Shown piece by piece: positions 1 to 42,164 of a stretch of 42,164 bases of DNA. The stretch lies in contig JAFALY010000024.1 of the NCBI GenBank assembly GCA_019233975.1, forward strand, positions 1 through 42,164, given 5' to 3'. Both the position numbers and the translations under genes were made by a program. The notes below the pieces were generated by a model, which had not been told where the DNA came from, ran no database searches, and saw nothing but the letters and a program-made list of their open reading frames with translations. The first letter of the stretch is position 1. Every line of letters begins with the position of its first letter. This DNA is from Alphaproteobacteria bacterium (lineage in GTDB: Bacteria; Pseudomonadota; Alphaproteobacteria; UBA9219).

Positions 1-1
1 G

Positions 2-781
2 GGCCATGATCGCGATGAAGGTGCTCGCACTGATCGTTCCAAATCACAATGGAGCCGTTCCGGTCGCAAGGATTTTCAGAAGCCGTATCAGAAATCAGAA
101 AAGCGTTTTGACCGCGACGGTGAACGTAAACATGACTTTAAGTCTGATCGCGCACCGCAAAAGCGCTTTGATCGTGATGAGAAGCGTGAATTCTCTAAAG
201 ACGGTGCTTGGGAAGGCAAGAAGCATTTCCCGAAAGGTGAAAAGCGTTTCGACCGCGACGGTGAACGTAAACATGACTTTAAGTCTGACCGCGCACCGCA
301 AAAGCGCTTTGATCGTGATGAGAAGCGTGAATTCTCTAAAGACAGCGCTTGGGAAGGCAAGAAGCATTTCCCGAAAGGTGAAAAGCGTTTCGACCGCGAC
401 GGTGAACGCAAACATGGCTTTAAGTCTGATCGCGCACCGCAAAAGCGCTTTGATCGTGATGAGAAGCGTGAATTCTCTAAAGACGGTGCTTGGGAAGGCA
501 AGAAACGCTTTCCGAAGGGTGAAAAACGTTCCGACCACGATCGTGAACGCAAACATGACTTTAAATCTGACCGCGCACCGCAAAAGCGCTTTGATCGTGA
601 CGAGAAGAGCTTTGGTCGTAAAAATTACAGCGATGGTGACAGGCCTGAGCGTCCTTTTGGCAAGTTTGCTGGCAAGGGCGACCGCCCTAACCGTGGGCCA
701 TCTAAATCCGGTGGAAAGCCATTTAAGTCAGGCGGCCACAAGGGTGGTAAGCCAGGCGGACGGCCAACAAAGGGCAAATAA
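2..781 (+). CDS. C-terminal tail of a basic, repeat-rich protein (5' end outside window)
   Basis: The frame that starts at base 2 is open from the window edge to TAA at 779-781, so about 259 C-terminal residues of a longer protein are visible. The tail is very rich in Lys, Arg, Asp and Phe. It consists of 47-residue repeats built on motifs such as EKRFDRD, KSDRAPQKRF and EGKKHFPKG, and ends in a Gly/Lys-rich stretch (GGHKGGKPGGRPTKGK). No catalytic domain is in view. Tails like this are known on RluB-type 23S rRNA pseudouridine synthases and on DEAD-box RNA helicases, where they bind RNA; which of these it is cannot be decided here. Other frames of the same DNA are also open because the repeat unit lacks stops in them, but only this frame gives an internally repetitive, natural-looking protein ending in a clean stop. 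Confidence 0.72.
   Translation, partial: GHDRDEGARTDRSKSQWSRSGRKDFQKPYQKSEKRFDRDGERKHDFKSDRAPQKRFDRDEKREFSKDGAWEGKKHFPKGEKRFDRDGERKHDFKSDRAPQKRFDRDEKREFSKDSAWEGKKHFPKGEKRFDRDGERKHGFKSDRAPQKRFDRDEKREFSKDGAWEGKKRFPKGEKRSDHDRERKHDFKSDRAPQKRFDRDEKSFGRKNYSDGDRPERPFGKFAGKGDRPNRGPSKSGGKPFKSGGHKGGKPGGRPTKGK
98..607 (+). repeat. 141-bp in-frame tandem repeats (about 3.6 copies)
   Basis: Copies begin at 98, 239, 380 and 521, each exactly 141 bp (47 codons) after the last. The fourth diverges after about 85 bp. Copies 1 to 3 are almost identical at the DNA level, including silent positions, which points to recent duplication or ongoing homogenisation. The period is a multiple of three, so gain or loss of a copy would change tail length without a frameshift. 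Confidence 0.9.
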
Positions 782-785
782 AATA

Positions 786-807
786 CAGATGAGTTTAGGT
801 TCATCTG
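786..807 (+). terminator. Hairpin after the repeat protein; weak terminator candidate
   Basis: CAGATGA and TCATCTG form a perfect 7-bp stem around an 8-nt loop, 4 nt after the stop codon. The following bases (GTATGTATTTGTTAT) are T-rich but are not a true U-run, so termination efficiency is uncertain. Confidence 0.4.
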
Positions 808-939
808 GTATGTATTTGTTATAATTCTAAAAAATCTGGCTCGTGGGAGTAATGATCGTTAATTCCCACTAGTCATGGCTTATTGAATATGCTTGTATGC
901 ACCGCATCAAACCAACCGATTTCCTGCGGAGAATTAGCC

Positions 940-1524
940 ATGAAAAATATCCTCAAAATTTGCGCGCTTAGTGGTTTTATGGCGATGGTGTCTTTTGCCG
1001 CCCATGCTGACAGCTTTATGGACGACCTGAAAGCGGCGGTAGCTTCCGGTAACATGGAAAAGGTCGATGTTTTGGCTGCGAAGAACCCCAAGCAGCAAGG
1101 TGAAATTGCGGCTTATCTGCTCCAACAGGCATCGGCTGATAGCTCGTCCGACGCAGACAAGGCTGCCAAGCTGTTTAAGGAAGCCAAGTCTTATGTCGCT
1201 CAAATGGACAAAGAACAGGCCCAGCAGGCGGTAACGGAAATAACAAGCATGTTGACCTTGGCTTCCAGCAGCACCTTTGAGACAGCACATCCGGATGCGG
1301 CGGGCGATATTCTGGCCGCAGCCGTGTTTATGACCAACCAACCCAGCATCGCGACTTTGGCCCCCGGTTTGAACGCCACAGCGTTGGGCGATGCGAAAGC
1401 CTATGCTGATAACGCTCCGGCAGGTGTGAAGGCGGAGCTGGATGACGCCGTTTCTCTAGCGCAGTCACAGGGTTCGGCTCCGAACGCGCACCACAACAAC
1501 CAACACATACCGACTGGTCACTAA
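940..1524 (+). CDS. Secreted protein of unknown function, first gene before the polysaccharide export genes
   Basis: This is a 194-residue protein. The ATG at 940 follows a GCGGAGAA ribosome binding site. An upstream in-frame ATG at 883 would put a polar stretch in front of the signal peptide and was not used. Residues 1-23 form a typical signal peptide (MKNILK, hydrophobic core, cleavage after AHA). The mature part is Ala-rich and predicted helical, rich in Asp, Lys and Gln, and ends in a His/Asn-rich tail (HHNNQHIPTGH). I recognise no family. It lies 55 nt upstream of the outer-membrane barrel gene on the same strand, so it is probably co-transcribed with the export genes and may act in the periplasm or at the cell surface. 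Confidence 0.75.
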   Translation: MKNILKICALSGFMAMVSFAAHADSFMDDLKAAVASGNMEKVDVLAAKNPKQQGEIAAYLLQQASADSSSDADKAAKLFKEAKSYVAQMDKEQAQQAVTEITSMLTLASSSTFETAHPDAAGDILAAAVFMTNQPSIATLAPGLNATALGDAKAYADNAPAGVKAELDDAVSLAQSQGSAPNAHHNNQHIPTGH

Positions 1525-1579
1525 TTGACCATTCCTTCCTGTGGACACATTCGTGTCCGCACAACGTAGAGGTAGACTC

Positions 1580-2881
1580 ATGAAGAAACAGACCCTTTTG
1601 ATCGCCGGCTTGTTGTCCGTTGCCTATGTTGGGCATGCATCGGCTAATGCCGATCTGTTCGGTAACTCAGCGCTTATCGACGGTTCTGCGGAAATCCGCA
1701 GGACGACGACGGAATCGTTCGATCCTATCCGTGGTCAGTCTGTCACTGATCGCGCCCGTCCTGACTTTGACGCGACGCCGATCGATATTTCTTCATTCCA
1801 GTTCTACCCTACGCTTGGTGCGGGGGCGACCTATAACTCCAATATCTTCTCACAGCCGAAAGATAAGACCAGCGACACGATTTGGGATCTGCAACCGGCG
1901 GCCGCTTTGGTGTCAAACTGGGGGCGTAATGCACTGTCTATTTCGGGCACCAGCGACTTTGGGTTCTATTCCAAGAACACTGATCAGAACACAAAGTCAG
2001 GCAACCTGCAGGTTGATGGCCGTTATGACCTTGCGACGCAAACGTGGCTCGCCGGCAATGTAGGCTACCAGAAGGTGATCGAGCAACGCAGCTCGCCGAC
2101 CTCCCCCGAAAACTCGAAATATCCCGGTACCTACAACCTTTATGATGCCGGCGCCGAATTTAACCGTGCACTGGGTCAGGTGAAGCTCAAGGTCAGCAAT
2201 GACATTTCATACTATGATTATGACAATCTGACGCTTCAGAATGGCACGATTTTATCACAGTTTCAGCGTCATCGCACGGATGACAAGACAGCGAGCGAAG
2301 TTGGGTATGAAGTGACCCAGAACCTGCAGCCGTTTGTGCGCGCTGGTTACAACGTGCGCCATTACACGGATGCAGATGGGCGTAGCTCGAATGGCTATAA
2401 CCTGGATGCCGGTGTGAAGTCGGATCTTGGTGGTATCGTGACCGCCGAAGCCTTTATGGGTTATCTGCAGCAGAACTATTACCAGATGGGCGACCAAACG
2501 GTTTCTGTTCCCGATTTTGGCGCCAAAATCTTGTGGAACGTGACGGAATTGACTTCGGTTGAGGGCAAGGCTTCGCGTTCGATTGAAGAAACAACGACAC
2601 AGGGAGCATCTTCCTTTGTCGCGTCATCGGGTACTGTCACGATTGCACATGAACTGCGCCGTGATCTGGTGCTTGAAGTCAATGGCAACTACAGCGCGTA
2701 TGACTATAACGGCACCACAGAGCATGATGATAACTACACTGCCGGTGTTGGCGCGCGTTATTTCATCAACCGCAATCTGTCGACCGACGTAACATATAGC
2801 TACTTCCGTCGCGATAGCAGCGTTGCCAATAACGGCTTTGATGATCACACGGGCCTTGTGCACCTGAACATCCAGTACTAA
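1580..2881 (+). CDS. Outer-membrane beta-barrel protein (BBP2-type, polysaccharide locus)
   Basis: This 433-residue protein has a signal peptide ending near ASA (residues 1-19). The rest is dominated by alternating aromatic and polar strands separated by Asn/Asp/Gly turns, as in outer-membrane barrels, and it ends in a strand with C-terminal aromatic Y (HLNIQY). The strands, the length and its place immediately before a Wza-like gene fit the putative beta-barrel porin 2 group (VpsM/EpsL-like) found in exopolysaccharide clusters, where such barrels are thought to help the polymer cross the outer membrane. The start at 1580 is preceded by TAGAGGTAG; a start 13 codons earlier would spoil the signal peptide. 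It is followed after 7 nt by the export protein gene, which supports one operon. The specific role is inferred from context. Confidence 0.8.
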   Translation: MKKQTLLIAGLLSVAYVGHASANADLFGNSALIDGSAEIRRTTTESFDPIRGQSVTDRARPDFDATPIDISSFQFYPTLGAGATYNSNIFSQPKDKTSDTIWDLQPAAALVSNWGRNALSISGTSDFGFYSKNTDQNTKSGNLQVDGRYDLATQTWLAGNVGYQKVIEQRSSPTSPENSKYPGTYNLYDAGAEFNRALGQVKLKVSNDISYYDYDNLTLQNGTILSQFQRHRTDDKTASEVGYEVTQNLQPFVRAGYNVRHYTDADGRSSNGYNLDAGVKSDLGGIVTAEAFMGYLQQNYYQMGDQTVSVPDFGAKILWNVTELTSVEGKASRSIEETTTQGASSFVASSGTVTIAHELRRDLVLEVNGNYSAYDYNGTTEHDDNYTAGVGARYFINRNLSTDVTYSYFRRDSSVANNGFDDHTGLVHLNIQY

Positions 2882-2888
2882 GCGCGTA

Positions 2889-3440
2889 ATGGGCCATATG
2901 ATTAGAATAGTTCTTGCCGCTTTGCTGCTGATCGCTACACCTGTGTGTGCGGCAGATCAGCCGACGCAACAGCCTGGCAACATCAAGGATTACCAGCTTG
3001 GTGTCGGCGACAAGGTGCATGTCACTGTGTTTAACGAACCTGACTTGTCCGGCGATTTTGAAGTATCGTCAACCGGTGTCATTTCTATGCCGCTGATCGG
3101 GCAGGTGCAGGTTGCACAAAATACGATCAGCCAGGTACAGGCCCTGATTACTGAAAAACTGTCTGACGGCTATATGCGTAACCCGAAGGTCAGCCTTGAG
3201 GTCCTGAATTACAGACCCTTCTTCATCCTTGGCGAGGTTATGAAGCCCGGTAGCTATAACTACGTCAACGGTATGTCCGTCGTGAACGCGGTGGCGTTGG
3301 CTGGCGGCTATACCTACCGCGCTGATAAGGGCGATATTACGCTGAAACACAACGGAACGGACGCCAAGGCAGAAAAGGTTGATGAAACCGCCACGGTAAA
3401 TCCCGGGGATGTGATAAACGTTCCAGAGCGCTTTTTCTAA
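2889..3440 (+). CDS. Polysaccharide export protein, short Wza/GumB-like
   Basis: This 183-residue protein has a signal peptide (residues 4-22, ending VCA-ADQ), then the polysaccharide export domain (YQLGVGDKVHVTVFNEPDLSG, about residues 35-110). A SLBB-like segment follows (FFILGEVMKPGSY, then MSVVNAVALAGGYTYRADKG, about 115-155). There is no convincing lipobox before the cysteine, so it is probably periplasmic and not a lipoprotein. It is about half the length of E. coli Wza and lacks the C-terminal helix that forms the outer-membrane pore, so the barrel encoded just upstream may provide that function. A second in-frame ATG lies three codons in (2898); neither start has a strong ribosome binding site. 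Polymer substrate is unknown. Confidence 0.88.
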   Translation: MGHMIRIVLAALLLIATPVCAADQPTQQPGNIKDYQLGVGDKVHVTVFNEPDLSGDFEVSSTGVISMPLIGQVQVAQNTISQVQALITEKLSDGYMRNPKVSLEVLNYRPFFILGEVMKPGSYNYVNGMSVVNAVALAGGYTYRADKGDITLKHNGTDAKAEKVDETATVNPGDVINVPERFF

Positions 3441-3469
3441 TAAACGCCTAAAATAAGATCGGAACAGGC

Positions 3470-5617
3470 ATGGATAATCAGCAGCAATTTTTCAGCATGA
3501 CTGATGTGCGACAGGTTTGGCTTTTTACGCGCCGTAATCTGCGTCACATTGTTGCCGTAACATTGGGCACCATTGTTTTTGCTTTTGTCATGGCACTGGT
3601 CCTGCCTTCGCGATACAAGGGCGAAACGGTTATTATGCTGGACCCGCGTAAGACCAATTTGACCAATCTGACCTCTGTACTGTCTGACATGCCTGCGGAT
3701 AGCTCTGCCATACGCAGTGAAATTGACATTATTACGTCGCGCGCTGTTATTGATCGTGTCATTGAGCAACAGCATTTGATGGAAGACGCCGATTTTAACA
3801 GCAGCCTGAAGGGCATGGGCTGGTTGTTGCGTTTTTTGTCGAGTCACAGCAATGAAGACAAGGCACATCAGGCAGAAGAAGATCGTACAAAGATTGCGGA
3901 GAAACTGTTCAAGCATTTAGAAGCGGAAAATGACGGCCGTTCATACAGTATCAAAATCACGTACTATGATGGAAATGCAGAGCGTGCATCCAACATTGCC
4001 AACGCCTTTGCTGACGAATATTTAAACGATCAGTTAGAAGTTAAGTTTGATGTGGCAAAGCGTGCCAACACTTGGTTGGGCAAGCGATTGGATGAGTTGC
4101 AGACGCAAGTCCGTCAAGCTGAGCATGCTGTAGAAGAGTACAAAACCGCAAATAATCTTGTCGATGTGGGGGATGAAACCCTGACGCAAGAACAGATGAG
4201 CAACATTGATGAGCAACTGGTTGCCGCGCGTGCGGATCTGTCGCAAGCTGAAGCGCGGTTGAACAGCGTCAAGGACGTCAGCGGTTCACGGCTGGCGACT
4301 TCTTCGATGGTGATGGCATCGCCGCTCATTCAGCAGTTGAAGCAACAAGAGGCTGAGGTTCGCCGTAAGGAGGCTGATCTGGCTACGCGGTATGGCGACC
4401 GCCATCCGGCCATGATTGATGTGCGTAATGAATTGCGCAGCATTCAAGACAAGATTGACGAAGAAATGCGCAAATCAATCGCCGTTTTGCGTAATGATTA
4501 TGATATCGCGAAAAGCAAGGTCAGCAGCCTTGAGCAGCAACTTGGCAAACTAAAGGCCGAAGCTGGTGAAGGGAATAAGGCCATGGTCACGCTGCATGAG
4601 TTGCAGCGGCAGGCGAATGCCAACCGCAGCCTGTATGAAGGGTTCCTGGACCGCTTTAAACAGGTTGGCGAACAACAGGATATGCAAATTGCGGATTCTC
4701 GCATTATCGCGCGTGCTAATGTGCCGATTAAGCCGTATTTTCCGAACCTGATCATGTTTTTGGTTGCTGGTGTCGCGCTTGGTATGATCCTGGGGTTCAT
4801 GTCAGCACTGCTGATCGAGTATTTGAACCGTGGCCTGCGGTCGCTTAGTGACGCAGAAAAACTTTATAACGTTCCGGGCCTGGGTATTGTACCGCTTGCA
4901 GACACGGAAGCCGGTCATTTACCGACTGACTACATCATGAAAAAACCGATGTCGATTTTTGCTGAATCCATTCGCTCTGTACGTGCGGCCATTCACTTCT
5001 CAAATGTCGACAAGCCGCCGCGTACCATCGTTATCACCAGCACGATGCCGGGCGAAGGCAAGACGATGTTTTCGACCTCTCTGGCGCGGTTACAGGCCAA
5101 GGCCGGACATAAAGTTATTCTGATCGATGCCGACATGCGCCGCCCGCGTTTGCATAGTATTATGAGCCTCGATAAAACCAAGCCTGATTTGGCAAAATTG
5201 CTGGCGGGCGAAGCCACGCTTGAAGAAGCGCTGCAAAAAGACACCAGCGGTGTTGACGTTATTATTGCCAGCGGCAAAACGACCAATCCACAGGATCTGC
5301 TGACATCGCACCGTATGGAAACGTTGCTGACCCGCCTGGCCGGCGAATACGACATGGTCATTATTGACACGCCGCCAATTCTGGCGGTGGCTGATGCGGC
5401 ATTGGTTGCGCAATCGGCGGATGCGGTTGTCTATATCGCGCGCTGGTCATCCACGCCGCGTGAAGTCATTGGTGAAGGCCTGAAGCAGCTACGTAAGTTC
5501 AATATACGTCTGGCTGGCTTGGTGCTGAACCAGGTTGATCTGGAAGATCGCCGTCAATACGGATATGACGATTATGGCCATTACTATGGCAAATACAAAA
5601 ACTACTACGCCAACTGA
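3470..5617 (+). CDS. Polysaccharide co-polymerase with tyrosine autokinase domain (Wzc-like)
   Basis: This 715-residue inner-membrane protein has an N-terminal Wzz domain (TM1 near residues 25-47, periplasmic coiled-coil-rich segment to about 420, TM2 near 425-450). A cytoplasmic BY-kinase domain follows. Walker A is TMPGEGKT, Walker A' is ILIDADMRRP and Walker B is MVIIDTPP. The last 25 residues hold a tyrosine cluster (YGYDDYGHYYGKYKNYY), the usual autophosphorylation tail. Such proteins control chain length and export of exopolysaccharide together with Wza-type partners, which fits the gene just upstream. The end of the gene overlaps the next reading frame by 32 nt, inside the Tyr-rich tail. 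No glycosyltransferase or Wzy gene is visible near it, so the polymer synthesis genes must lie elsewhere. Confidence 0.93.
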   Translation: MDNQQQFFSMTDVRQVWLFTRRNLRHIVAVTLGTIVFAFVMALVLPSRYKGETVIMLDPRKTNLTNLTSVLSDMPADSSAIRSEIDIITSRAVIDRVIEQQHLMEDADFNSSLKGMGWLLRFLSSHSNEDKAHQAEEDRTKIAEKLFKHLEAENDGRSYSIKITYYDGNAERASNIANAFADEYLNDQLEVKFDVAKRANTWLGKRLDELQTQVRQAEHAVEEYKTANNLVDVGDETLTQEQMSNIDEQLVAARADLSQAEARLNSVKDVSGSRLATSSMVMASPLIQQLKQQEAEVRRKEADLATRYGDRHPAMIDVRNELRSIQDKIDEEMRKSIAVLRNDYDIAKSKVSSLEQQLGKLKAEAGEGNKAMVTLHELQRQANANRSLYEGFLDRFKQVGEQQDMQIADSRIIARANVPIKPYFPNLIMFLVAGVALGMILGFMSALLIEYLNRGLRSLSDAEKLYNVPGLGIVPLADTEAGHLPTDYIMKKPMSIFAESIRSVRAAIHFSNVDKPPRTIVITSTMPGEGKTMFSTSLARLQAKAGHKVILIDADMRRPRLHSIMSLDKTKPDLAKLLAGEATLEEALQKDTSGVDVIIASGKTTNPQDLLTSHRMETLLTRLAGEYDMVIIDTPPILAVADAALVAQSADAVVYIARWSSTPREVIGEGLKQLRKFNIRLAGLVLNQVDLEDRRQYGYDDYGHYYGKYKNYYAN

Positions 5618-6158
5618 GATAAACGTCCGCAGGGCGTGCGCTGCAGCGGCTTTAGTGCTGGCGCTCATGGGGTGCCTGTTTGTTACGCGTCACACTGACG
5701 CGGTAATGAATGGCAACGACATTGTCCATGACGCCATGATTGCTCATCAAGTCGATATGCAATCGGTTTGGGCCTATTCCAATATGCAAACTGAGTTACT
5801 CGCTGCTGACCCTGCCGATATATTTGGCTGGGGCAGGTTGGCGTGGCTGCGGTTCGTACAAGGCAATAAGGTTGATGCGCTTGCTGCCTTGCGGGTTGAA
5901 GATATGTTAAGCCCCATGGAGTCGACGCAGTTGCCGGAGCGTGCTGTTATGTGGCGGTTGCTGCGTGATGTAGAAAAGCCGGATCAGCGCGATTATCAGG
6001 ATAAATTGTGGTTCAAGGCCTACAGCCTGAACCGCGAAGATACATGGCGGTTGGCGCAGGCCAACGGCTGGACGGGCGAGATTGCGGTTGCGCTCGCCAA
6101 ATACTCAAACTCACACTATCAGGAATGGCTGGTGCGCATGCGCGCAGCGCAGCCTTGA
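5586..6158 (+). CDS. Small membrane-anchored protein downstream of the Wzc-like kinase
   Basis: This 190-residue protein has a short polar N-terminus (MANTKTTTPTEINVRR), one transmembrane segment (about residues 19-36) and a predicted periplasmic part of about 150 residues that is helical and Trp/Leu-rich (FGWGRLAWLRFVQGNKVDALAAL). That part recalls a degenerate TPR-like helix pair, but I recognise no family. The chosen ATG lies inside the 3' end of the kinase gene in another frame, giving a 32-nt overlap. An ATG at 5669 would remove most of the membrane anchor. Position and strand make it the last gene of the export operon, so a role in polymer assembly or kinase control is plausible but unproven. 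Confidence 0.68.
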   Translation: MANTKTTTPTEINVRRACAAAALVLALMGCLFVTRHTDAVMNGNDIVHDAMIAHQVDMQSVWAYSNMQTELLAADPADIFGWGRLAWLRFVQGNKVDALAALRVEDMLSPMESTQLPERAVMWRLLRDVEKPDQRDYQDKLWFKAYSLNREDTWRLAQANGWTGEIAVALAKYSNSHYQEWLVRMRAAQP

Positions 6159-6162
6159 CAAG

Positions 6163-7707
6163 TTAGCCCGCCAGCTTCTCATTCAAATAGGTCTGAACCT
6201 GTGACAGGGCAACGCGTTCCTGTTGCGCCGTATCACGGTTGCGGATGGTGACGGTCTGGTCCTTCAGCGTATCACCATCAACAGTGACGCAGAATGGTGT
6301 GCCGGCTTCGTCCATGCGGGCGTATCGCTTGCCGATCGACTGCTTGGCGTCATATTGGCAGATATGCTGTTTGCGCAAATCCTTATAGAGCTTTTCCGCA
6401 ATCTCCGGCATGCCGTCCTTGTTGACCAGCGGGAATATGCCTACTTTTATCGGTGCCAGACTCGGTTTGATCTTCAGCCATTCAGGCGAAGCGCGGCTTT
6501 CGTCGTATTGATAGGATTCGCAAAGCAGGACCAGAACGCCGCGGGTCAAGCCGGCTGCTGGCTCGATAACGTGCGGCACGTAACGGCGGTTCGCTTCCTG
6601 ATCGATATATTCCAAATTGGTGCGGCTATGCTCCTGGTGCTGTTTCAGGTCATAATCGGTGCGGTAGGCGACTCCTTCCAGCTCGCCAAAGCCTGGCGCT
6701 GTGAACGGATACCGGTATTCCAGGTCAGACGTTGCCTTGGAATAATGCGACAACTCGCTTGCTTCAATTTTGTGTTCGTACAGGTTCGCCTTGCTGACGC
6801 CCTGTGCTTCCCACCAGCGCATGCGTTCCTGCACCCAGAATTCGTGCCACATCATGCCGTCTTCGGGTGGCACAAAGAATTCCATTTCCATTTGTTCAAA
6901 TTCACGCGAACGGAAAATGAAATTACGCGGCGTTACTTCGTTGCGGAAGCTCTTGCCAATTTGTGCGATGCCGAAGGGCGGGCGCACGCGTGACGTGTCT
7001 AGAACGTTTTTGTATTGCAGGAAGATACCCTGCGCCGTTTCGGGGCGCAGATACACCTTGCTGTCTTCCGTCTGGAATACGCCGGAATAAGTATGAAACA
7101 TCAAATTGAATGCGCGCGGTTCCGTCAGCGTTCCTGCGTTTTCGGCGTCGGGGCCGATAACTTTGGATTGTTCTGCAGGGCTCAGGCTTGTCAGCGGCGT
7201 TGCTGTTGCAAGATCAAACGGGACAACATCGCCGCCGCCCGCCTTTTGAACCATTTTCTTGGCTTTCTTGGCCAAAATATCCGCCGCATCTTCACCACTC
7301 AGGACTGACAGCATACCAAGAGATTTGCGCTGTCCGGCCTTTTCATAAAAAACTTCAAGGCATAGGATATGGTCCGCGCGGTAACGTCCCTTGGACTCGC
7401 GGCAATCAACCATCAAATCAGCAAATCCCGCCACGTGGCCTGACGCCATCCATGCTTGCGGATGTTGGATGATAGATGTATCGAGACCGACAATCGACAA
7501 CGGGTTGCCATCAGGCCCCAAGGGCGGGCATTCGACCATGTCGCGCCACCACGCATCACGCAGATTGTTTTTCAACTGCGTGCCCAGCGGGCCGTAATCC
7601 CAAAAACCGTTCAGGCCGCCATAAATTTCAGAGGCGGGGTAAACAAAACCGCGGCGCTTGCAGAGTGAAACAAGGCGGCTCATCAGGGATGTTTCGGGCT
7701 GTGCCAT
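6163..7707 (-). CDS. glyS: Glycyl-tRNA synthetase, single-chain dimeric type
   Basis: This 514-residue class II synthetase charges tRNA-Gly. Visible family features are the N-terminal signature GFVYPASEIYGGLNGFWDYGP, motif 2 around GKSFRNEVTPRNFIFRSREF with EQMEMEFF just after it, and a C-terminal anticodon-binding domain (about residues 400-514, starting near LAPIKVGIFPLVNK). This is the alpha2 form known from archaea, eukaryotes and some bacteria, not the alpha2-beta2 GlyQ/GlyS enzyme usual in Proteobacteria. A ribosome binding site (AGAAGG) lies before the ATG. The gene converges on the polysaccharide operon, with 4 nt between the stops. Its only same-strand neighbour is the TPR protein gene upstream, about 104 nt away. 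Confidence 0.95.
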   Translation of the reverse strand: MAQPETSLMSRLVSLCKRRGFVYPASEIYGGLNGFWDYGPLGTQLKNNLRDAWWRDMVECPPLGPDGNPLSIVGLDTSIIQHPQAWMASGHVAGFADLMVDCRESKGRYRADHILCLEVFYEKAGQRKSLGMLSVLSGEDAADILAKKAKKMVQKAGGGDVVPFDLATATPLTSLSPAEQSKVIGPDAENAGTLTEPRAFNLMFHTYSGVFQTEDSKVYLRPETAQGIFLQYKNVLDTSRVRPPFGIAQIGKSFRNEVTPRNFIFRSREFEQMEMEFFVPPEDGMMWHEFWVQERMRWWEAQGVSKANLYEHKIEASELSHYSKATSDLEYRYPFTAPGFGELEGVAYRTDYDLKQHQEHSRTNLEYIDQEANRRYVPHVIEPAAGLTRGVLVLLCESYQYDESRASPEWLKIKPSLAPIKVGIFPLVNKDGMPEIAEKLYKDLRKQHICQYDAKQSIGKRYARMDEAGTPFCVTVDGDTLKDQTVTIRNRDTAQQERVALSQVQTYLNEKLAG

Positions 7708-7811
7708 TAGGACCTTCTGGGTGAATTGAAATTTAACACCCTGTTTTCATAGCATATTTTCGGCATTCGCCAAGCTGAAAGCTGGGCGCAGTTTGAACAG
7801 ATTTGCCTTTA

Positions 7812-9401
7812 TTATTGAAATGTCTCAGTTGAAAGGGCGGCATACACGCGGTCAATCAGTTCTGACCAGTCGCCAACAGCACTTTGCCTGAATAACCTGA
7901 GTGTTGGGTACCACGGGCTGTCCTCGCGTTCGGTTAACCATCGCCAGTCACTGCTGTAGGACAGCAGGACCCAGCATGGCTTGCCCATGCCGCCAGCCAG
8001 ATGTGGGGTGGCCGTGTCGCAACTGATGATCAGATCCATCTGATCGACAAAGCGGGATAAATCAGCAAAGTCGCGCAACCGTGGGGCGAGGTCGGTTATG
8101 GGCAGGGTGGCGAGTAGTTCGTCGTCGCCCTCGCGCTTGTCGCGTGTTAGGTTATAAAAATCAAATTGGTCATCCCGTATCATCGGCGCGAGAGTTTCCA
8201 GCGGAATCTGCCTCTTGTAATGGGTTTGTTGAGCAGACCCGGCCCACACCAACCCGATGCGGGGCTTTGTTTTGGTGCCAAGATAGCTATGCGCATCGGT
8301 TTGCAAAATGGGCAGATAGGGCACGTGATCGGGAACGCTATCAAGTGTGGTCTGCATAAGATATGGCAGGTCCAGCACCCAACAATAATAATCGAAATGG
8401 CCAATATCTTCGCCATGGACAATGACGTTGTCTGCGCCGTACCAGTCACGGAACAGGGTGGCGAATACCGGGCGAATATAAAAGATAACCCGGACGCCAT
8501 GTTGCCTGAGCAAGGGTATGTAACGCGCCATCATCAGCCCGTCGCCGCGACCTTCTTCGTCCATGATCATGAGCGTCTTGCCGCGTATGTCTTCGCCCTT
8601 CCAGACGGGTTGCGCGTAATCCATGCGCTGCAGGCCGCCGTTTGCGCTAAAGCGGCAGCGATAACGTCCGAAGCCAAGCCAATAGTCGCCTTTCATCAGT
8701 TCCAATTGAGACAGGTGCCAATGGCGTGTGCCGAATGCCGTTTCATCAAGGTGTCGCACAGCATCATCCGGTATGGTCTGACTGCATAGATCTATGACAT
8801 GCCGGAACGCCTGTTCTGCGTCGTCGAGCCTGTTCATGTACATGTGCGAAAGGCCGATATTGTCCCATGCATCAGCCCATTCCGGCGACAAGATCGCGGC
8901 CTGCTGGTAGTGTTGAAGCGCTTCATCGTGCCTTTCCTGGCGAGTGAGTGCGACGCCTAGCGCAAGCCATGCGCCGGGGTTTTGTGGAGCGAGGCGCGTG
9001 GCTTCTGAACCCGTATGTTCCGCTAAGGCATAATCGCCGGCTTGTTCGGCGATACGTGAGAGATTAAGCCAGCCATCACTAAATTCAGGATTCCTATCCA
9101 GACAAGCCTGCAAGTGCGCAATGGCTTGCTTATGATCGCCACGTTCCTGTGCGATGTTGGCGAGGTACAGATAGAACAATCCGGCAGACGGGTCGATGCT
9201 GATCGCGCGTTTGATAAGACGCTCAGCCTCATCAAAATTTTTGATTGTAAATAGTAGATAGCCGAGAAGGGCATGTGCATCAGCATTGTCGGGGTCTTGG
9301 CTGATAATTTGTTGATACAAGGCAGCCGCTTCCTCCAGCCTGCCGGTGCGGTGAAGTTCAACAGCATTGTCCAATGCAAGATAGGGGGCTGATTCTGCCA
9401 T
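7812..9401 (-). CDS. TPR-repeat protein with C-terminal glycosyltransferase-like domain
   Basis: The protein is 529 residues from the ATG at 9401, which has GGA about 8 nt upstream. An in-frame ATG at 9428 would add nine residues but lacks a clear ribosome binding site. The first ~230 residues are tandem tetratricopeptide repeats (for example DPDNADAHALLGYLLF, NPGAWLALGVALTRQ, WADAWDNIGLSHMYMNRLDDAEQAF). The C-terminal ~290 residues resemble the GT41/GT9-like domain often fused to TPRs: GLVWAGSAQQTHYKRQIPLETL near residue 395, and LIISCDTATPHLAGGMGKPCWVLL near residue 465. It may glycosylate a surface or flagellar protein, or act only as a scaffold; the substrate cannot be read from the sequence. 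It is transcribed divergently from ppdK. Confidence 0.82.
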   Translation of the reverse strand: MAESAPYLALDNAVELHRTGRLEEAAALYQQIISQDPDNADAHALLGYLLFTIKNFDEAERLIKRAISIDPSAGLFYLYLANIAQERGDHKQAIAHLQACLDRNPEFSDGWLNLSRIAEQAGDYALAEHTGSEATRLAPQNPGAWLALGVALTRQERHDEALQHYQQAAILSPEWADAWDNIGLSHMYMNRLDDAEQAFRHVIDLCSQTIPDDAVRHLDETAFGTRHWHLSQLELMKGDYWLGFGRYRCRFSANGGLQRMDYAQPVWKGEDIRGKTLMIMDEEGRGDGLMMARYIPLLRQHGVRVIFYIRPVFATLFRDWYGADNVIVHGEDIGHFDYYCWVLDLPYLMQTTLDSVPDHVPYLPILQTDAHSYLGTKTKPRIGLVWAGSAQQTHYKRQIPLETLAPMIRDDQFDFYNLTRDKREGDDELLATLPITDLAPRLRDFADLSRFVDQMDLIISCDTATPHLAGGMGKPCWVLLSYSSDWRWLTEREDSPWYPTLRLFRQSAVGDWSELIDRVYAALSTETFQ

Positions 9402-9515
9402 CTTTTTTCCATGAATTTTGTGCAGCATAGCAAATACAGGGTTTTGGCATAGCTCTTGTTATTTTGTTGCTCAGCCCCTAACGTGCCTACGCAAACATCA
9501 ACAAAGGGGTATACC

Positions 9516-12212
9516 ATGACCGCGCATAAATGGGTTTACAGCTTTGGTGGAAGCGCAACAGATGGACGCGCCGATATGCGCAATCTGTTGGGCGGCAAGG
9601 GTGCTGGTCTGGCTGAGATGTGCCATTTGGGACTGCCGGTTCCCCCGGGGTTTACGATCACAACCGAAGTTTGCACTTATTATTATGCTAATAAAGACAG
9701 TTATCCTGTTGAGCTGACCGATCAGGTTAAGTCTGCTTTGGCAGAGATTGAGCGGTTTGTCGGCGCGACGTTTGGTGATGCGTCTAACCCGCTTTTGGTT
9801 TCCGTGCGCTCTGGTGCGCGCGCGTCCATGCCCGGCATGATGGATACGGTTCTCAATCTCGGCCTCAACCTCAAGACAGTTGAAGGGCTCGTGGCGCGCA
9901 GCGGCGATGCACGTTTCGCGTATGACAGCTATCGCCGCTTCATCCAGATGTATAGTAATGTCGTCTTAGGCATTGATCATCATCATTTTGAGGCTGTGCT
10001 GGATGATATCAAGCGCTCACGCGCCTATCGTTTTGATACTGAAATGAAGGTGGGGGATTGGCAGGAGACAGTTCAGGAATATCTGTCGCTCGTGCAAAAG
10101 AAGCAAGGCAAGCCGTTCCCGCAAGACGTCAACGAACAACTGTGGGGTGCAATTGGTGCCGTGTTCGGCTCATGGATGAACCAACGCGCGATCACCTACC
10201 GTAAGTTGAATGACATTCCGCATGATTGGGGCACAGCCGTTAATGTACAGGCCATGGTCTTCGGCAATATGGGTAATGATTGCTGCACTGGCGTTGCCTT
10301 TACACGCAACCCGTCGACGGGTGAAAACGCTTTTTACGGCGAATATCTGGTGAATGCGCAGGGTGAAGATGTCGTTGCAGGTATTCGCACGCCACAACAC
10401 CTGACCGTCAAAGGCAAGCTTGCGAATGGTAATGACCAGCCCGCCATGGAAGAAATCATGCCGGAAGTATTCACGCAATTGAACGAAGTGCGCCTGAAGC
10501 TGGAAAAGCATTATCGCGACATGCAGGACATTGAGTTCACGGTGCAGAAGGGCAAGTTGTATATGCTGCAAACCCGCAGCGGCAAGCGTACGGCTGCGGC
10601 GGCCCTGAAAATCGCTGTTGATATGGTGAGCGAGGGGCTTATCACCCAACCTGAAGCCGTCAAACGCATCGACCCGGCCTCGCTGGATCAACTATTGCAT
10701 CCGATGCTGGACCCGAAGGCTAAAAAGAACGTGTTGGCAAAGGGTTTGCCCGCTTCGCCCGGTGCAGCGTCCGGTATTGTGGTGTTTAGCGCCGATGAAG
10801 CGGAAGAAAAAGCCAATGCCGGGCAGAAAGTTATTCTGTGCCGCATTGAAACCAGCCCCGAAGATATTCACGGCATGCACGCGGCGCGCGGCATTATCAC
10901 CAGTCGTGGCGGTATGACCAGTCACGCGGCGGTTGTTGCACGTGGTATGGGGCGCTCATGCGTCGCTGGCGCGGGCGAGTTGGTTATCGACTATGCACGT
11001 CAACAAATGACGGCGCATGGCACAACAGTTAAGGCTGGCGATGTGGTGACCATCAATGGCTCGACAGGTGAAATCATGCTGGGTGAGGTTGCAACCATTC
11101 AACCTGAACTCTCCGGTGACTTTGCCACGCTGATGGGATGGGCGGATGGCATGCGCCGCCTGAAGGTGCGCGCGAACGCTGAAACACCGCTTGATACGCA
11201 AACCGCGCGGCGATTTGGTGCGGAAGGCGTCGGACTTTGCCGTACGGAACATATGTTCTTTGACGAAGATCGCATTATCGCCATGCGCGAGATGATCGTG
11301 GCAACGGATGTCGCGGGACGTCGCGCCGCATTAGCAAAACTGGAGCCGATGCAGAAACAGGATTTCCTGCAAATTTTCCAGATCATGGACGGACTGCCGG
11401 TCACCATACGCTTACTGGACCCGCCGTTGCACGAATTCTTGCCCAAGACAGAGGGTGAGATTGCCGACGTTGCCAAGGGTGCAGGTATCGACGCTGCGAC
11501 TGTTGAGCGTCGCGCTTTGCAACTGCATGAATCCAACCCTATGCTGGGGCATCGTGGCTGCCGGTTGGGCATTTCCTATCCTGAAATTTATGAAATGCAG
11601 GCGCGTGCCATTTTCGCTGCCGCTGCGGAGCTTATCAGGCAGGGCAAGAAAGTTTACCCCGAGGTTATGATCCCGCTGATCGCGACCAAGAAAGAATTGG
11701 ATATCCTGCGCTATATGGTCGAGCAAGTGGCCGGTGAAGTACAGGCCGGCGCGGGTGTGCATATCGATTATATGGTCGGTACCATGATTGAATTGCCGCG
11801 CGCGGCATTGCGTGCCGGAGAAATTGCTGAAACGGCCGAGTTCTTCAGTTTTGGCACCAACGATCTGACACAGACCACTTTCGGTCTCAGCCGTGACGAC
11901 TCCGCAAACTTCCTGCCTGATTATCAGCGCGCAGGCATTTTTGAACACGATCCCTTTGCGACGTTGGATCAGGATGGCGTGGGTGAATTGATCCGCATCG
12001 CCGAAGAACGCGGGCGCAAAACGCGCCCGGCGTTGAAGCTTGGCATATGTGGTGAGCATGGCGGTGACCCGAACTCGGTTAAGTTCTGCCATCGTGCGGG
12101 TCTCGACTATGTTTCCTGTTCACCCTACCGCGTGCCGATTGCGCGATTGGCGGCGGCGCAGGCGGCGATTGAAGGTCAGGCAGACGTCGATGCGCGGCGG
12201 AGCGCTGCTTAA
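9516..12212 (+). CDS. ppdK: Pyruvate, phosphate dikinase
   Basis: This 898-residue enzyme interconverts pyruvate + ATP + Pi and PEP + AMP + PPi. The N-terminal ATP-grasp domain begins with LLGGKGAGLAEM. The central swivelling domain carries the phospho-histidine motif GGMTSHAAVVARGMG. The C-terminal PEP/pyruvate TIM barrel shows GTMIELPRAAL, FFSFGTNDLTQTTFGLSRDD and LGICGEHGGDP with the catalytic Cys. Length and motif order are normal for bacterial PPDK. The ATG at 9516 follows AAAGGGG at 9503-9509; an earlier in-frame start at 9456 would add an unrelated leader of 20 residues. It converges with the YgfZ-like gene, the two stop codons overlapping by 4 nt. It likely supports PEP formation or PPi-dependent glycolysis. 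Confidence 0.97.
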   Translation: MTAHKWVYSFGGSATDGRADMRNLLGGKGAGLAEMCHLGLPVPPGFTITTEVCTYYYANKDSYPVELTDQVKSALAEIERFVGATFGDASNPLLVSVRSGARASMPGMMDTVLNLGLNLKTVEGLVARSGDARFAYDSYRRFIQMYSNVVLGIDHHHFEAVLDDIKRSRAYRFDTEMKVGDWQETVQEYLSLVQKKQGKPFPQDVNEQLWGAIGAVFGSWMNQRAITYRKLNDIPHDWGTAVNVQAMVFGNMGNDCCTGVAFTRNPSTGENAFYGEYLVNAQGEDVVAGIRTPQHLTVKGKLANGNDQPAMEEIMPEVFTQLNEVRLKLEKHYRDMQDIEFTVQKGKLYMLQTRSGKRTAAAALKIAVDMVSEGLITQPEAVKRIDPASLDQLLHPMLDPKAKKNVLAKGLPASPGAASGIVVFSADEAEEKANAGQKVILCRIETSPEDIHGMHAARGIITSRGGMTSHAAVVARGMGRSCVAGAGELVIDYARQQMTAHGTTVKAGDVVTINGSTGEIMLGEVATIQPELSGDFATLMGWADGMRRLKVRANAETPLDTQTARRFGAEGVGLCRTEHMFFDEDRIIAMREMIVATDVAGRRAALAKLEPMQKQDFLQIFQIMDGLPVTIRLLDPPLHEFLPKTEGEIADVAKGAGIDAATVERRALQLHESNPMLGHRGCRLGISYPEIYEMQARAIFAAAAELIRQGKKVYPEVMIPLIATKKELDILRYMVEQVAGEVQAGAGVHIDYMVGTMIELPRAALRAGEIAETAEFFSFGTNDLTQTTFGLSRDDSANFLPDYQRAGIFEHDPFATLDQDGVGELIRIAEERGRKTRPALKLGICGEHGGDPNSVKFCHRAGLDYVSCSPYRVPIARLAAAQAAIEGQADVDARRSAA

Positions 12213-13063
12213 ATCTTCAGCCATTCAGGTTGATGTATTGTAAGCTTTGCGCTGTCCTGTGTGATGGGCTTGTCTTTGTGCATCAGGACGTGTGCTTTCT
12301 CGATATTGAGCAATGCGAGGCCATAGGGGCCTCTATGGCTGCGCATCTCGCCAACCTCAGCATCCTCGTGATGCAGAATGATGCCGGGAGCAGGGGGCGG
12401 ACCTTCTATCATGACCGGGAACAGTCTCTTTTTTGCAAGGCCGCGGTAATGCATGCGAGCGGTTACTTCTTGTCCGACATAACAGCCTTTGCTCCAACTG
12501 ATGCCGTTCAATAAATCGTAATTGCCTTCGATTAATGTGGATTTATCGACCAGCATGTCATGGCTGCCATCGGGCATCCCAAGCTTCAGGCGATGCTGGT
12601 CATATGCATCGTATTCTGTGAGCGCTTGCGTAGGTTGATTGGTGCTTGGCGCGATGATGCGAAAGCCGAGAGCAGTATGGCGTGGGTCTGCGCTGCTGAT
12701 GTAATTTTCAGGCAGCCTCGGCCACTCAAGCGGTGGTTCCAGGTCATTGTTATAAAGCGCGCAGATTTTGTATTCAGCGTGAAGGTTCGCAAATTCCACC
12801 TTGGCGCGTAGCTTGTAGCGTTTCAGACGTTCCAGCAAATCCTCTGCACGTCCGGCCTCGCAGTCGATCAGGTAGGCGTCACCATGCTGGAAAACAAACA
12901 TCTCATGCAAAAATTTGCCTTGCGGCGTCAGTAGGGCTGCGTGGATGGCTTTTCCGGGTGCGCACAGATTAATGTCCTGGCTCAGCAACCCTTGTAAAAA
13001 TAGGGCTCTATCAGCCCCGAAAAGGCTGATAACACTGCGATTATGGAGGGCTGTCAGATACAT
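12209..13063 (-). CDS. ygfZ: YgfZ/IBA57-like folate-binding protein for Fe-S cluster maturation
   Basis: This 284-residue protein shares the aminomethyltransferase (GcvT) fold. The diagnostic motif of the YgfZ/COG0354 group, K-G-C-Y-x-G-Q-E, is present as KGCYVGQEVTARMHYRG near residue 192. The N-terminus (ISLFGADRALFLQGLLSQD) is also typical. Family members bind tetrahydrofolate and help assemble or repair certain Fe-S enzymes in the cytoplasm. The gene is monocistronic on the minus strand, convergent with ppdK (4-nt stop overlap) and divergent from the small lipoprotein gene. Confidence 0.92.
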   Translation of the reverse strand: MYLTALHNRSVISLFGADRALFLQGLLSQDINLCAPGKAIHAALLTPQGKFLHEMFVFQHGDAYLIDCEAGRAEDLLERLKRYKLRAKVEFANLHAEYKICALYNNDLEPPLEWPRLPENYISSADPRHTALGFRIIAPSTNQPTQALTEYDAYDQHRLKLGMPDGSHDMLVDKSTLIEGNYDLLNGISWSKGCYVGQEVTARMHYRGLAKKRLFPVMIEGPPPAPGIILHHEDAEVGEMRSHRGPYGLALLNIEKAHVLMHKDKPITQDSAKLTIHQPEWLKI

Positions 13064-13158
13064 ATGGGTTCATGAACCTGTCGGTTGGGGTTATGATTAT
13101 TAACTGCATTTTTTTAGGATTTATGATAGGTTCTAGATAGCGTTTGGCAAGGTGTGTC

Positions 13159-13476
13159 ATGAAAACGTATGGCCTCGTATCTTTGTTACTGTTTCCGCTG
13201 CTGCTGACCGGATGTGGCGAGAATGCCTCTCTGGCCGCTATAGAAGGTGTTGCGGCTGTGGGTGCTTGGGCGACGTCGCCTTGGACCCCGGCCGCCGCTG
13301 ATACACAAAGCCAAATCCCGGAGCATGAAAACTGGTGCTACACCACCATGGGCGACCCGGAATGTTATAGTGAGCCACAGGATCAGCAACCTGAAACCTT
13401 GATTAATGTCGATCCGCAAAGCCGTTATCCCTTGAATAACCGCTCGTATCAAGAAGCGGTTATGCACGCCCGTTAA
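13159..13476 (+). CDS. Small putative lipoprotein
   Basis: This 105-residue protein starts at ATG 13159, after AAGG at 13149-13152. Its N-terminus (MKTYGL, hydrophobic core, LLLTGCGE) contains a good lipobox with the lipidated Cys at residue 19. The mature part is short, Pro/Gln-rich, with a Cys-containing segment (NWCYTTMGDPECY) and a conserved-looking end (LINVDPQSRYPLNNRSYQ). No known domain is recognised. It lies 84 nt before yajC on the same strand and may be in the same transcript, suggesting an envelope role only by location. Confidence 0.75.
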   Translation: MKTYGLVSLLLFPLLLTGCGENASLAAIEGVAAVGAWATSPWTPAAADTQSQIPEHENWCYTTMGDPECYSEPQDQQPETLINVDPQSRYPLNNRSYQEAVMHAR

Positions 13477-13560
13477 GGATTCGGTCTGTTTGGGATACCG
13501 GTTGCGTTAAGCGCCAGCCCCGCTATAGTCCTTCATTCCTATCAGATTCCAGAGGGTTCC

Positions 13561-13959
13561 ATGTTTGATTTATCACGCCTTTTTGTCTCCACTGCATGGG
13601 CGCAGGGCACTTCGTTAAACCCCACGATTCCGGCCAACGCGTCATCAGGTGACGTCGTGATGCAGTTTCTGCCGTTGGTCCTGATTTTTGCAGTTTTCTA
13701 CTTCCTGATCATCCGTCCGCAACAAAAGAAGATGGACCAGCATCAATCCATGCTGAAGGCCATCCAAAAAGGGGATAAGGTTGTAACGGGTGGCGGCATT
13801 GTCGGCACGGTACATAAACTAGATGGCGATGACCATCTGAGCGTTGAAATTGCCGAAGGCGTTCGTGTCAAGATTGTGCGCTCTTCCATCAGCTCTGTGT
13901 TGAACAAGGATGAAAAAGCCAAAGAAACCTCATCTCCTGCCGTCGAAGCCAAGAATTAA
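13561..13959 (+). CDS. yajC: Preprotein translocase subunit YajC
   Basis: This 132-residue protein has one transmembrane segment (LPLVLIFAVFYFLIIRPQQKK, about residues 37-57) followed by the conserved cytoplasmic part (GDKVVTGGGIVGTVHKL). YajC is an accessory subunit of the SecYEG-SecDF holotranslocon in the inner membrane. An AGAGGG ribosome binding site precedes the ATG. It is followed after 3 nt by secD, the normal order. Confidence 0.95.
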   Translation: MFDLSRLFVSTAWAQGTSLNPTIPANASSGDVVMQFLPLVLIFAVFYFLIIRPQQKKMDQHQSMLKAIQKGDKVVTGGGIVGTVHKLDGDDHLSVEIAEGVRVKIVRSSISSVLNKDEKAKETSSPAVEAKN

Positions 13960-13962
13960 TCC

Positions 13963-15534
13963 ATGATCTATATTGAACGCTGGAAAGTTATCCTGATTGC
14001 AGCAGTGTGCGCCCTTGGCGTTTTATATGCGGCGCCCAATGTTTTGCCCAAGCCGGTAGTTGCCTGGGTTCAGGCCAACATGCCAGGGATCGTGCCCAAC
14101 CAGACCGTTAATCTGGGGTTGGACCTTCGCGGTGGTTCGCATTTACTGCTGGAAGTTGCAACGGACGCCGTCATTGATGAAAGGCTGCAGGGACTGGTGG
14201 ACCAAACGCGCACAGAATTACGTGGTGCCAAAGTTGGTTATACCGATCTCGGGTTGGATAAAGGCGTTGTTCACCTCAAACTGACGGACGCGACACAGGC
14301 CGATAAGGCGCACGATACGCTGCGTGACATGGATCATGATCTGGTTGTGGGCGTGAAGGGGGTTGATGTTACGCTGTCAATGACCGAAGAAAAGATTGCA
14401 GAACGCAGGCGCGCAGCGGTCGATCAGTCGATTGAAATCATCCGTCGCCGTATTGATGAAACCGGTACGCGCGAACCATCCATACAACGCCAGGGCGATA
14501 ACCGCATTTTGGTGCAACTACCCGGCGTTGATAACCCCGAGCATATCAAGAATTTGATCGGCCAAACAGCCAAACTGACTTTCCGTCTGGTTGATGAAAC
14601 CGCAAGCATTTCAGAAGCCGCGCAGGGTCGCGTTGCGCCGGGCACTGAGTTGCTACCATCCGCCGAAGAAAACGGACGTCCCCTCGTCGTACAAAAACGT
14701 ATTATGGTTTCTGGTGATACGTTGGTCGATGCGCAGCCTTCGTTTCAGAACGGTGAACCTGTCGTCAGTTTCAAGTTTGATGCCGTAGGTGGGCGCCGTT
14801 TTGGTGAAGCAACGCGCCAGAATGTCGGGCACCTGTTTGCCATTATTCTGGATAACAAGATTATAAGCGCCCCGGTTATTCGTGAACCCATCTTGGGCGG
14901 CAGTGGCGTTATCTCCGGCCACTTTACAACACAGTCGGCGCAAGATCTGGCACTGTTGTTGCGTGCCGGTGCTTTGCCTGCGCCTATCAAGATTCTAGAA
15001 GAGCGGACGGTTGGACCGGGCCTTGGTGCGGACTCCATTAAGGCGGGCGCTACGTCCAGCCTGGTCGGGCTGGCGCTGGTTGTTGTGTTTTTTATCATCG
15101 CCTATGGGCTGTTCGGCATATTCGCCGTTATCGCCTTGATGTTTAACATCGCGCTGATGTTCGCCATATTGTCCGTGCTGCAGGCAACGCTGACGTTGCC
15201 TGGTATCGCTGGCATTGTGCTGACTATCGCCACCGCGTTGGATGCCAACGTTCTTGTCTTCGAACATATTCGCGAAGAATTGCGCCGTGGCCGTTCACCC
15301 TTGCCGTCGATTGACGCGGGCTATAATCGTGCGTTGTCAGCCATCATTGACGCGAACATGACGACCCTGATCGCCGGAATCTTGCTTTACATCTTTGGGT
15401 CTGGGCCGGTTAAGGGGTTTGCCGTGACGCTCAGCATCGGCATCATTACGTCGATCTTCTCGGCAGTCATGGTGACGCGTCTGATTGTCATCTGGTGGCT
15501 GCGCGTAACAAAGCCAAAGGCTTTGCCGATCTAA
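13963..15534 (+). CDS. secD: Protein translocase subunit SecD
   Basis: This 523-residue inner-membrane protein uses the proton motive force to help pull secreted proteins out of the Sec channel. TM1 is near residues 8-27. The periplasmic P1 region starts with the SecD signature LGLDLRGGSHLLLEV. Five further transmembrane helices fill about residues 355-515, with LDANVLVFEHIREELRRG containing the conserved Asp of the proton path. Length is normal for SecD alone. Normally secF follows directly; here the next gene (cinA) is on the opposite strand and its stop codon abuts the secD stop, so secF is not at this locus. Confidence 0.96.
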   Translation: MIYIERWKVILIAAVCALGVLYAAPNVLPKPVVAWVQANMPGIVPNQTVNLGLDLRGGSHLLLEVATDAVIDERLQGLVDQTRTELRGAKVGYTDLGLDKGVVHLKLTDATQADKAHDTLRDMDHDLVVGVKGVDVTLSMTEEKIAERRRAAVDQSIEIIRRRIDETGTREPSIQRQGDNRILVQLPGVDNPEHIKNLIGQTAKLTFRLVDETASISEAAQGRVAPGTELLPSAEENGRPLVVQKRIMVSGDTLVDAQPSFQNGEPVVSFKFDAVGGRRFGEATRQNVGHLFAIILDNKIISAPVIREPILGGSGVISGHFTTQSAQDLALLLRAGALPAPIKILEERTVGPGLGADSIKAGATSSLVGLALVVVFFIIAYGLFGIFAVIALMFNIALMFAILSVLQATLTLPGIAGIVLTIATALDANVLVFEHIREELRRGRSPLPSIDAGYNRALSAIIDANMTTLIAGILLYIFGSGPVKGFAVTLSIGIITSIFSAVMVTRLIVIWWLRVTKPKALPI

Positions 15535-16032
15535 TCAATCACGATCGTCTATATGGACGCTAAGCAGCGACAGGGCTTCTGCCACGCTTTGCAGGCGTAC
15601 GTTTTGCCTGTCGCCAGAAAACTGACACTTGACGTGATACAAAACGCCTGTGCGGCTGGCGAAGCCAAGGTAAACCAACCCAACGGGCTTAGCCGTGGTG
15701 CCTCCGTCTGGACCGGCAACGCCGGTGACCGAAACGGCTACATCTGCCAGTGAAAATTCCAAAGCGCCCAGCGCCATGGCCTCGGCCACTTCTGCGCTGA
15801 CGGCCCCGTGTGACTGCAATAATTCGGGCAGGACGCCCAATACTTCGACTTTGGCGTCGTTGCTATAAGTGATAAAGCCACGCTCCATCACGGCCGACGA
15901 GCCGCTGACACTCGTCAAAAGACCGGCCACAAGACCGCCGGTGCAGGACTCAGCCGTGACAATCTTTTTATTCGCCCGCTTGTAAGCGCCGATAATGTTG
16001 GCGGCTTGATCGAGAAGCGGGAGTGGGTACAT
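15535..16032 (-). CDS. cinA: CinA C-terminal domain protein, nicotinamide-nucleotide amidase
   Basis: This 165-residue protein is the stand-alone CinA C-terminal domain (PncC). It hydrolyses NMN to NaMN and ammonia in pyridine nucleotide recycling. Signature segments are VTAESCTGGLVAGLLTSVSG near residue 25, GFITYSNDAK near 53 and VTGVAGPDGGTTAKPVGLVY near 101. No N-terminal molybdopterin-binding-like domain is present, as is common in Alphaproteobacteria. It lies 5 nt downstream of ispDF on the same strand, so the two are probably one transcript. Confidence 0.94.
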   Translation of the reverse strand: MYPLPLLDQAANIIGAYKRANKKIVTAESCTGGLVAGLLTSVSGSSAVMERGFITYSNDAKVEVLGVLPELLQSHGAVSAEVAEAMALGALEFSLADVAVSVTGVAGPDGGTTAKPVGLVYLGFASRTGVLYHVKCQFSGDRQNVRLQSVAEALSLLSVHIDDRD

Positions 16033-16037
16033 GGCGC

Positions 16038-17204
16038 TTATCCAGGGAAGCGCAGCGTAACAATGGCATGTGCTGCCAGACCTTCTTCGCGGCCTGTAAA
16101 GCCAAGACGTTCAGTTGTCGTGGCCTTCACATTGACGCGTTCCGGCGCGATCTCAAGTAATTCAGCGATACGTACCTGCATGGCGTCGCGATGCGGCCCG
16201 ATCTTTGGCGCTTCGCACATCAGAGTAATATCGGCGTTTGAAATCAGGCCGCCGCGCTCGCTGAGCTTCTGTACGGCAGCGCGAACAAAAACGGCGCTAT
16301 CGCAGCCTTTCCATTGCGGGTCCGAGGGTGGAAAGAATTTGCCAATATCACCCAATCCCATACCGCCCAGGAGTGCGTCTGTAAGGGCATGTAGTACGGC
16401 ATCCGCATCCGAATGACCTTCCAGTTTGCGGTTGTGCGGAATTCTGACGCCGCCCAGAATAATCGCGTCACCGGGCTCATAACGGTGAACGTCAAAGCCC
16501 ATGCCTGTGCGAATATCGTTATAACCTTGGCCCAGCAGACGCGCAGCACGGTCCATATCTTCGGGATTTGTAATTTTCATGTTTTCCGGATTTGAAAGAA
16601 CGAGGGTTACGGGAATGCCTGTGTTTTCAGCTACAGCAGCGTCATCTGTCAGGACAATGTCAGGGCTCGCCGCAGCTTTGATGTGCGCGTTATAGATGGC
16701 ATCGAACTGGAATGATTGCGGGGTATAGGCCTGCCACAATTCGCTGCGGTCCACCGTGCCGCTGACCTTGTCGCCCGATGCGCGCTTCAGAGTATCGACA
16801 ACAGGGCGGGCGGCAAGTACGCCGTCATGTGTATCAAGTGCCTGTCGTACGGCGCTGATGGTTTTGGCATCGATAAAAGGGCGCGCCGCGTCATGGATCA
16901 TGACGTAATCAGGCTGGGCGGATTCCTTAAGGGCTAGTAGACCATTCCTGACGGATTCCTGCCGCGTTTTGCCGCCTTCAATCGGCGTAGGTAAATCGAG
17001 ACCCTGTACCGCCGCATCATACATGGCGCGATGCGCCGGATTAATAACCACATGCACACTGGTGATGTGCGGATGGTTCAGAAAAGCCATAATGCTCCGG
17101 CGCAGGATGGAAATACCAGCCAACGGCTGATATTGCTTGGGAATGGAGCCGCCGAAACGTTGGCCAGACCCGGCCGCGACAATTAATGCTGCACATGTTT
17201 TCAT
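16038..17204 (-). CDS. ispDF: Bifunctional IspD/IspF isoprenoid enzyme
   Basis: This 388-residue fusion acts in the MEP pathway. Residues 1 to about 225 are the IspD cytidylyltransferase (LIVAAGSGQRFGGSIPKQYQPL, and IHDAARPFID), making CDP-ME from MEP and CTP. Residues 230-388 are the IspF cyclodiphosphate synthase, with GMGFDVHRYEPGD and LEGHSDADAVLHALTDALLG carrying the Asp and His metal ligands. The fused form is a hallmark of Alphaproteobacteria and a few other groups. The gene is upstream of cinA and divergent from the response regulator gene, with a 224-bp spacer between them. Confidence 0.97.
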   Translation of the reverse strand: MKTCAALIVAAGSGQRFGGSIPKQYQPLAGISILRRSIMAFLNHPHITSVHVVINPAHRAMYDAAVQGLDLPTPIEGGKTRQESVRNGLLALKESAQPDYVMIHDAARPFIDAKTISAVRQALDTHDGVLAARPVVDTLKRASGDKVSGTVDRSELWQAYTPQSFQFDAIYNAHIKAAASPDIVLTDDAAVAENTGIPVTLVLSNPENMKITNPEDMDRAARLLGQGYNDIRTGMGFDVHRYEPGDAIILGGVRIPHNRKLEGHSDADAVLHALTDALLGGMGLGDIGKFFPPSDPQWKGCDSAVFVRAAVQKLSERGGLISNADITLMCEAPKIGPHRDAMQVRIAELLEIAPERVNVKATTTERLGFTGREEGLAAHAIVTLRFPG

Positions 17205-17428
17205 AGTGATGCCTGATACCGTATGATTTACCGCAAATTAGGTGTAAGGCCGTAAAAACGCAAGCCGCCTTTGCCAGCCTTAATCCTTTAAAAACCACTA
17301 TATTTGAATAGGAATAGGCTCTTGCATCGCAGGCTATTGTTCTAGACAATACCCTGACTTTGCCGGATTTGTGCCACAGTTTTGTAGCCCAATGAGACTG
17401 TTAAGTCTTCTGTTTCAGGAGTTTCCCC

Positions 17429-18136
17429 ATGTCGCAGACAATTGCCTTGGTTGATGACGACCGCAACATTGTTGCCTCTGTGCAGATTGCGCTGGAAGCC
17501 GAAGGGTTTCAGGTGCGCACCTATGCCGATGGCGAAGAGGCCTTGCGCGGATTAATCCAAACCCCGCCGGATCTGGCTGTGCTGGACATCAAAATGCCGC
17601 GTCTGAATGGCATGGAATTGCTGCAGCGTCTGCGTCAGGCACCCGTGACAGCCTCAATGCCCGCGATTTTTCTGACCTCCAAGGATGAGGAGATCGACGA
17701 GATTATGGGCCTGCGTATGGGCGCGGATGACTATATCAAAAAGCCGTTTTCTCAACGTTTGCTGATGGAGCGTATTCGTTCGCTGCTGCGTCGTGAGCAA
17801 GCCCGCCGTCAACCGGAAAACAGTGATCCGAACAATGTTGTGACACGCGGTGAACTGACCTTGGATACATCGCGCCATGTCTGCCTGTGGAAGGGTAAGT
17901 CCGTAGATCTTACTGTAACGGAATTCCTGCTGGTCAAGGCACTGGCGCAACGTCCCGGTCATGTCAAAAGCCGTGATCAGCTGATGGATGCCGCCTATGG
18001 CGAATCAATCTATGTTGACGATCGTACAATTGACAGTCATATCAAGCGCCTGCGTAAAAAGTTTAAGGAAGTCGATGCCGATTTTGCCGAAATTGAAACG
18101 CTCTATGGCGTGGGCTATCGCTACCGCGAGGTCTAA
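17429..18136 (+). CDS. chvI: Response regulator, OmpR family, ChvI-like
   Basis: This 235-residue protein has an N-terminal receiver domain with the acidic pair at residues 9-11, phospho-acceptor D53 (AVLDIKMP) and the conserved Lys in [10 protein letters not shown]-terminal winged-helix DNA-binding domain of OmpR type covers about residues 135-233 (ending [22 protein letters not shown]). Sequence and pairing with the kinase downstream match ChvI (ExoS/ChvI, BatR), which controls envelope and acid-stress responses in Alphaproteobacteria. A CAGGAG ribosome binding site precedes the ATG. The usual neighbours hprK and PTS genes are absent; phaAB follow instead. Confidence 0.9.
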
Positions 18137-19859
18137 GCGCAGGTCGGAGTCTTCAGCCATAGCGCCGACTTGGTGGTTGTGGCGTGATGAGGAAAAAGGG
18201 CGTGGTTTGCTGCGCCGCCGACGCCAATTGTCGCCTATCGTTCTGCGCATCCTTGCTGTTAATATCATGGCGCTCGCCATTCTGGTTGGCAGCCTGCTTT
18301 ACCTCGGCAATTATCAAGAACGCATCATAGACAACGAACTGGACGCGTTGCTGCTGCAGTCGCGTATTATCGCCAGCGCGGTTGCTGAAAACGCGGTTGT
18401 TATAGATGAGAACGATAAAAACATTCTCTCGCCCATGCTGGCGCGGTTGATGGTCAGACGTTTGGCGGAGACAACGGAAATCCGTACACGCCTGTTTGAT
18501 ATGGATGATGCTATTCTGGCCGATAGCCGCGTTATGCTGAACAACAAGGGTAAAAGTGTTTTACCACCAGCAGCCGTTGATAATGAAAAACCCATAGGTA
18601 GTCTGACCATTCAATGGATCAGCCGCCTGTTTGACATGATCGACCTCATCCACGAAAAGCGCGATTACCCGTTGTATGAGGAGCAAGAGGGTACACGCAT
18701 CGCCCATTACGATATCGTACATAAATCTTTGAAGGGCGAGCGTGCTACGCAAGTTTGGCGCTCAACCAGCGGAGGGCTAGTATTGGCGGCATCCGTTCCC
18801 GTCCAGCATGCGCGGCAGGTATTGGGTACGGTTATGATGTCCCGCCTTGACACCAATATTGATCAGGCGATCACATCTGTGCGTCTGGATATCCTCAAGA
18901 TTTTCGGCGTAACGCTATTGATCACTGTTATGCTGTCTCTTTATCTGGCGCGTGCGATTGCGCGGCCCATTCGTCAGTTGGCGCAAGCGGCTGAAGGATT
19001 GCGGCACGGACAGATGCAACAGGTAGGTTTTGCCGGTATGGCGCGGTTGTTGGACAGTGAGGCGATACCAGACTTAACCCAGCGCCGTGATGAAATCGGT
19101 GACTTGTCGGGCGCTTTGCGTGACTTGACCGCCGCACTTTCTCAACGTGTTGGAGCTATTGAAAATTTTGCGGCGGACGTGGCGCATGAAATCAAGAATC
19201 CACTGACATCCTTGCGCAGTGCCGTTGAAACGGCTGAACGGGTTCAGGACCCCACAGCACAGCGTAAGCTGATGGCTATCATCAGTGACGACGTAAATAG
19301 GTTGGATCGATTGATTAGCGATATATCCAACGCATCACGCCTTGATGCGGAGCTTAGCCGTGATGCGACGGTCCGTGTTGATATCAAGCAAATGCTCGAA
19401 ACTCTGGTGGATGTGTACCACCATCCCTCTGATAAACCGGCGGCGGAAGTTGTTCTAAAGCCACTAGACGGTAATCTGCAAGTTACAGGCGTGGAAATTC
19501 GTTTGGTGCAGGTTATGCAGAACTTGATTGATAACGCGATATCGTTTTCGCCGGTTGATAAACCGGTTTTCTTGTCAGCCTGGCGCGACGGACATTGGGT
19601 TTTTTTGCGTGTTGAGGATAGCGGTCCGGGTATACCGCCCAATAAACTAACGGCTATTTTTGATCGGTTTTATTCGGAACGTCCCCGAACTGAAAAGTTT
19701 GGCACGCATTCAGGGCTGGGTCTCAGCATTTCCAAACAGATTGTTGAAGCACATCATGGTCGTATAGTCGCAGAAAACAGACGTGATGCACAGGGGCAGG
19801 TCGTTGGTGCATGGTTTACCGTTGCTCTGCCAGCTATTGTCGTTGATGTAGCAGACTAA
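18102..19859 (+). CDS. chvG: Sensor histidine kinase, ChvG-like
   Basis: The protein is about 585 residues from the ATG at 18102, which overlaps the end of chvI by 35 nt. Codons upstream in the same frame lie fully inside chvI and were not used, and a TTG near 18176 is an alternative. TM1 ([19 protein letters not shown]) and TM2 ([20 protein letters not shown]) enclose a periplasmic sensor domain of about 200 residues. A HAMP segment follows. The H-box [19 protein letters not shown] contains the phosphorylated His, the N-box is [14 protein letters not shown], and the G-boxes are VEDSGPGIP and [17 protein letters not shown]. It should phosphorylate the ChvI-like regulator. The signal sensed cannot be read from the sequence. 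Confidence 0.9.
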
Positions 19860-19868
19860 CGTACCTTA

Positions 19869-19883
19869 TTGTGCGCTGCACAA
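19869..19883 (+). terminator. Short hairpin after chvG; weak terminator candidate
   Basis: TTGTGC and GCACAA form a perfect 6-bp stem with a 3-nt loop, 10 nt past the kinase stop codon. It is followed by ACTATTT, not by a U-run. The 135-bp gap to phaA would suit a terminator plus a new promoter. Confidence 0.3.
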
Positions 19884-19994
19884 ACTATTTCTGCCCAATA
19901 ATTGACGCATATCATTGCTTTACAGGATGCAAGAACCTATGTTCCGCGCAGGAATTGTGGCCCGTCATCACCTCACCGCTATTGGAGAACATCC

Positions 19995-21170
19995 ATGTCA
20001 AACGATGCTGTTATTGTAAGCGCCGCCCGTACGGCTATTGGTTCATTCTCCGGCGCACTGTCATCACTGCCCGCGCACAATCTGGCGAGCGAAGTGATCA
20101 AGAATGTACTGGGGCGTGCCAAGGTCAATGGCGAAGAAATCGACGAAGTCGTCTTGGGCCAAATTCTGGGTGCGGCCATGGGGCAGGGGCCAGCACGTCA
20201 GGCTGCCGTTGCAGCAGGCGTTCCCGTTGAAAAAACGGCATATTCGTTGAACCAGCTTTGTGGTTCCGGGTTGCGCGCCGTTGCAAACGCAGCCAGCGCG
20301 ATCCGAGCCGGTGATGCGTCGATTATCGTGGCAGGCGGCATGGAAAGCATGAGCCAGTCACCACATGCCATCCATTTGCGCAACGGCACCAAGATGGGCA
20401 ATGCGGAGATGGTCGATACCATGATCAAGGACGGTCTGTGGGACGCCTTCAACGGTTATCACATGGGCATGACCGCTGAAAATGTGGCCAAGAAGTTTGG
20501 CCTGACGCGTGAGATGCAGGACGAATTTGCGCTCGCGTCACAAAACAAGGCCGAAGCGGCCATTAAGGCGGGCAAGTTTGTGGACGAAATTGTGCCAGTC
20601 GTCATCAAGGACCGCAAGGGCGATATTACCTTTGTTCAAGACGAGTTTCCGCGTTTTGGTGCAACGATTGATGCGCTTGCCAAACTGAAGCCCGCTTTCC
20701 AGAAAGACGGCACAGTCACTGCAGGCAACGCATCGGGTATCAATGACGGTGCTGCGGCCGTTGTTGTGATGTCTGCGGCGGAAGCTGCAAAGCGCGGCCT
20801 GACGCCGCTTGCGCGCATTGCGTCATGGGCTACCTGCGGCGTTGATCCTGCTATTATGGGCACAGGTCCCATTCCATCAAGTCGCAAGGCTTTACAGAAG
20901 GCCGGGTGGAACGTGAATGATCTCGACTTGATTGAAGCGAACGAAGCCTTTGCAGCGCAAGCGCTCAGCGTCAACAGGGAAATGGGTTGGGACACCAGCA
21001 AGGTCAATGTGAATGGCGGCGCGATCGCGCTTGGCCATCCGATTGGCGCCTCTGGTGCTCGCGTGTTTGTCACGCTGTTGCATGAAATGCAGAAGCGTAA
21101 TGCTAAAAAAGGCCTAGCAACCTTGTGCATTGGCGGCGGTATGGGCATTGCCATGTGTGTGGAACGCTAA
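19995..21170 (+). CDS. phaA: Acetyl-CoA acetyltransferase (beta-ketothiolase)
   Basis: This 391-residue thiolase condenses two acetyl-CoA to acetoacetyl-CoA. The acyl-accepting Cys is C89 in [11 protein letters not shown]. The active-site His lies in [17 protein letters not shown], and the second catalytic Cys is C378 in [12 protein letters not shown]. The ATG at 19995 follows GGAGAAC; a longer in-frame start at 19902 would add 31 residues without homology. It is followed after 18 nt by phaB, the usual PHB-precursor pair. No PHA synthase gene is near. Confidence 0.96.
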
Positions 21171-21188
21171 AAAGAGTGGAGCGAAGCG

Positions 21189-21911
21189 ATGTCTAGAGTT
21201 GTTATAGTAACGGGTGGAACGCGCGGTATCGGTGCCGCCATCAGCACGGCTTTTGCCAAGGCCGGTTATAAGGTCGCCGCCACTTATCATGGAAATGACC
21301 AGGCTGCCGCTGAATTTACTGCACAAACCGGTGTTCAGCATTTCAAGTTTGATGTGTCAGATTTTGCAGCATGCGAACAGGGTGTTGCGAATATTGTCGC
21401 GAAATTGGGGCCGGTTGATATTCTTGTCAACAACGCGGGCATTACGCGCGACGCGTTTCTGCATAAAATGACGGCTGCACAGTGGCATGAGGTTATCGGC
21501 ACAAACCTGAACTCCGTTTTTAATATGTCACGTCAGGTTATTGAAGGGATGCGCACGCGGGAATTTGGCCGCATCGTCAATATCAGCTCCATCAATGGTC
21601 AGACTGGGCAGGTGGGACAGGCGAATTACTCAGCCGCCAAAGCTGCGATTATCGGCTTTACCAAAGCGCTGGCGTTGGAGTCGGCCTCTAAGGGGGTGCT
21701 CGTGAACGCCATCGCGCCGGGCTATATCGATACGGACATGGTCCGCGCTGTACCACCCGATGTTTTGGAGAAAATCATCGCGAAGATCCCAGTGAAGCAT
21801 CTGGGGCATGCGGATGATATAGCGCGCATGGCCTTGTTCCTGGCGTCGGATGATAACAAATTCGCGACGGGCGCTACTTTTACCGTCAATGGTGCTCAGT
21901 ATCTGACCTAA
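21189..21911 (+). CDS. phaB: Acetoacetyl-CoA reductase
   Basis: This 240-residue short-chain dehydrogenase has the cofactor motif GGTRGIGAAI, the NNAGITRD motif and the catalytic Ser and Tyr/Lys in NISSINGQTGQVGQANYSAAK. It reduces acetoacetyl-CoA to (R)-3-hydroxybutyryl-CoA for polyhydroxybutyrate. A GGAGCGAAG ribosome binding site precedes the ATG. Its 3' end overlaps the convergent ppx gene by 26 nt. Confidence 0.95.
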   Translation: MSRVVIVTGGTRGIGAAISTAFAKAGYKVAATYHGNDQAAAEFTAQTGVQHFKFDVSDFAACEQGVANIVAKLGPVDILVNNAGITRDAFLHKMTAAQWHEVIGTNLNSVFNMSRQVIEGMRTREFGRIVNISSINGQTGQVGQANYSAAKAAIIGFTKALALESASKGVLVNAIAPGYIDTDMVRAVPPDVLEKIIAKIPVKHLGHADDIARMALFLASDDNKFATGATFTVNGAQYLT

Positions 21912-22815
21912 GCGCAGCCAGCAGGGCGCCATTGCGTATGCCATAGGATGAAAAGACGATATCCTTGGGTTGCGCGTACTCGAATATTTTCAGCATAGCC
22001 GCCGCTGCGGCAGGCAAAGTCTCGGCACGCTGGCTAATTTTTTTATTCAATTTCTTGAATTTCTTGGGCGACTCCATCGCAATCTCGGCAATCGGCTTAT
22101 AGGCCGTTTTGGCGCTTAGCTTATAACCATGGATGCTTTTCATGCGCATACCTCGGGCGCGCATCAATAACCGCGCCATCGCACGCCAACTGCCACCTGT
22201 GGCAAAAATAGTTTTGCCTTTTGCCTTGCGTAATATGGGATTCTTTTCCAGATGATGATCCAACAAGACCTCGCGCAACAGCGGGTCGCCTTTGGTCCGC
22301 ATGCTGAGGGTTAGGGAGCCAAGGGGCAGTGTGGATGTCTGGCGCACTTTGCCACTGCTGACATAGGCGAGTTCGAGGCTGCCACCCCCCATGTCAACAC
22401 AAAGGCCGATGGCTTTAGGGAACGCGGTCAGAACGCCTTGGGCTGTATAACGTGCCTCGGTGACGCCAGAGATAATACGTATTGGGTATCCAAGTGCTTT
22501 CTCAGCTTTAGTGTGAAATGCTTTGCCCTGCTTGGTGTCGGCTACAGAGCGTATGGCTGCCGTGGCGACAGCAGTTACGACGGATGGTTCAAACCGCGCA
22601 ATTGACTTTGAGAATTCTTTTAGCGCCTTCAATGCCTTCTGCATGCTGTGCTGGCTCAGTTTCGGTTTGCTGCCAGCAAGGCCCTCTGCCAGCCTGCAGT
22701 CGCAGCGTTCTTCATGGATGATCTGATGTACTGAGCCTTTGACGTGAAAAACGACAAGTCGGACGCCATTTGAGCCAATATCAACAACAGCAGCAATCAC
22801 AGGGGTATGGGACAT
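21886..22815 (-). CDS. ppx: Ppx/GppA-family exopolyphosphatase
   Basis: This 309-residue protein has the ASKHA fold. Phosphate-binding motifs are VDIGSNGVRLVVF near residue 11 and CVDMGGGSLELAYV near residue 138. It lacks the extra C-terminal HD-like domain of long E. coli-type Ppx, so it is of the short class, which may hydrolyse polyphosphate or pppGpp. Its start codon abuts the stop codon of ppk1 (22815/22816), so both are in one operon, ppk1 first, giving synthesis and breakdown of polyphosphate together. Confidence 0.92.
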   Translation of the reverse strand: MSHTPVIAAVVDIGSNGVRLVVFHVKGSVHQIIHEERCDCRLAEGLAGSKPKLSQHSMQKALKALKEFSKSIARFEPSVVTAVATAAIRSVADTKQGKAFHTKAEKALGYPIRIISGVTEARYTAQGVLTAFPKAIGLCVDMGGGSLELAYVSSGKVRQTSTLPLGSLTLSMRTKGDPLLREVLLDHHLEKNPILRKAKGKTIFATGGSWRAMARLLMRARGMRMKSIHGYKLSAKTAYKPIAEIAMESPKKFKKLNKKISQRAETLPAAAAAMLKIFEYAQPKDIVFSSYGIRNGALLAALRSDTEHH

Positions 22816-24978
22816 TTATTGACTATCGGAAAGGATAAGGTTGGGGGGGAGGGTTTTCTTTTTGGACCGTACACCACGGCCCGACAGGCTGGGGTTCTTC
22901 ATGAAATAGTCGTGAGCGCAGAAATCATGTCCTGCGGTGGACGCGCGCTTGTAGGTTCCATCTTGTAGCAAATACCAGCTTTGGCGCGTGTCCATCAGGT
23001 TAGCCATCAAAATCTGATCCAGGACTTGACGATGCACTGTCTGGTTTTCAATAGGGATGAAGGTTTCAATGCGCCGGTTAAAGTTGCGTGGCATCCAGTC
23101 AGCTGATGAAATATAAACCTTGGCTTTGTCCGACGGCAATTTGTAGCCATTGCCAAAGGCCACAATGCGGCTGTGCTCCAAAAAACGGCCAATCATGCTT
23201 TTGACCGTTATGTTCTCAGAAAGCCCCTTAACACCTGGTCGCAGACAACAGGCACCACGGACAACCAGTTCTATTTTAACACCTGCCTGTGACGCTTCAT
23301 ACAGTTTGTCGATCATCGGCGCGTCAACCAGCGCATTCATCTTTGCCCAGATGGTAGCCGGTTTGCCGGCTTGCGCAAATTTAATTTCCTTATCGATCAA
23401 CCCTGTTATCGCTTCACGAATATTCAAAGGCGCGGCAGCGATTTTCTGCAATTTCCCGGGCGGCGCGTAACCAGTCATATAGTTGAACAGGGCGGCTGCA
23501 TCCTGACACAAAACGGGGTCACATGTGAAAAACGACAGGTCCGTGTAAACGCGTGCGGTTTCACTGTGATAATTGCCGGTGCCAAAATGTGCAAAGGTAC
23601 GCAGCACATCATCTTCACGCCTGACAACCAACGTCATCTTCGCGTGCGTTTTTAATTCCATAAAGCCAAAGACAACCTGCGCACCAACGCGTTCAAGGTC
23701 ACGTGCCCAGCGAATGTTGGCTTCTTCGTCAAAGCGGGCCTTGAGTTCAACCACTACAGTAACGGATTTTCCAGCCTCGGCTGCTTCAATCAATGCCTTG
23801 ACGATCGGCGAGTTTTTGCCGGTTCTATAAAGTGTTTGCTTAATTGCGACAACATCAGGGTCTTTGATCGCTTGTCGTATAAAGTGCAGAACGACATCAA
23901 ATGATTCATAGGGGTGATGAATTATGATATCTTTATGGCTGATGGCTGAGAAAGCATCGCCGTTAAACTCGCTAATGCGTTCGGGGTAACGCGGTGTATA
24001 GGGCGTGAAGCATAAATCTGGCCTATCGCGCACAATAATTTGTCGCAAATCCGTTAAACGCAACATGCCGTTGCGTATGTTCATGTTTGTGGCTTCGACT
24101 TCCAGCTCATCAATCAAAAACTGTCGAATATGCTCAGGTGTGCTTTCGGCAATGTTGAGGCGAATAACATCGCCCCGATAACGTGACTTGACCGCGCTCT
24201 CAAAGCTGGTGACCAGATCGTCAGTCTTTTCGTTGACCATATCGATCTCGCTGTTGCGTAACACACGAAACTCGCCATAGCTTAGAATTTGCAGGTTGGG
24301 GAACATCACATCCAGATGCCGTTTAACTACATCTTCGATGACAACGAAACGAATAGTCCGGTCAGTTGCTTTGGGTGGCAGGCGGATGATGCGGTTTAAC
24401 TGCGTCGGCAGGGGTAGGATGATCTTGTTATCTGTATTCTTTACCGGATCGCGCACTTCAAGGGCAAGTGCCACACTGCCATTGGGAATAAAGGGAAACG
24501 GGTGTGCCGGGTCAACCGCCAGCGGCGAAAGGGCGATGAAAATGTTTTTGTGGAAATAGGCGGATATCCACGCCTGATCTTCTGCATCCAATTGATCGGG
24601 GGCCAGTATGACGATGTCGCGTTTAATAAGCTCTTCGCGAATGTTGTCCCATGCGGCGCGCAATGCGGCTTGTAACGTTTCAATTTTGTAACTGATGACC
24701 TGAATGTGTTCGGCGGGTGAAAGGCCATCATCCGTAATAACGCCTTCACCGTCTGCCAGCATTTCTTCCAGACTGGCGACGCGAGTCATCAGGAATTCAT
24801 CCAGATTATTCGCTGCAATAGAAATAAACCGTACGCGCTCTAACAGAGGGTGACGTTCATTCTGTGCTTCTTCAACAACGCGCCCATTAAAATTCAGCCA
24901 TGACAGCTCGCGATTGATAAAGCGATGCGGGTCAGTGGGGCTAGGCGAAGGGGTTGTTTGCACAGCAACATCGGTCAT
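22816..24978 (-). CDS. ppk1: Polyphosphate kinase 1
   Basis: This 720-residue enzyme polymerises the ATP gamma-phosphate into polyphosphate. The N-terminal domain begins FINRELSWLNFNGRVVEEA. The catalytic His that is autophosphorylated is in FAHFGTGNYHSETARVYTDL, and a second conserved His is in FLEHSRIVAFGNG. The length is usual. It is the first gene of a ppk1-ppx operon; a 368-bp spacer separates it from the divergent transporter gene. No Pho box was recognised in that spacer. Confidence 0.97.
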   Translation of the reverse strand: MTDVAVQTTPSPSPTDPHRFINRELSWLNFNGRVVEEAQNERHPLLERVRFISIAANNLDEFLMTRVASLEEMLADGEGVITDDGLSPAEHIQVISYKIETLQAALRAAWDNIREELIKRDIVILAPDQLDAEDQAWISAYFHKNIFIALSPLAVDPAHPFPFIPNGSVALALEVRDPVKNTDNKIILPLPTQLNRIIRLPPKATDRTIRFVVIEDVVKRHLDVMFPNLQILSYGEFRVLRNSEIDMVNEKTDDLVTSFESAVKSRYRGDVIRLNIAESTPEHIRQFLIDELEVEATNMNIRNGMLRLTDLRQIIVRDRPDLCFTPYTPRYPERISEFNGDAFSAISHKDIIIHHPYESFDVVLHFIRQAIKDPDVVAIKQTLYRTGKNSPIVKALIEAAEAGKSVTVVVELKARFDEEANIRWARDLERVGAQVVFGFMELKTHAKMTLVVRREDDVLRTFAHFGTGNYHSETARVYTDLSFFTCDPVLCQDAAALFNYMTGYAPPGKLQKIAAAPLNIREAITGLIDKEIKFAQAGKPATIWAKMNALVDAPMIDKLYEASQAGVKIELVVRGACCLRPGVKGLSENITVKSMIGRFLEHSRIVAFGNGYKLPSDKAKVYISSADWMPRNFNRRIETFIPIENQTVHRQVLDQILMANLMDTRQSWYLLQDGTYKRASTAGHDFCAHDYFMKNPSLSGRGVRSKKKTLPPNLILSDSQ

Positions 24979-25275
24979 TGTGTCAATGGAGCCTAACTCA
25001 GTTTTTTTTGCAAGTCAGGATTGCTGAAATCTCCTTTCGGGAACGTTATGATGACGCGTTGAGTATTATTTTACATTCAAATAACTTTTTATGGTTGACT
25101 TGGGCATAGTTAAAAATGTAAGTGCAAAAACAAGCGCCATTGTGGCGGCTTTTGAACATGTAGAGACAGAAATGGATAGCCATAGTAGTTATGCCCGTGT
25201 TTGCGGCCTTCTGGCCTCTAAATCCGGGTGTAGTCACATTGCTGAAACTGCTTCCTGCTCAGGGACGGCGAAAAG
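24979..25275. other. Spacer between ppk1 and the Nramp-like gene, upstream part
   Basis: This stretch holds no credible gene. The AT-rich part near 25060-25120 should hold the divergent promoters, but no hexamer pair there matches well (the best for the plus strand is TTGAGT, 17 nt, TAACTT). A 68-codon frame from 25091 has no ribosome binding site and no protein-like composition. The downstream end merges into the structured leader described next. Confidence 0.5.
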
Positions 25276-25346
25276 GGCGAACCGCGGCCTGCGGTAAGCT
25301 TTGGTTCACCGTTCATGCGCCGTGGGGCGTGCGAGGAGGGTGAACG
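25276..25346 (+). promoter_or_regulatory. Candidate translational-control leader with two competing helices
   Basis: GGCGAACC (25276-25283) can pair with GGTTCACC (25303-25310) with one mismatch in eight. The same downstream segment, GTTCACC (25304-25310), can instead pair perfectly over 7 bp with GGTGAAC (25339-25345). That second segment includes the last bases of the Shine-Dalgarno GAGGAGGG (25333-25340) and ends 1 nt before the ATG. The helices are mutually exclusive: the first would leave the ribosome binding site free, the second would mask it. A small local hairpin ACCGC/GCGGT (281-295 of this kilobase) lies inside the first loop. I recognise no Rfam consensus such as yybP-ykoY or M-box. 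Function as a metal or Mg sensor is inference from the transporter gene it precedes. Confidence 0.45.
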
Positions 25347-26975
25347 ATGCACACAGAAAACCAAACAGAAAATACAAATACAGCGGTTTTGGATAAAGCC
25401 CATCTGGGGCACATTCGTGGTGCACTTGGCACAATCCATCAGCATGATGTAGGCCCTCGCCATACATGGCGTGCGCGCCTCAAGACATTATTGGCCGTTC
25501 TTGGTCCTGGCCTGATCGTTATGGTCGGGGATAATGACGCAGGCGCGTTTGCGACCTATTCTCAGGCGGGGCAAAATTATGGCACGGCATTACTGTGGAC
25601 AATGCTGCTGCTTATCCCGGTTTTATACGTAAATCAGGAAATGGTTCTGCGCCTTGGTGCGGTGTCGCGCGTTGGTCATGCCCGACTGATACTTGAACGG
25701 TTTGGTAAGTTCTGGGGCGCCTTCAGTGTGATTGACCTGTTCCTTTTAAACGGCCTGACTATTGTCACAGAATTTATTGGCATCAGTTTGGCGCTAGACT
25801 ATCTGGGACTTTCCAAGGTGTGGGGGATTGCAATTGCAGCCTTGCTGATCATTGTGGCGTCTAGTACGGGTAGTTTTCGTAAATTTGAGCGTTTTTCAAT
25901 GATGTTGGTTGTCGGGAGTTTTCTGCTGGTTCCAATTATTCTGATGGTGCATCCCCCAGTCGGACAAGTCGTGCATGACTTTTTTGTTCCGCAACTGCCG
26001 AAGGAGGGCGAACTGAGCGACATCATGTTGCTTATTATTGCCATCGTCGGGACAACGGTTGCCCCATGGCAGCTGTTTTTCCAGCAGAGCTATGTCATTG
26101 ACAAGCGACTAACGTCGCGCTTCATCAATTATGAACGTATCGATCTGGTCATCGGCATAATTTTAGTCATCATCGGGGCTGTGGCCATGATTGCGTTCTG
26201 CGCAGCAACTTTTGGGGGTACGCCTGATTTCGGTAAATTTATAGATGCAGGGGGCGTTGCCGCTGGGCTGCAGAAATATGCGGGCCATATTCCAGCTGTA
26301 TTGTTTGCGCTGGCTCTGATCGACGCCAGCATCATCGGGGCCGCATCTGTGTCCTTATCAACAGCTTACGCAATTGGCGATGTGTTGTCACTCAAGCACT
26401 CCTTGCATCATAAGCCCAAGCACGCAAAATGGTTTTATGCCATTTATGCCGGATTAATTGCAGTATCGGCGGCTATTGTGTTGATACCAGGCAGCCCACT
26501 TGGATTGCTTACGGAAGCGGTGCAAACCTTGGCCGGTATATTGTTGCCGAGCGCGACCGTGTTTCTGCTTCTACTGTGCAATGATCATGCCGTGCTTGGC
26601 CCCTGGGTAAATTCTCGGTGGCTTAACATATTCACGAGCGGTGTAATCGCTGTTCTTGTTATGATGTCAGTTATTCTGACGGCTTCGGTTTTGTACCCCA
26701 ATATGGGAAGCAATGTCATAATCGGCATTCTAGTCGGAGGTATTGCGGTTACCGTTCTATTAACAATCGTGACGCTCGTTGTTAACCGCAAAAGTAAAAT
26801 GACAGTCGTTGACCGTTCGCAACAACTCACTTGGCAAATGCCGCCGTTAAATGAACTGGCGCCGATGCAACTGAGTCAGATGAGCCGTCTTTGGATGATC
26901 GTGTTGCGTGTATATCTGGTGGGAGCCTGCGGCCTGATGATCGTGCGCGTTGTTCAGATGGCGATGGAGCGCTGA
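25347..26975 (+). CDS. Nramp (SLC11)-related divalent cation transporter with atypical metal site
   Basis: This 542-residue inner-membrane protein has about 11-12 transmembrane helices after a His-containing cytoplasmic N-terminus. The Nramp fold is shown by GPGLIVMVGDNDAGAFATY in TM1 and by IVGTTVAPWQLFFQQS in TM6. In standard Mn/Fe Nramps these read DPGN and MPHN. Here they are D64-A-G-A67 and A239-P-W-Q242, so the Asn of TM1 and the soft-metal Met and the His of TM6 are replaced. Loss of the Met is a feature of the Nramp-related Mg2+ transporter (NRMT) branch, so Mg2+ is a better guess than Mn2+ or Fe2+. The ATG at 25347 follows GAGGAGGG. A small membrane-protein gene follows after 59 nt. 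Confidence 0.87.
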   Translation: MHTENQTENTNTAVLDKAHLGHIRGALGTIHQHDVGPRHTWRARLKTLLAVLGPGLIVMVGDNDAGAFATYSQAGQNYGTALLWTMLLLIPVLYVNQEMVLRLGAVSRVGHARLILERFGKFWGAFSVIDLFLLNGLTIVTEFIGISLALDYLGLSKVWGIAIAALLIIVASSTGSFRKFERFSMMLVVGSFLLVPIILMVHPPVGQVVHDFFVPQLPKEGELSDIMLLIIAIVGTTVAPWQLFFQQSYVIDKRLTSRFINYERIDLVIGIILVIIGAVAMIAFCAATFGGTPDFGKFIDAGGVAAGLQKYAGHIPAVLFALALIDASIIGAASVSLSTAYAIGDVLSLKHSLHHKPKHAKWFYAIYAGLIAVSAAIVLIPGSPLGLLTEAVQTLAGILLPSATVFLLLLCNDHAVLGPWVNSRWLNIFTSGVIAVLVMMSVILTASVLYPNMGSNVIIGILVGGIAVTVLLTIVTLVVNRKSKMTVVDRSQQLTWQMPPLNELAPMQLSQMSRLWMIVLRVYLVGACGLMIVRVVQMAMER

Positions 26976-27034
26976 CGGCTCAGGTCATTTGCTGCTGAGA
27001 TGGTGGATTAAACTTGTGCGGGGAGGACATAGGC

Positions 27035-27382
27035 ATGCATTACGAACATTTTTCTCAGCCCTTGCTGGATCGCAAACATTGGCTGGGACGGGTGACAAAA
27101 TCATTCGCAGCAGCTCTTTTATTTGCAGCCTTCTCGTTGTCGGTCGGGATAATGGGCTACCACTATATGGGCGGCCTCGCATGGGTGGACTCGTTGCTCG
27201 AGGCCTCCATGATCCTCGGGGGTATGGGGCCGGTTGCGACTATGCAAAACGACACCATCAAGGTATTTGCTTCAATCTATGCGCTTTATAGCGGGTTGTT
27301 TATGATTGGGGCAACGGGGCTCATTCTGGCGCCATGGCTACACCGCATGCTGCACATTTTCCATCTGCCCAAGGAAGATTGA
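27035..27382 (+). CDS. Small three-helix membrane protein downstream of the transporter
   Basis: This 115-residue protein has an ATG at 27035 after GGGGAGGA. Three hydrophobic segments are seen (about residues 22-44, 50-65 with LLEASMILGGMGPV, and 78-103 with IYALYSGLFMIGATGLILAP), followed by a short basic tail (HRMLHIFHLPKED). The central GGMGP segment between two helices is reminiscent of a pore loop of small two-helix ion-channel-like proteins, but no K+ selectivity motif (TVGYG) is present. I do not know a named family. Same strand and 59-nt spacing suggest it is co-expressed with the Nramp-like gene. Confidence 0.78.
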   Translation: MHYEHFSQPLLDRKHWLGRVTKSFAAALLFAAFSLSVGIMGYHYMGGLAWVDSLLEASMILGGMGPVATMQNDTIKVFASIYALYSGLFMIGATGLILAPWLHRMLHIFHLPKED

Positions 27383-27385
27383 ACG

Positions 27386-27679
27386 CTATTTCTTTTCGCC
27401 CGTCATGGCGCGCAGAAATTCGCACATATTCTGTTTGCAGGTGACTAGGATTGTATCCTGTTGAGGTGTGCCACCGTTATCGCCTGTGACCTTGGCAATA
27501 TTGCATTGAATGCGATAGATGGTTTCACCATCCGCGCCTAATACCTGTTTATACACTTCAACCTTTTTAGGTGAGCAGTTGTTGCTGATTGCGACATCAC
27601 GTACCTCCGCTTGCCCGGCAAATGCAGCGGTGGGCAGGGCGGACATTGCAATAAAAATGGCGACTATGAGGTATTTCAT
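27386..27679 (-). CDS. Small secreted cysteine-containing protein of unknown function
   Basis: This 97-residue protein has a clear signal peptide (MKYLIVAIFIAMSALPTAAFA, cleaved near residue 21). The mature part has four Cys (NNCSPK, IQCNIA, VTCKQNMCEFL), likely two disulfides in the periplasm. I chose the Met that starts the signal peptide (27679), not the one seven codons earlier. Similar small proteins ending in a CKQNMCEFLR-type motif occur in Alphaproteobacteria without known function. It lies downstream of glnA on the same strand (48 nt) and converges on the small membrane-protein gene. Confidence 0.75.
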   Translation of the reverse strand: MKYLIVAIFIAMSALPTAAFAGQAEVRDVAISNNCSPKKVEVYKQVLGADGETIYRIQCNIAKVTGDNGGTPQQDTILVTCKQNMCEFLRAMTGEKK

Positions 27680-27727
27680 AGCCGCCATCCTATACAGCAC
27701 AACGTTAACGAGCTGTTACCGTGATAA

Positions 27728-29137
27728 TCAGGACGAATAATACATATCGAATTCGACCGGATGCGGGGCCATACGGAAACGGTCCCATTCTTCACGCTTC
27801 AGGTCCAGATAGGCGTCGATCATATCCTTGGTGAACACGTCGCCTTTCAGAAGGAAGTCATGATCTTTTTCCAGTGAGTGAATGGCTTGTTCAAGCGAGC
27901 CGCAGACGGTCGGGATTTTGGCCAGTTCACGTTGAGATAGATGATACAGGTCCTTCTCTGCTGCATCACCCGGGTGGATCTTATTCTTGATGCCGTCCAA
28001 ACCGGCCATCAGCATCGCGGCATAGGCCAGATAGGGGTTGGCGCATGCGTCCGGGAAACGCACCTCAACGCGCTTGCCCTTGGGGCCCGGCGCATAAGGA
28101 ATGCGGCAGGATGCTGAGCGATTGCGTGACGAGTAGGCAAGCATAACGGGGGCCTCATAGCCCGGTACCAAGCGCTTATAGCTGTTGGTGGTCGGGTTTG
28201 TTATGGCGTTCAGTGCCTTGGCATGCTTGATGATGCCGCCGATATAGTACAGGGCCAGATCGGACAGGCCGCTGTACTTGTTGCCGGCAAACAGGGGCTT
28301 GTCCGTTTTCCAGATAGACTGGTGCGTATGCATGCCCGACCCGTTATCACCAAAGACCGGCTTCGGCATAAAGGTCGCCGTTTTGCCGAAGGTGGCGGCC
28401 ACGTTGTGAACGACATACTTGTAGATCTGCATGTTGTCGCCGCAATGGGTTAGGGTCGAAAACTTGATGCCCAGCTCATGCTGTGCTGAAGCAACTTCAT
28501 GGTGATGCTTTTCAACCGCTACACCCATCTGCGAAATAACGGCCAGCATTTCTGTGCGCAGGTCTTGGGCGCTATCGACCGGGTTTACGGGGAAATAGCC
28601 GCCCTTGACGCGCGGACGGTGACCCAGATTGCCACCTTCAAGTGCTGCGCCTGTATTGTGAGGACTTTCTTCGGAATCCAGCTTGTAGAAAGTGTGGTTG
28701 GGGTCGGTTGAAAAACGCACATCGTCAAACACAAAGAATTCAGCTTCGGGGCCGAAATAGGCGGTGTCGCCAATCCCTGTTGTCTTCAGGAATTTTTCGG
28801 CTTTCTTGGCGATGGAGCGCGGGCAGCGTTCATAGGGCTTGCCCGTTGCGGGGTCGTAGACGTCGCAATAAACGGCGATGGTCGGTTCACCGTAAAAGGG
28901 ATCCATGACGGCAGTGTCTGCGTCAATCTTCAGGATCATGTCCGATTCATTGATGGCCTTCCAACCGGCGATCGACGATCCATCGAACATAATACCGTCC
29001 TTCAGGGCACCGTCATCAATGGTATCAATATATTGGGTCAGATGCTGGAGCTTGCCACGCATATCAGTAAAGCGCAGGTCGACATATTTGGCTTCGTATT
29101 TCTTGGCGAGATCATGGATCGGGGAGGTTTTTACCAT
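27728..29137 (-). CDS. glnA: Glutamine synthetase type I
   Basis: This 469-residue enzyme makes glutamine from glutamate, ammonia and ATP and forms dodecamers. Visible motifs are the beta-grasp [12 protein letters not shown], the active-site segment [12 protein letters not shown], the Glu flap and Arg segment ([14 protein letters not shown]), and the adenylylation site as the Tyr in [11 protein letters not shown] near residue 397. The adenylylation site suggests GlnE control as in other Proteobacteria. The common partner glnB is not next to it. AAGGAAACG precedes the ATG. Confidence 0.97.
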
Positions 29138-29186
29138 CGTCGTTTCCTTATGGTTTGTGAATCGATTTTTGCTGCGATGCGGCGAA

Positions 29187-29215
29187 AATATGGCATGTAA
29201 CTATCTATTTGACAA
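29187..29215 (-). promoter_or_regulatory. Candidate sigma-70-type promoter for glnA
   Basis: On the minus strand TTGTCA (29215-29210) and CATATT (29192-29187) are separated by 17 nt and lie about 50 nt before the glnA start. The -35 element shares its bases with the divergent promoter listed next. I found no convincing sigma-54 (GG-N10-GC) element for NtrC-type control. Confidence 0.4.
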
Positions 29216-29236
29216 ATTTGGATAATTGGTGATAAT
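29209..29236 (+). promoter_or_regulatory. Candidate promoter toward tRNA-His and nnrD
   Basis: A perfect TTGACA (29209-29214) and GATAAT (29231-29236) are separated by 16 nt. They face away from glnA and lie about 170 nt before tRNA-His. The sequence TTTGACAAA is nearly self-complementary, so it supplies -35 boxes in both directions. Confidence 0.42.
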
Positions 29237-29409
29237 CTCCGATTCTGTGATGCTGTCAGTAAGTATTGGCCGGCAAGCTGGCTAATCAAGAAACGGACCG
29301 CGGTTGCTCCAACAAAAAGCGAACGAAGTTTTTTGCTGGCGGGAAGCAATGTTTTCCTGTACGCCTACGCCCCGTTTCTTGTGCAGTTTCTGACTGCGTC
29401 AGGCATGAT

Positions 29410-29486
29410 GGCGGCCGTAGCTCAGTTGGTAGAGCCCTCGGTTGTGGTCCGAGTTGTCGTGGGTTCGAGTCCCATCGGTCGCCCCA
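29410..29486 (+). tRNA. tRNA-His (anticodon GUG)
   Basis: The sequence folds as a full cloverleaf: acceptor GCGGCCG pairs with CGGTCGC (one G-U), there is a D-arm, an anticodon loop containing GTG, and a T-arm with GGTTCGAGTCC. The discriminator is C73 at 29483 and CCA is encoded at 29484-29486. G at 29410 can serve as the G-1 that pairs with C73, the identity element specific to tRNA-His. It sits 22 nt before nnrD. Confidence 0.96.
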
Positions 29487-29508
29487 TTGCCGGTAATACG
29501 GAGGCGGT

Positions 29509-30354
29509 ATGTCTTCGCTGAATAATTCTCCTGCTTTATGGCTTGAACAATGGCCGCTCTTAAAACGCGATGGCCACAAATACGATCGTGGCCATGCTCT
29601 GATCTATGGTGGCGTTGTTATGACCGGTGCGGCACGTCTGGCGGCACGCGCGGCACAGCGCATAGGGGCAGGGTTGGTGACCATCGCCGCGCCAGCTGAA
29701 TCCCAGATTATATACGCACAGGCGTTGGAAAGCGTGATTGTGCGACCTGTGCAGGGTGTAGATGACTGGCGGATATTGCTGGCGGATGAGCGGCGTAACG
29801 CTATTTTGGTTGGCCCCGGTATGGGAACAGATGCACTAAACAAAGCGATTGTGCTTTCAGCACTTCATACTGGCAGGTCATGTGTGCTGGATGCTGACGC
29901 ACTGACCATCTTCGCTGACGAACCACAGGCATTGTTCGATGCACTGCATGCGAATTGCGTGCTTACGCCCCATGAGGGCGAGTTTGCGCGCTTGTTCCCG
30001 GGATTGATCGGAAGTAACCGATCCAAAGTGGACAGGGCAGTCGATGCCGCCAAAATGGCAGGGTGTACAATGCTCCTGAAGGGGGCGGAAACGGTCATTG
30101 CAGATACTATCGGGCAATGCGTCGTCAATAACAATGCGCCACCATGGCTTGCAACCGCGGGGGCAGGAGATGTACTGGCTGGTGTGATTTTGGGGCTGTT
30201 GGCCCAAAAAATGCCCGTTTTGGCTGCAACATGCGCCGCAGCATGGCTTCATGGACAGATTGCACATGACTTTGGGCCGGGAATGATTGCCGAAGATATC
30301 GTTAACGGCGTTCCCGATGCTCTTAAAAGCTATAAAAAATTACTATGGCCGTAA
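29509..30354 (+). CDS. nnrD: ADP-dependent NAD(P)H-hydrate dehydratase
   Basis: This 281-residue ribokinase-like enzyme restores NAD(P)H from its damaged, hydrated form using ADP. Motifs seen are KYDRGHALIYGGVVMTGAARLAARAA at the start, ILVGPGMG, VLDADAL, LTPHEGEFARLF, MLLKGAETVI and TAGAGDVLAGVI with the catalytic Asp. Many bacteria fuse this to the NnrE epimerase; here it stands alone. The ATG at 29509 follows GGAGG at 29500-29504. Its stop overlaps the convergent small gene by 12 nt. Confidence 0.93.
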   Translation: MSSLNNSPALWLEQWPLLKRDGHKYDRGHALIYGGVVMTGAARLAARAAQRIGAGLVTIAAPAESQIIYAQALESVIVRPVQGVDDWRILLADERRNAILVGPGMGTDALNKAIVLSALHTGRSCVLDADALTIFADEPQALFDALHANCVLTPHEGEFARLFPGLIGSNRSKVDRAVDAAKMAGCTMLLKGAETVIADTIGQCVVNNNAPPWLATAGAGDVLAGVILGLLAQKMPVLAATCAAAWLHGQIAHDFGPGMIAEDIVNGVPDALKSYKKLLWP

Positions 30355-30675
30355 CGCGAATTGAGGCGGCGGTGCCCATGGGAGCAATCTTTGCCAAAAT
30401 TTTGGCATTGGGTCACTTGTTCCACCTAAAACTGCCGCACCCCAGCCAATGAGGGCTACAAAGTTTTCCAGTGCCCAAGCGCCGCCCGCCAACTTGGTTG
30501 CAAAAACTGCTGCGGCTGCTAATGGGCCCATGGCAGGCATGGCCAATGAACACAAAACCAAGCCAGTCGCCGCCCAAGCAGCCATCATTCTGTAGCTGCC
30601 TATTACATTGGCCAATCCGCTGTGTCCGCGGCGATTGAAGCCAATCAAATTTGCTGAAAATTGATCCAAGTCCAT
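30343..30675 (-). CDS. Hypothetical small membrane protein
   Basis: This 110-residue frame has a hydrophobic middle: about residues 30-60 (MMAAWAATGLVLCSLAMPAMGPLAAAAVFATKL, written here only as the span) and 68-85 (VALIGWGAAVLGG), flanked by polar ends. It is on the minus strand and overlaps the end of nnrD by 12 nt. GGAGA sits directly against the ATG, closer than usual, which weakens the start. No family is recognised; it is the last chromosomal-looking gene before the tRNA-Leu junction. Confidence 0.5.
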   Translation of the reverse strand: MDLDQFSANLIGFNRRGHSGLANVIGSYRMMAAWAATGLVLCSLAMPAMGPLAAAAVFATKLAGGAWALENFVALIGWGAAVLGGTSDPMPKFWQRLLPWAPPPQFALRP

Positions 30676-30914
30676 TCTCCATCGAAACGAATTTACTAAT
30701 TAAGGGCAGTATGTGCGGCTTATATTTATTCACTAGTCTAACTGTCAATAGTTTCTTTTGATGCACAAATACTGTTTATCATTAACGCGAAAAGCCCAAT
30801 TGATAGAAAAAGTTGGAGAAAGCTATTAAAGAAACCCTTATGCCGCAATCACAGTTTTATGATGAAGCGCTGCTTGCTATATGGTGGATAACTCATTAGA
30901 AAGACACGGCAAGT

Positions 30915-30960
<46 letters not shown>

Positions 30961-31051
30961 ATTATATAAAAAATAGCAATAAAATCAACGTATAAAATCG
31001 CGACAATTTTTACTTGTGTCCAATAATGTGGCCGTATGTGTGCCCAAGGGC

Positions 31052-31070
31052 GGGTTTGGCCGACAAACCC
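31052..31070 (-). terminator. Hairpin downstream of the minus-strand island genes
   Basis: GGGTTTG and CAAACCC form a perfect 7-bp stem with a 5-nt loop, about 40 nt after the stop codon of the gene at 31110. There is no U-run, so it may be a transcript-end stabiliser or part of the island end, not a classic terminator. Confidence 0.35.
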
Positions 31071-31109
31071 AGGCGATGGGCGTCGGCCAAGTCCAAGCGA
31101 AAAAATGGG

Positions 31110-31451
31110 TCACCCGAACAGATCGAGCTGCTTGGTCGCGGCCTGGAGCTTGCGCCAGGCGGGCGACTTGGCGGCGTGATCCAGCCAGGTGCGGACATAA
31201 GCGGCGGGGCCGCCCGCGTCCTCGACGATGCCCTGACCGAGGAAGTGCGAGCGATAGCCGGTCTCGGTCATCGGCAGGACCGCCCGTTCGGGCCTGATGG
31301 CGCGGATTTCGAGATGAGCGATGGGGAAGATCGAACCGCGCGCGCCCGAGCCGAGCCAATCGGGCTCGTAGGACACGCCGACAGTGATGCCTTGCCAATC
31401 GAGCGTGGCGGTTTCGAAGTGGCGTTCGCGGTCGTCGAGCGGTGAGGTCAT
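31110..31451 (-). CDS. Island-borne hypothetical protein, 113 aa
   Basis: This is a small acidic-to-neutral soluble protein. A beta-rich first half (LDWQGITVGVSYEPDWLGS, then IAHLEIRAIRPE) is followed by helical second-half segments (AAYVRTWLDHAAKSPAWRKL) and a C-terminal QLDLFG. No known domain is recognised. Its ATG overlaps the stop of the gene upstream as ATGA, so the two are translationally coupled. The strong GC3 bias and reading frame without rare codons make it a real gene of the island. Similar paired small genes are typical of element backbones; function is unknown. Confidence 0.72.
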   Translation of the reverse strand: MTSPLDDRERHFETATLDWQGITVGVSYEPDWLGSGARGSIFPIAHLEIRAIRPERAVLPMTETGYRSHFLGQGIVEDAGGPAAYVRTWLDHAAKSPAWRKLQAATKQLDLFG

Positions 31452-31696
31452 GGCTGACCTCCCGCCGCTCTCGGCTTCGGCTCGATCAGACGGAGCACGA
31501 TGCGTCCCTTTAGCGAGATCGCGTCACACGACAGGCTGAAGCCCTTACCGTCTTTGTTCGGCCAGGCCGCGCCGACGGACGTCCAGAGCGCACCCGGGCC
31601 GTCGCCGACGACGCTATAGAGACGGTGAGTAGGTCTGCGCACAACCGGATCGGCTTGCGCCGGCGCTGCGTGTTTGGATTTTGATTTGGTCGCCAT
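31448..31696 (-). CDS. Island-borne hypothetical protein, 82 aa
   Basis: The start at 31696 (MATKSKSKHAAPAQ) is preceded by CAGGAGACC, a good ribosome binding site; an in-frame Met 15 codons earlier is less likely. The N-terminus is Lys/Ala/Pro-rich and disordered. The C-terminal half looks like a small beta-sheet domain (THRLYSVVGDGPGALWTSVG, GFSLSCDAISLKGRIVLRLIE). No family is assigned with certainty; the style resembles short DNA-element proteins next to plasmid or ICE genes. It is coupled by ATGA to the following gene. The 286 bp upstream, to the end of the helicase gene, contain no other gene. Confidence 0.7.
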   Translation of the reverse strand: MATKSKSKHAAPAQADPVVRRPTHRLYSVVGDGPGALWTSVGAAWPNKDGKGFSLSCDAISLKGRIVLRLIEPKPRAAGGQP

Positions 31697-31982
31697 GATG
31701 GTCTCCTGCATTTCCGCCGCGGGACCATCCCGCGGCTTCATGGGGAGCCAGAGGACCCGGCCAATGAGCCGGTGGTCACACCCCGCGCGTCAGCGCGCCC
31801 GAAGGGGGCGGAGCTGCACGGAGCGAAGCAGAGGAAGCGAGCCGGGTTGAGCGACGGCGGGACGGGTCCAGAACGCTCCCCCAACGAGAAGCCGCTGATG
31901 TCTTGTCGCACGATGACTGGAAACTCATCGCTGTATGCGACTAATAACAACGTTGTGTCGAATAAGGACCGTCAGTGGAAAG

Positions 31983-34900
31983 CTAGCCTCCAAGTTGCTC
32001 AAGTACCTGTCGCGTGGCAGCGGGCAGGTTCATGCGCGTAAGGAGCTCGTCGACGATGATTAAGCCGACTGGCGTCCGGGCGGATTCCAGCACACGCATA
32101 TCCGGCGACAGAGGCAAGTCTGGTGTCAGTGGGCCGGAAAGAGCGATGGCGAATTGTCTATTATCCCGAGTACGCGTGGCAAGGAGCGGTGCAGTGACGG
32201 TGCCGCCTCCCGGCAGCGTAACTGGCATGCCTGTTTCGTAGACGAGCCCTTGGTCGGCGCGCCGGCGAAGGTCCTTTTCGAGGAGTCCGGCCGAGGCGTC
32301 GACCCGGCTCTGACCGAGCGTAGGCAGCTCGCCTCTTAGCAAATAGGCCAGGAGCGCCGCTCCAATATGCCTGTCGAGCATCGCGTGCTCGAACTTGTTG
32401 GTGAAAGAGCGCAGGCAGCGATAGCAGGAGCTTTGGCAATGGCCCTCGCAGCCTGTCAGGATTTCCTCCGCCAACCCGAACAGCCTGGCCGTGTTGCCGA
32501 CCAGCTGGCTCGTGAAGCCGGCCCCGCCCGGCAGCGTGTCGTAGAGGAATATCTCCGCCTCATGTCCCGACGGGCCGCGCGGCGTGAGCGCCGGCCGATA
32601 CTCCGCCATAATCTCGCCCGGCTCGATCTCAAGCATCCGGCAGGCGGACAGGGCGAGGGCCTCGCTCAAGGTCCGAAGCGCGATATGCGTCGAGAACCAG
32701 TCGGGCCGCAGGCAGACCGGTTCCTCGAACTGCATCGAAAAGAGCGCGATGTCGGTGATGAATTTTGTGCCCAGGACGATCTTTGGGCTCGTGAAACCAC
32801 CGGGGCAATTCTCCTCGCCGACCTTGGTCGGGTAGGGCCGCCGATGGGCGCTGCCGAGCAACGGCTGGGAGGTGACGCTCGACTCAATGCGTCCGCAGCT
32901 CGTGCAGTATGAATAGCCAGCGTTGTCGGGGCCGATATTGGAGACCAACAGGTGGGTCCGGGTGCGCAGGCTGCGCAGCCGCTCATTCGACCTCGTCCAT
33001 GACTCGCCCTCATCCGGCGTGTGCATGGTCAGCTTGGCACGCGTCGCCCGGCTCGATTCCGGCACATTGTCGGGCGAGGTCTCCTCGATCACGTCGATGG
33101 GGTGGGCGAAACCCACGGGCCGCAGCCACCAGCGTCCGGGACCGAACTTGGCGGAAGCGCCACAGGCCTCGCAGTCGAGGAGGTCGCCGGGCTGGGCATT
33201 GGTGATGCCCGTCTTCGCAAAGCCGCAGACCTGGCACTGGAAATAGATTTCCTTGTCCGCCCACGCGTCGCGACGGGCATCCTTGGACCGCGAATAGATC
33301 GCGCCCGAGGTGTAGCACTTTCCCGAAATCCAGACTTGGCGGCCCGGCGCATACTGGCTCAGCGCGATCGGCAAACCCTGCGCCGGCGTGAAGCTGAAAA
33401 CGGGATAGCCGCCCTTGGAATTGCCGCGATCGAAGACATGGAAGGTCGAGACGTCTGTAGGGAACGCATAGCGGGGCAGCACGCCGCTATACAGGAGGCG
33501 GTCGAGAAGCATCGCCCGGTTGGGGTCGGCCTCGATCTGGTCCTCGCCGGTCGCGGCGGGATCGGTATCGGCTTCCTCTTCGTCGATTCCTTCCTCCAAC
33601 GCACCTTCCGGCGGCAGCGACGCTGCTGGGTCGAATTCGATCGCCTTATCGATCTCGGCAAGGCAACTGTCGAACATGGTGGCGAGTAGGCTGGATCGGG
33701 CGGCAGCCGGAAGCTCGGCCGGTAGCCAGCCATCGACTTTGGAGCGCAGCTCGTCGCGGTTGGCCTGAAGCCAGGCCGCGAAGCCGTTCCTGTTGAGAAT
33801 GCCGCGCCCGGTCCGGAAATTCGCGACCGTGCCCAGCACCGAGAAGAGGTCTGGCGGCGCGGACGGGTCGAAACCTGGCAGCGTCGCTTCATGGAAGCGC
33901 TGGAGGAAGTAGCCGTAGACATGGCGCTTGGCGATGTCGGGGTTATCGAGCGTGAGACGCGGGTCGACGACCGGCCCCGAAATCATGTCGGCCGGTTCCC
34001 GGAAATAATGCTCGTCATGGCTGCTGTCCGAGCTACCGAAGGCGACCACCGTCGCGACGGCGTTGCCGCGGCGGCCGGCCCGACCGGCACGCTGCTGATA
34101 GTTAGCCCGGCCCGGTGGCATATTCCGCAGAGCGACTCCGGATAGCGCGCCGATATCGATGCCGACTTCCATCGTCGTCGTGCTCGACAGGATGTCGATC
34201 GCGGTGCCCGCGCGCGCATTAGCCCGCCAGGCGATATCGACATCCTGAAAGAGAAGCTCGTTCTCCTCGGCTTTTGAGAAAGCGTTGTTGTTCTGGGTCG
34301 AGTTCAACTGCGCCGTATGTTCGGCGGCGATGAGCGCCATCGGCGGCACGGGCGGGTCGGCCAGGGCGGCGGCGACGCTGCGGCGATAGTAGGATTTGCG
34401 GGCGATGAAGGCCTCGTCCTTGTCGATCTCCAGCGGTGCCACCACCCCAATGTCGCAGTCGAGGCAGCGCGTCACGTCAGGCAGCGGACGATGCACCGAG
34501 CGGCAGGACGGGCAGCGCACCCAATCACCTCCGAGCTCGATGGACAGATTCTTAGCGAGGATGCGCGGGGGAGAGTCCGACTGGTCGAGAAAGATAGTCG
34601 TGAGCGCGGGAAGCCAGCCGTCCCGAAAGATCTTTTTCTTGGCCGCGTCGTTCAGCAACCGGTTCATCGCGGTCGGGAACTTTCCCGAACTGCCTTTGAC
34701 CTCGTTCCCCCAGAAAGCCTGCGGCATTCCTTCGAACCAGATGCCCTGCTTCAGCCAGCAACGAAGCCAGGCACGCGTCACCGCGATCTTGGTCTCGGTC
34801 GTGTCGGCGAGTCCCGGTAACGCCGGCAACGCCGCCAACTCAGCGCGCTGGTTCGGCCGCTCGGCAAGCGAGCCGAGGGCCAACGCCTCCAGGCCAAGGA

Positions 34901-37526
34901 AGCGGTCCGTGATGGTCCGGTGGATCTCCTCCATGAGCGCGCGCGGACCATGGTCGGTCCGGTGCTCCATCCAGAGCCCATGCAGCGCTTCGTCATCCTG
35001 GACCGCGCGGGGCATCGCCCGCTCGATCGCGACGTTGGTGGCGAAGCTCTCGCCGGACGCCAGCTCGGGCCTCAGCCGGACGCCGAGGGCATTGGCCGCG
35101 AGCAGGACGGCGAAGTAGGCGTCCGAAAGCCGGCAAAGCGGCCGGATGGAGTCGACGCGCTGAAGACGGTCGAAGCCCCAGACGAGCAGGGGCCGCAGCG
35201 CATCACGGACGGAGTACATTTGCAGGTTCGGCGCAAGGCGCGCCGCCACCTGCCGCGAGTCCGAAAAGACCAGCACCTTGCGGCCGCGCAGCGGCGCAAA
35301 TCGCAGATTGTCCGGCGGACCGGGCGGCTGAATATGAATCTGCCGCGACAGCAATGTCTGAAAGGGCTGATCGCCCTTGGTCTGATGGTCCTGGACAGAG
35401 GTGCGATTGAACCCCGCCCGCTGGCCGCAAAGTCCGCAAGGCACGAACTTCCCGGGCGGCTCCGTCGCCGTCCCCGTCGCATTGCCGTCTTCGTCGGGAG
35501 GCGGCGCATGGCGGTCGAGGCGCAGGAAGACACTGCGCGTGTGCTCGGCCGCCACCTTCGGATTCAGCCGGCCCGTGTCGAGATCGTACAAAGCCTCTTC
35601 GCAGGTCCCGTCGGCGGGCTCCTCGAGCAGCAGGTCGAGAGGCTCCAGCGAGTCAAACCCGCCACCGGCCAGATTGATCGGCTTGCCCGCGCTCGACCAA
35701 AGCGCCTGAGGCTCGACGACATCGTCCGTGTAGGCGCGGGCATAGGAACCGCCGCAGTTCCGGCAGGTGTAATATTCGAGGACGCGCGATTCACACCGGC
35801 ACTTTTCCCGGGGCTGGCTGTACATCTTGCCGCAAGGGCCGCCGCGCTCGATCTCGGGAAGCTCCGTGCACTGAGGGTCCATGCACACCCAAAGCCCGGG
35901 CAAGCCGCGAAAGAAGGTGTGGACGCGGCAGGGCAGCAAGCCCGGCTCATGCTCGACGAGACGTGCGCGGCTACCCAGTGCGAGAAGCGCCGTCAAAGCC
36001 CTGTCCGCGGTAGCGTTCTCGACGCTCGGGAAGATGAGCTCTCCCAGCGACGCAATCGGCAGCGCCTTGCCCATCGTCTCGTTCACGACGAGACCGAGCG
36101 GACCGAAGGCCTCAAGCGCGTGATAGAGCTTGGCGTCGACGGTGTCGCCGGCCGTCGTTCCCCGATAGGCAAGGAAGCTCTGGACCGCCCGCGTCTGAAC
36201 CAAATCGTCGGCGCCCTCATAGAAGGCGTCGAGGTCGATGTCCGCGAGGACGGCAGCGTCCTGCGGCGAGCCCGGCGTCGCTCCCGGCCGATAAGCGAAG
36301 CTGCTTGTGATTGAGCGAAAGCTGTCCGGCGACGCTCCTGACAGTTGAGCGCCGAACTCGCGCGCATAGTCCTTGTCATCAAAGCTCGCGGTGGCGCAGA
36401 TGACCTGAAACCGGTCGGCCGTTATGCCGAGCCTTTCGCGCAACCGCCGGAGCAGCAGCCCGACTTCCGCGCCCGCCGCCCCCCGATAGAGGTGGGCTTC
36501 GTCGAGCACGATCATGAGCCGTTCTGACGGGTTGGCGGCCAGCCAGTCGCGTGTCTTGTCGAAGATTGGTCGCTCGATCGGCCGCATCAGCATATATTCG
36601 AGCATCGAGTAGTTGGTGACGAGAAGGTCCGGCGGGTCCTTCTGCACTTCGTCGCGCGTAATCAGTTCGGCATCGTCGGGCAGGGCGTTGGCACGGATGA
36701 ATTCCTTGGTCCGCCGGTCCTGCCATTCGCCCGAGCCGTACCATTGCCGGAGATCGAGCTTCGCCGGCCATTTGCCTTTGCTCTTCAACTGCTCCTGCAC
36801 CCGCTCCGCCGAGGCCTGGTCGTCGGACTCCGGATCGGCCGCGGCACGCTCGATATCGACATAGAAGTCTTCGAAGGATCTGAGTCGCTGCTGGTCCTTC
36901 TTCTTCGACCGCACGCCGGCATAAGGGGTGCGGCTCGTGTAGCGCGCGAAACGGGGCCGCCGCCCCGTCCAGCCGTCAAACAGCGACGCCAGACGCGTGT
37001 CGCCGAACAGCGAACGCAAACGGCCAAGCTGGTCGTTGACCAGGGCGTTCATCGGATAGAGCAGGATCGCGCGCACGGCCGGCGCAGCGAAGCTTTGCGG
37101 TCTCTGTTCCGCTTCGCGCGCCAGCTTGCCGAGGATCGGCAGCAGGAATGACTCGGTCTTGCCCGAGCCGGTCCCTGTCATGATCACCAGATTCTGACTG
37201 CCGACGAGGGCTCCCTCGATCGCCGCCGCCTGATGCTGATAGGGCGGGTCGTAGAAAATCCGGCGCTGCCGTCCCGAAGTTTGCGAAAGCGCTTCGTAAA
37301 TCCGAAGCGCCGCCTTCGGCAGCCCGCTTATCTCGGAGAATTTCGGACCGGGGGCGTAGCGGGGCGTGGATTCCAGATAAGGCGATTGATGGATGACGCC
37401 GGTGGCGTTCAGAAGGTGGCGGCGCTGCCGGATCAGCCCCTCATCGCCGATATGATAAGTTGCCTCGATATATTCGCACAGGGACTTGTGAAGTTCCTCA
37501 ATGGATTCCTTGATGGTCTTGACCAT
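31983..37526 (-). CDS. Very large DUF1998-type DEAH helicase, DruE-like (candidate anti-phage protein)
   Basis: The protein has 1847 residues. The start at 37526 forms TAATG with the stop of the gene upstream. Helicase core: Walker A TGTGSGKTES (about 117-126), LLYPMNALVNDQ, DEAH in VLDEAHLY (342-345), ATAS (378-381), KVLVFSDSRQ (about 750), then TTTMEVGIDIGALSG and QQRAGRAGRRG (about 1115-1154). A long Cys-rich insert separates the two core lobes (CxxC clusters at about 548-591, 697-700 and 1005-1024). The C-terminal DUF1998/MrfA-type zinc domain includes CTSC near 1541, LPGGAGF and four Cys in GCEGHCQSSCYRC (1693-1704). Size and layout match DruE of Druantia; MrfA is much shorter, and DISARM splits these parts between DrmA and DrmB. 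The exact system type is inference. Confidence 0.82.
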   Translation of the reverse strand: MVKTIKESIEELHKSLCEYIEATYHIGDEGLIRQRRHLLNATGVIHQSPYLESTPRYAPGPKFSEISGLPKAALRIYEALSQTSGRQRRIFYDPPYQHQAAAIEGALVGSQNLVIMTGTGSGKTESFLLPILGKLAREAEQRPQSFAAPAVRAILLYPMNALVNDQLGRLRSLFGDTRLASLFDGWTGRRPRFARYTSRTPYAGVRSKKKDQQRLRSFEDFYVDIERAAADPESDDQASAERVQEQLKSKGKWPAKLDLRQWYGSGEWQDRRTKEFIRANALPDDAELITRDEVQKDPPDLLVTNYSMLEYMLMRPIERPIFDKTRDWLAANPSERLMIVLDEAHLYRGAAGAEVGLLLRRLRERLGITADRFQVICATASFDDKDYAREFGAQLSGASPDSFRSITSSFAYRPGATPGSPQDAAVLADIDLDAFYEGADDLVQTRAVQSFLAYRGTTAGDTVDAKLYHALEAFGPLGLVVNETMGKALPIASLGELIFPSVENATADRALTALLALGSRARLVEHEPGLLPCRVHTFFRGLPGLWVCMDPQCTELPEIERGGPCGKMYSQPREKCRCESRVLEYYTCRNCGGSYARAYTDDVVEPQALWSSAGKPINLAGGGFDSLEPLDLLLEEPADGTCEEALYDLDTGRLNPKVAAEHTRSVFLRLDRHAPPPDEDGNATGTATEPPGKFVPCGLCGQRAGFNRTSVQDHQTKGDQPFQTLLSRQIHIQPPGPPDNLRFAPLRGRKVLVFSDSRQVAARLAPNLQMYSVRDALRPLLVWGFDRLQRVDSIRPLCRLSDAYFAVLLAANALGVRLRPELASGESFATNVAIERAMPRAVQDDEALHGLWMEHRTDHGPRALMEEIHRTITDRFLGLEALALGSLAERPNQRAELAALPALPGLADTTETKIAVTRAWLRCWLKQGIWFEGMPQAFWGNEVKGSSGKFPTAMNRLLNDAAKKKIFRDGWLPALTTIFLDQSDSPPRILAKNLSIELGGDWVRCPSCRSVHRPLPDVTRCLDCDIGVVAPLEIDKDEAFIARKSYYRRSVAAALADPPVPPMALIAAEHTAQLNSTQNNNAFSKAEENELLFQDVDIAWRANARAGTAIDILSSTTTMEVGIDIGALSGVALRNMPPGRANYQQRAGRAGRRGNAVATVVAFGSSDSSHDEHYFREPADMISGPVVDPRLTLDNPDIAKRHVYGYFLQRFHEATLPGFDPSAPPDLFSVLGTVANFRTGRGILNRNGFAAWLQANRDELRSKVDGWLPAELPAAARSSLLATMFDSCLAEIDKAIEFDPAASLPPEGALEEGIDEEEADTDPAATGEDQIEADPNRAMLLDRLLYSGVLPRYAFPTDVSTFHVFDRGNSKGGYPVFSFTPAQGLPIALSQYAPGRQVWISGKCYTSGAIYSRSKDARRDAWADKEIYFQCQVCGFAKTGITNAQPGDLLDCEACGASAKFGPGRWWLRPVGFAHPIDVIEETSPDNVPESSRATRAKLTMHTPDEGESWTRSNERLRSLRTRTHLLVSNIGPDNAGYSYCTSCGRIESSVTSQPLLGSAHRRPYPTKVGEENCPGGFTSPKIVLGTKFITDIALFSMQFEEPVCLRPDWFSTHIALRTLSEALALSACRMLEIEPGEIMAEYRPALTPRGPSGHEAEIFLYDTLPGGAGFTSQLVGNTARLFGLAEEILTGCEGHCQSSCYRCLRSFTNKFEHAMLDRHIGAALLAYLLRGELPTLGQSRVDASAGLLEKDLRRRADQGLVYETGMPVTLPGGGTVTAPLLATRTRDNRQFAIALSGPLTPDLPLSPDMRVLESARTPVGLIIVDELLTRMNLPAATRQVLEQLGG

Positions 37527-39007
37527 TACGCCCCCGCACTGGCCGATATATCGGCCGTCAACCAAAGATAATCTTGCAGAAATTCAATCGAAGATTCAAC
37601 TTCTGCGTTCGGAAGCCAATAAGCGAACAGGCTGCGGTCTGGAGAAACAGAACTGCCAAGCGCTATGAATCGGCGCTCAGCCCAGTTTGGGATCGGCGCG
37701 AAGAAGTGGAAATTCCGCCCGCTCTCGGCCTGGTCCATTCGGAAGGTCTGGGGAGCGGAGCGGGCGCAATCGATGGCCATTTGCAGCCGCCAGGCGGCAT
37801 CGCAACCTCGGAACCGGTCTCCCCTGAGCGGCAAGTCGAGGAATATGTCGGGCCGTCCGCCCGTAAGCTGGACATATCCCCAGATGTCTCCACCATAGGC
37901 CTGAGGCCGCCGCGCGACATAGCTACCGGTCAAGCCGTTCGGCTCTCGCCATCGACCCTTGTAGAAGCCCGCCGGGCGGGACGGGTCCAGGACGGAGAGC
38001 CCTTGAATATCACCCGCCGGGCCCTGTTGCGCGAGCAGCCGTTGCATGTGCTCGATCAGCGCTGCGGCCGTTTCTCTTCGCGGATGCCGGAGCCATAGGG
38101 CCTCCGACAATTCGATCATCCCGAATTGCCGAAGGATCGCGCCAAGATCCTCGCCGTCGAGGGGGAGCAACTGCCGTGCCGCGCCGCGGTACTGAACACG
38201 ACAGGCCATCTCGACCGGCAACAAGGTCGGCTCATCGGCAGACAAGCCGAGCAACAAGGCTGAACCGTCCGGCCTTCGCACAAAGCCCGGCGGGGCGGCG
38301 AAGAGCCAGGATGGGCGGGCCTGCGGATCAAGCGAGGTCACATCGCCAAGCTCAAGCAGGTCCCCCTGGACGACCAACTGTTCGACCATCGCCAACGCAC
38401 GGTCGCGGAGCTCAACCTGCGACGTCTTCGTCAGCCGAAACAGGCTTTCGGCAAGACGAGACGCCAGGGTCGAGGGCGGGCTCGACGATGGAGGCTGCGC
38501 CGGGGGTGCTGCCTGCTGGCCGCTCGGGGGCGGTCTGTTGAGGTCCATGTTCCGGAAGACATCGTCTCCCGCCGGGTGTGCCGGAGGCTGGGTCTGCTCG
38601 GCCCCATTCTGAGCCGCAGCCGGATTGGTCGCCGTAGCGGGCTGGGCTGGTGGAGGCGCGACAGCCGATGCAGAAGCTGGTGCTGTCGCTCCCGCAGCGG
38701 GCGTCTGAGCCGCGGGTGCCGGGGCGGCTGTCGAGCTGGCGTTGTCGCTCCGGCGGCCGCAGAAGGCGAGCGTACAGAGGATGATGACGATCACGACAAC
38801 GAAGCTGGCGAGACTGGACGTGCCGCTGTCTCCATCAAGCGAAATGCCGTTGATCCAGGCCACCAGCCCGATGGCGATCATGATCAGGAAGCCGATCAGG
38901 ATCGGGATGAAGCTATGCGTCACGAACGCGATGACGATCGCGCCGAGGATGACGGCCATATAAGCAAGGCGGTACCCGCCGCCCGCATACCTGACTTCGA
39001 TACTCAT
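37526..39007 (-). CDS. Membrane protein with Pro/Ala-rich linker, coupled to the DruE-like helicase
   Basis: This 493-residue protein has hydrophobic segments at about 14-30, 33-52 and 66-83. A disordered Ala/Pro/Gln-rich linker (about 88-180) follows, then a folded C-terminal domain of about 310 residues containing LLLGLSADEPTLLPVEMACR, GFYKGRWREPNGL and GGDIWGYVQLTGG. I recognise no family for the C-terminal domain. AAGGA lies before the ATG. The stop codon overlaps the helicase start (TAATG), so the two are made together. A membrane-tethered sensor or effector working with the helicase is a reasonable idea but inferred only from coupling. None of the known Druantia partners (DruA-D, DruF-G, DruM, DruH) is evident by eye. 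Confidence 0.78.
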   Translation of the reverse strand: MSIEVRYAGGGYRLAYMAVILGAIVIAFVTHSFIPILIGFLIMIAIGLVAWINGISLDGDSGTSSLASFVVVIVIILCTLAFCGRRSDNASSTAAPAPAAQTPAAGATAPASASAVAPPPAQPATATNPAAAQNGAEQTQPPAHPAGDDVFRNMDLNRPPPSGQQAAPPAQPPSSSPPSTLASRLAESLFRLTKTSQVELRDRALAMVEQLVVQGDLLELGDVTSLDPQARPSWLFAAPPGFVRRPDGSALLLGLSADEPTLLPVEMACRVQYRGAARQLLPLDGEDLGAILRQFGMIELSEALWLRHPRRETAAALIEHMQRLLAQQGPAGDIQGLSVLDPSRPAGFYKGRWREPNGLTGSYVARRPQAYGGDIWGYVQLTGGRPDIFLDLPLRGDRFRGCDAAWRLQMAIDCARSAPQTFRMDQAESGRNFHFFAPIPNWAERRFIALGSSVSPDRSLFAYWLPNAEVESSIEFLQDYLWLTADISASAGA

Positions 39008-39077
39008 GGGATTGCAGTTCCTTGAACCGACGTGTGATTTGACGTGGTCGGGGAACAGTCATTCGAGCCGCATCCAA

Positions 39078-39103
39078 CGCAACATTACTATCCATAATGT
39101 TGC
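39078..39103 (-). repeat. Inverted site copy 1 (palindromic recombinase or operator site)
   Basis: GCAACATTA and TAATGTTGC form perfect 9-bp arms (10 with the flanking C/G) around a 7-bp asymmetric spacer, read on this strand as TGGATAG. The arms and short spacer look like a tyrosine-recombinase core site or a dimer-bound operator. It lies about 70 bp upstream of the membrane-protein gene. Confidence 0.7.
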
Positions 39104-39208
39104 GCGCCATCTTCCCCCGAATTTTCAGCGATTTAGCGTGCTACTTAAGGCCGCCTCAAGCGTTTTGGCTAACGATAGGCGTATAAATAGCCCACATCCG
39201 CATGAGGT
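39104..39208. other. 105-bp segment between two inverted sites; possible invertible promoter
   Basis: The segment is bounded by the two 26-bp inverted sites and contains no gene. TATAAA at 39182-39187 could be a -10 box for the recombinase gene, although no good -35 box lies at the right distance. In the other direction TTGAGG with 17 nt and CTAAAT is a weak match. If the sites recombine, this DNA would flip and exchange the two promoter directions. Confidence 0.3.
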
Positions 39209-39234
39209 GCAACATTATGGATAGAAAGGTTGCG
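39209..39234 (+). repeat. Inverted site copy 2, over the recombinase start
   Basis: This 26-bp copy has the same left arm (GCAACATTA) and the same spacer (TGGATAG) as copy 1, but its right arm differs at two positions (AAAGGTTGC for TAATGTTGC), so 24 of 26 bases agree. It spans the start codon of the recombinase gene at 39217 and touches its ribosome binding site, so protein bound here would also block expression of that gene. Confidence 0.7.
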
Positions 39235-39873
39235 CGCAAAAGCAGCGGTTCGACGCGCCATTTCCCTGAAGCCAGCCTCTACGCGCCGGGCGGCGACCGC
39301 AAATATGTAAGCCCGGCCGAGCGGCGGCGGGTGCTGAACGCGGCCCATGGCCTTGATGCCGACCACGCTCTCTTCGCGCAGATGCTGGTCTGGACGGGCG
39401 CGCGGGTGAGCGAGATTCTGGCGCTAACGCCAGCGGCCTTTCGGATTGAAGAAGGCGTGGTCGCGATTGCGACCCTGAAGCGGCGCAAGCACGCGATCCG
39501 TGAAGTCCCGCTCCCAGCCAGACTCATGGCTGCCCTGGACCGGGCGTTTCGTCTGCGCGAGGCGCAGGCCGATCCCGAGCACCATCACAGGCGCTTATGG
39601 CCCTGGCACCGCGCCACGGCCTGGCGGTTTATCCATCACCTGATGGCCAGTGTGCAGATCGCCGGCGCCCGCGCTTCACCCCGTGGCCTCCGTCACGGGT
39701 TCGGGATCGCCGCCCTGCAAGCAGGTGTGCCGCTCAATATCCTCCAGCGGTGGCTGGGCCATGCCCGGATGACCACGACCTCGATCTATGCCGATGCGCT
39801 TGGCCCCGAGGAGCGGGCGATTGCCGAGCGGCTTTGGACGGGTCCTTGCAAGCCCGGTAAATCACTCGAATAA
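39217..39873 (+). CDS. Tyrosine recombinase / site-specific integrase, short form
   Basis: This 218-residue protein consists essentially of the catalytic domain plus a short N-terminus. Active-site residues seen are R63 (GARVSEIL), Lys in LKRRKHAIREVPL (88-91), R159 and H160 (SPRGLRHGF), H182 (RWLGHARMTT) and the nucleophile Y191 (SIYADAL). The first position of the usual HxxR box is Arg (R156). The start at 39217 is chosen because GAGG (39204-39207) is 9 nt upstream; the ATG at 39202 has no ribosome binding site. It is divergent from the membrane-protein/helicase operon. It may serve element integration, resolution of dimers, or inversion of the adjoining segment. Confidence 0.88.
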   Translation: MDRKVARKSSGSTRHFPEASLYAPGGDRKYVSPAERRRVLNAAHGLDADHALFAQMLVWTGARVSEILALTPAAFRIEEGVVAIATLKRRKHAIREVPLPARLMAALDRAFRLREAQADPEHHHRRLWPWHRATAWRFIHHLMASVQIAGARASPRGLRHGFGIAALQAGVPLNILQRWLGHARMTTTSIYADALGPEERAIAERLWTGPCKPGKSLE

Positions 39874-39985
39874 TCGGACACCTCTGGCGCTAGATTCAAA
39901 GCCGCTGGTCCCCGCTCGAACGACTGGCGGAAAACAACGCGCCGCTTTGGTGTCATGGTATGCATTCTTGGTTCTTATCGCGATC

Positions 39986-40768
39986 TCAGAGCGGTAGAAT
40001 GATGTCGTAAACCACATAAGGATAGCCGGTGCCGTGAGACGGCACTTGCGCTCCAAGATAACAGCCAACTCGATGTCCGTAATATGCGGGCGAGTTGGTA
40101 TTGCCTATCGAAATCGGATAACCACCATAGACGCCTTCGAATCCTGCGCCGTTGGCATATTGGGGAGGTGAGGGCGAGGGTGTGCTTCCGTTCACATAAT
40201 TTGATACGCTTATGCCAACGGCTGCATTGACAGCGTTACAGATGTCGACCGTCACATATGGCAATAATACGGCGAGGGAATAGCTCGTGCAGCTCCCAGT
40301 CTGGCAACTGCCGACGCCATAAACGGCGAAAGACCCTGTATACATGTATCCATTGTAGGGATTCGGCCATAGGGTGAGCCAATTCGGATTTGGATTTATC
40401 CAGTTTAGCCCACCCCCGGCGATCAGGCCGGTGATCGTGGGATTGAATATGTCGCAGCTGCTGTCGCCTGGTGCATTAGGGTTGTTGTAGTTACCTGCCG
40501 AATTCCACATCGTGGTGTTGGTGTTTTCAAAACGAAACTGGGTAGTTGTACAACTACCATTGGATTGAACCATTTGGACAGCGACGCCAACTTGATCCAT
40601 AAAATCGATAATCGCGTGCGCAGATATTTTTCCGCCCTCGCTATTCGTGCTTGGCGAGAATTCGCCAGAGCCAGCGGCAATGACGGCGGCGATGATCGCG
40701 ACAATCGCAATTAAGAACAAAATTGGCCCTAATGCTATACCACGAGAATTAGTCTGAATGATAAACAT
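39986..40768 (-). CDS. Pilin-like secreted protein, AT-rich
   Basis: This 260-residue protein begins MFIIQTNSRG followed by IALGPILFLIAIVAIIAAVIAAG, a short basic leader, a Gly at the possible prepilin-peptidase cut and one long hydrophobic helix. The usual Glu at +5 is missing, as in some minor pseudopilins. The rest is Asn/Gly/Ser/Tyr-rich with eight or so Cys (GSCTTT, SSCDIF, SCQTGSC, DICNAV, GCYLG), so an exported, disulfide-bonded fold is likely. Similar proteins with an N-terminal ALGPILF-type helix occur in Alphaproteobacteria without a defined role. Its base composition is far more AT-rich than the flanking island genes, so it was acquired separately or is a leftover of chromosomal DNA. 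Confidence 0.72.
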   Translation of the reverse strand: MFIIQTNSRGIALGPILFLIAIVAIIAAVIAAGSGEFSPSTNSEGGKISAHAIIDFMDQVGVAVQMVQSNGSCTTTQFRFENTNTTMWNSAGNYNNPNAPGDSSCDIFNPTITGLIAGGGLNWINPNPNWLTLWPNPYNGYMYTGSFAVYGVGSCQTGSCTSYSLAVLLPYVTVDICNAVNAAVGISVSNYVNGSTPSPSPPQYANGAGFEGVYGGYPISIGNTNSPAYYGHRVGCYLGAQVPSHGTGYPYVVYDIILPL

Positions 40769-41103
40769 TGAAACGACTATATCCTACGGTGATGTGTATT
40801 TTATCTTTCTGCGAGTGTTAAATAATCAAATAAAATAAAAATTGAATATTGTAAATATGAGAATGTATTAATGTAATTTGTATTCGGCGCATTTGTGGCC
40901 CGTTGACAAGCTCGCCTATAATACGGATTATGCCGTCACATTGATCGAGGCGAAGCACTCAAAAATTGTTCATACTGAACAATTACCGAACACTCGCAAA
41001 AACACTCGCCTCAAAAGACAAGCTTGCCAAGCAAACCCGCACCGCCTCTGCGGGCTCCGGAAGCTCGAAGCCCTCGTGACCTATGAAATGAGGGCCGCGC
41101 AGG
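40769..41103. other. AT-rich non-coding gap
   Basis: About 335 bp hold no credible gene. 40790-40880 is almost pure A/T-rich sequence and likely contains the promoter of the pilin-like gene. A frame from 40878 to 41135 has no ribosome binding site and no protein-like character. A palindrome and a LexA-like motif are listed separately. Composition changes to GC-rich at about 41030-41100, marking the end of the AT-rich patch. Confidence 0.6.
40964..40991. promoter_or_regulatory. Operator-like palindrome overlapping a GAAC-N7-GAAC motif
   Basis: AATTGTTCA and TGAACAATT are perfect 9-bp inverted arms around a 3-nt spacer (40964-40984). The second arm also starts GAAC (40977-40980), with another GAAC at 40988-40991. 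GAAC-N7-GAAC is the complement of GTTC-N7-GTTC, the known alphaproteobacterial LexA box. Either motif alone could occur by chance in 42 kb; their overlap in a gene-free stretch is the reason to list them. Confidence 0.3.
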
Positions 41104-41349
41104 TTACGCGCGCCACACCGGTCTTGGACGCTTGATTTCAGCCAATCGACAGGCCTCGGGCCAATAGCGCGCAAGCTCGTCGAGCGTGAAGCCGCGCGAC
41201 CGGAGGTCGATGATGCGGCAATGGCCGGTCTCCTCCAGACAGGCGACGATCATATCGGCCATGCGTTCGGCAACAGTCTGGGGCGGTGGTGGAAAATGAT
41301 CGCTCATGGCGTGACGGGACGGCATCGCTGTGAAAGCCCGGCCCTGCAT
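41104..41349 (-). CDS. Island-borne hypothetical protein, 81 aa
   Basis: The ATG at 41349 overlaps the stop of the gene upstream as TGATG, which favours this start; a later ATG at 41307 would give 67 residues. The conserved-looking core is helical: VAERMADMIVACLEETGHCR, then FTLDELARYWPEACRLAEI. It has the look of a small DNA-element accessory protein, but no family is recognised. It is coupled to the 145-residue gene before it, in GC-rich DNA typical of the island. Confidence 0.65.
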   Translation of the reverse strand: MQGRAFTAMPSRHAMSDHFPPPPQTVAERMADMIVACLEETGHCRIIDLRSRGFTLDELARYWPEACRLAEIKRPRPVWRA

Positions 41350-41786
41350 CAGGCGCTCGCCTGCAGGGGATTGCTGTCGCGCTCGGCGATCTCGGCATCG
41401 AGATAAGACAACACGCGCTCGGCCAGCATCTCGCCATGCGCCTGCACGTAGAACTCGGCCTGCTCGCGGCGGATCGCGCGGTGCTGAAGCCGGTCATAGA
41501 GGCGGAGCAGCGTGTCGCGATCTTCAGGGAGGCGGGTTTCGTCAGTCATGCGCAGCTCTCGGACATGGTGCTCGATGACCTGATCGATCGCCTCGACGGA
41601 CATGGTGCTGTCGAGGTCGATCGCGGCGGCTCCTGCCTGGGCATTGTCGCGGCAGAAATCCTCCAGAAGCCCGGCGAAGGCGCGGGCGCGGTAGGCATGG
41701 TCAGCGGACTCGCTGTTGCCGTCCTTCATGCTGACGGCGAGAAACCCGAGCGCCGTGAATAAAATCCGTCGATCCTGCCAGTGCAT
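41349..41786 (-). CDS. Island-borne hypothetical protein, 145 aa
   Basis: This soluble, acidic, mostly helical protein begins MHWQDRRILFTALGFLAVSM and contains AGLLEDFCRDNAQAG, VIEHHVRELRMTDETR and AHGEMLAERVLSYLDAEIAE. No catalytic motif or named domain is recognised. It is on the same strand as, and coupled to, the 81-residue gene. An intergenic gap of about 140 bp separates it from the partial gene at the window edge. It is probably part of the element backbone. Confidence 0.68.
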   Translation of the reverse strand: MHWQDRRILFTALGFLAVSMKDGNSESADHAYRARAFAGLLEDFCRDNAQAGAAAIDLDSTMSVEAIDQVIEHHVRELRMTDETRLPEDRDTLLRLYDRLQHRAIRREQAEFYVQAHGEMLAERVLSYLDAEIAERDSNPLQASA

Positions 41787-41930
41787 GCGCCTCTCCCTGA
41801 TTGTTGAGAAATTGCCCTCCGGGTTCGCCTGCCCGGTTCTGCACTTAATCTGGCCGGATGGCTGCTCCGGCGCGATCTGCGTTTTCGCCGGAAATCGGCA
41901 ATAAGTCCGGTCTTCAGGCCCGAATACCGG

Positions 41931-42164
41931 TCACAGCGCCTTTGCGGCGAAGGATACGTTCTCGTCTTCGGTCACAACCAGATGCGCAATCTGCGCCGCG
42001 CGCTTCGGCTTTGAAGCCGCGCGCACGGACGCCAGGCCCGGCAGGGCGGCGGCCCCGCCCCAGACGCCCGAGAAATGGCGGCGGAACTCGACCGTCGTCG
42101 CGACAAGATCGAACACGACGAACCAGACAGCGCCGCAGGACTCGCGGCGGATTTCGGCGGCCTG
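41931..42164 (-). CDS. C-terminus of an island protein (5' end beyond the window)
   Basis: The frame is open from the right edge of the window to its stop at 41931, giving the last 77 residues. The visible part starts QAAEIRRESCGAVWFVVFDLVA, continues FRRHFSGVWGG and ends AQIAHLVVTEDENVSFAAKAL. The protein start lies outside the window; the GTG at 42116 within this frame is unlikely to be it. No family is assigned from this fragment. Confidence 0.6.
   Translation of the reverse strand, partial: QAAEIRRESCGAVWFVVFDLVATTVEFRRHFSGVWGGAAALPGLASVRAASKPKRAAQIAHLVVTEDENVSFAAKAL

Follow-up and report, generated by a model that had tools for sequence, protein, structure and literature searches.

A candidate leader-peptide attenuator with alternative hairpins before an NRMT-like transporter gene of an alphaproteobacterium

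What controls translation of an Nramp-family transporter gene whose ribosome binding site can be folded into a hairpin? This question is raised by a stretch of alphaproteobacterial DNA of 42,164 nucleotides (the window; contig JAFALY010000024.1), in which the gene at 25347..26975 (+) encodes a 542-aa protein of the Nramp family (Pfam Nramp, E 9.7e-80). The original prediction, made from the sequence alone, held that one segment before this gene can pair either upstream or downstream, that the downstream pairing masks the Shine-Dalgarno sequence, and that this follows the logic of a translational riboswitch or a protein-controlled leader. The Shine-Dalgarno sequence AGGAGG lies at 25334..25339 (+). 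The downstream helix with seven of seven pairs was present, with its 5' strand at 25304-25310 and not, as first placed, from 25303, and its 3' strand at 25339-25345. This helix overlaps AGGAGG only at the last base, on the 3' strand. The full masking hairpin (25304..25345, +) adds the stems 25312-25314/25335-25337 and 25316-25321/25326-25331, so that 25335-25337 and 25339 of the Shine-Dalgarno sequence are paired, and the mean Shine-Dalgarno pairing probability in the window was 0.65-0.72 across four folding contexts. The downstream helix alone arose with such geometry in 218 of 5000 dinucleotide shuffles. The upstream and downstream helices arose jointly, with the same geometry, in only 8 of 5000, and the two-helix pattern is therefore unusual. 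A 52-nt hairpin region was also more stable than its shuffles (z -2.99, 2/200). The whole 116-nt region was not unusually stable (z -0.74, 47/200 shuffles), and a static reading based on the folding energy of this entire region was dropped.

We then considered the alternative to masking. The upstream pairing of the original prediction exists as 7 of 8 complementary positions between 25276..25283 (GGCGAACC, +) and 25303-25310 (GGTTCACC), but it is a poor alternative, as its ensemble probability was 0.00 and enforcing the helix gave -29.7 versus -38.8 kcal/mol, a cost of ~9 kcal/mol. Mutually exclusive helices before the gene were nevertheless confirmed, because a longer competing (antisequestor) hairpin at 25263..25314 (+) excludes the masking hairpin. 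In the window fold, its stems are 25263-25268/25309-25314, 25270-25272/25305-25307, 25274-25278/25298-25302, and 25281-25285/25291-25295. For all transcript ends tried between 25314 and 25344, the competing hairpin had the lowest predicted energy, and on the segment 25255-25349 the competing and masking states tied at -38.8 kcal/mol each. The value for the competing state counts pairing of 25255-25260 to the Shine-Dalgarno zone, and with 25325-25349 held open it was -29.6 kcal/mol.

No known riboswitch was recognized in this leader. Rfam gave no match at the gathering score in the window leader, and relaxing the search to E 10 over 25000-25400 gave three matches only, to 6S-Flavo, S15, and a microRNA model (E 0.68-8.1), which were rejected as chance-level matches far under gathering scores that include no metal riboswitch. 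Neither the yybP-ykoY Mn2+ riboswitch nor any other Rfam cis-regulator matched the window leader. The M-box (RF00380) was not detected at the gathering score in the window or in the window's genome, nor up to E 10 in 25000-25400. The earlier remark that the consensus of the known Mn and Mg riboswitches is absent agrees with these scans.

The leader does contain an open reading frame (ORF) that the original prediction did not mention and that ends inside the hairpin switch; its stop codon is held within the competing hairpin. This leader ORF (25172..25297, +; MDSHSSYARVCGLLASKSGCSHIAETASCSGTAKRANRGLR) has 41 codons followed by the stop TAA at 25295-25297, and it starts at -175 and stops at -52 from the transporter. 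Dinucleotide shuffling of the window leader gave an ORF with the same motif, start zone, and stop zone in 9 of 20000 cases. The ORF is preceded by AGAGA (25162..25166, +), a weak Shine-Dalgarno-like sequence; most relatives carry the stronger GGAG, and the sequence is similarly weak at loci L011 and L120-L122. Alignments and the codon table identified the peptide start, ATG-GAT-AGC-CAT-AGT-AGT-TAT (25172..25192, +), as the counterpart of MNDGPSR and MNDCHSR in relatives, shorter by one codon. The window peptide (MDSHSSYARV...) carries a single acidic residue close to its beginning, Asp2, and no proline. By eye, MDSHSS is nearest to MNDCHSR (L166) and to MSESHSP (L079), which has a GTG start and lies behind an M-box.

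Well in excess of chance, related leader ORFs precede the transporters of this clade in both Proteobacteria and Actinobacteria. The starts that recur among the first 80 homologues are MNDGPSR, MDEGPSC, MDPYPSS, MDPSSSR, MEPGPST, MNPRPSS, MDTCSSR, MDSPSRP, MEPGSSC, and MNPGHSC, and the leader ORFs of relatives are mostly preceded by a Shine-Dalgarno sequence. The ORF pattern was fixed on L001-L080 and then applied to 40 loci that were new against, and non-redundant with, that set. Twelve of the 40 matched, compared with 0.45 in shuffles (sd 0.59, max 2), and as controls the reverse strand of these loci gave 0 matches and the gene interior 1. The first set itself had 28 matches among 74 loci, with 1.1 expected. 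An earlier held-out count of 23/59 was set aside because genomes were shared with the training set, and is superseded by 12/40. Among other Nramp homologues, a related ORF pattern was found in 0 of 20. The alphaproteobacterial variants MNPGPTRPAG, MNDGPTRL, MEEDPKWPAG, and MNDGPRCPAC escape the pattern. Searching 11 genomes for the exact DNA of the MNDGPS motif gave a single occurrence in each of 6, and none for the reversed control. Searching three further groups for leaders brought a small gain. No published account of such an ORF before an Nramp-type gene was found in the literature searched, which was thin in subscription journals.

To compare codons and RNA folding, we used direct leaders only; loci with other layouts, such as those with a small gene separating leader and transporter, those of most Beta- and Gammaproteobacteria, and those of Actinobacteria, were excluded from the RNA tests. 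Limits on start, stop, and length kept 25 distinct leaders out of 42. Removal of two near-duplicates left 23 for an earlier swap test with fixed segments, and addition of the variants gave 35, of which 28 under 80% identity were used for the swap tests and the codon table. In these 28 leaders, the start codon was ATG in 16 and TTG in 12, and the stop codon was TGA in 15, TAG in 8, and TAA in 5. Codon 3 was acidic in 26 of 28 rows, with the window aligned by a one-codon gap. Proline occupied codon 5 in 24/28, and all four proline codons were used. At codon 6, Thr (ACC or ACT) replaced the AGT-encoded Ser in 2/28, and codon 7 was mostly arginine, written as AGG, AGA, CGC, or CGG. Since codon choices vary while the peptide pattern stays, the sequences suggest that the conserved element is an ORF, beyond RNA alone. 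Counted from the transporter start, the ORF stop lay between -39 and -60 in 27/28 leaders and at -81 in one, a range partly set by the selection limits (-65..-30 for the first set, -95..-25 for the later set), and the leader ORFs of relatives were 24-42 codons long. The start, length, and stop of the window ORF, including its stop at -52, fall inside the range of the relatives.

Immediately 3' of the conserved codons, the window RNA is predicted to form a hairpin, H0 (25190..25232, +), with the stem 25190-25197/25225-25232 and inner stems. H0 of the window was far more stable than its shuffles (z -4.90, 0/200). In 25 leaders including the window, 9/9 predicted pairs showed pair-keeping changes on both sides; this covarying H0 after the conserved codons was seen in Alphaproteobacteria. 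The H0 of the window has a longer loop, and its 3' arm could not be aligned with those of relatives. A covariance model of the start region and H0, built from 27 relatives with the window excluded, recovered homologues outside its training, among them L080, L020, L006, L023, and L002. The same model did not find the window leader and had no match in the window's genome. The window leader is thus divergent and is overlooked by a model of its relatives. We also noted a Rhizobiales-2 RNA (RF01723) upstream of the transporter at three Bradyrhizobium loci (L007 1758-1855, L006 993-1078, and L023 1493-1574).

The strong covariation of H0 and the near-invariant adjoining bases (AGT.G) would fit a metal-binding riboswitch, in which the masking hairpin is governed by an aptamer made of H0 and its conserved neighbors, and translation of the leader is irrelevant. 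We regard this as very unlikely, because these adjoining bases make up codons of an ORF whose start is always ATG, TTG, or GTG, and the base changes seen keep the reading (four proline codons, four arginine codons, Ser to Thr). In addition, no Rfam family was found on the scanned leaders except the M-box in three Actinobacteria, and the window retains the codon pattern and not the RNA consensus. An aptamer or a protein as the sensor is not supported; the conserved signal in relatives is a short ORF. As this short ORF ends just before the masking hairpin, the sensor would most simply be the translating ribosome.

Next, we asked which of the two alternative hairpins recurs in relatives. In 25 leaders, the RNA from the leader stop to the transporter start was more stable than shuffles (mean z -2.17), with a mean Shine-Dalgarno pairing of 0.71. 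In the swap test, in which a segment of one leader is paired with a segment of another and fixed segments are used, the post-stop segment favored the Shine-Dalgarno region of the leader it came from (z -5.6, p<0.0001, 28 leaders). The arms of the masking-hairpin counterparts have diverged yet match themselves. These results show by sequence comparison that the predicted masking hairpin is present in relatives, and they support the earlier claim that the Shine-Dalgarno sequence before this Nramp-family gene is masked.

The results for the competing helix in relatives were mixed, with two tests for it, one borderline, and three null. The post-stop segment favored the ORF end of the same leader (z -5.8, p<0.0001, 28 leaders), and pairing of the masking arm with its own ORF end was 0.59 versus 0.46 after swapping (p 0.0005). 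An earlier version of the swap with fixed segments was borderline (p 0.0055 among 28 tests, 23 leaders). Compared with shuffled upstream sequence, the arm-pairing probability gave the antisequestor no general support (mean z +0.42), nor did the cost of opening the Shine-Dalgarno sequence (mean z -0.14). A swap with narrow segments gave p 0.26 and 0.045; this row is biased, since its masking arm was picked by folding, and was replaced by the fixed segments. The ORF end and the Shine-Dalgarno region showed no mutual preference in the swap test (p 0.34, 28 leaders). Conservation of the competing hairpin in relatives is therefore likely, with results on both sides. Of the pairings originally proposed, the masking one is supported in relatives; the exact upstream partner 25276-25283 is not supported.

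We next examined which ion the transporter may carry. The solved structure nearest to the 542-aa protein was that of Eggerthella lenta NRMT (EleNRMT, 7qia) with 178.4 bits, and the second scored 82.7 (phmmer); the protein is thus closer to NRMT structures than to canonical Nramp. EleNRMT is described as a Mg2+/Mn2+ transporter, and the metal-site motifs of NRMT as DxxG and TxxA/T (PMC8806188). Helix 6 of the window protein reads TTVA-PW, which agrees with the TxxA/T that replaces A/CxxM in NRMT, and TxxA-PW was matched in 147/154 homologues. The helix-1 motif DxxG was absent, as D-A-G-A of the window aligned to D-A-G-G of 7qia, and the protein is therefore named NRMT-like only. Both Mg2+ and Mn2+ substrates occur within NrmT, and the NrmT of A. 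capsulatum is reported to carry mainly Mn2+ (PMC4072509). Because the motifs of the window are mixed (TTVA is NRMT-like, D-A-G-A is not), both metals are possible substrates, as judged from these residues. Just 3' of the transporter gene, at 27038-27382, lies a 114-aa ORF that is membrane-protein-like and has no Pfam or NCBIfam match.

Homologues of the clade with 61-74% identity were scattered over Proteobacteria and Actinobacteria. No clade member was found in the window's own family and order, where the Nramps matched were others with 26-39% identity; since none of the close relatives searched has the gene, it may have been acquired recently. This absence, together with the weak Shine-Dalgarno sequence of the leader ORF and the failure of the covariance model to find the window leader, would fit an ORF that is a relic or a chance occurrence, with the gene under a static Shine-Dalgarno hairpin alone that lowers translation. 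Given the rarity of such an ORF in shuffles, its start, length, and stop within the range of relatives, and the strong H0 of the window, such an origin appears unlikely.

The link to Mg2+ was approached through the M-box, as NRMT-type carriers are tied to Mg2+ by M-box riboswitches, mostly in Clostridia and Deltaproteobacteria, and an M-box precedes nrmT (PMC4072509). Rfam was run on 60 homologous loci and the window. An M-box was present at the transporter in 3 of the 5 actinobacterial loci (L055, L066, and L079) and in 0 of the 55 others. At these three loci no other long gene was seen separating the upstream M-box from the transporter, and the stretch between the two carries a candidate leader ORF each time (MEPGSSC..., MSESHSPR..., and MNDGHKPS...); the one of L066, MNDGHKPS..., was recognized by eye inside a longer ORF of the listing, in the same frame. 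The two remaining loci, L053 and L065, have a leader ORF without an M-box at the locus. In mycobacteria, an M-box occurs with a conserved upstream ORF that has a conserved early proline (PMC12810186), which we set beside the present leaders by its description and not by sequence. We also observed an M-box (139.6 bits) in the Chromobacterium genome of L044 (G1189, C18 44910-45074), away from the transporter locus.

Sequence comparison and folding establish the ORF start shared by relatives, the hairpins (H0 and the masking one), where the stop codon lies, and two folds of equal energy in the window. From these we infer translation of the ORF, Mg2+ as the signal, sensing by early drop-off, and the sign of the transporter response given here. 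A ribosome would initiate the 41-codon ORF at 25172, and the first codons with the stable H0 directly behind them would form an early checkpoint. A full run to the stop at 25295-25297 would melt 25263-25285, which forms the 5' strand of the competing hairpin, so that 25304-25314 could pair to the Shine-Dalgarno region and the transporter would be turned off. An early stall or drop-off, as on MgtL and MgtQ at low Mg2+, would let the competing hairpin form first; this hairpin would hold 25305-25314, expose the Shine-Dalgarno sequence, and turn the transporter on. We put the probability that the window leader is such a translation-acting leader-peptide attenuator of the MgtL/MgtQ kind, in which Mg2+ is read through ribosome progress, at roughly 55%, because the covariance model misses the window, the peptide has no proline, and the Shine-Dalgarno sequence of the ORF is weak. 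The leader-ORF class itself stands on firmer ground. Against the attenuator also speak the DxxA-TxxA metal site, together with the one NrmT that carries mainly Mn2+, the three null tests of the competing hairpin in relatives, and its weaker energy of -29.6 kcal/mol with 25325-25349 held open. Moreover, a ribosome paused at the stop would be expected to cover a portion of the masking arm, and the sign of the response would then be the opposite.

This opposite sign would result from translational coupling, in which a ribosome finishing or pausing at the stop covers 25300-25310, opens the Shine-Dalgarno sequence, and turns the transporter on, while early drop-off turns it off. The masking helix of the window starts 7 nt past the stop codon, and when the bases to 25307 were covered, 25334-25339 were largely open in the fold of the remaining RNA. 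Coupling would also fit the stop at 39-60 nt before the transporter start in 27/28 leaders and the lack of clear conservation of the competing helix in three null tests. A terminating ribosome reaches ~10 nt. Across 25 leaders, the distance from the stop to the masking arm was 1 to 31 nt, often past this reach, and a Mg2+ importer would drop at low Mg2+ if the early codons cause drop-off. For these reasons we consider coupling a rather doubtful explanation of the window.

The preferred attenuator resembles known systems in several respects. In the erm and trp leader-peptide attenuators, the position of a ribosome on a short ORF picks one of two exclusive hairpins; the window would share exclusive hairpins chosen by ribosome position, and differs in that signal and peptide are unrelated. 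The Salmonella mgtQ, located before mgtB, is described as a short ORF with Asp2 and Glu5 that selects between exclusive hairpins hiding or freeing the mgtB ribosome site (PMC8092293). In layout and parts, rather than by sequence comparison, it is similar to the window leader, with a short ORF, an acidic position 2, and, by prediction in the window, alternative hairpins of which one would hide the Shine-Dalgarno sequence of a known or candidate Mg2+ transporter. However, mgtQ as described there has 8 codons and precedes a P-type ATPase gene, whereas the window leader has 41 codons, its own H0, and an Nramp-type carrier. On mgtL, ribosomes are reported to drop off at EPDP when Mg2+ is low (PMC11282234). 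Its acidic and proline-containing start resembles MNPGPT, MDPSPS, and MEPGPS of the relatives, and Mg2+ shortage would likewise be sensed through ribosome progress. By contrast, the output of mgtL in that account is Rho-dependent termination, here it would be a Shine-Dalgarno hairpin, and the window peptide has no proline. The M-box (ykoK, RF00380) shares with the present leaders its place before the same transporter clade, with a candidate leader ORF, at the three actinobacterial loci, but it is missing from the window, its genome, and the 55 non-actinobacterial loci scanned.

A broader and tentative reading, to which we give somewhat less than even odds, is that these leaders form a class of leader peptides that sense Mg2+, widespread and so far undescribed (approximately M-[D/E/N]-x-x-[P/H/S]-[S/T]-[R/S/C] plus a hairpin) before NRMT-type transporters. 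This class would replace the M-box in Alpha-, Beta-, and Gammaproteobacteria and stand behind it in Actinobacteria, and copies before other genes close to the transporter, such as a porin-like one, would mark a small Mg2+ regulon. If so, Mg2+ would be read by an RNA aptamer and by ribosome progress, two sensors that are unrelated yet substitute for each other and sometimes act in series, and a short peptide motif for Mg2+-sensitive translation would be at hand outside enterobacteria. A conserved leader peptide would also bear on how the NRMT clade is controlled in bacteria without an M-box.

Further leader copies were observed outside the transporter leaders. In L002, a similar leader ORF at 4668-4769 (MDEHPSRPAVAASG...) follows the transporter gene and precedes an ORF at 4818-6875 that encodes 685 aa, a putative outer-membrane porin-like protein by reading of its sequence. 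Downstream of the transporter in L001, a leader ORF is present at 4639-4746 (MEDCPSPADGAEA...), and the G502 genome has a second leader copy at another site, close to the end of a contig (L213 1515-1628, MNEGPSRPTGALSD...). In addition, a small ORF of about 50-120 aa with the motif W..G..C.W adjoins the leader in 44/154 loci, for example at -410..-176 (L016), -356..-149 (L011), and -412..-178 (L149) from the transporter start. Two of three examples had no Pfam match up to E 1 and the third a weak one only, and NCBIfam matched 0 of the 2 searched. By eye, the start of this ORF often follows a CCTCC...GGAGG hairpin, and in L016, L151, and L152 an additional leader, MGSS..., precedes it.

Follow-up and report, generated by a model that had tools for sequence, protein, structure and literature searches.

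A putative promoter-inversion switch, with its own small tyrosine recombinase, beside Druantia-type genes in an alphaproteobacterium

INTRODUCTION

A 42,164-nt stretch of alphaproteobacterial DNA (hereafter the window) carries, next to two Druantia-type genes, what is probably a short, fim-like promoter-inversion switch composed of a tyrosine recombinase reduced to its catalytic domain and that recombinase's own pair of inverted sites, although inversion, site binding, catalysis and changes in expression are all inferred from sequence. In the mechanism that we propose, the recombinase would carry out strand exchange in the 7-bp spacer that its two sites share, with crossover at 39088–39094 and 39218–39224, and so flip a ~103-bp segment that bears a single conserved promoter. 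In the default orientation this promoter would drive the recombinase, leaving the divergent gene on the left without a recognizable promoter; in the flipped orientation it would cease to drive the recombinase and would drive the left gene. Since the left gene has no recognizable promoter of its own, a flip would switch that gene on and leave the recombinase without a promoter, a loss that, by inference, would tend to latch the flipped state. In the window, where the cargo is DruD–DruE, the flipped state would correspond to Druantia ON and recombinase OFF, expression again being inferred. A broader idea, which we offer only tentatively, is that such self-limiting, latching invertons with exchangeable cargo are widespread in Alphaproteobacteria, and that with Druantia set to ON, as it appears to be here, defence becomes a heritable, all-or-none choice.

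PAIRED SITES AND THEIR RECOMBINASE

Each site spans 27 bp, made up of a 10-bp arm, a 7-bp spacer and a second 10-bp arm (Table 1). The arms of the left site form a perfect 10-bp inverted repeat around the spacer; the right site has kept one arm, its outer arm AAAGGTTGCG being weaker or degenerate. A preliminary description of this DNA had reported two 26-bp inverted sites agreeing at 24 bases and sharing one spacer, and the coordinates bear this out: with one copy reverse-complemented, 39078–39103 and 39209–39234 are equal at 24/26 positions, and the two spacers at 7/7. The 105 bp that it placed between the copies (39104–39208) is correct under the 26-bp definition and becomes 103 bp between the full 27-bp sites. 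It had also placed one copy across the recombinase start, and the start codon at 39217 indeed falls within the right site, an offset (+9) that recurs in several relatives. No other match to the arm pattern with three or fewer mismatches was found in the window, and 100 shuffles likewise gave none; nor was a third site found in the whole genome, where only these two match with fewer than three mismatches.

Table 1. Coordinates of the predicted switch and of the adjoining genes in the window
Feature	Position	Strand	Details
Left recombination site	39078..39104	+	CGCAACATTA-CTATCCA-TAATGTTGCG; top match of the arms-only matrix in the window
Right recombination site	39208..39234	-	TGCAACATTA-TGGATAG-AAAGGTTGCG; inverted, same spacer; second-best match of the arms-only matrix in the window
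Proposed invertible segment	39105..39207		103 bp; based on reversed alignment to the window's clade
Leftward promoter-like pair	39184..39212	-	TTGCAC-17-TATTTA; faces DruD; -35 in the inner arm of the right site
Tyrosine recombinase	39217..39873	+	218 aa, catalytic domain only; Pfam Phage_integrase
DruD1-like protein	37526..39007	-	493 aa; PADLOC E=2e-107
DruE1 helicase	31983..37565	-	PADLOC PDLC00013, E=0, 1911 bits

The recombinase matches Pfam PF00589 with E=1e-19 and has an intact reading frame. Its catalytic residues R63, K88, R159, H182 and Y191 are invariant in the family alignment (A1), in which position 156 is K or R, thus meeting the R-K-(H/K)xxR-(H/W)-Y criterion of the tyrosine recombinase superfamily, and its structural matches are XerA, XerC-like and XerD proteins. 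It does not qualify as a FimB or FimE, scoring ~21 bits against NCBIfam cut-offs of 221–222 (PRK09870/PRK09871), and we found no publication on this recombinase family in the open-access literature.

Support for the proposed switch comes from comparison across this family. Homologues were collected from genomes, plasmids and viral contigs, giving 126 loci; a single-protein query of genome contigs returned no relatives, which an alignment query then recovered. A scan for inverted sites with equal spacers identified pairs at 46 of these 126 loci; 2520 shuffles yielded no pair. To avoid the equal-spacer bias of that scan, an arms-only matrix that ignores the spacer was applied, which, having been trained on pairs from the first scan, is not fully independent of it. 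With this matrix, the two top-scoring sites stand in opposite orientation before the recombinase at 57/126 loci, one of which is the window, so that the search of relatives proposed in the preliminary description did recover the same paired sites. The sites of a pair lie 122–148 bp apart, with one exception at 178, and the spacers are identical at 7/7 positions in 57/57 loci, including eleven pairs that the equal-spacer scan had overlooked. This near-constant spacing and complete spacer identity lend weight to the original suggestion of tyrosine-recombinase core-site geometry. Between loci the spacers vary (33 types), and within pairs the arms agree at a mean of only 13.4/20 positions. Single spacer substitutions hit both copies at once, as seen on comparing L082 with L081 and L027, and L076 with L087 and L088. 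Such concerted change, together with the 7/7 identity, would be expected of spacers that are exchanged or required to match for strand exchange, but not of operators or of a chance duplication; judged from the sequences alone, variable arms around identical, co-changing spacers mark a crossover region, not operators. Paired loci group together in the tree of the recombinases, and the supported clade that contains the window is paired in 17/17 rows.

Two candidates were set aside in the course of this survey. An integron-like, cassette-capture reading was rejected for want of a third site, and an inverted repeat near L024 was rejected as a pair because, once oriented, it lies at the 3′-end of the gene.

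PROMOTER AND SEGMENT ORIENTATION

A sigma70-like pair pointing rightward, toward the recombinase, is present in 24/50 inner segments, compared to 3.65 (sd 1.67) in shuffles, and a leftward pair in only 1/50; no excess of promoter-like sequences was found outside the segment, in its flanks. The preliminary description had taken the DNA between the sites to be a promoter region, which is supported for the family, whose promoter-like signal is concentrated in the segment, but only weakly for the window itself: its leftward pair (Table 1) is a weak consensus match that is absent from a stricter scan, and no recognizable promoter toward the recombinase was found in its segment. What that description missed is that the promoter seen across the family belongs to the recombinase itself, and this arrangement gives comparative support to the feedback on the recombinase that it had suggested. 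At 44/57 loci the closest gene on the left is divergent, as assigned by a simple ORF rule, and in the common orientation the left gene has no recognizable promoter of its own. Its product is often a surface or secreted protein: many have a signal peptide, features of a beta-barrel or a function in envelope modification, as judged by eye from translations without a profile scan.

At other loci, alignable segments are co-oriented in 49/49 pairs scoring at least 22, the top reversed score being 21.5. The window segment, when compared to its 16 nearest clade relatives, aligns better reversed in 14/16 cases (mean 13.4 vs. 7.2), and none of 2000 shuffles was as extreme, with the caveat that these were mononucleotide shuffles of weakly similar DNA. 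In an orientation test on 50 loci, the window gave z=-3.1 and L077 z=-2.1, the other 48 being positive. Thus the segment of the window appears to be flipped toward DruD–DruE, which is the simplest reading but one that derives from weak DNA similarity without read data. Leave-one-out nhmmer produced no output at such divergence, and the phage-borne loci were searched for a flipped state without success. L077, with its borderline z, is a second candidate for a reversed segment.

The preliminary description had named a single orientation in deep read data and in all relatives as an observation that would refute it, and it missed that nearly all relatives are in one orientation. The window, reversed relative to its clade, is the clear exception. 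The near-fixed orientation of the relatives means that flipping must be rare, conditional, or disfavoured and selected against. As to the ON/OFF promoter inversion that it proposed, the two inverted sites with an identical crossover region around a short segment are what such a switch requires of its sites, and the conserved geometry, spacers and reversed segment support it; inversion itself and the change in expression remain inferences.

ALTERNATIVE EXPLANATIONS

The near-fixed orientation would also suit an arrangement in which both copies are operators, at which the recombinase or another regulator represses the divergent promoters without strand exchange. The right site does cover the recombinase start, in relatives promoter-like -35 elements coincide in part with the inner arm of the left site, and autorepression is plausible as an added role of the sites. 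Binding, however, does not require identical spacers, yet all 57 pairs have them across 33 spacer types, with the arms the weaker conserved part, and the spacers change in concert; this alternative, already raised in the preliminary description, is therefore disfavoured, and we consider it quite unlikely. The same description had also entertained the left copy as a duplicate of the recombinase 5′-end, here taken as functionless. Read leftward, the left copy does contain two ATGs 15 bases apart in the register of the right copy, but relatives in which 40–140 bp separate the right site from the start codon downstream still have the pair, and even highly diverged loci keep identical spacers, which contradicts a duplication and leaves it scarcely credible.

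Another role for such recombinases, resolving the multimers of a plasmid or ICE or integrating it, with the second copy as an accessory and no switch at all, draws on the single-site members of the family, which are mostly on plasmids and adjoin parA, rep and toxin–antitoxin genes, and on several paired loci that are near conjugation genes. For resolution, however, one site per replicon suffices and accessory sites need no identical spacer; the paired loci fall in clades apart from most single-site plasmid members; no third same-spacer site or direct repeat was found in any paired locus; and inverted sites with identical spacers yield inversion. The window itself does not fit plasmid multimer resolution, since its two sites are inverted and belong to an island that adjoins host-type DNA, and we regard this role as very unlikely here. 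Finally, the family may invert while the copy in the window is decayed or locked, fixed in one orientation and now serving merely as a promoter for DruD–DruE. The degenerate right outer arm and the reversed segment without a recognizable promoter toward the recombinase are both compatible with a locked state, but the spacers still match at 7/7, the recombinase frame is intact with its catalytic residues kept, and one weaker arm is common among paired loci of the family; a locked copy is thus unlikely, though it has the most to be said for it among these alternatives. The inversion switch set out above remains the reading that we prefer.

GENOMIC SETTING AND CARGO

G+C content is ~52% up to ~31 kb and 61–67% from there to the contig end, one gene near 40 kb excepted. 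A tRNA-Leu gene (30914–30960, also listed as 30914–30963; 47 bp, 97.9% identity to other bacteria) breaks off abruptly after its 5′ half, where G+C climbs from ~50% to ~64%, and its 3′ half is missing here. Because the shift occurs just past this truncated tRNA-Leu-like half, the region past ~31 kb looks like an acquired island with its junction there, an inference from composition and a join that was not independently verified; the source genome is possibly a metagenome assembly. Within the high-G+C island, a gene at 39986–40768 has a low G+C of 47% and encodes a 260-aa protein with a hydrophobic N-terminus and no family match.

The preliminary description had pointed to a possible defence operon with a helicase, and its two genes do match the DruD and DruE profiles of Druantia. 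The helicase meets the DruE1 criterion for Druantia type I. In the DruD1-like protein, residues 177–486 match the DruD profile, and an N-terminal stretch of 176 aa, hydrophobic and rich in Pro and Ala, replaces the first ~45 profile positions. Based on the N-termini of relatives, DruE probably starts at the ATG at 37526, with a one-base overlap with the DruD stop. A full DruA–DruE operon is not present, as the DruD-like gene and DruE are alone from the switch to the edge of the island; the other island genes that were scanned gave no Druantia match, so the pair has no DruA–C next to it, in a search that did not extend beyond the island. The pair thus matches Druantia-type antiviral genes by profile, but its defence activity is unproven, DruA–C being absent and the DruD N-terminus altered. 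A DruD profile search yielded two further DruD–DruE operons, near which no recombinase sites were found, and in two alphaproteobacterial relatives two further large genes precede DruD in the operon.

COMPARISON WITH KNOWN SYSTEMS

FimB and FimE of the fim system are ~200-aa tyrosine recombinases without a large N-terminal domain, and act on a short promoter segment between inverted sites with 9-bp repeats, surface genes being the usual targets. The system described here shares with fim the small recombinase lacking a large N-terminal domain, the short promoter segment and the surface-gene targets, but differs in having longer, 10-7-10 palindromic sites in place of 9-bp repeats, in a promoter that is directed toward the recombinase in the state most relatives share, and in a recombinase outside the FimB/FimE families. 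Its segment is also shorter, at ~103 bp as compared to the 296 bp of the Escherichia coli fim switch (PMC5903667). The mad switch of Photorhabdus luminescens, in which one promoter inversion governs a fimbrial locus, resembles the single inversion proposed here, but is gammaproteobacterial and has a 266-bp segment (PMC5903667); its sequence relation to the present system was not compared. Among gut invertons, invertases and surface genes likewise occur near invertible promoters, but the neighbouring invertases are reported to lie, in general, in an orientation in which the embedded promoter could not drive them (PMC11892184), whereas here the promoter signal faces the recombinase. One survey that detected inversions from reads covered four alphaproteobacterial samples and saw no inversion in them (PMC5903667). 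The likeness to Druantia type I is confined to DruE1 and the C-terminal part of DruD1; the window has two genes only, and its DruD carries the added hydrophobic N-terminus. In the open-access literature searched, we found no account of a phase-variable Druantia system, nor of Druantia genes under an invertible promoter.

If the proposed switch is real, it would add a compact family of self-contained switches in Alphaproteobacteria, tie promoter inversion to a whole antiviral system instead of a specificity subunit, and exemplify an unusual logic in which the recombinase flips the promoter from which it is itself expressed. The spacer rule, 7/7 within a pair and variable between loci, could serve as a simple, sequence-only finder of such switches.

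OTHER MEMBERS OF THE FAMILY

Six prophage-like viral contigs carry the same paired switch beside cargo, which is an acyltransferase-like gene in L139, L140, L141, L143 and L144 and a different gene in L147; this suggests that the cargo is exchangeable. L028, L029 and L043–L046 have a single site; the plasmid block around them is conserved and also encodes a WGR-domain protein, parA and rep, and their role there is likely multimer resolution. Lastly, one family member sits beside CBASS genes (L026, 7842–15541) and another beside type I restriction-modification-like genes (L035, 4600–10989).
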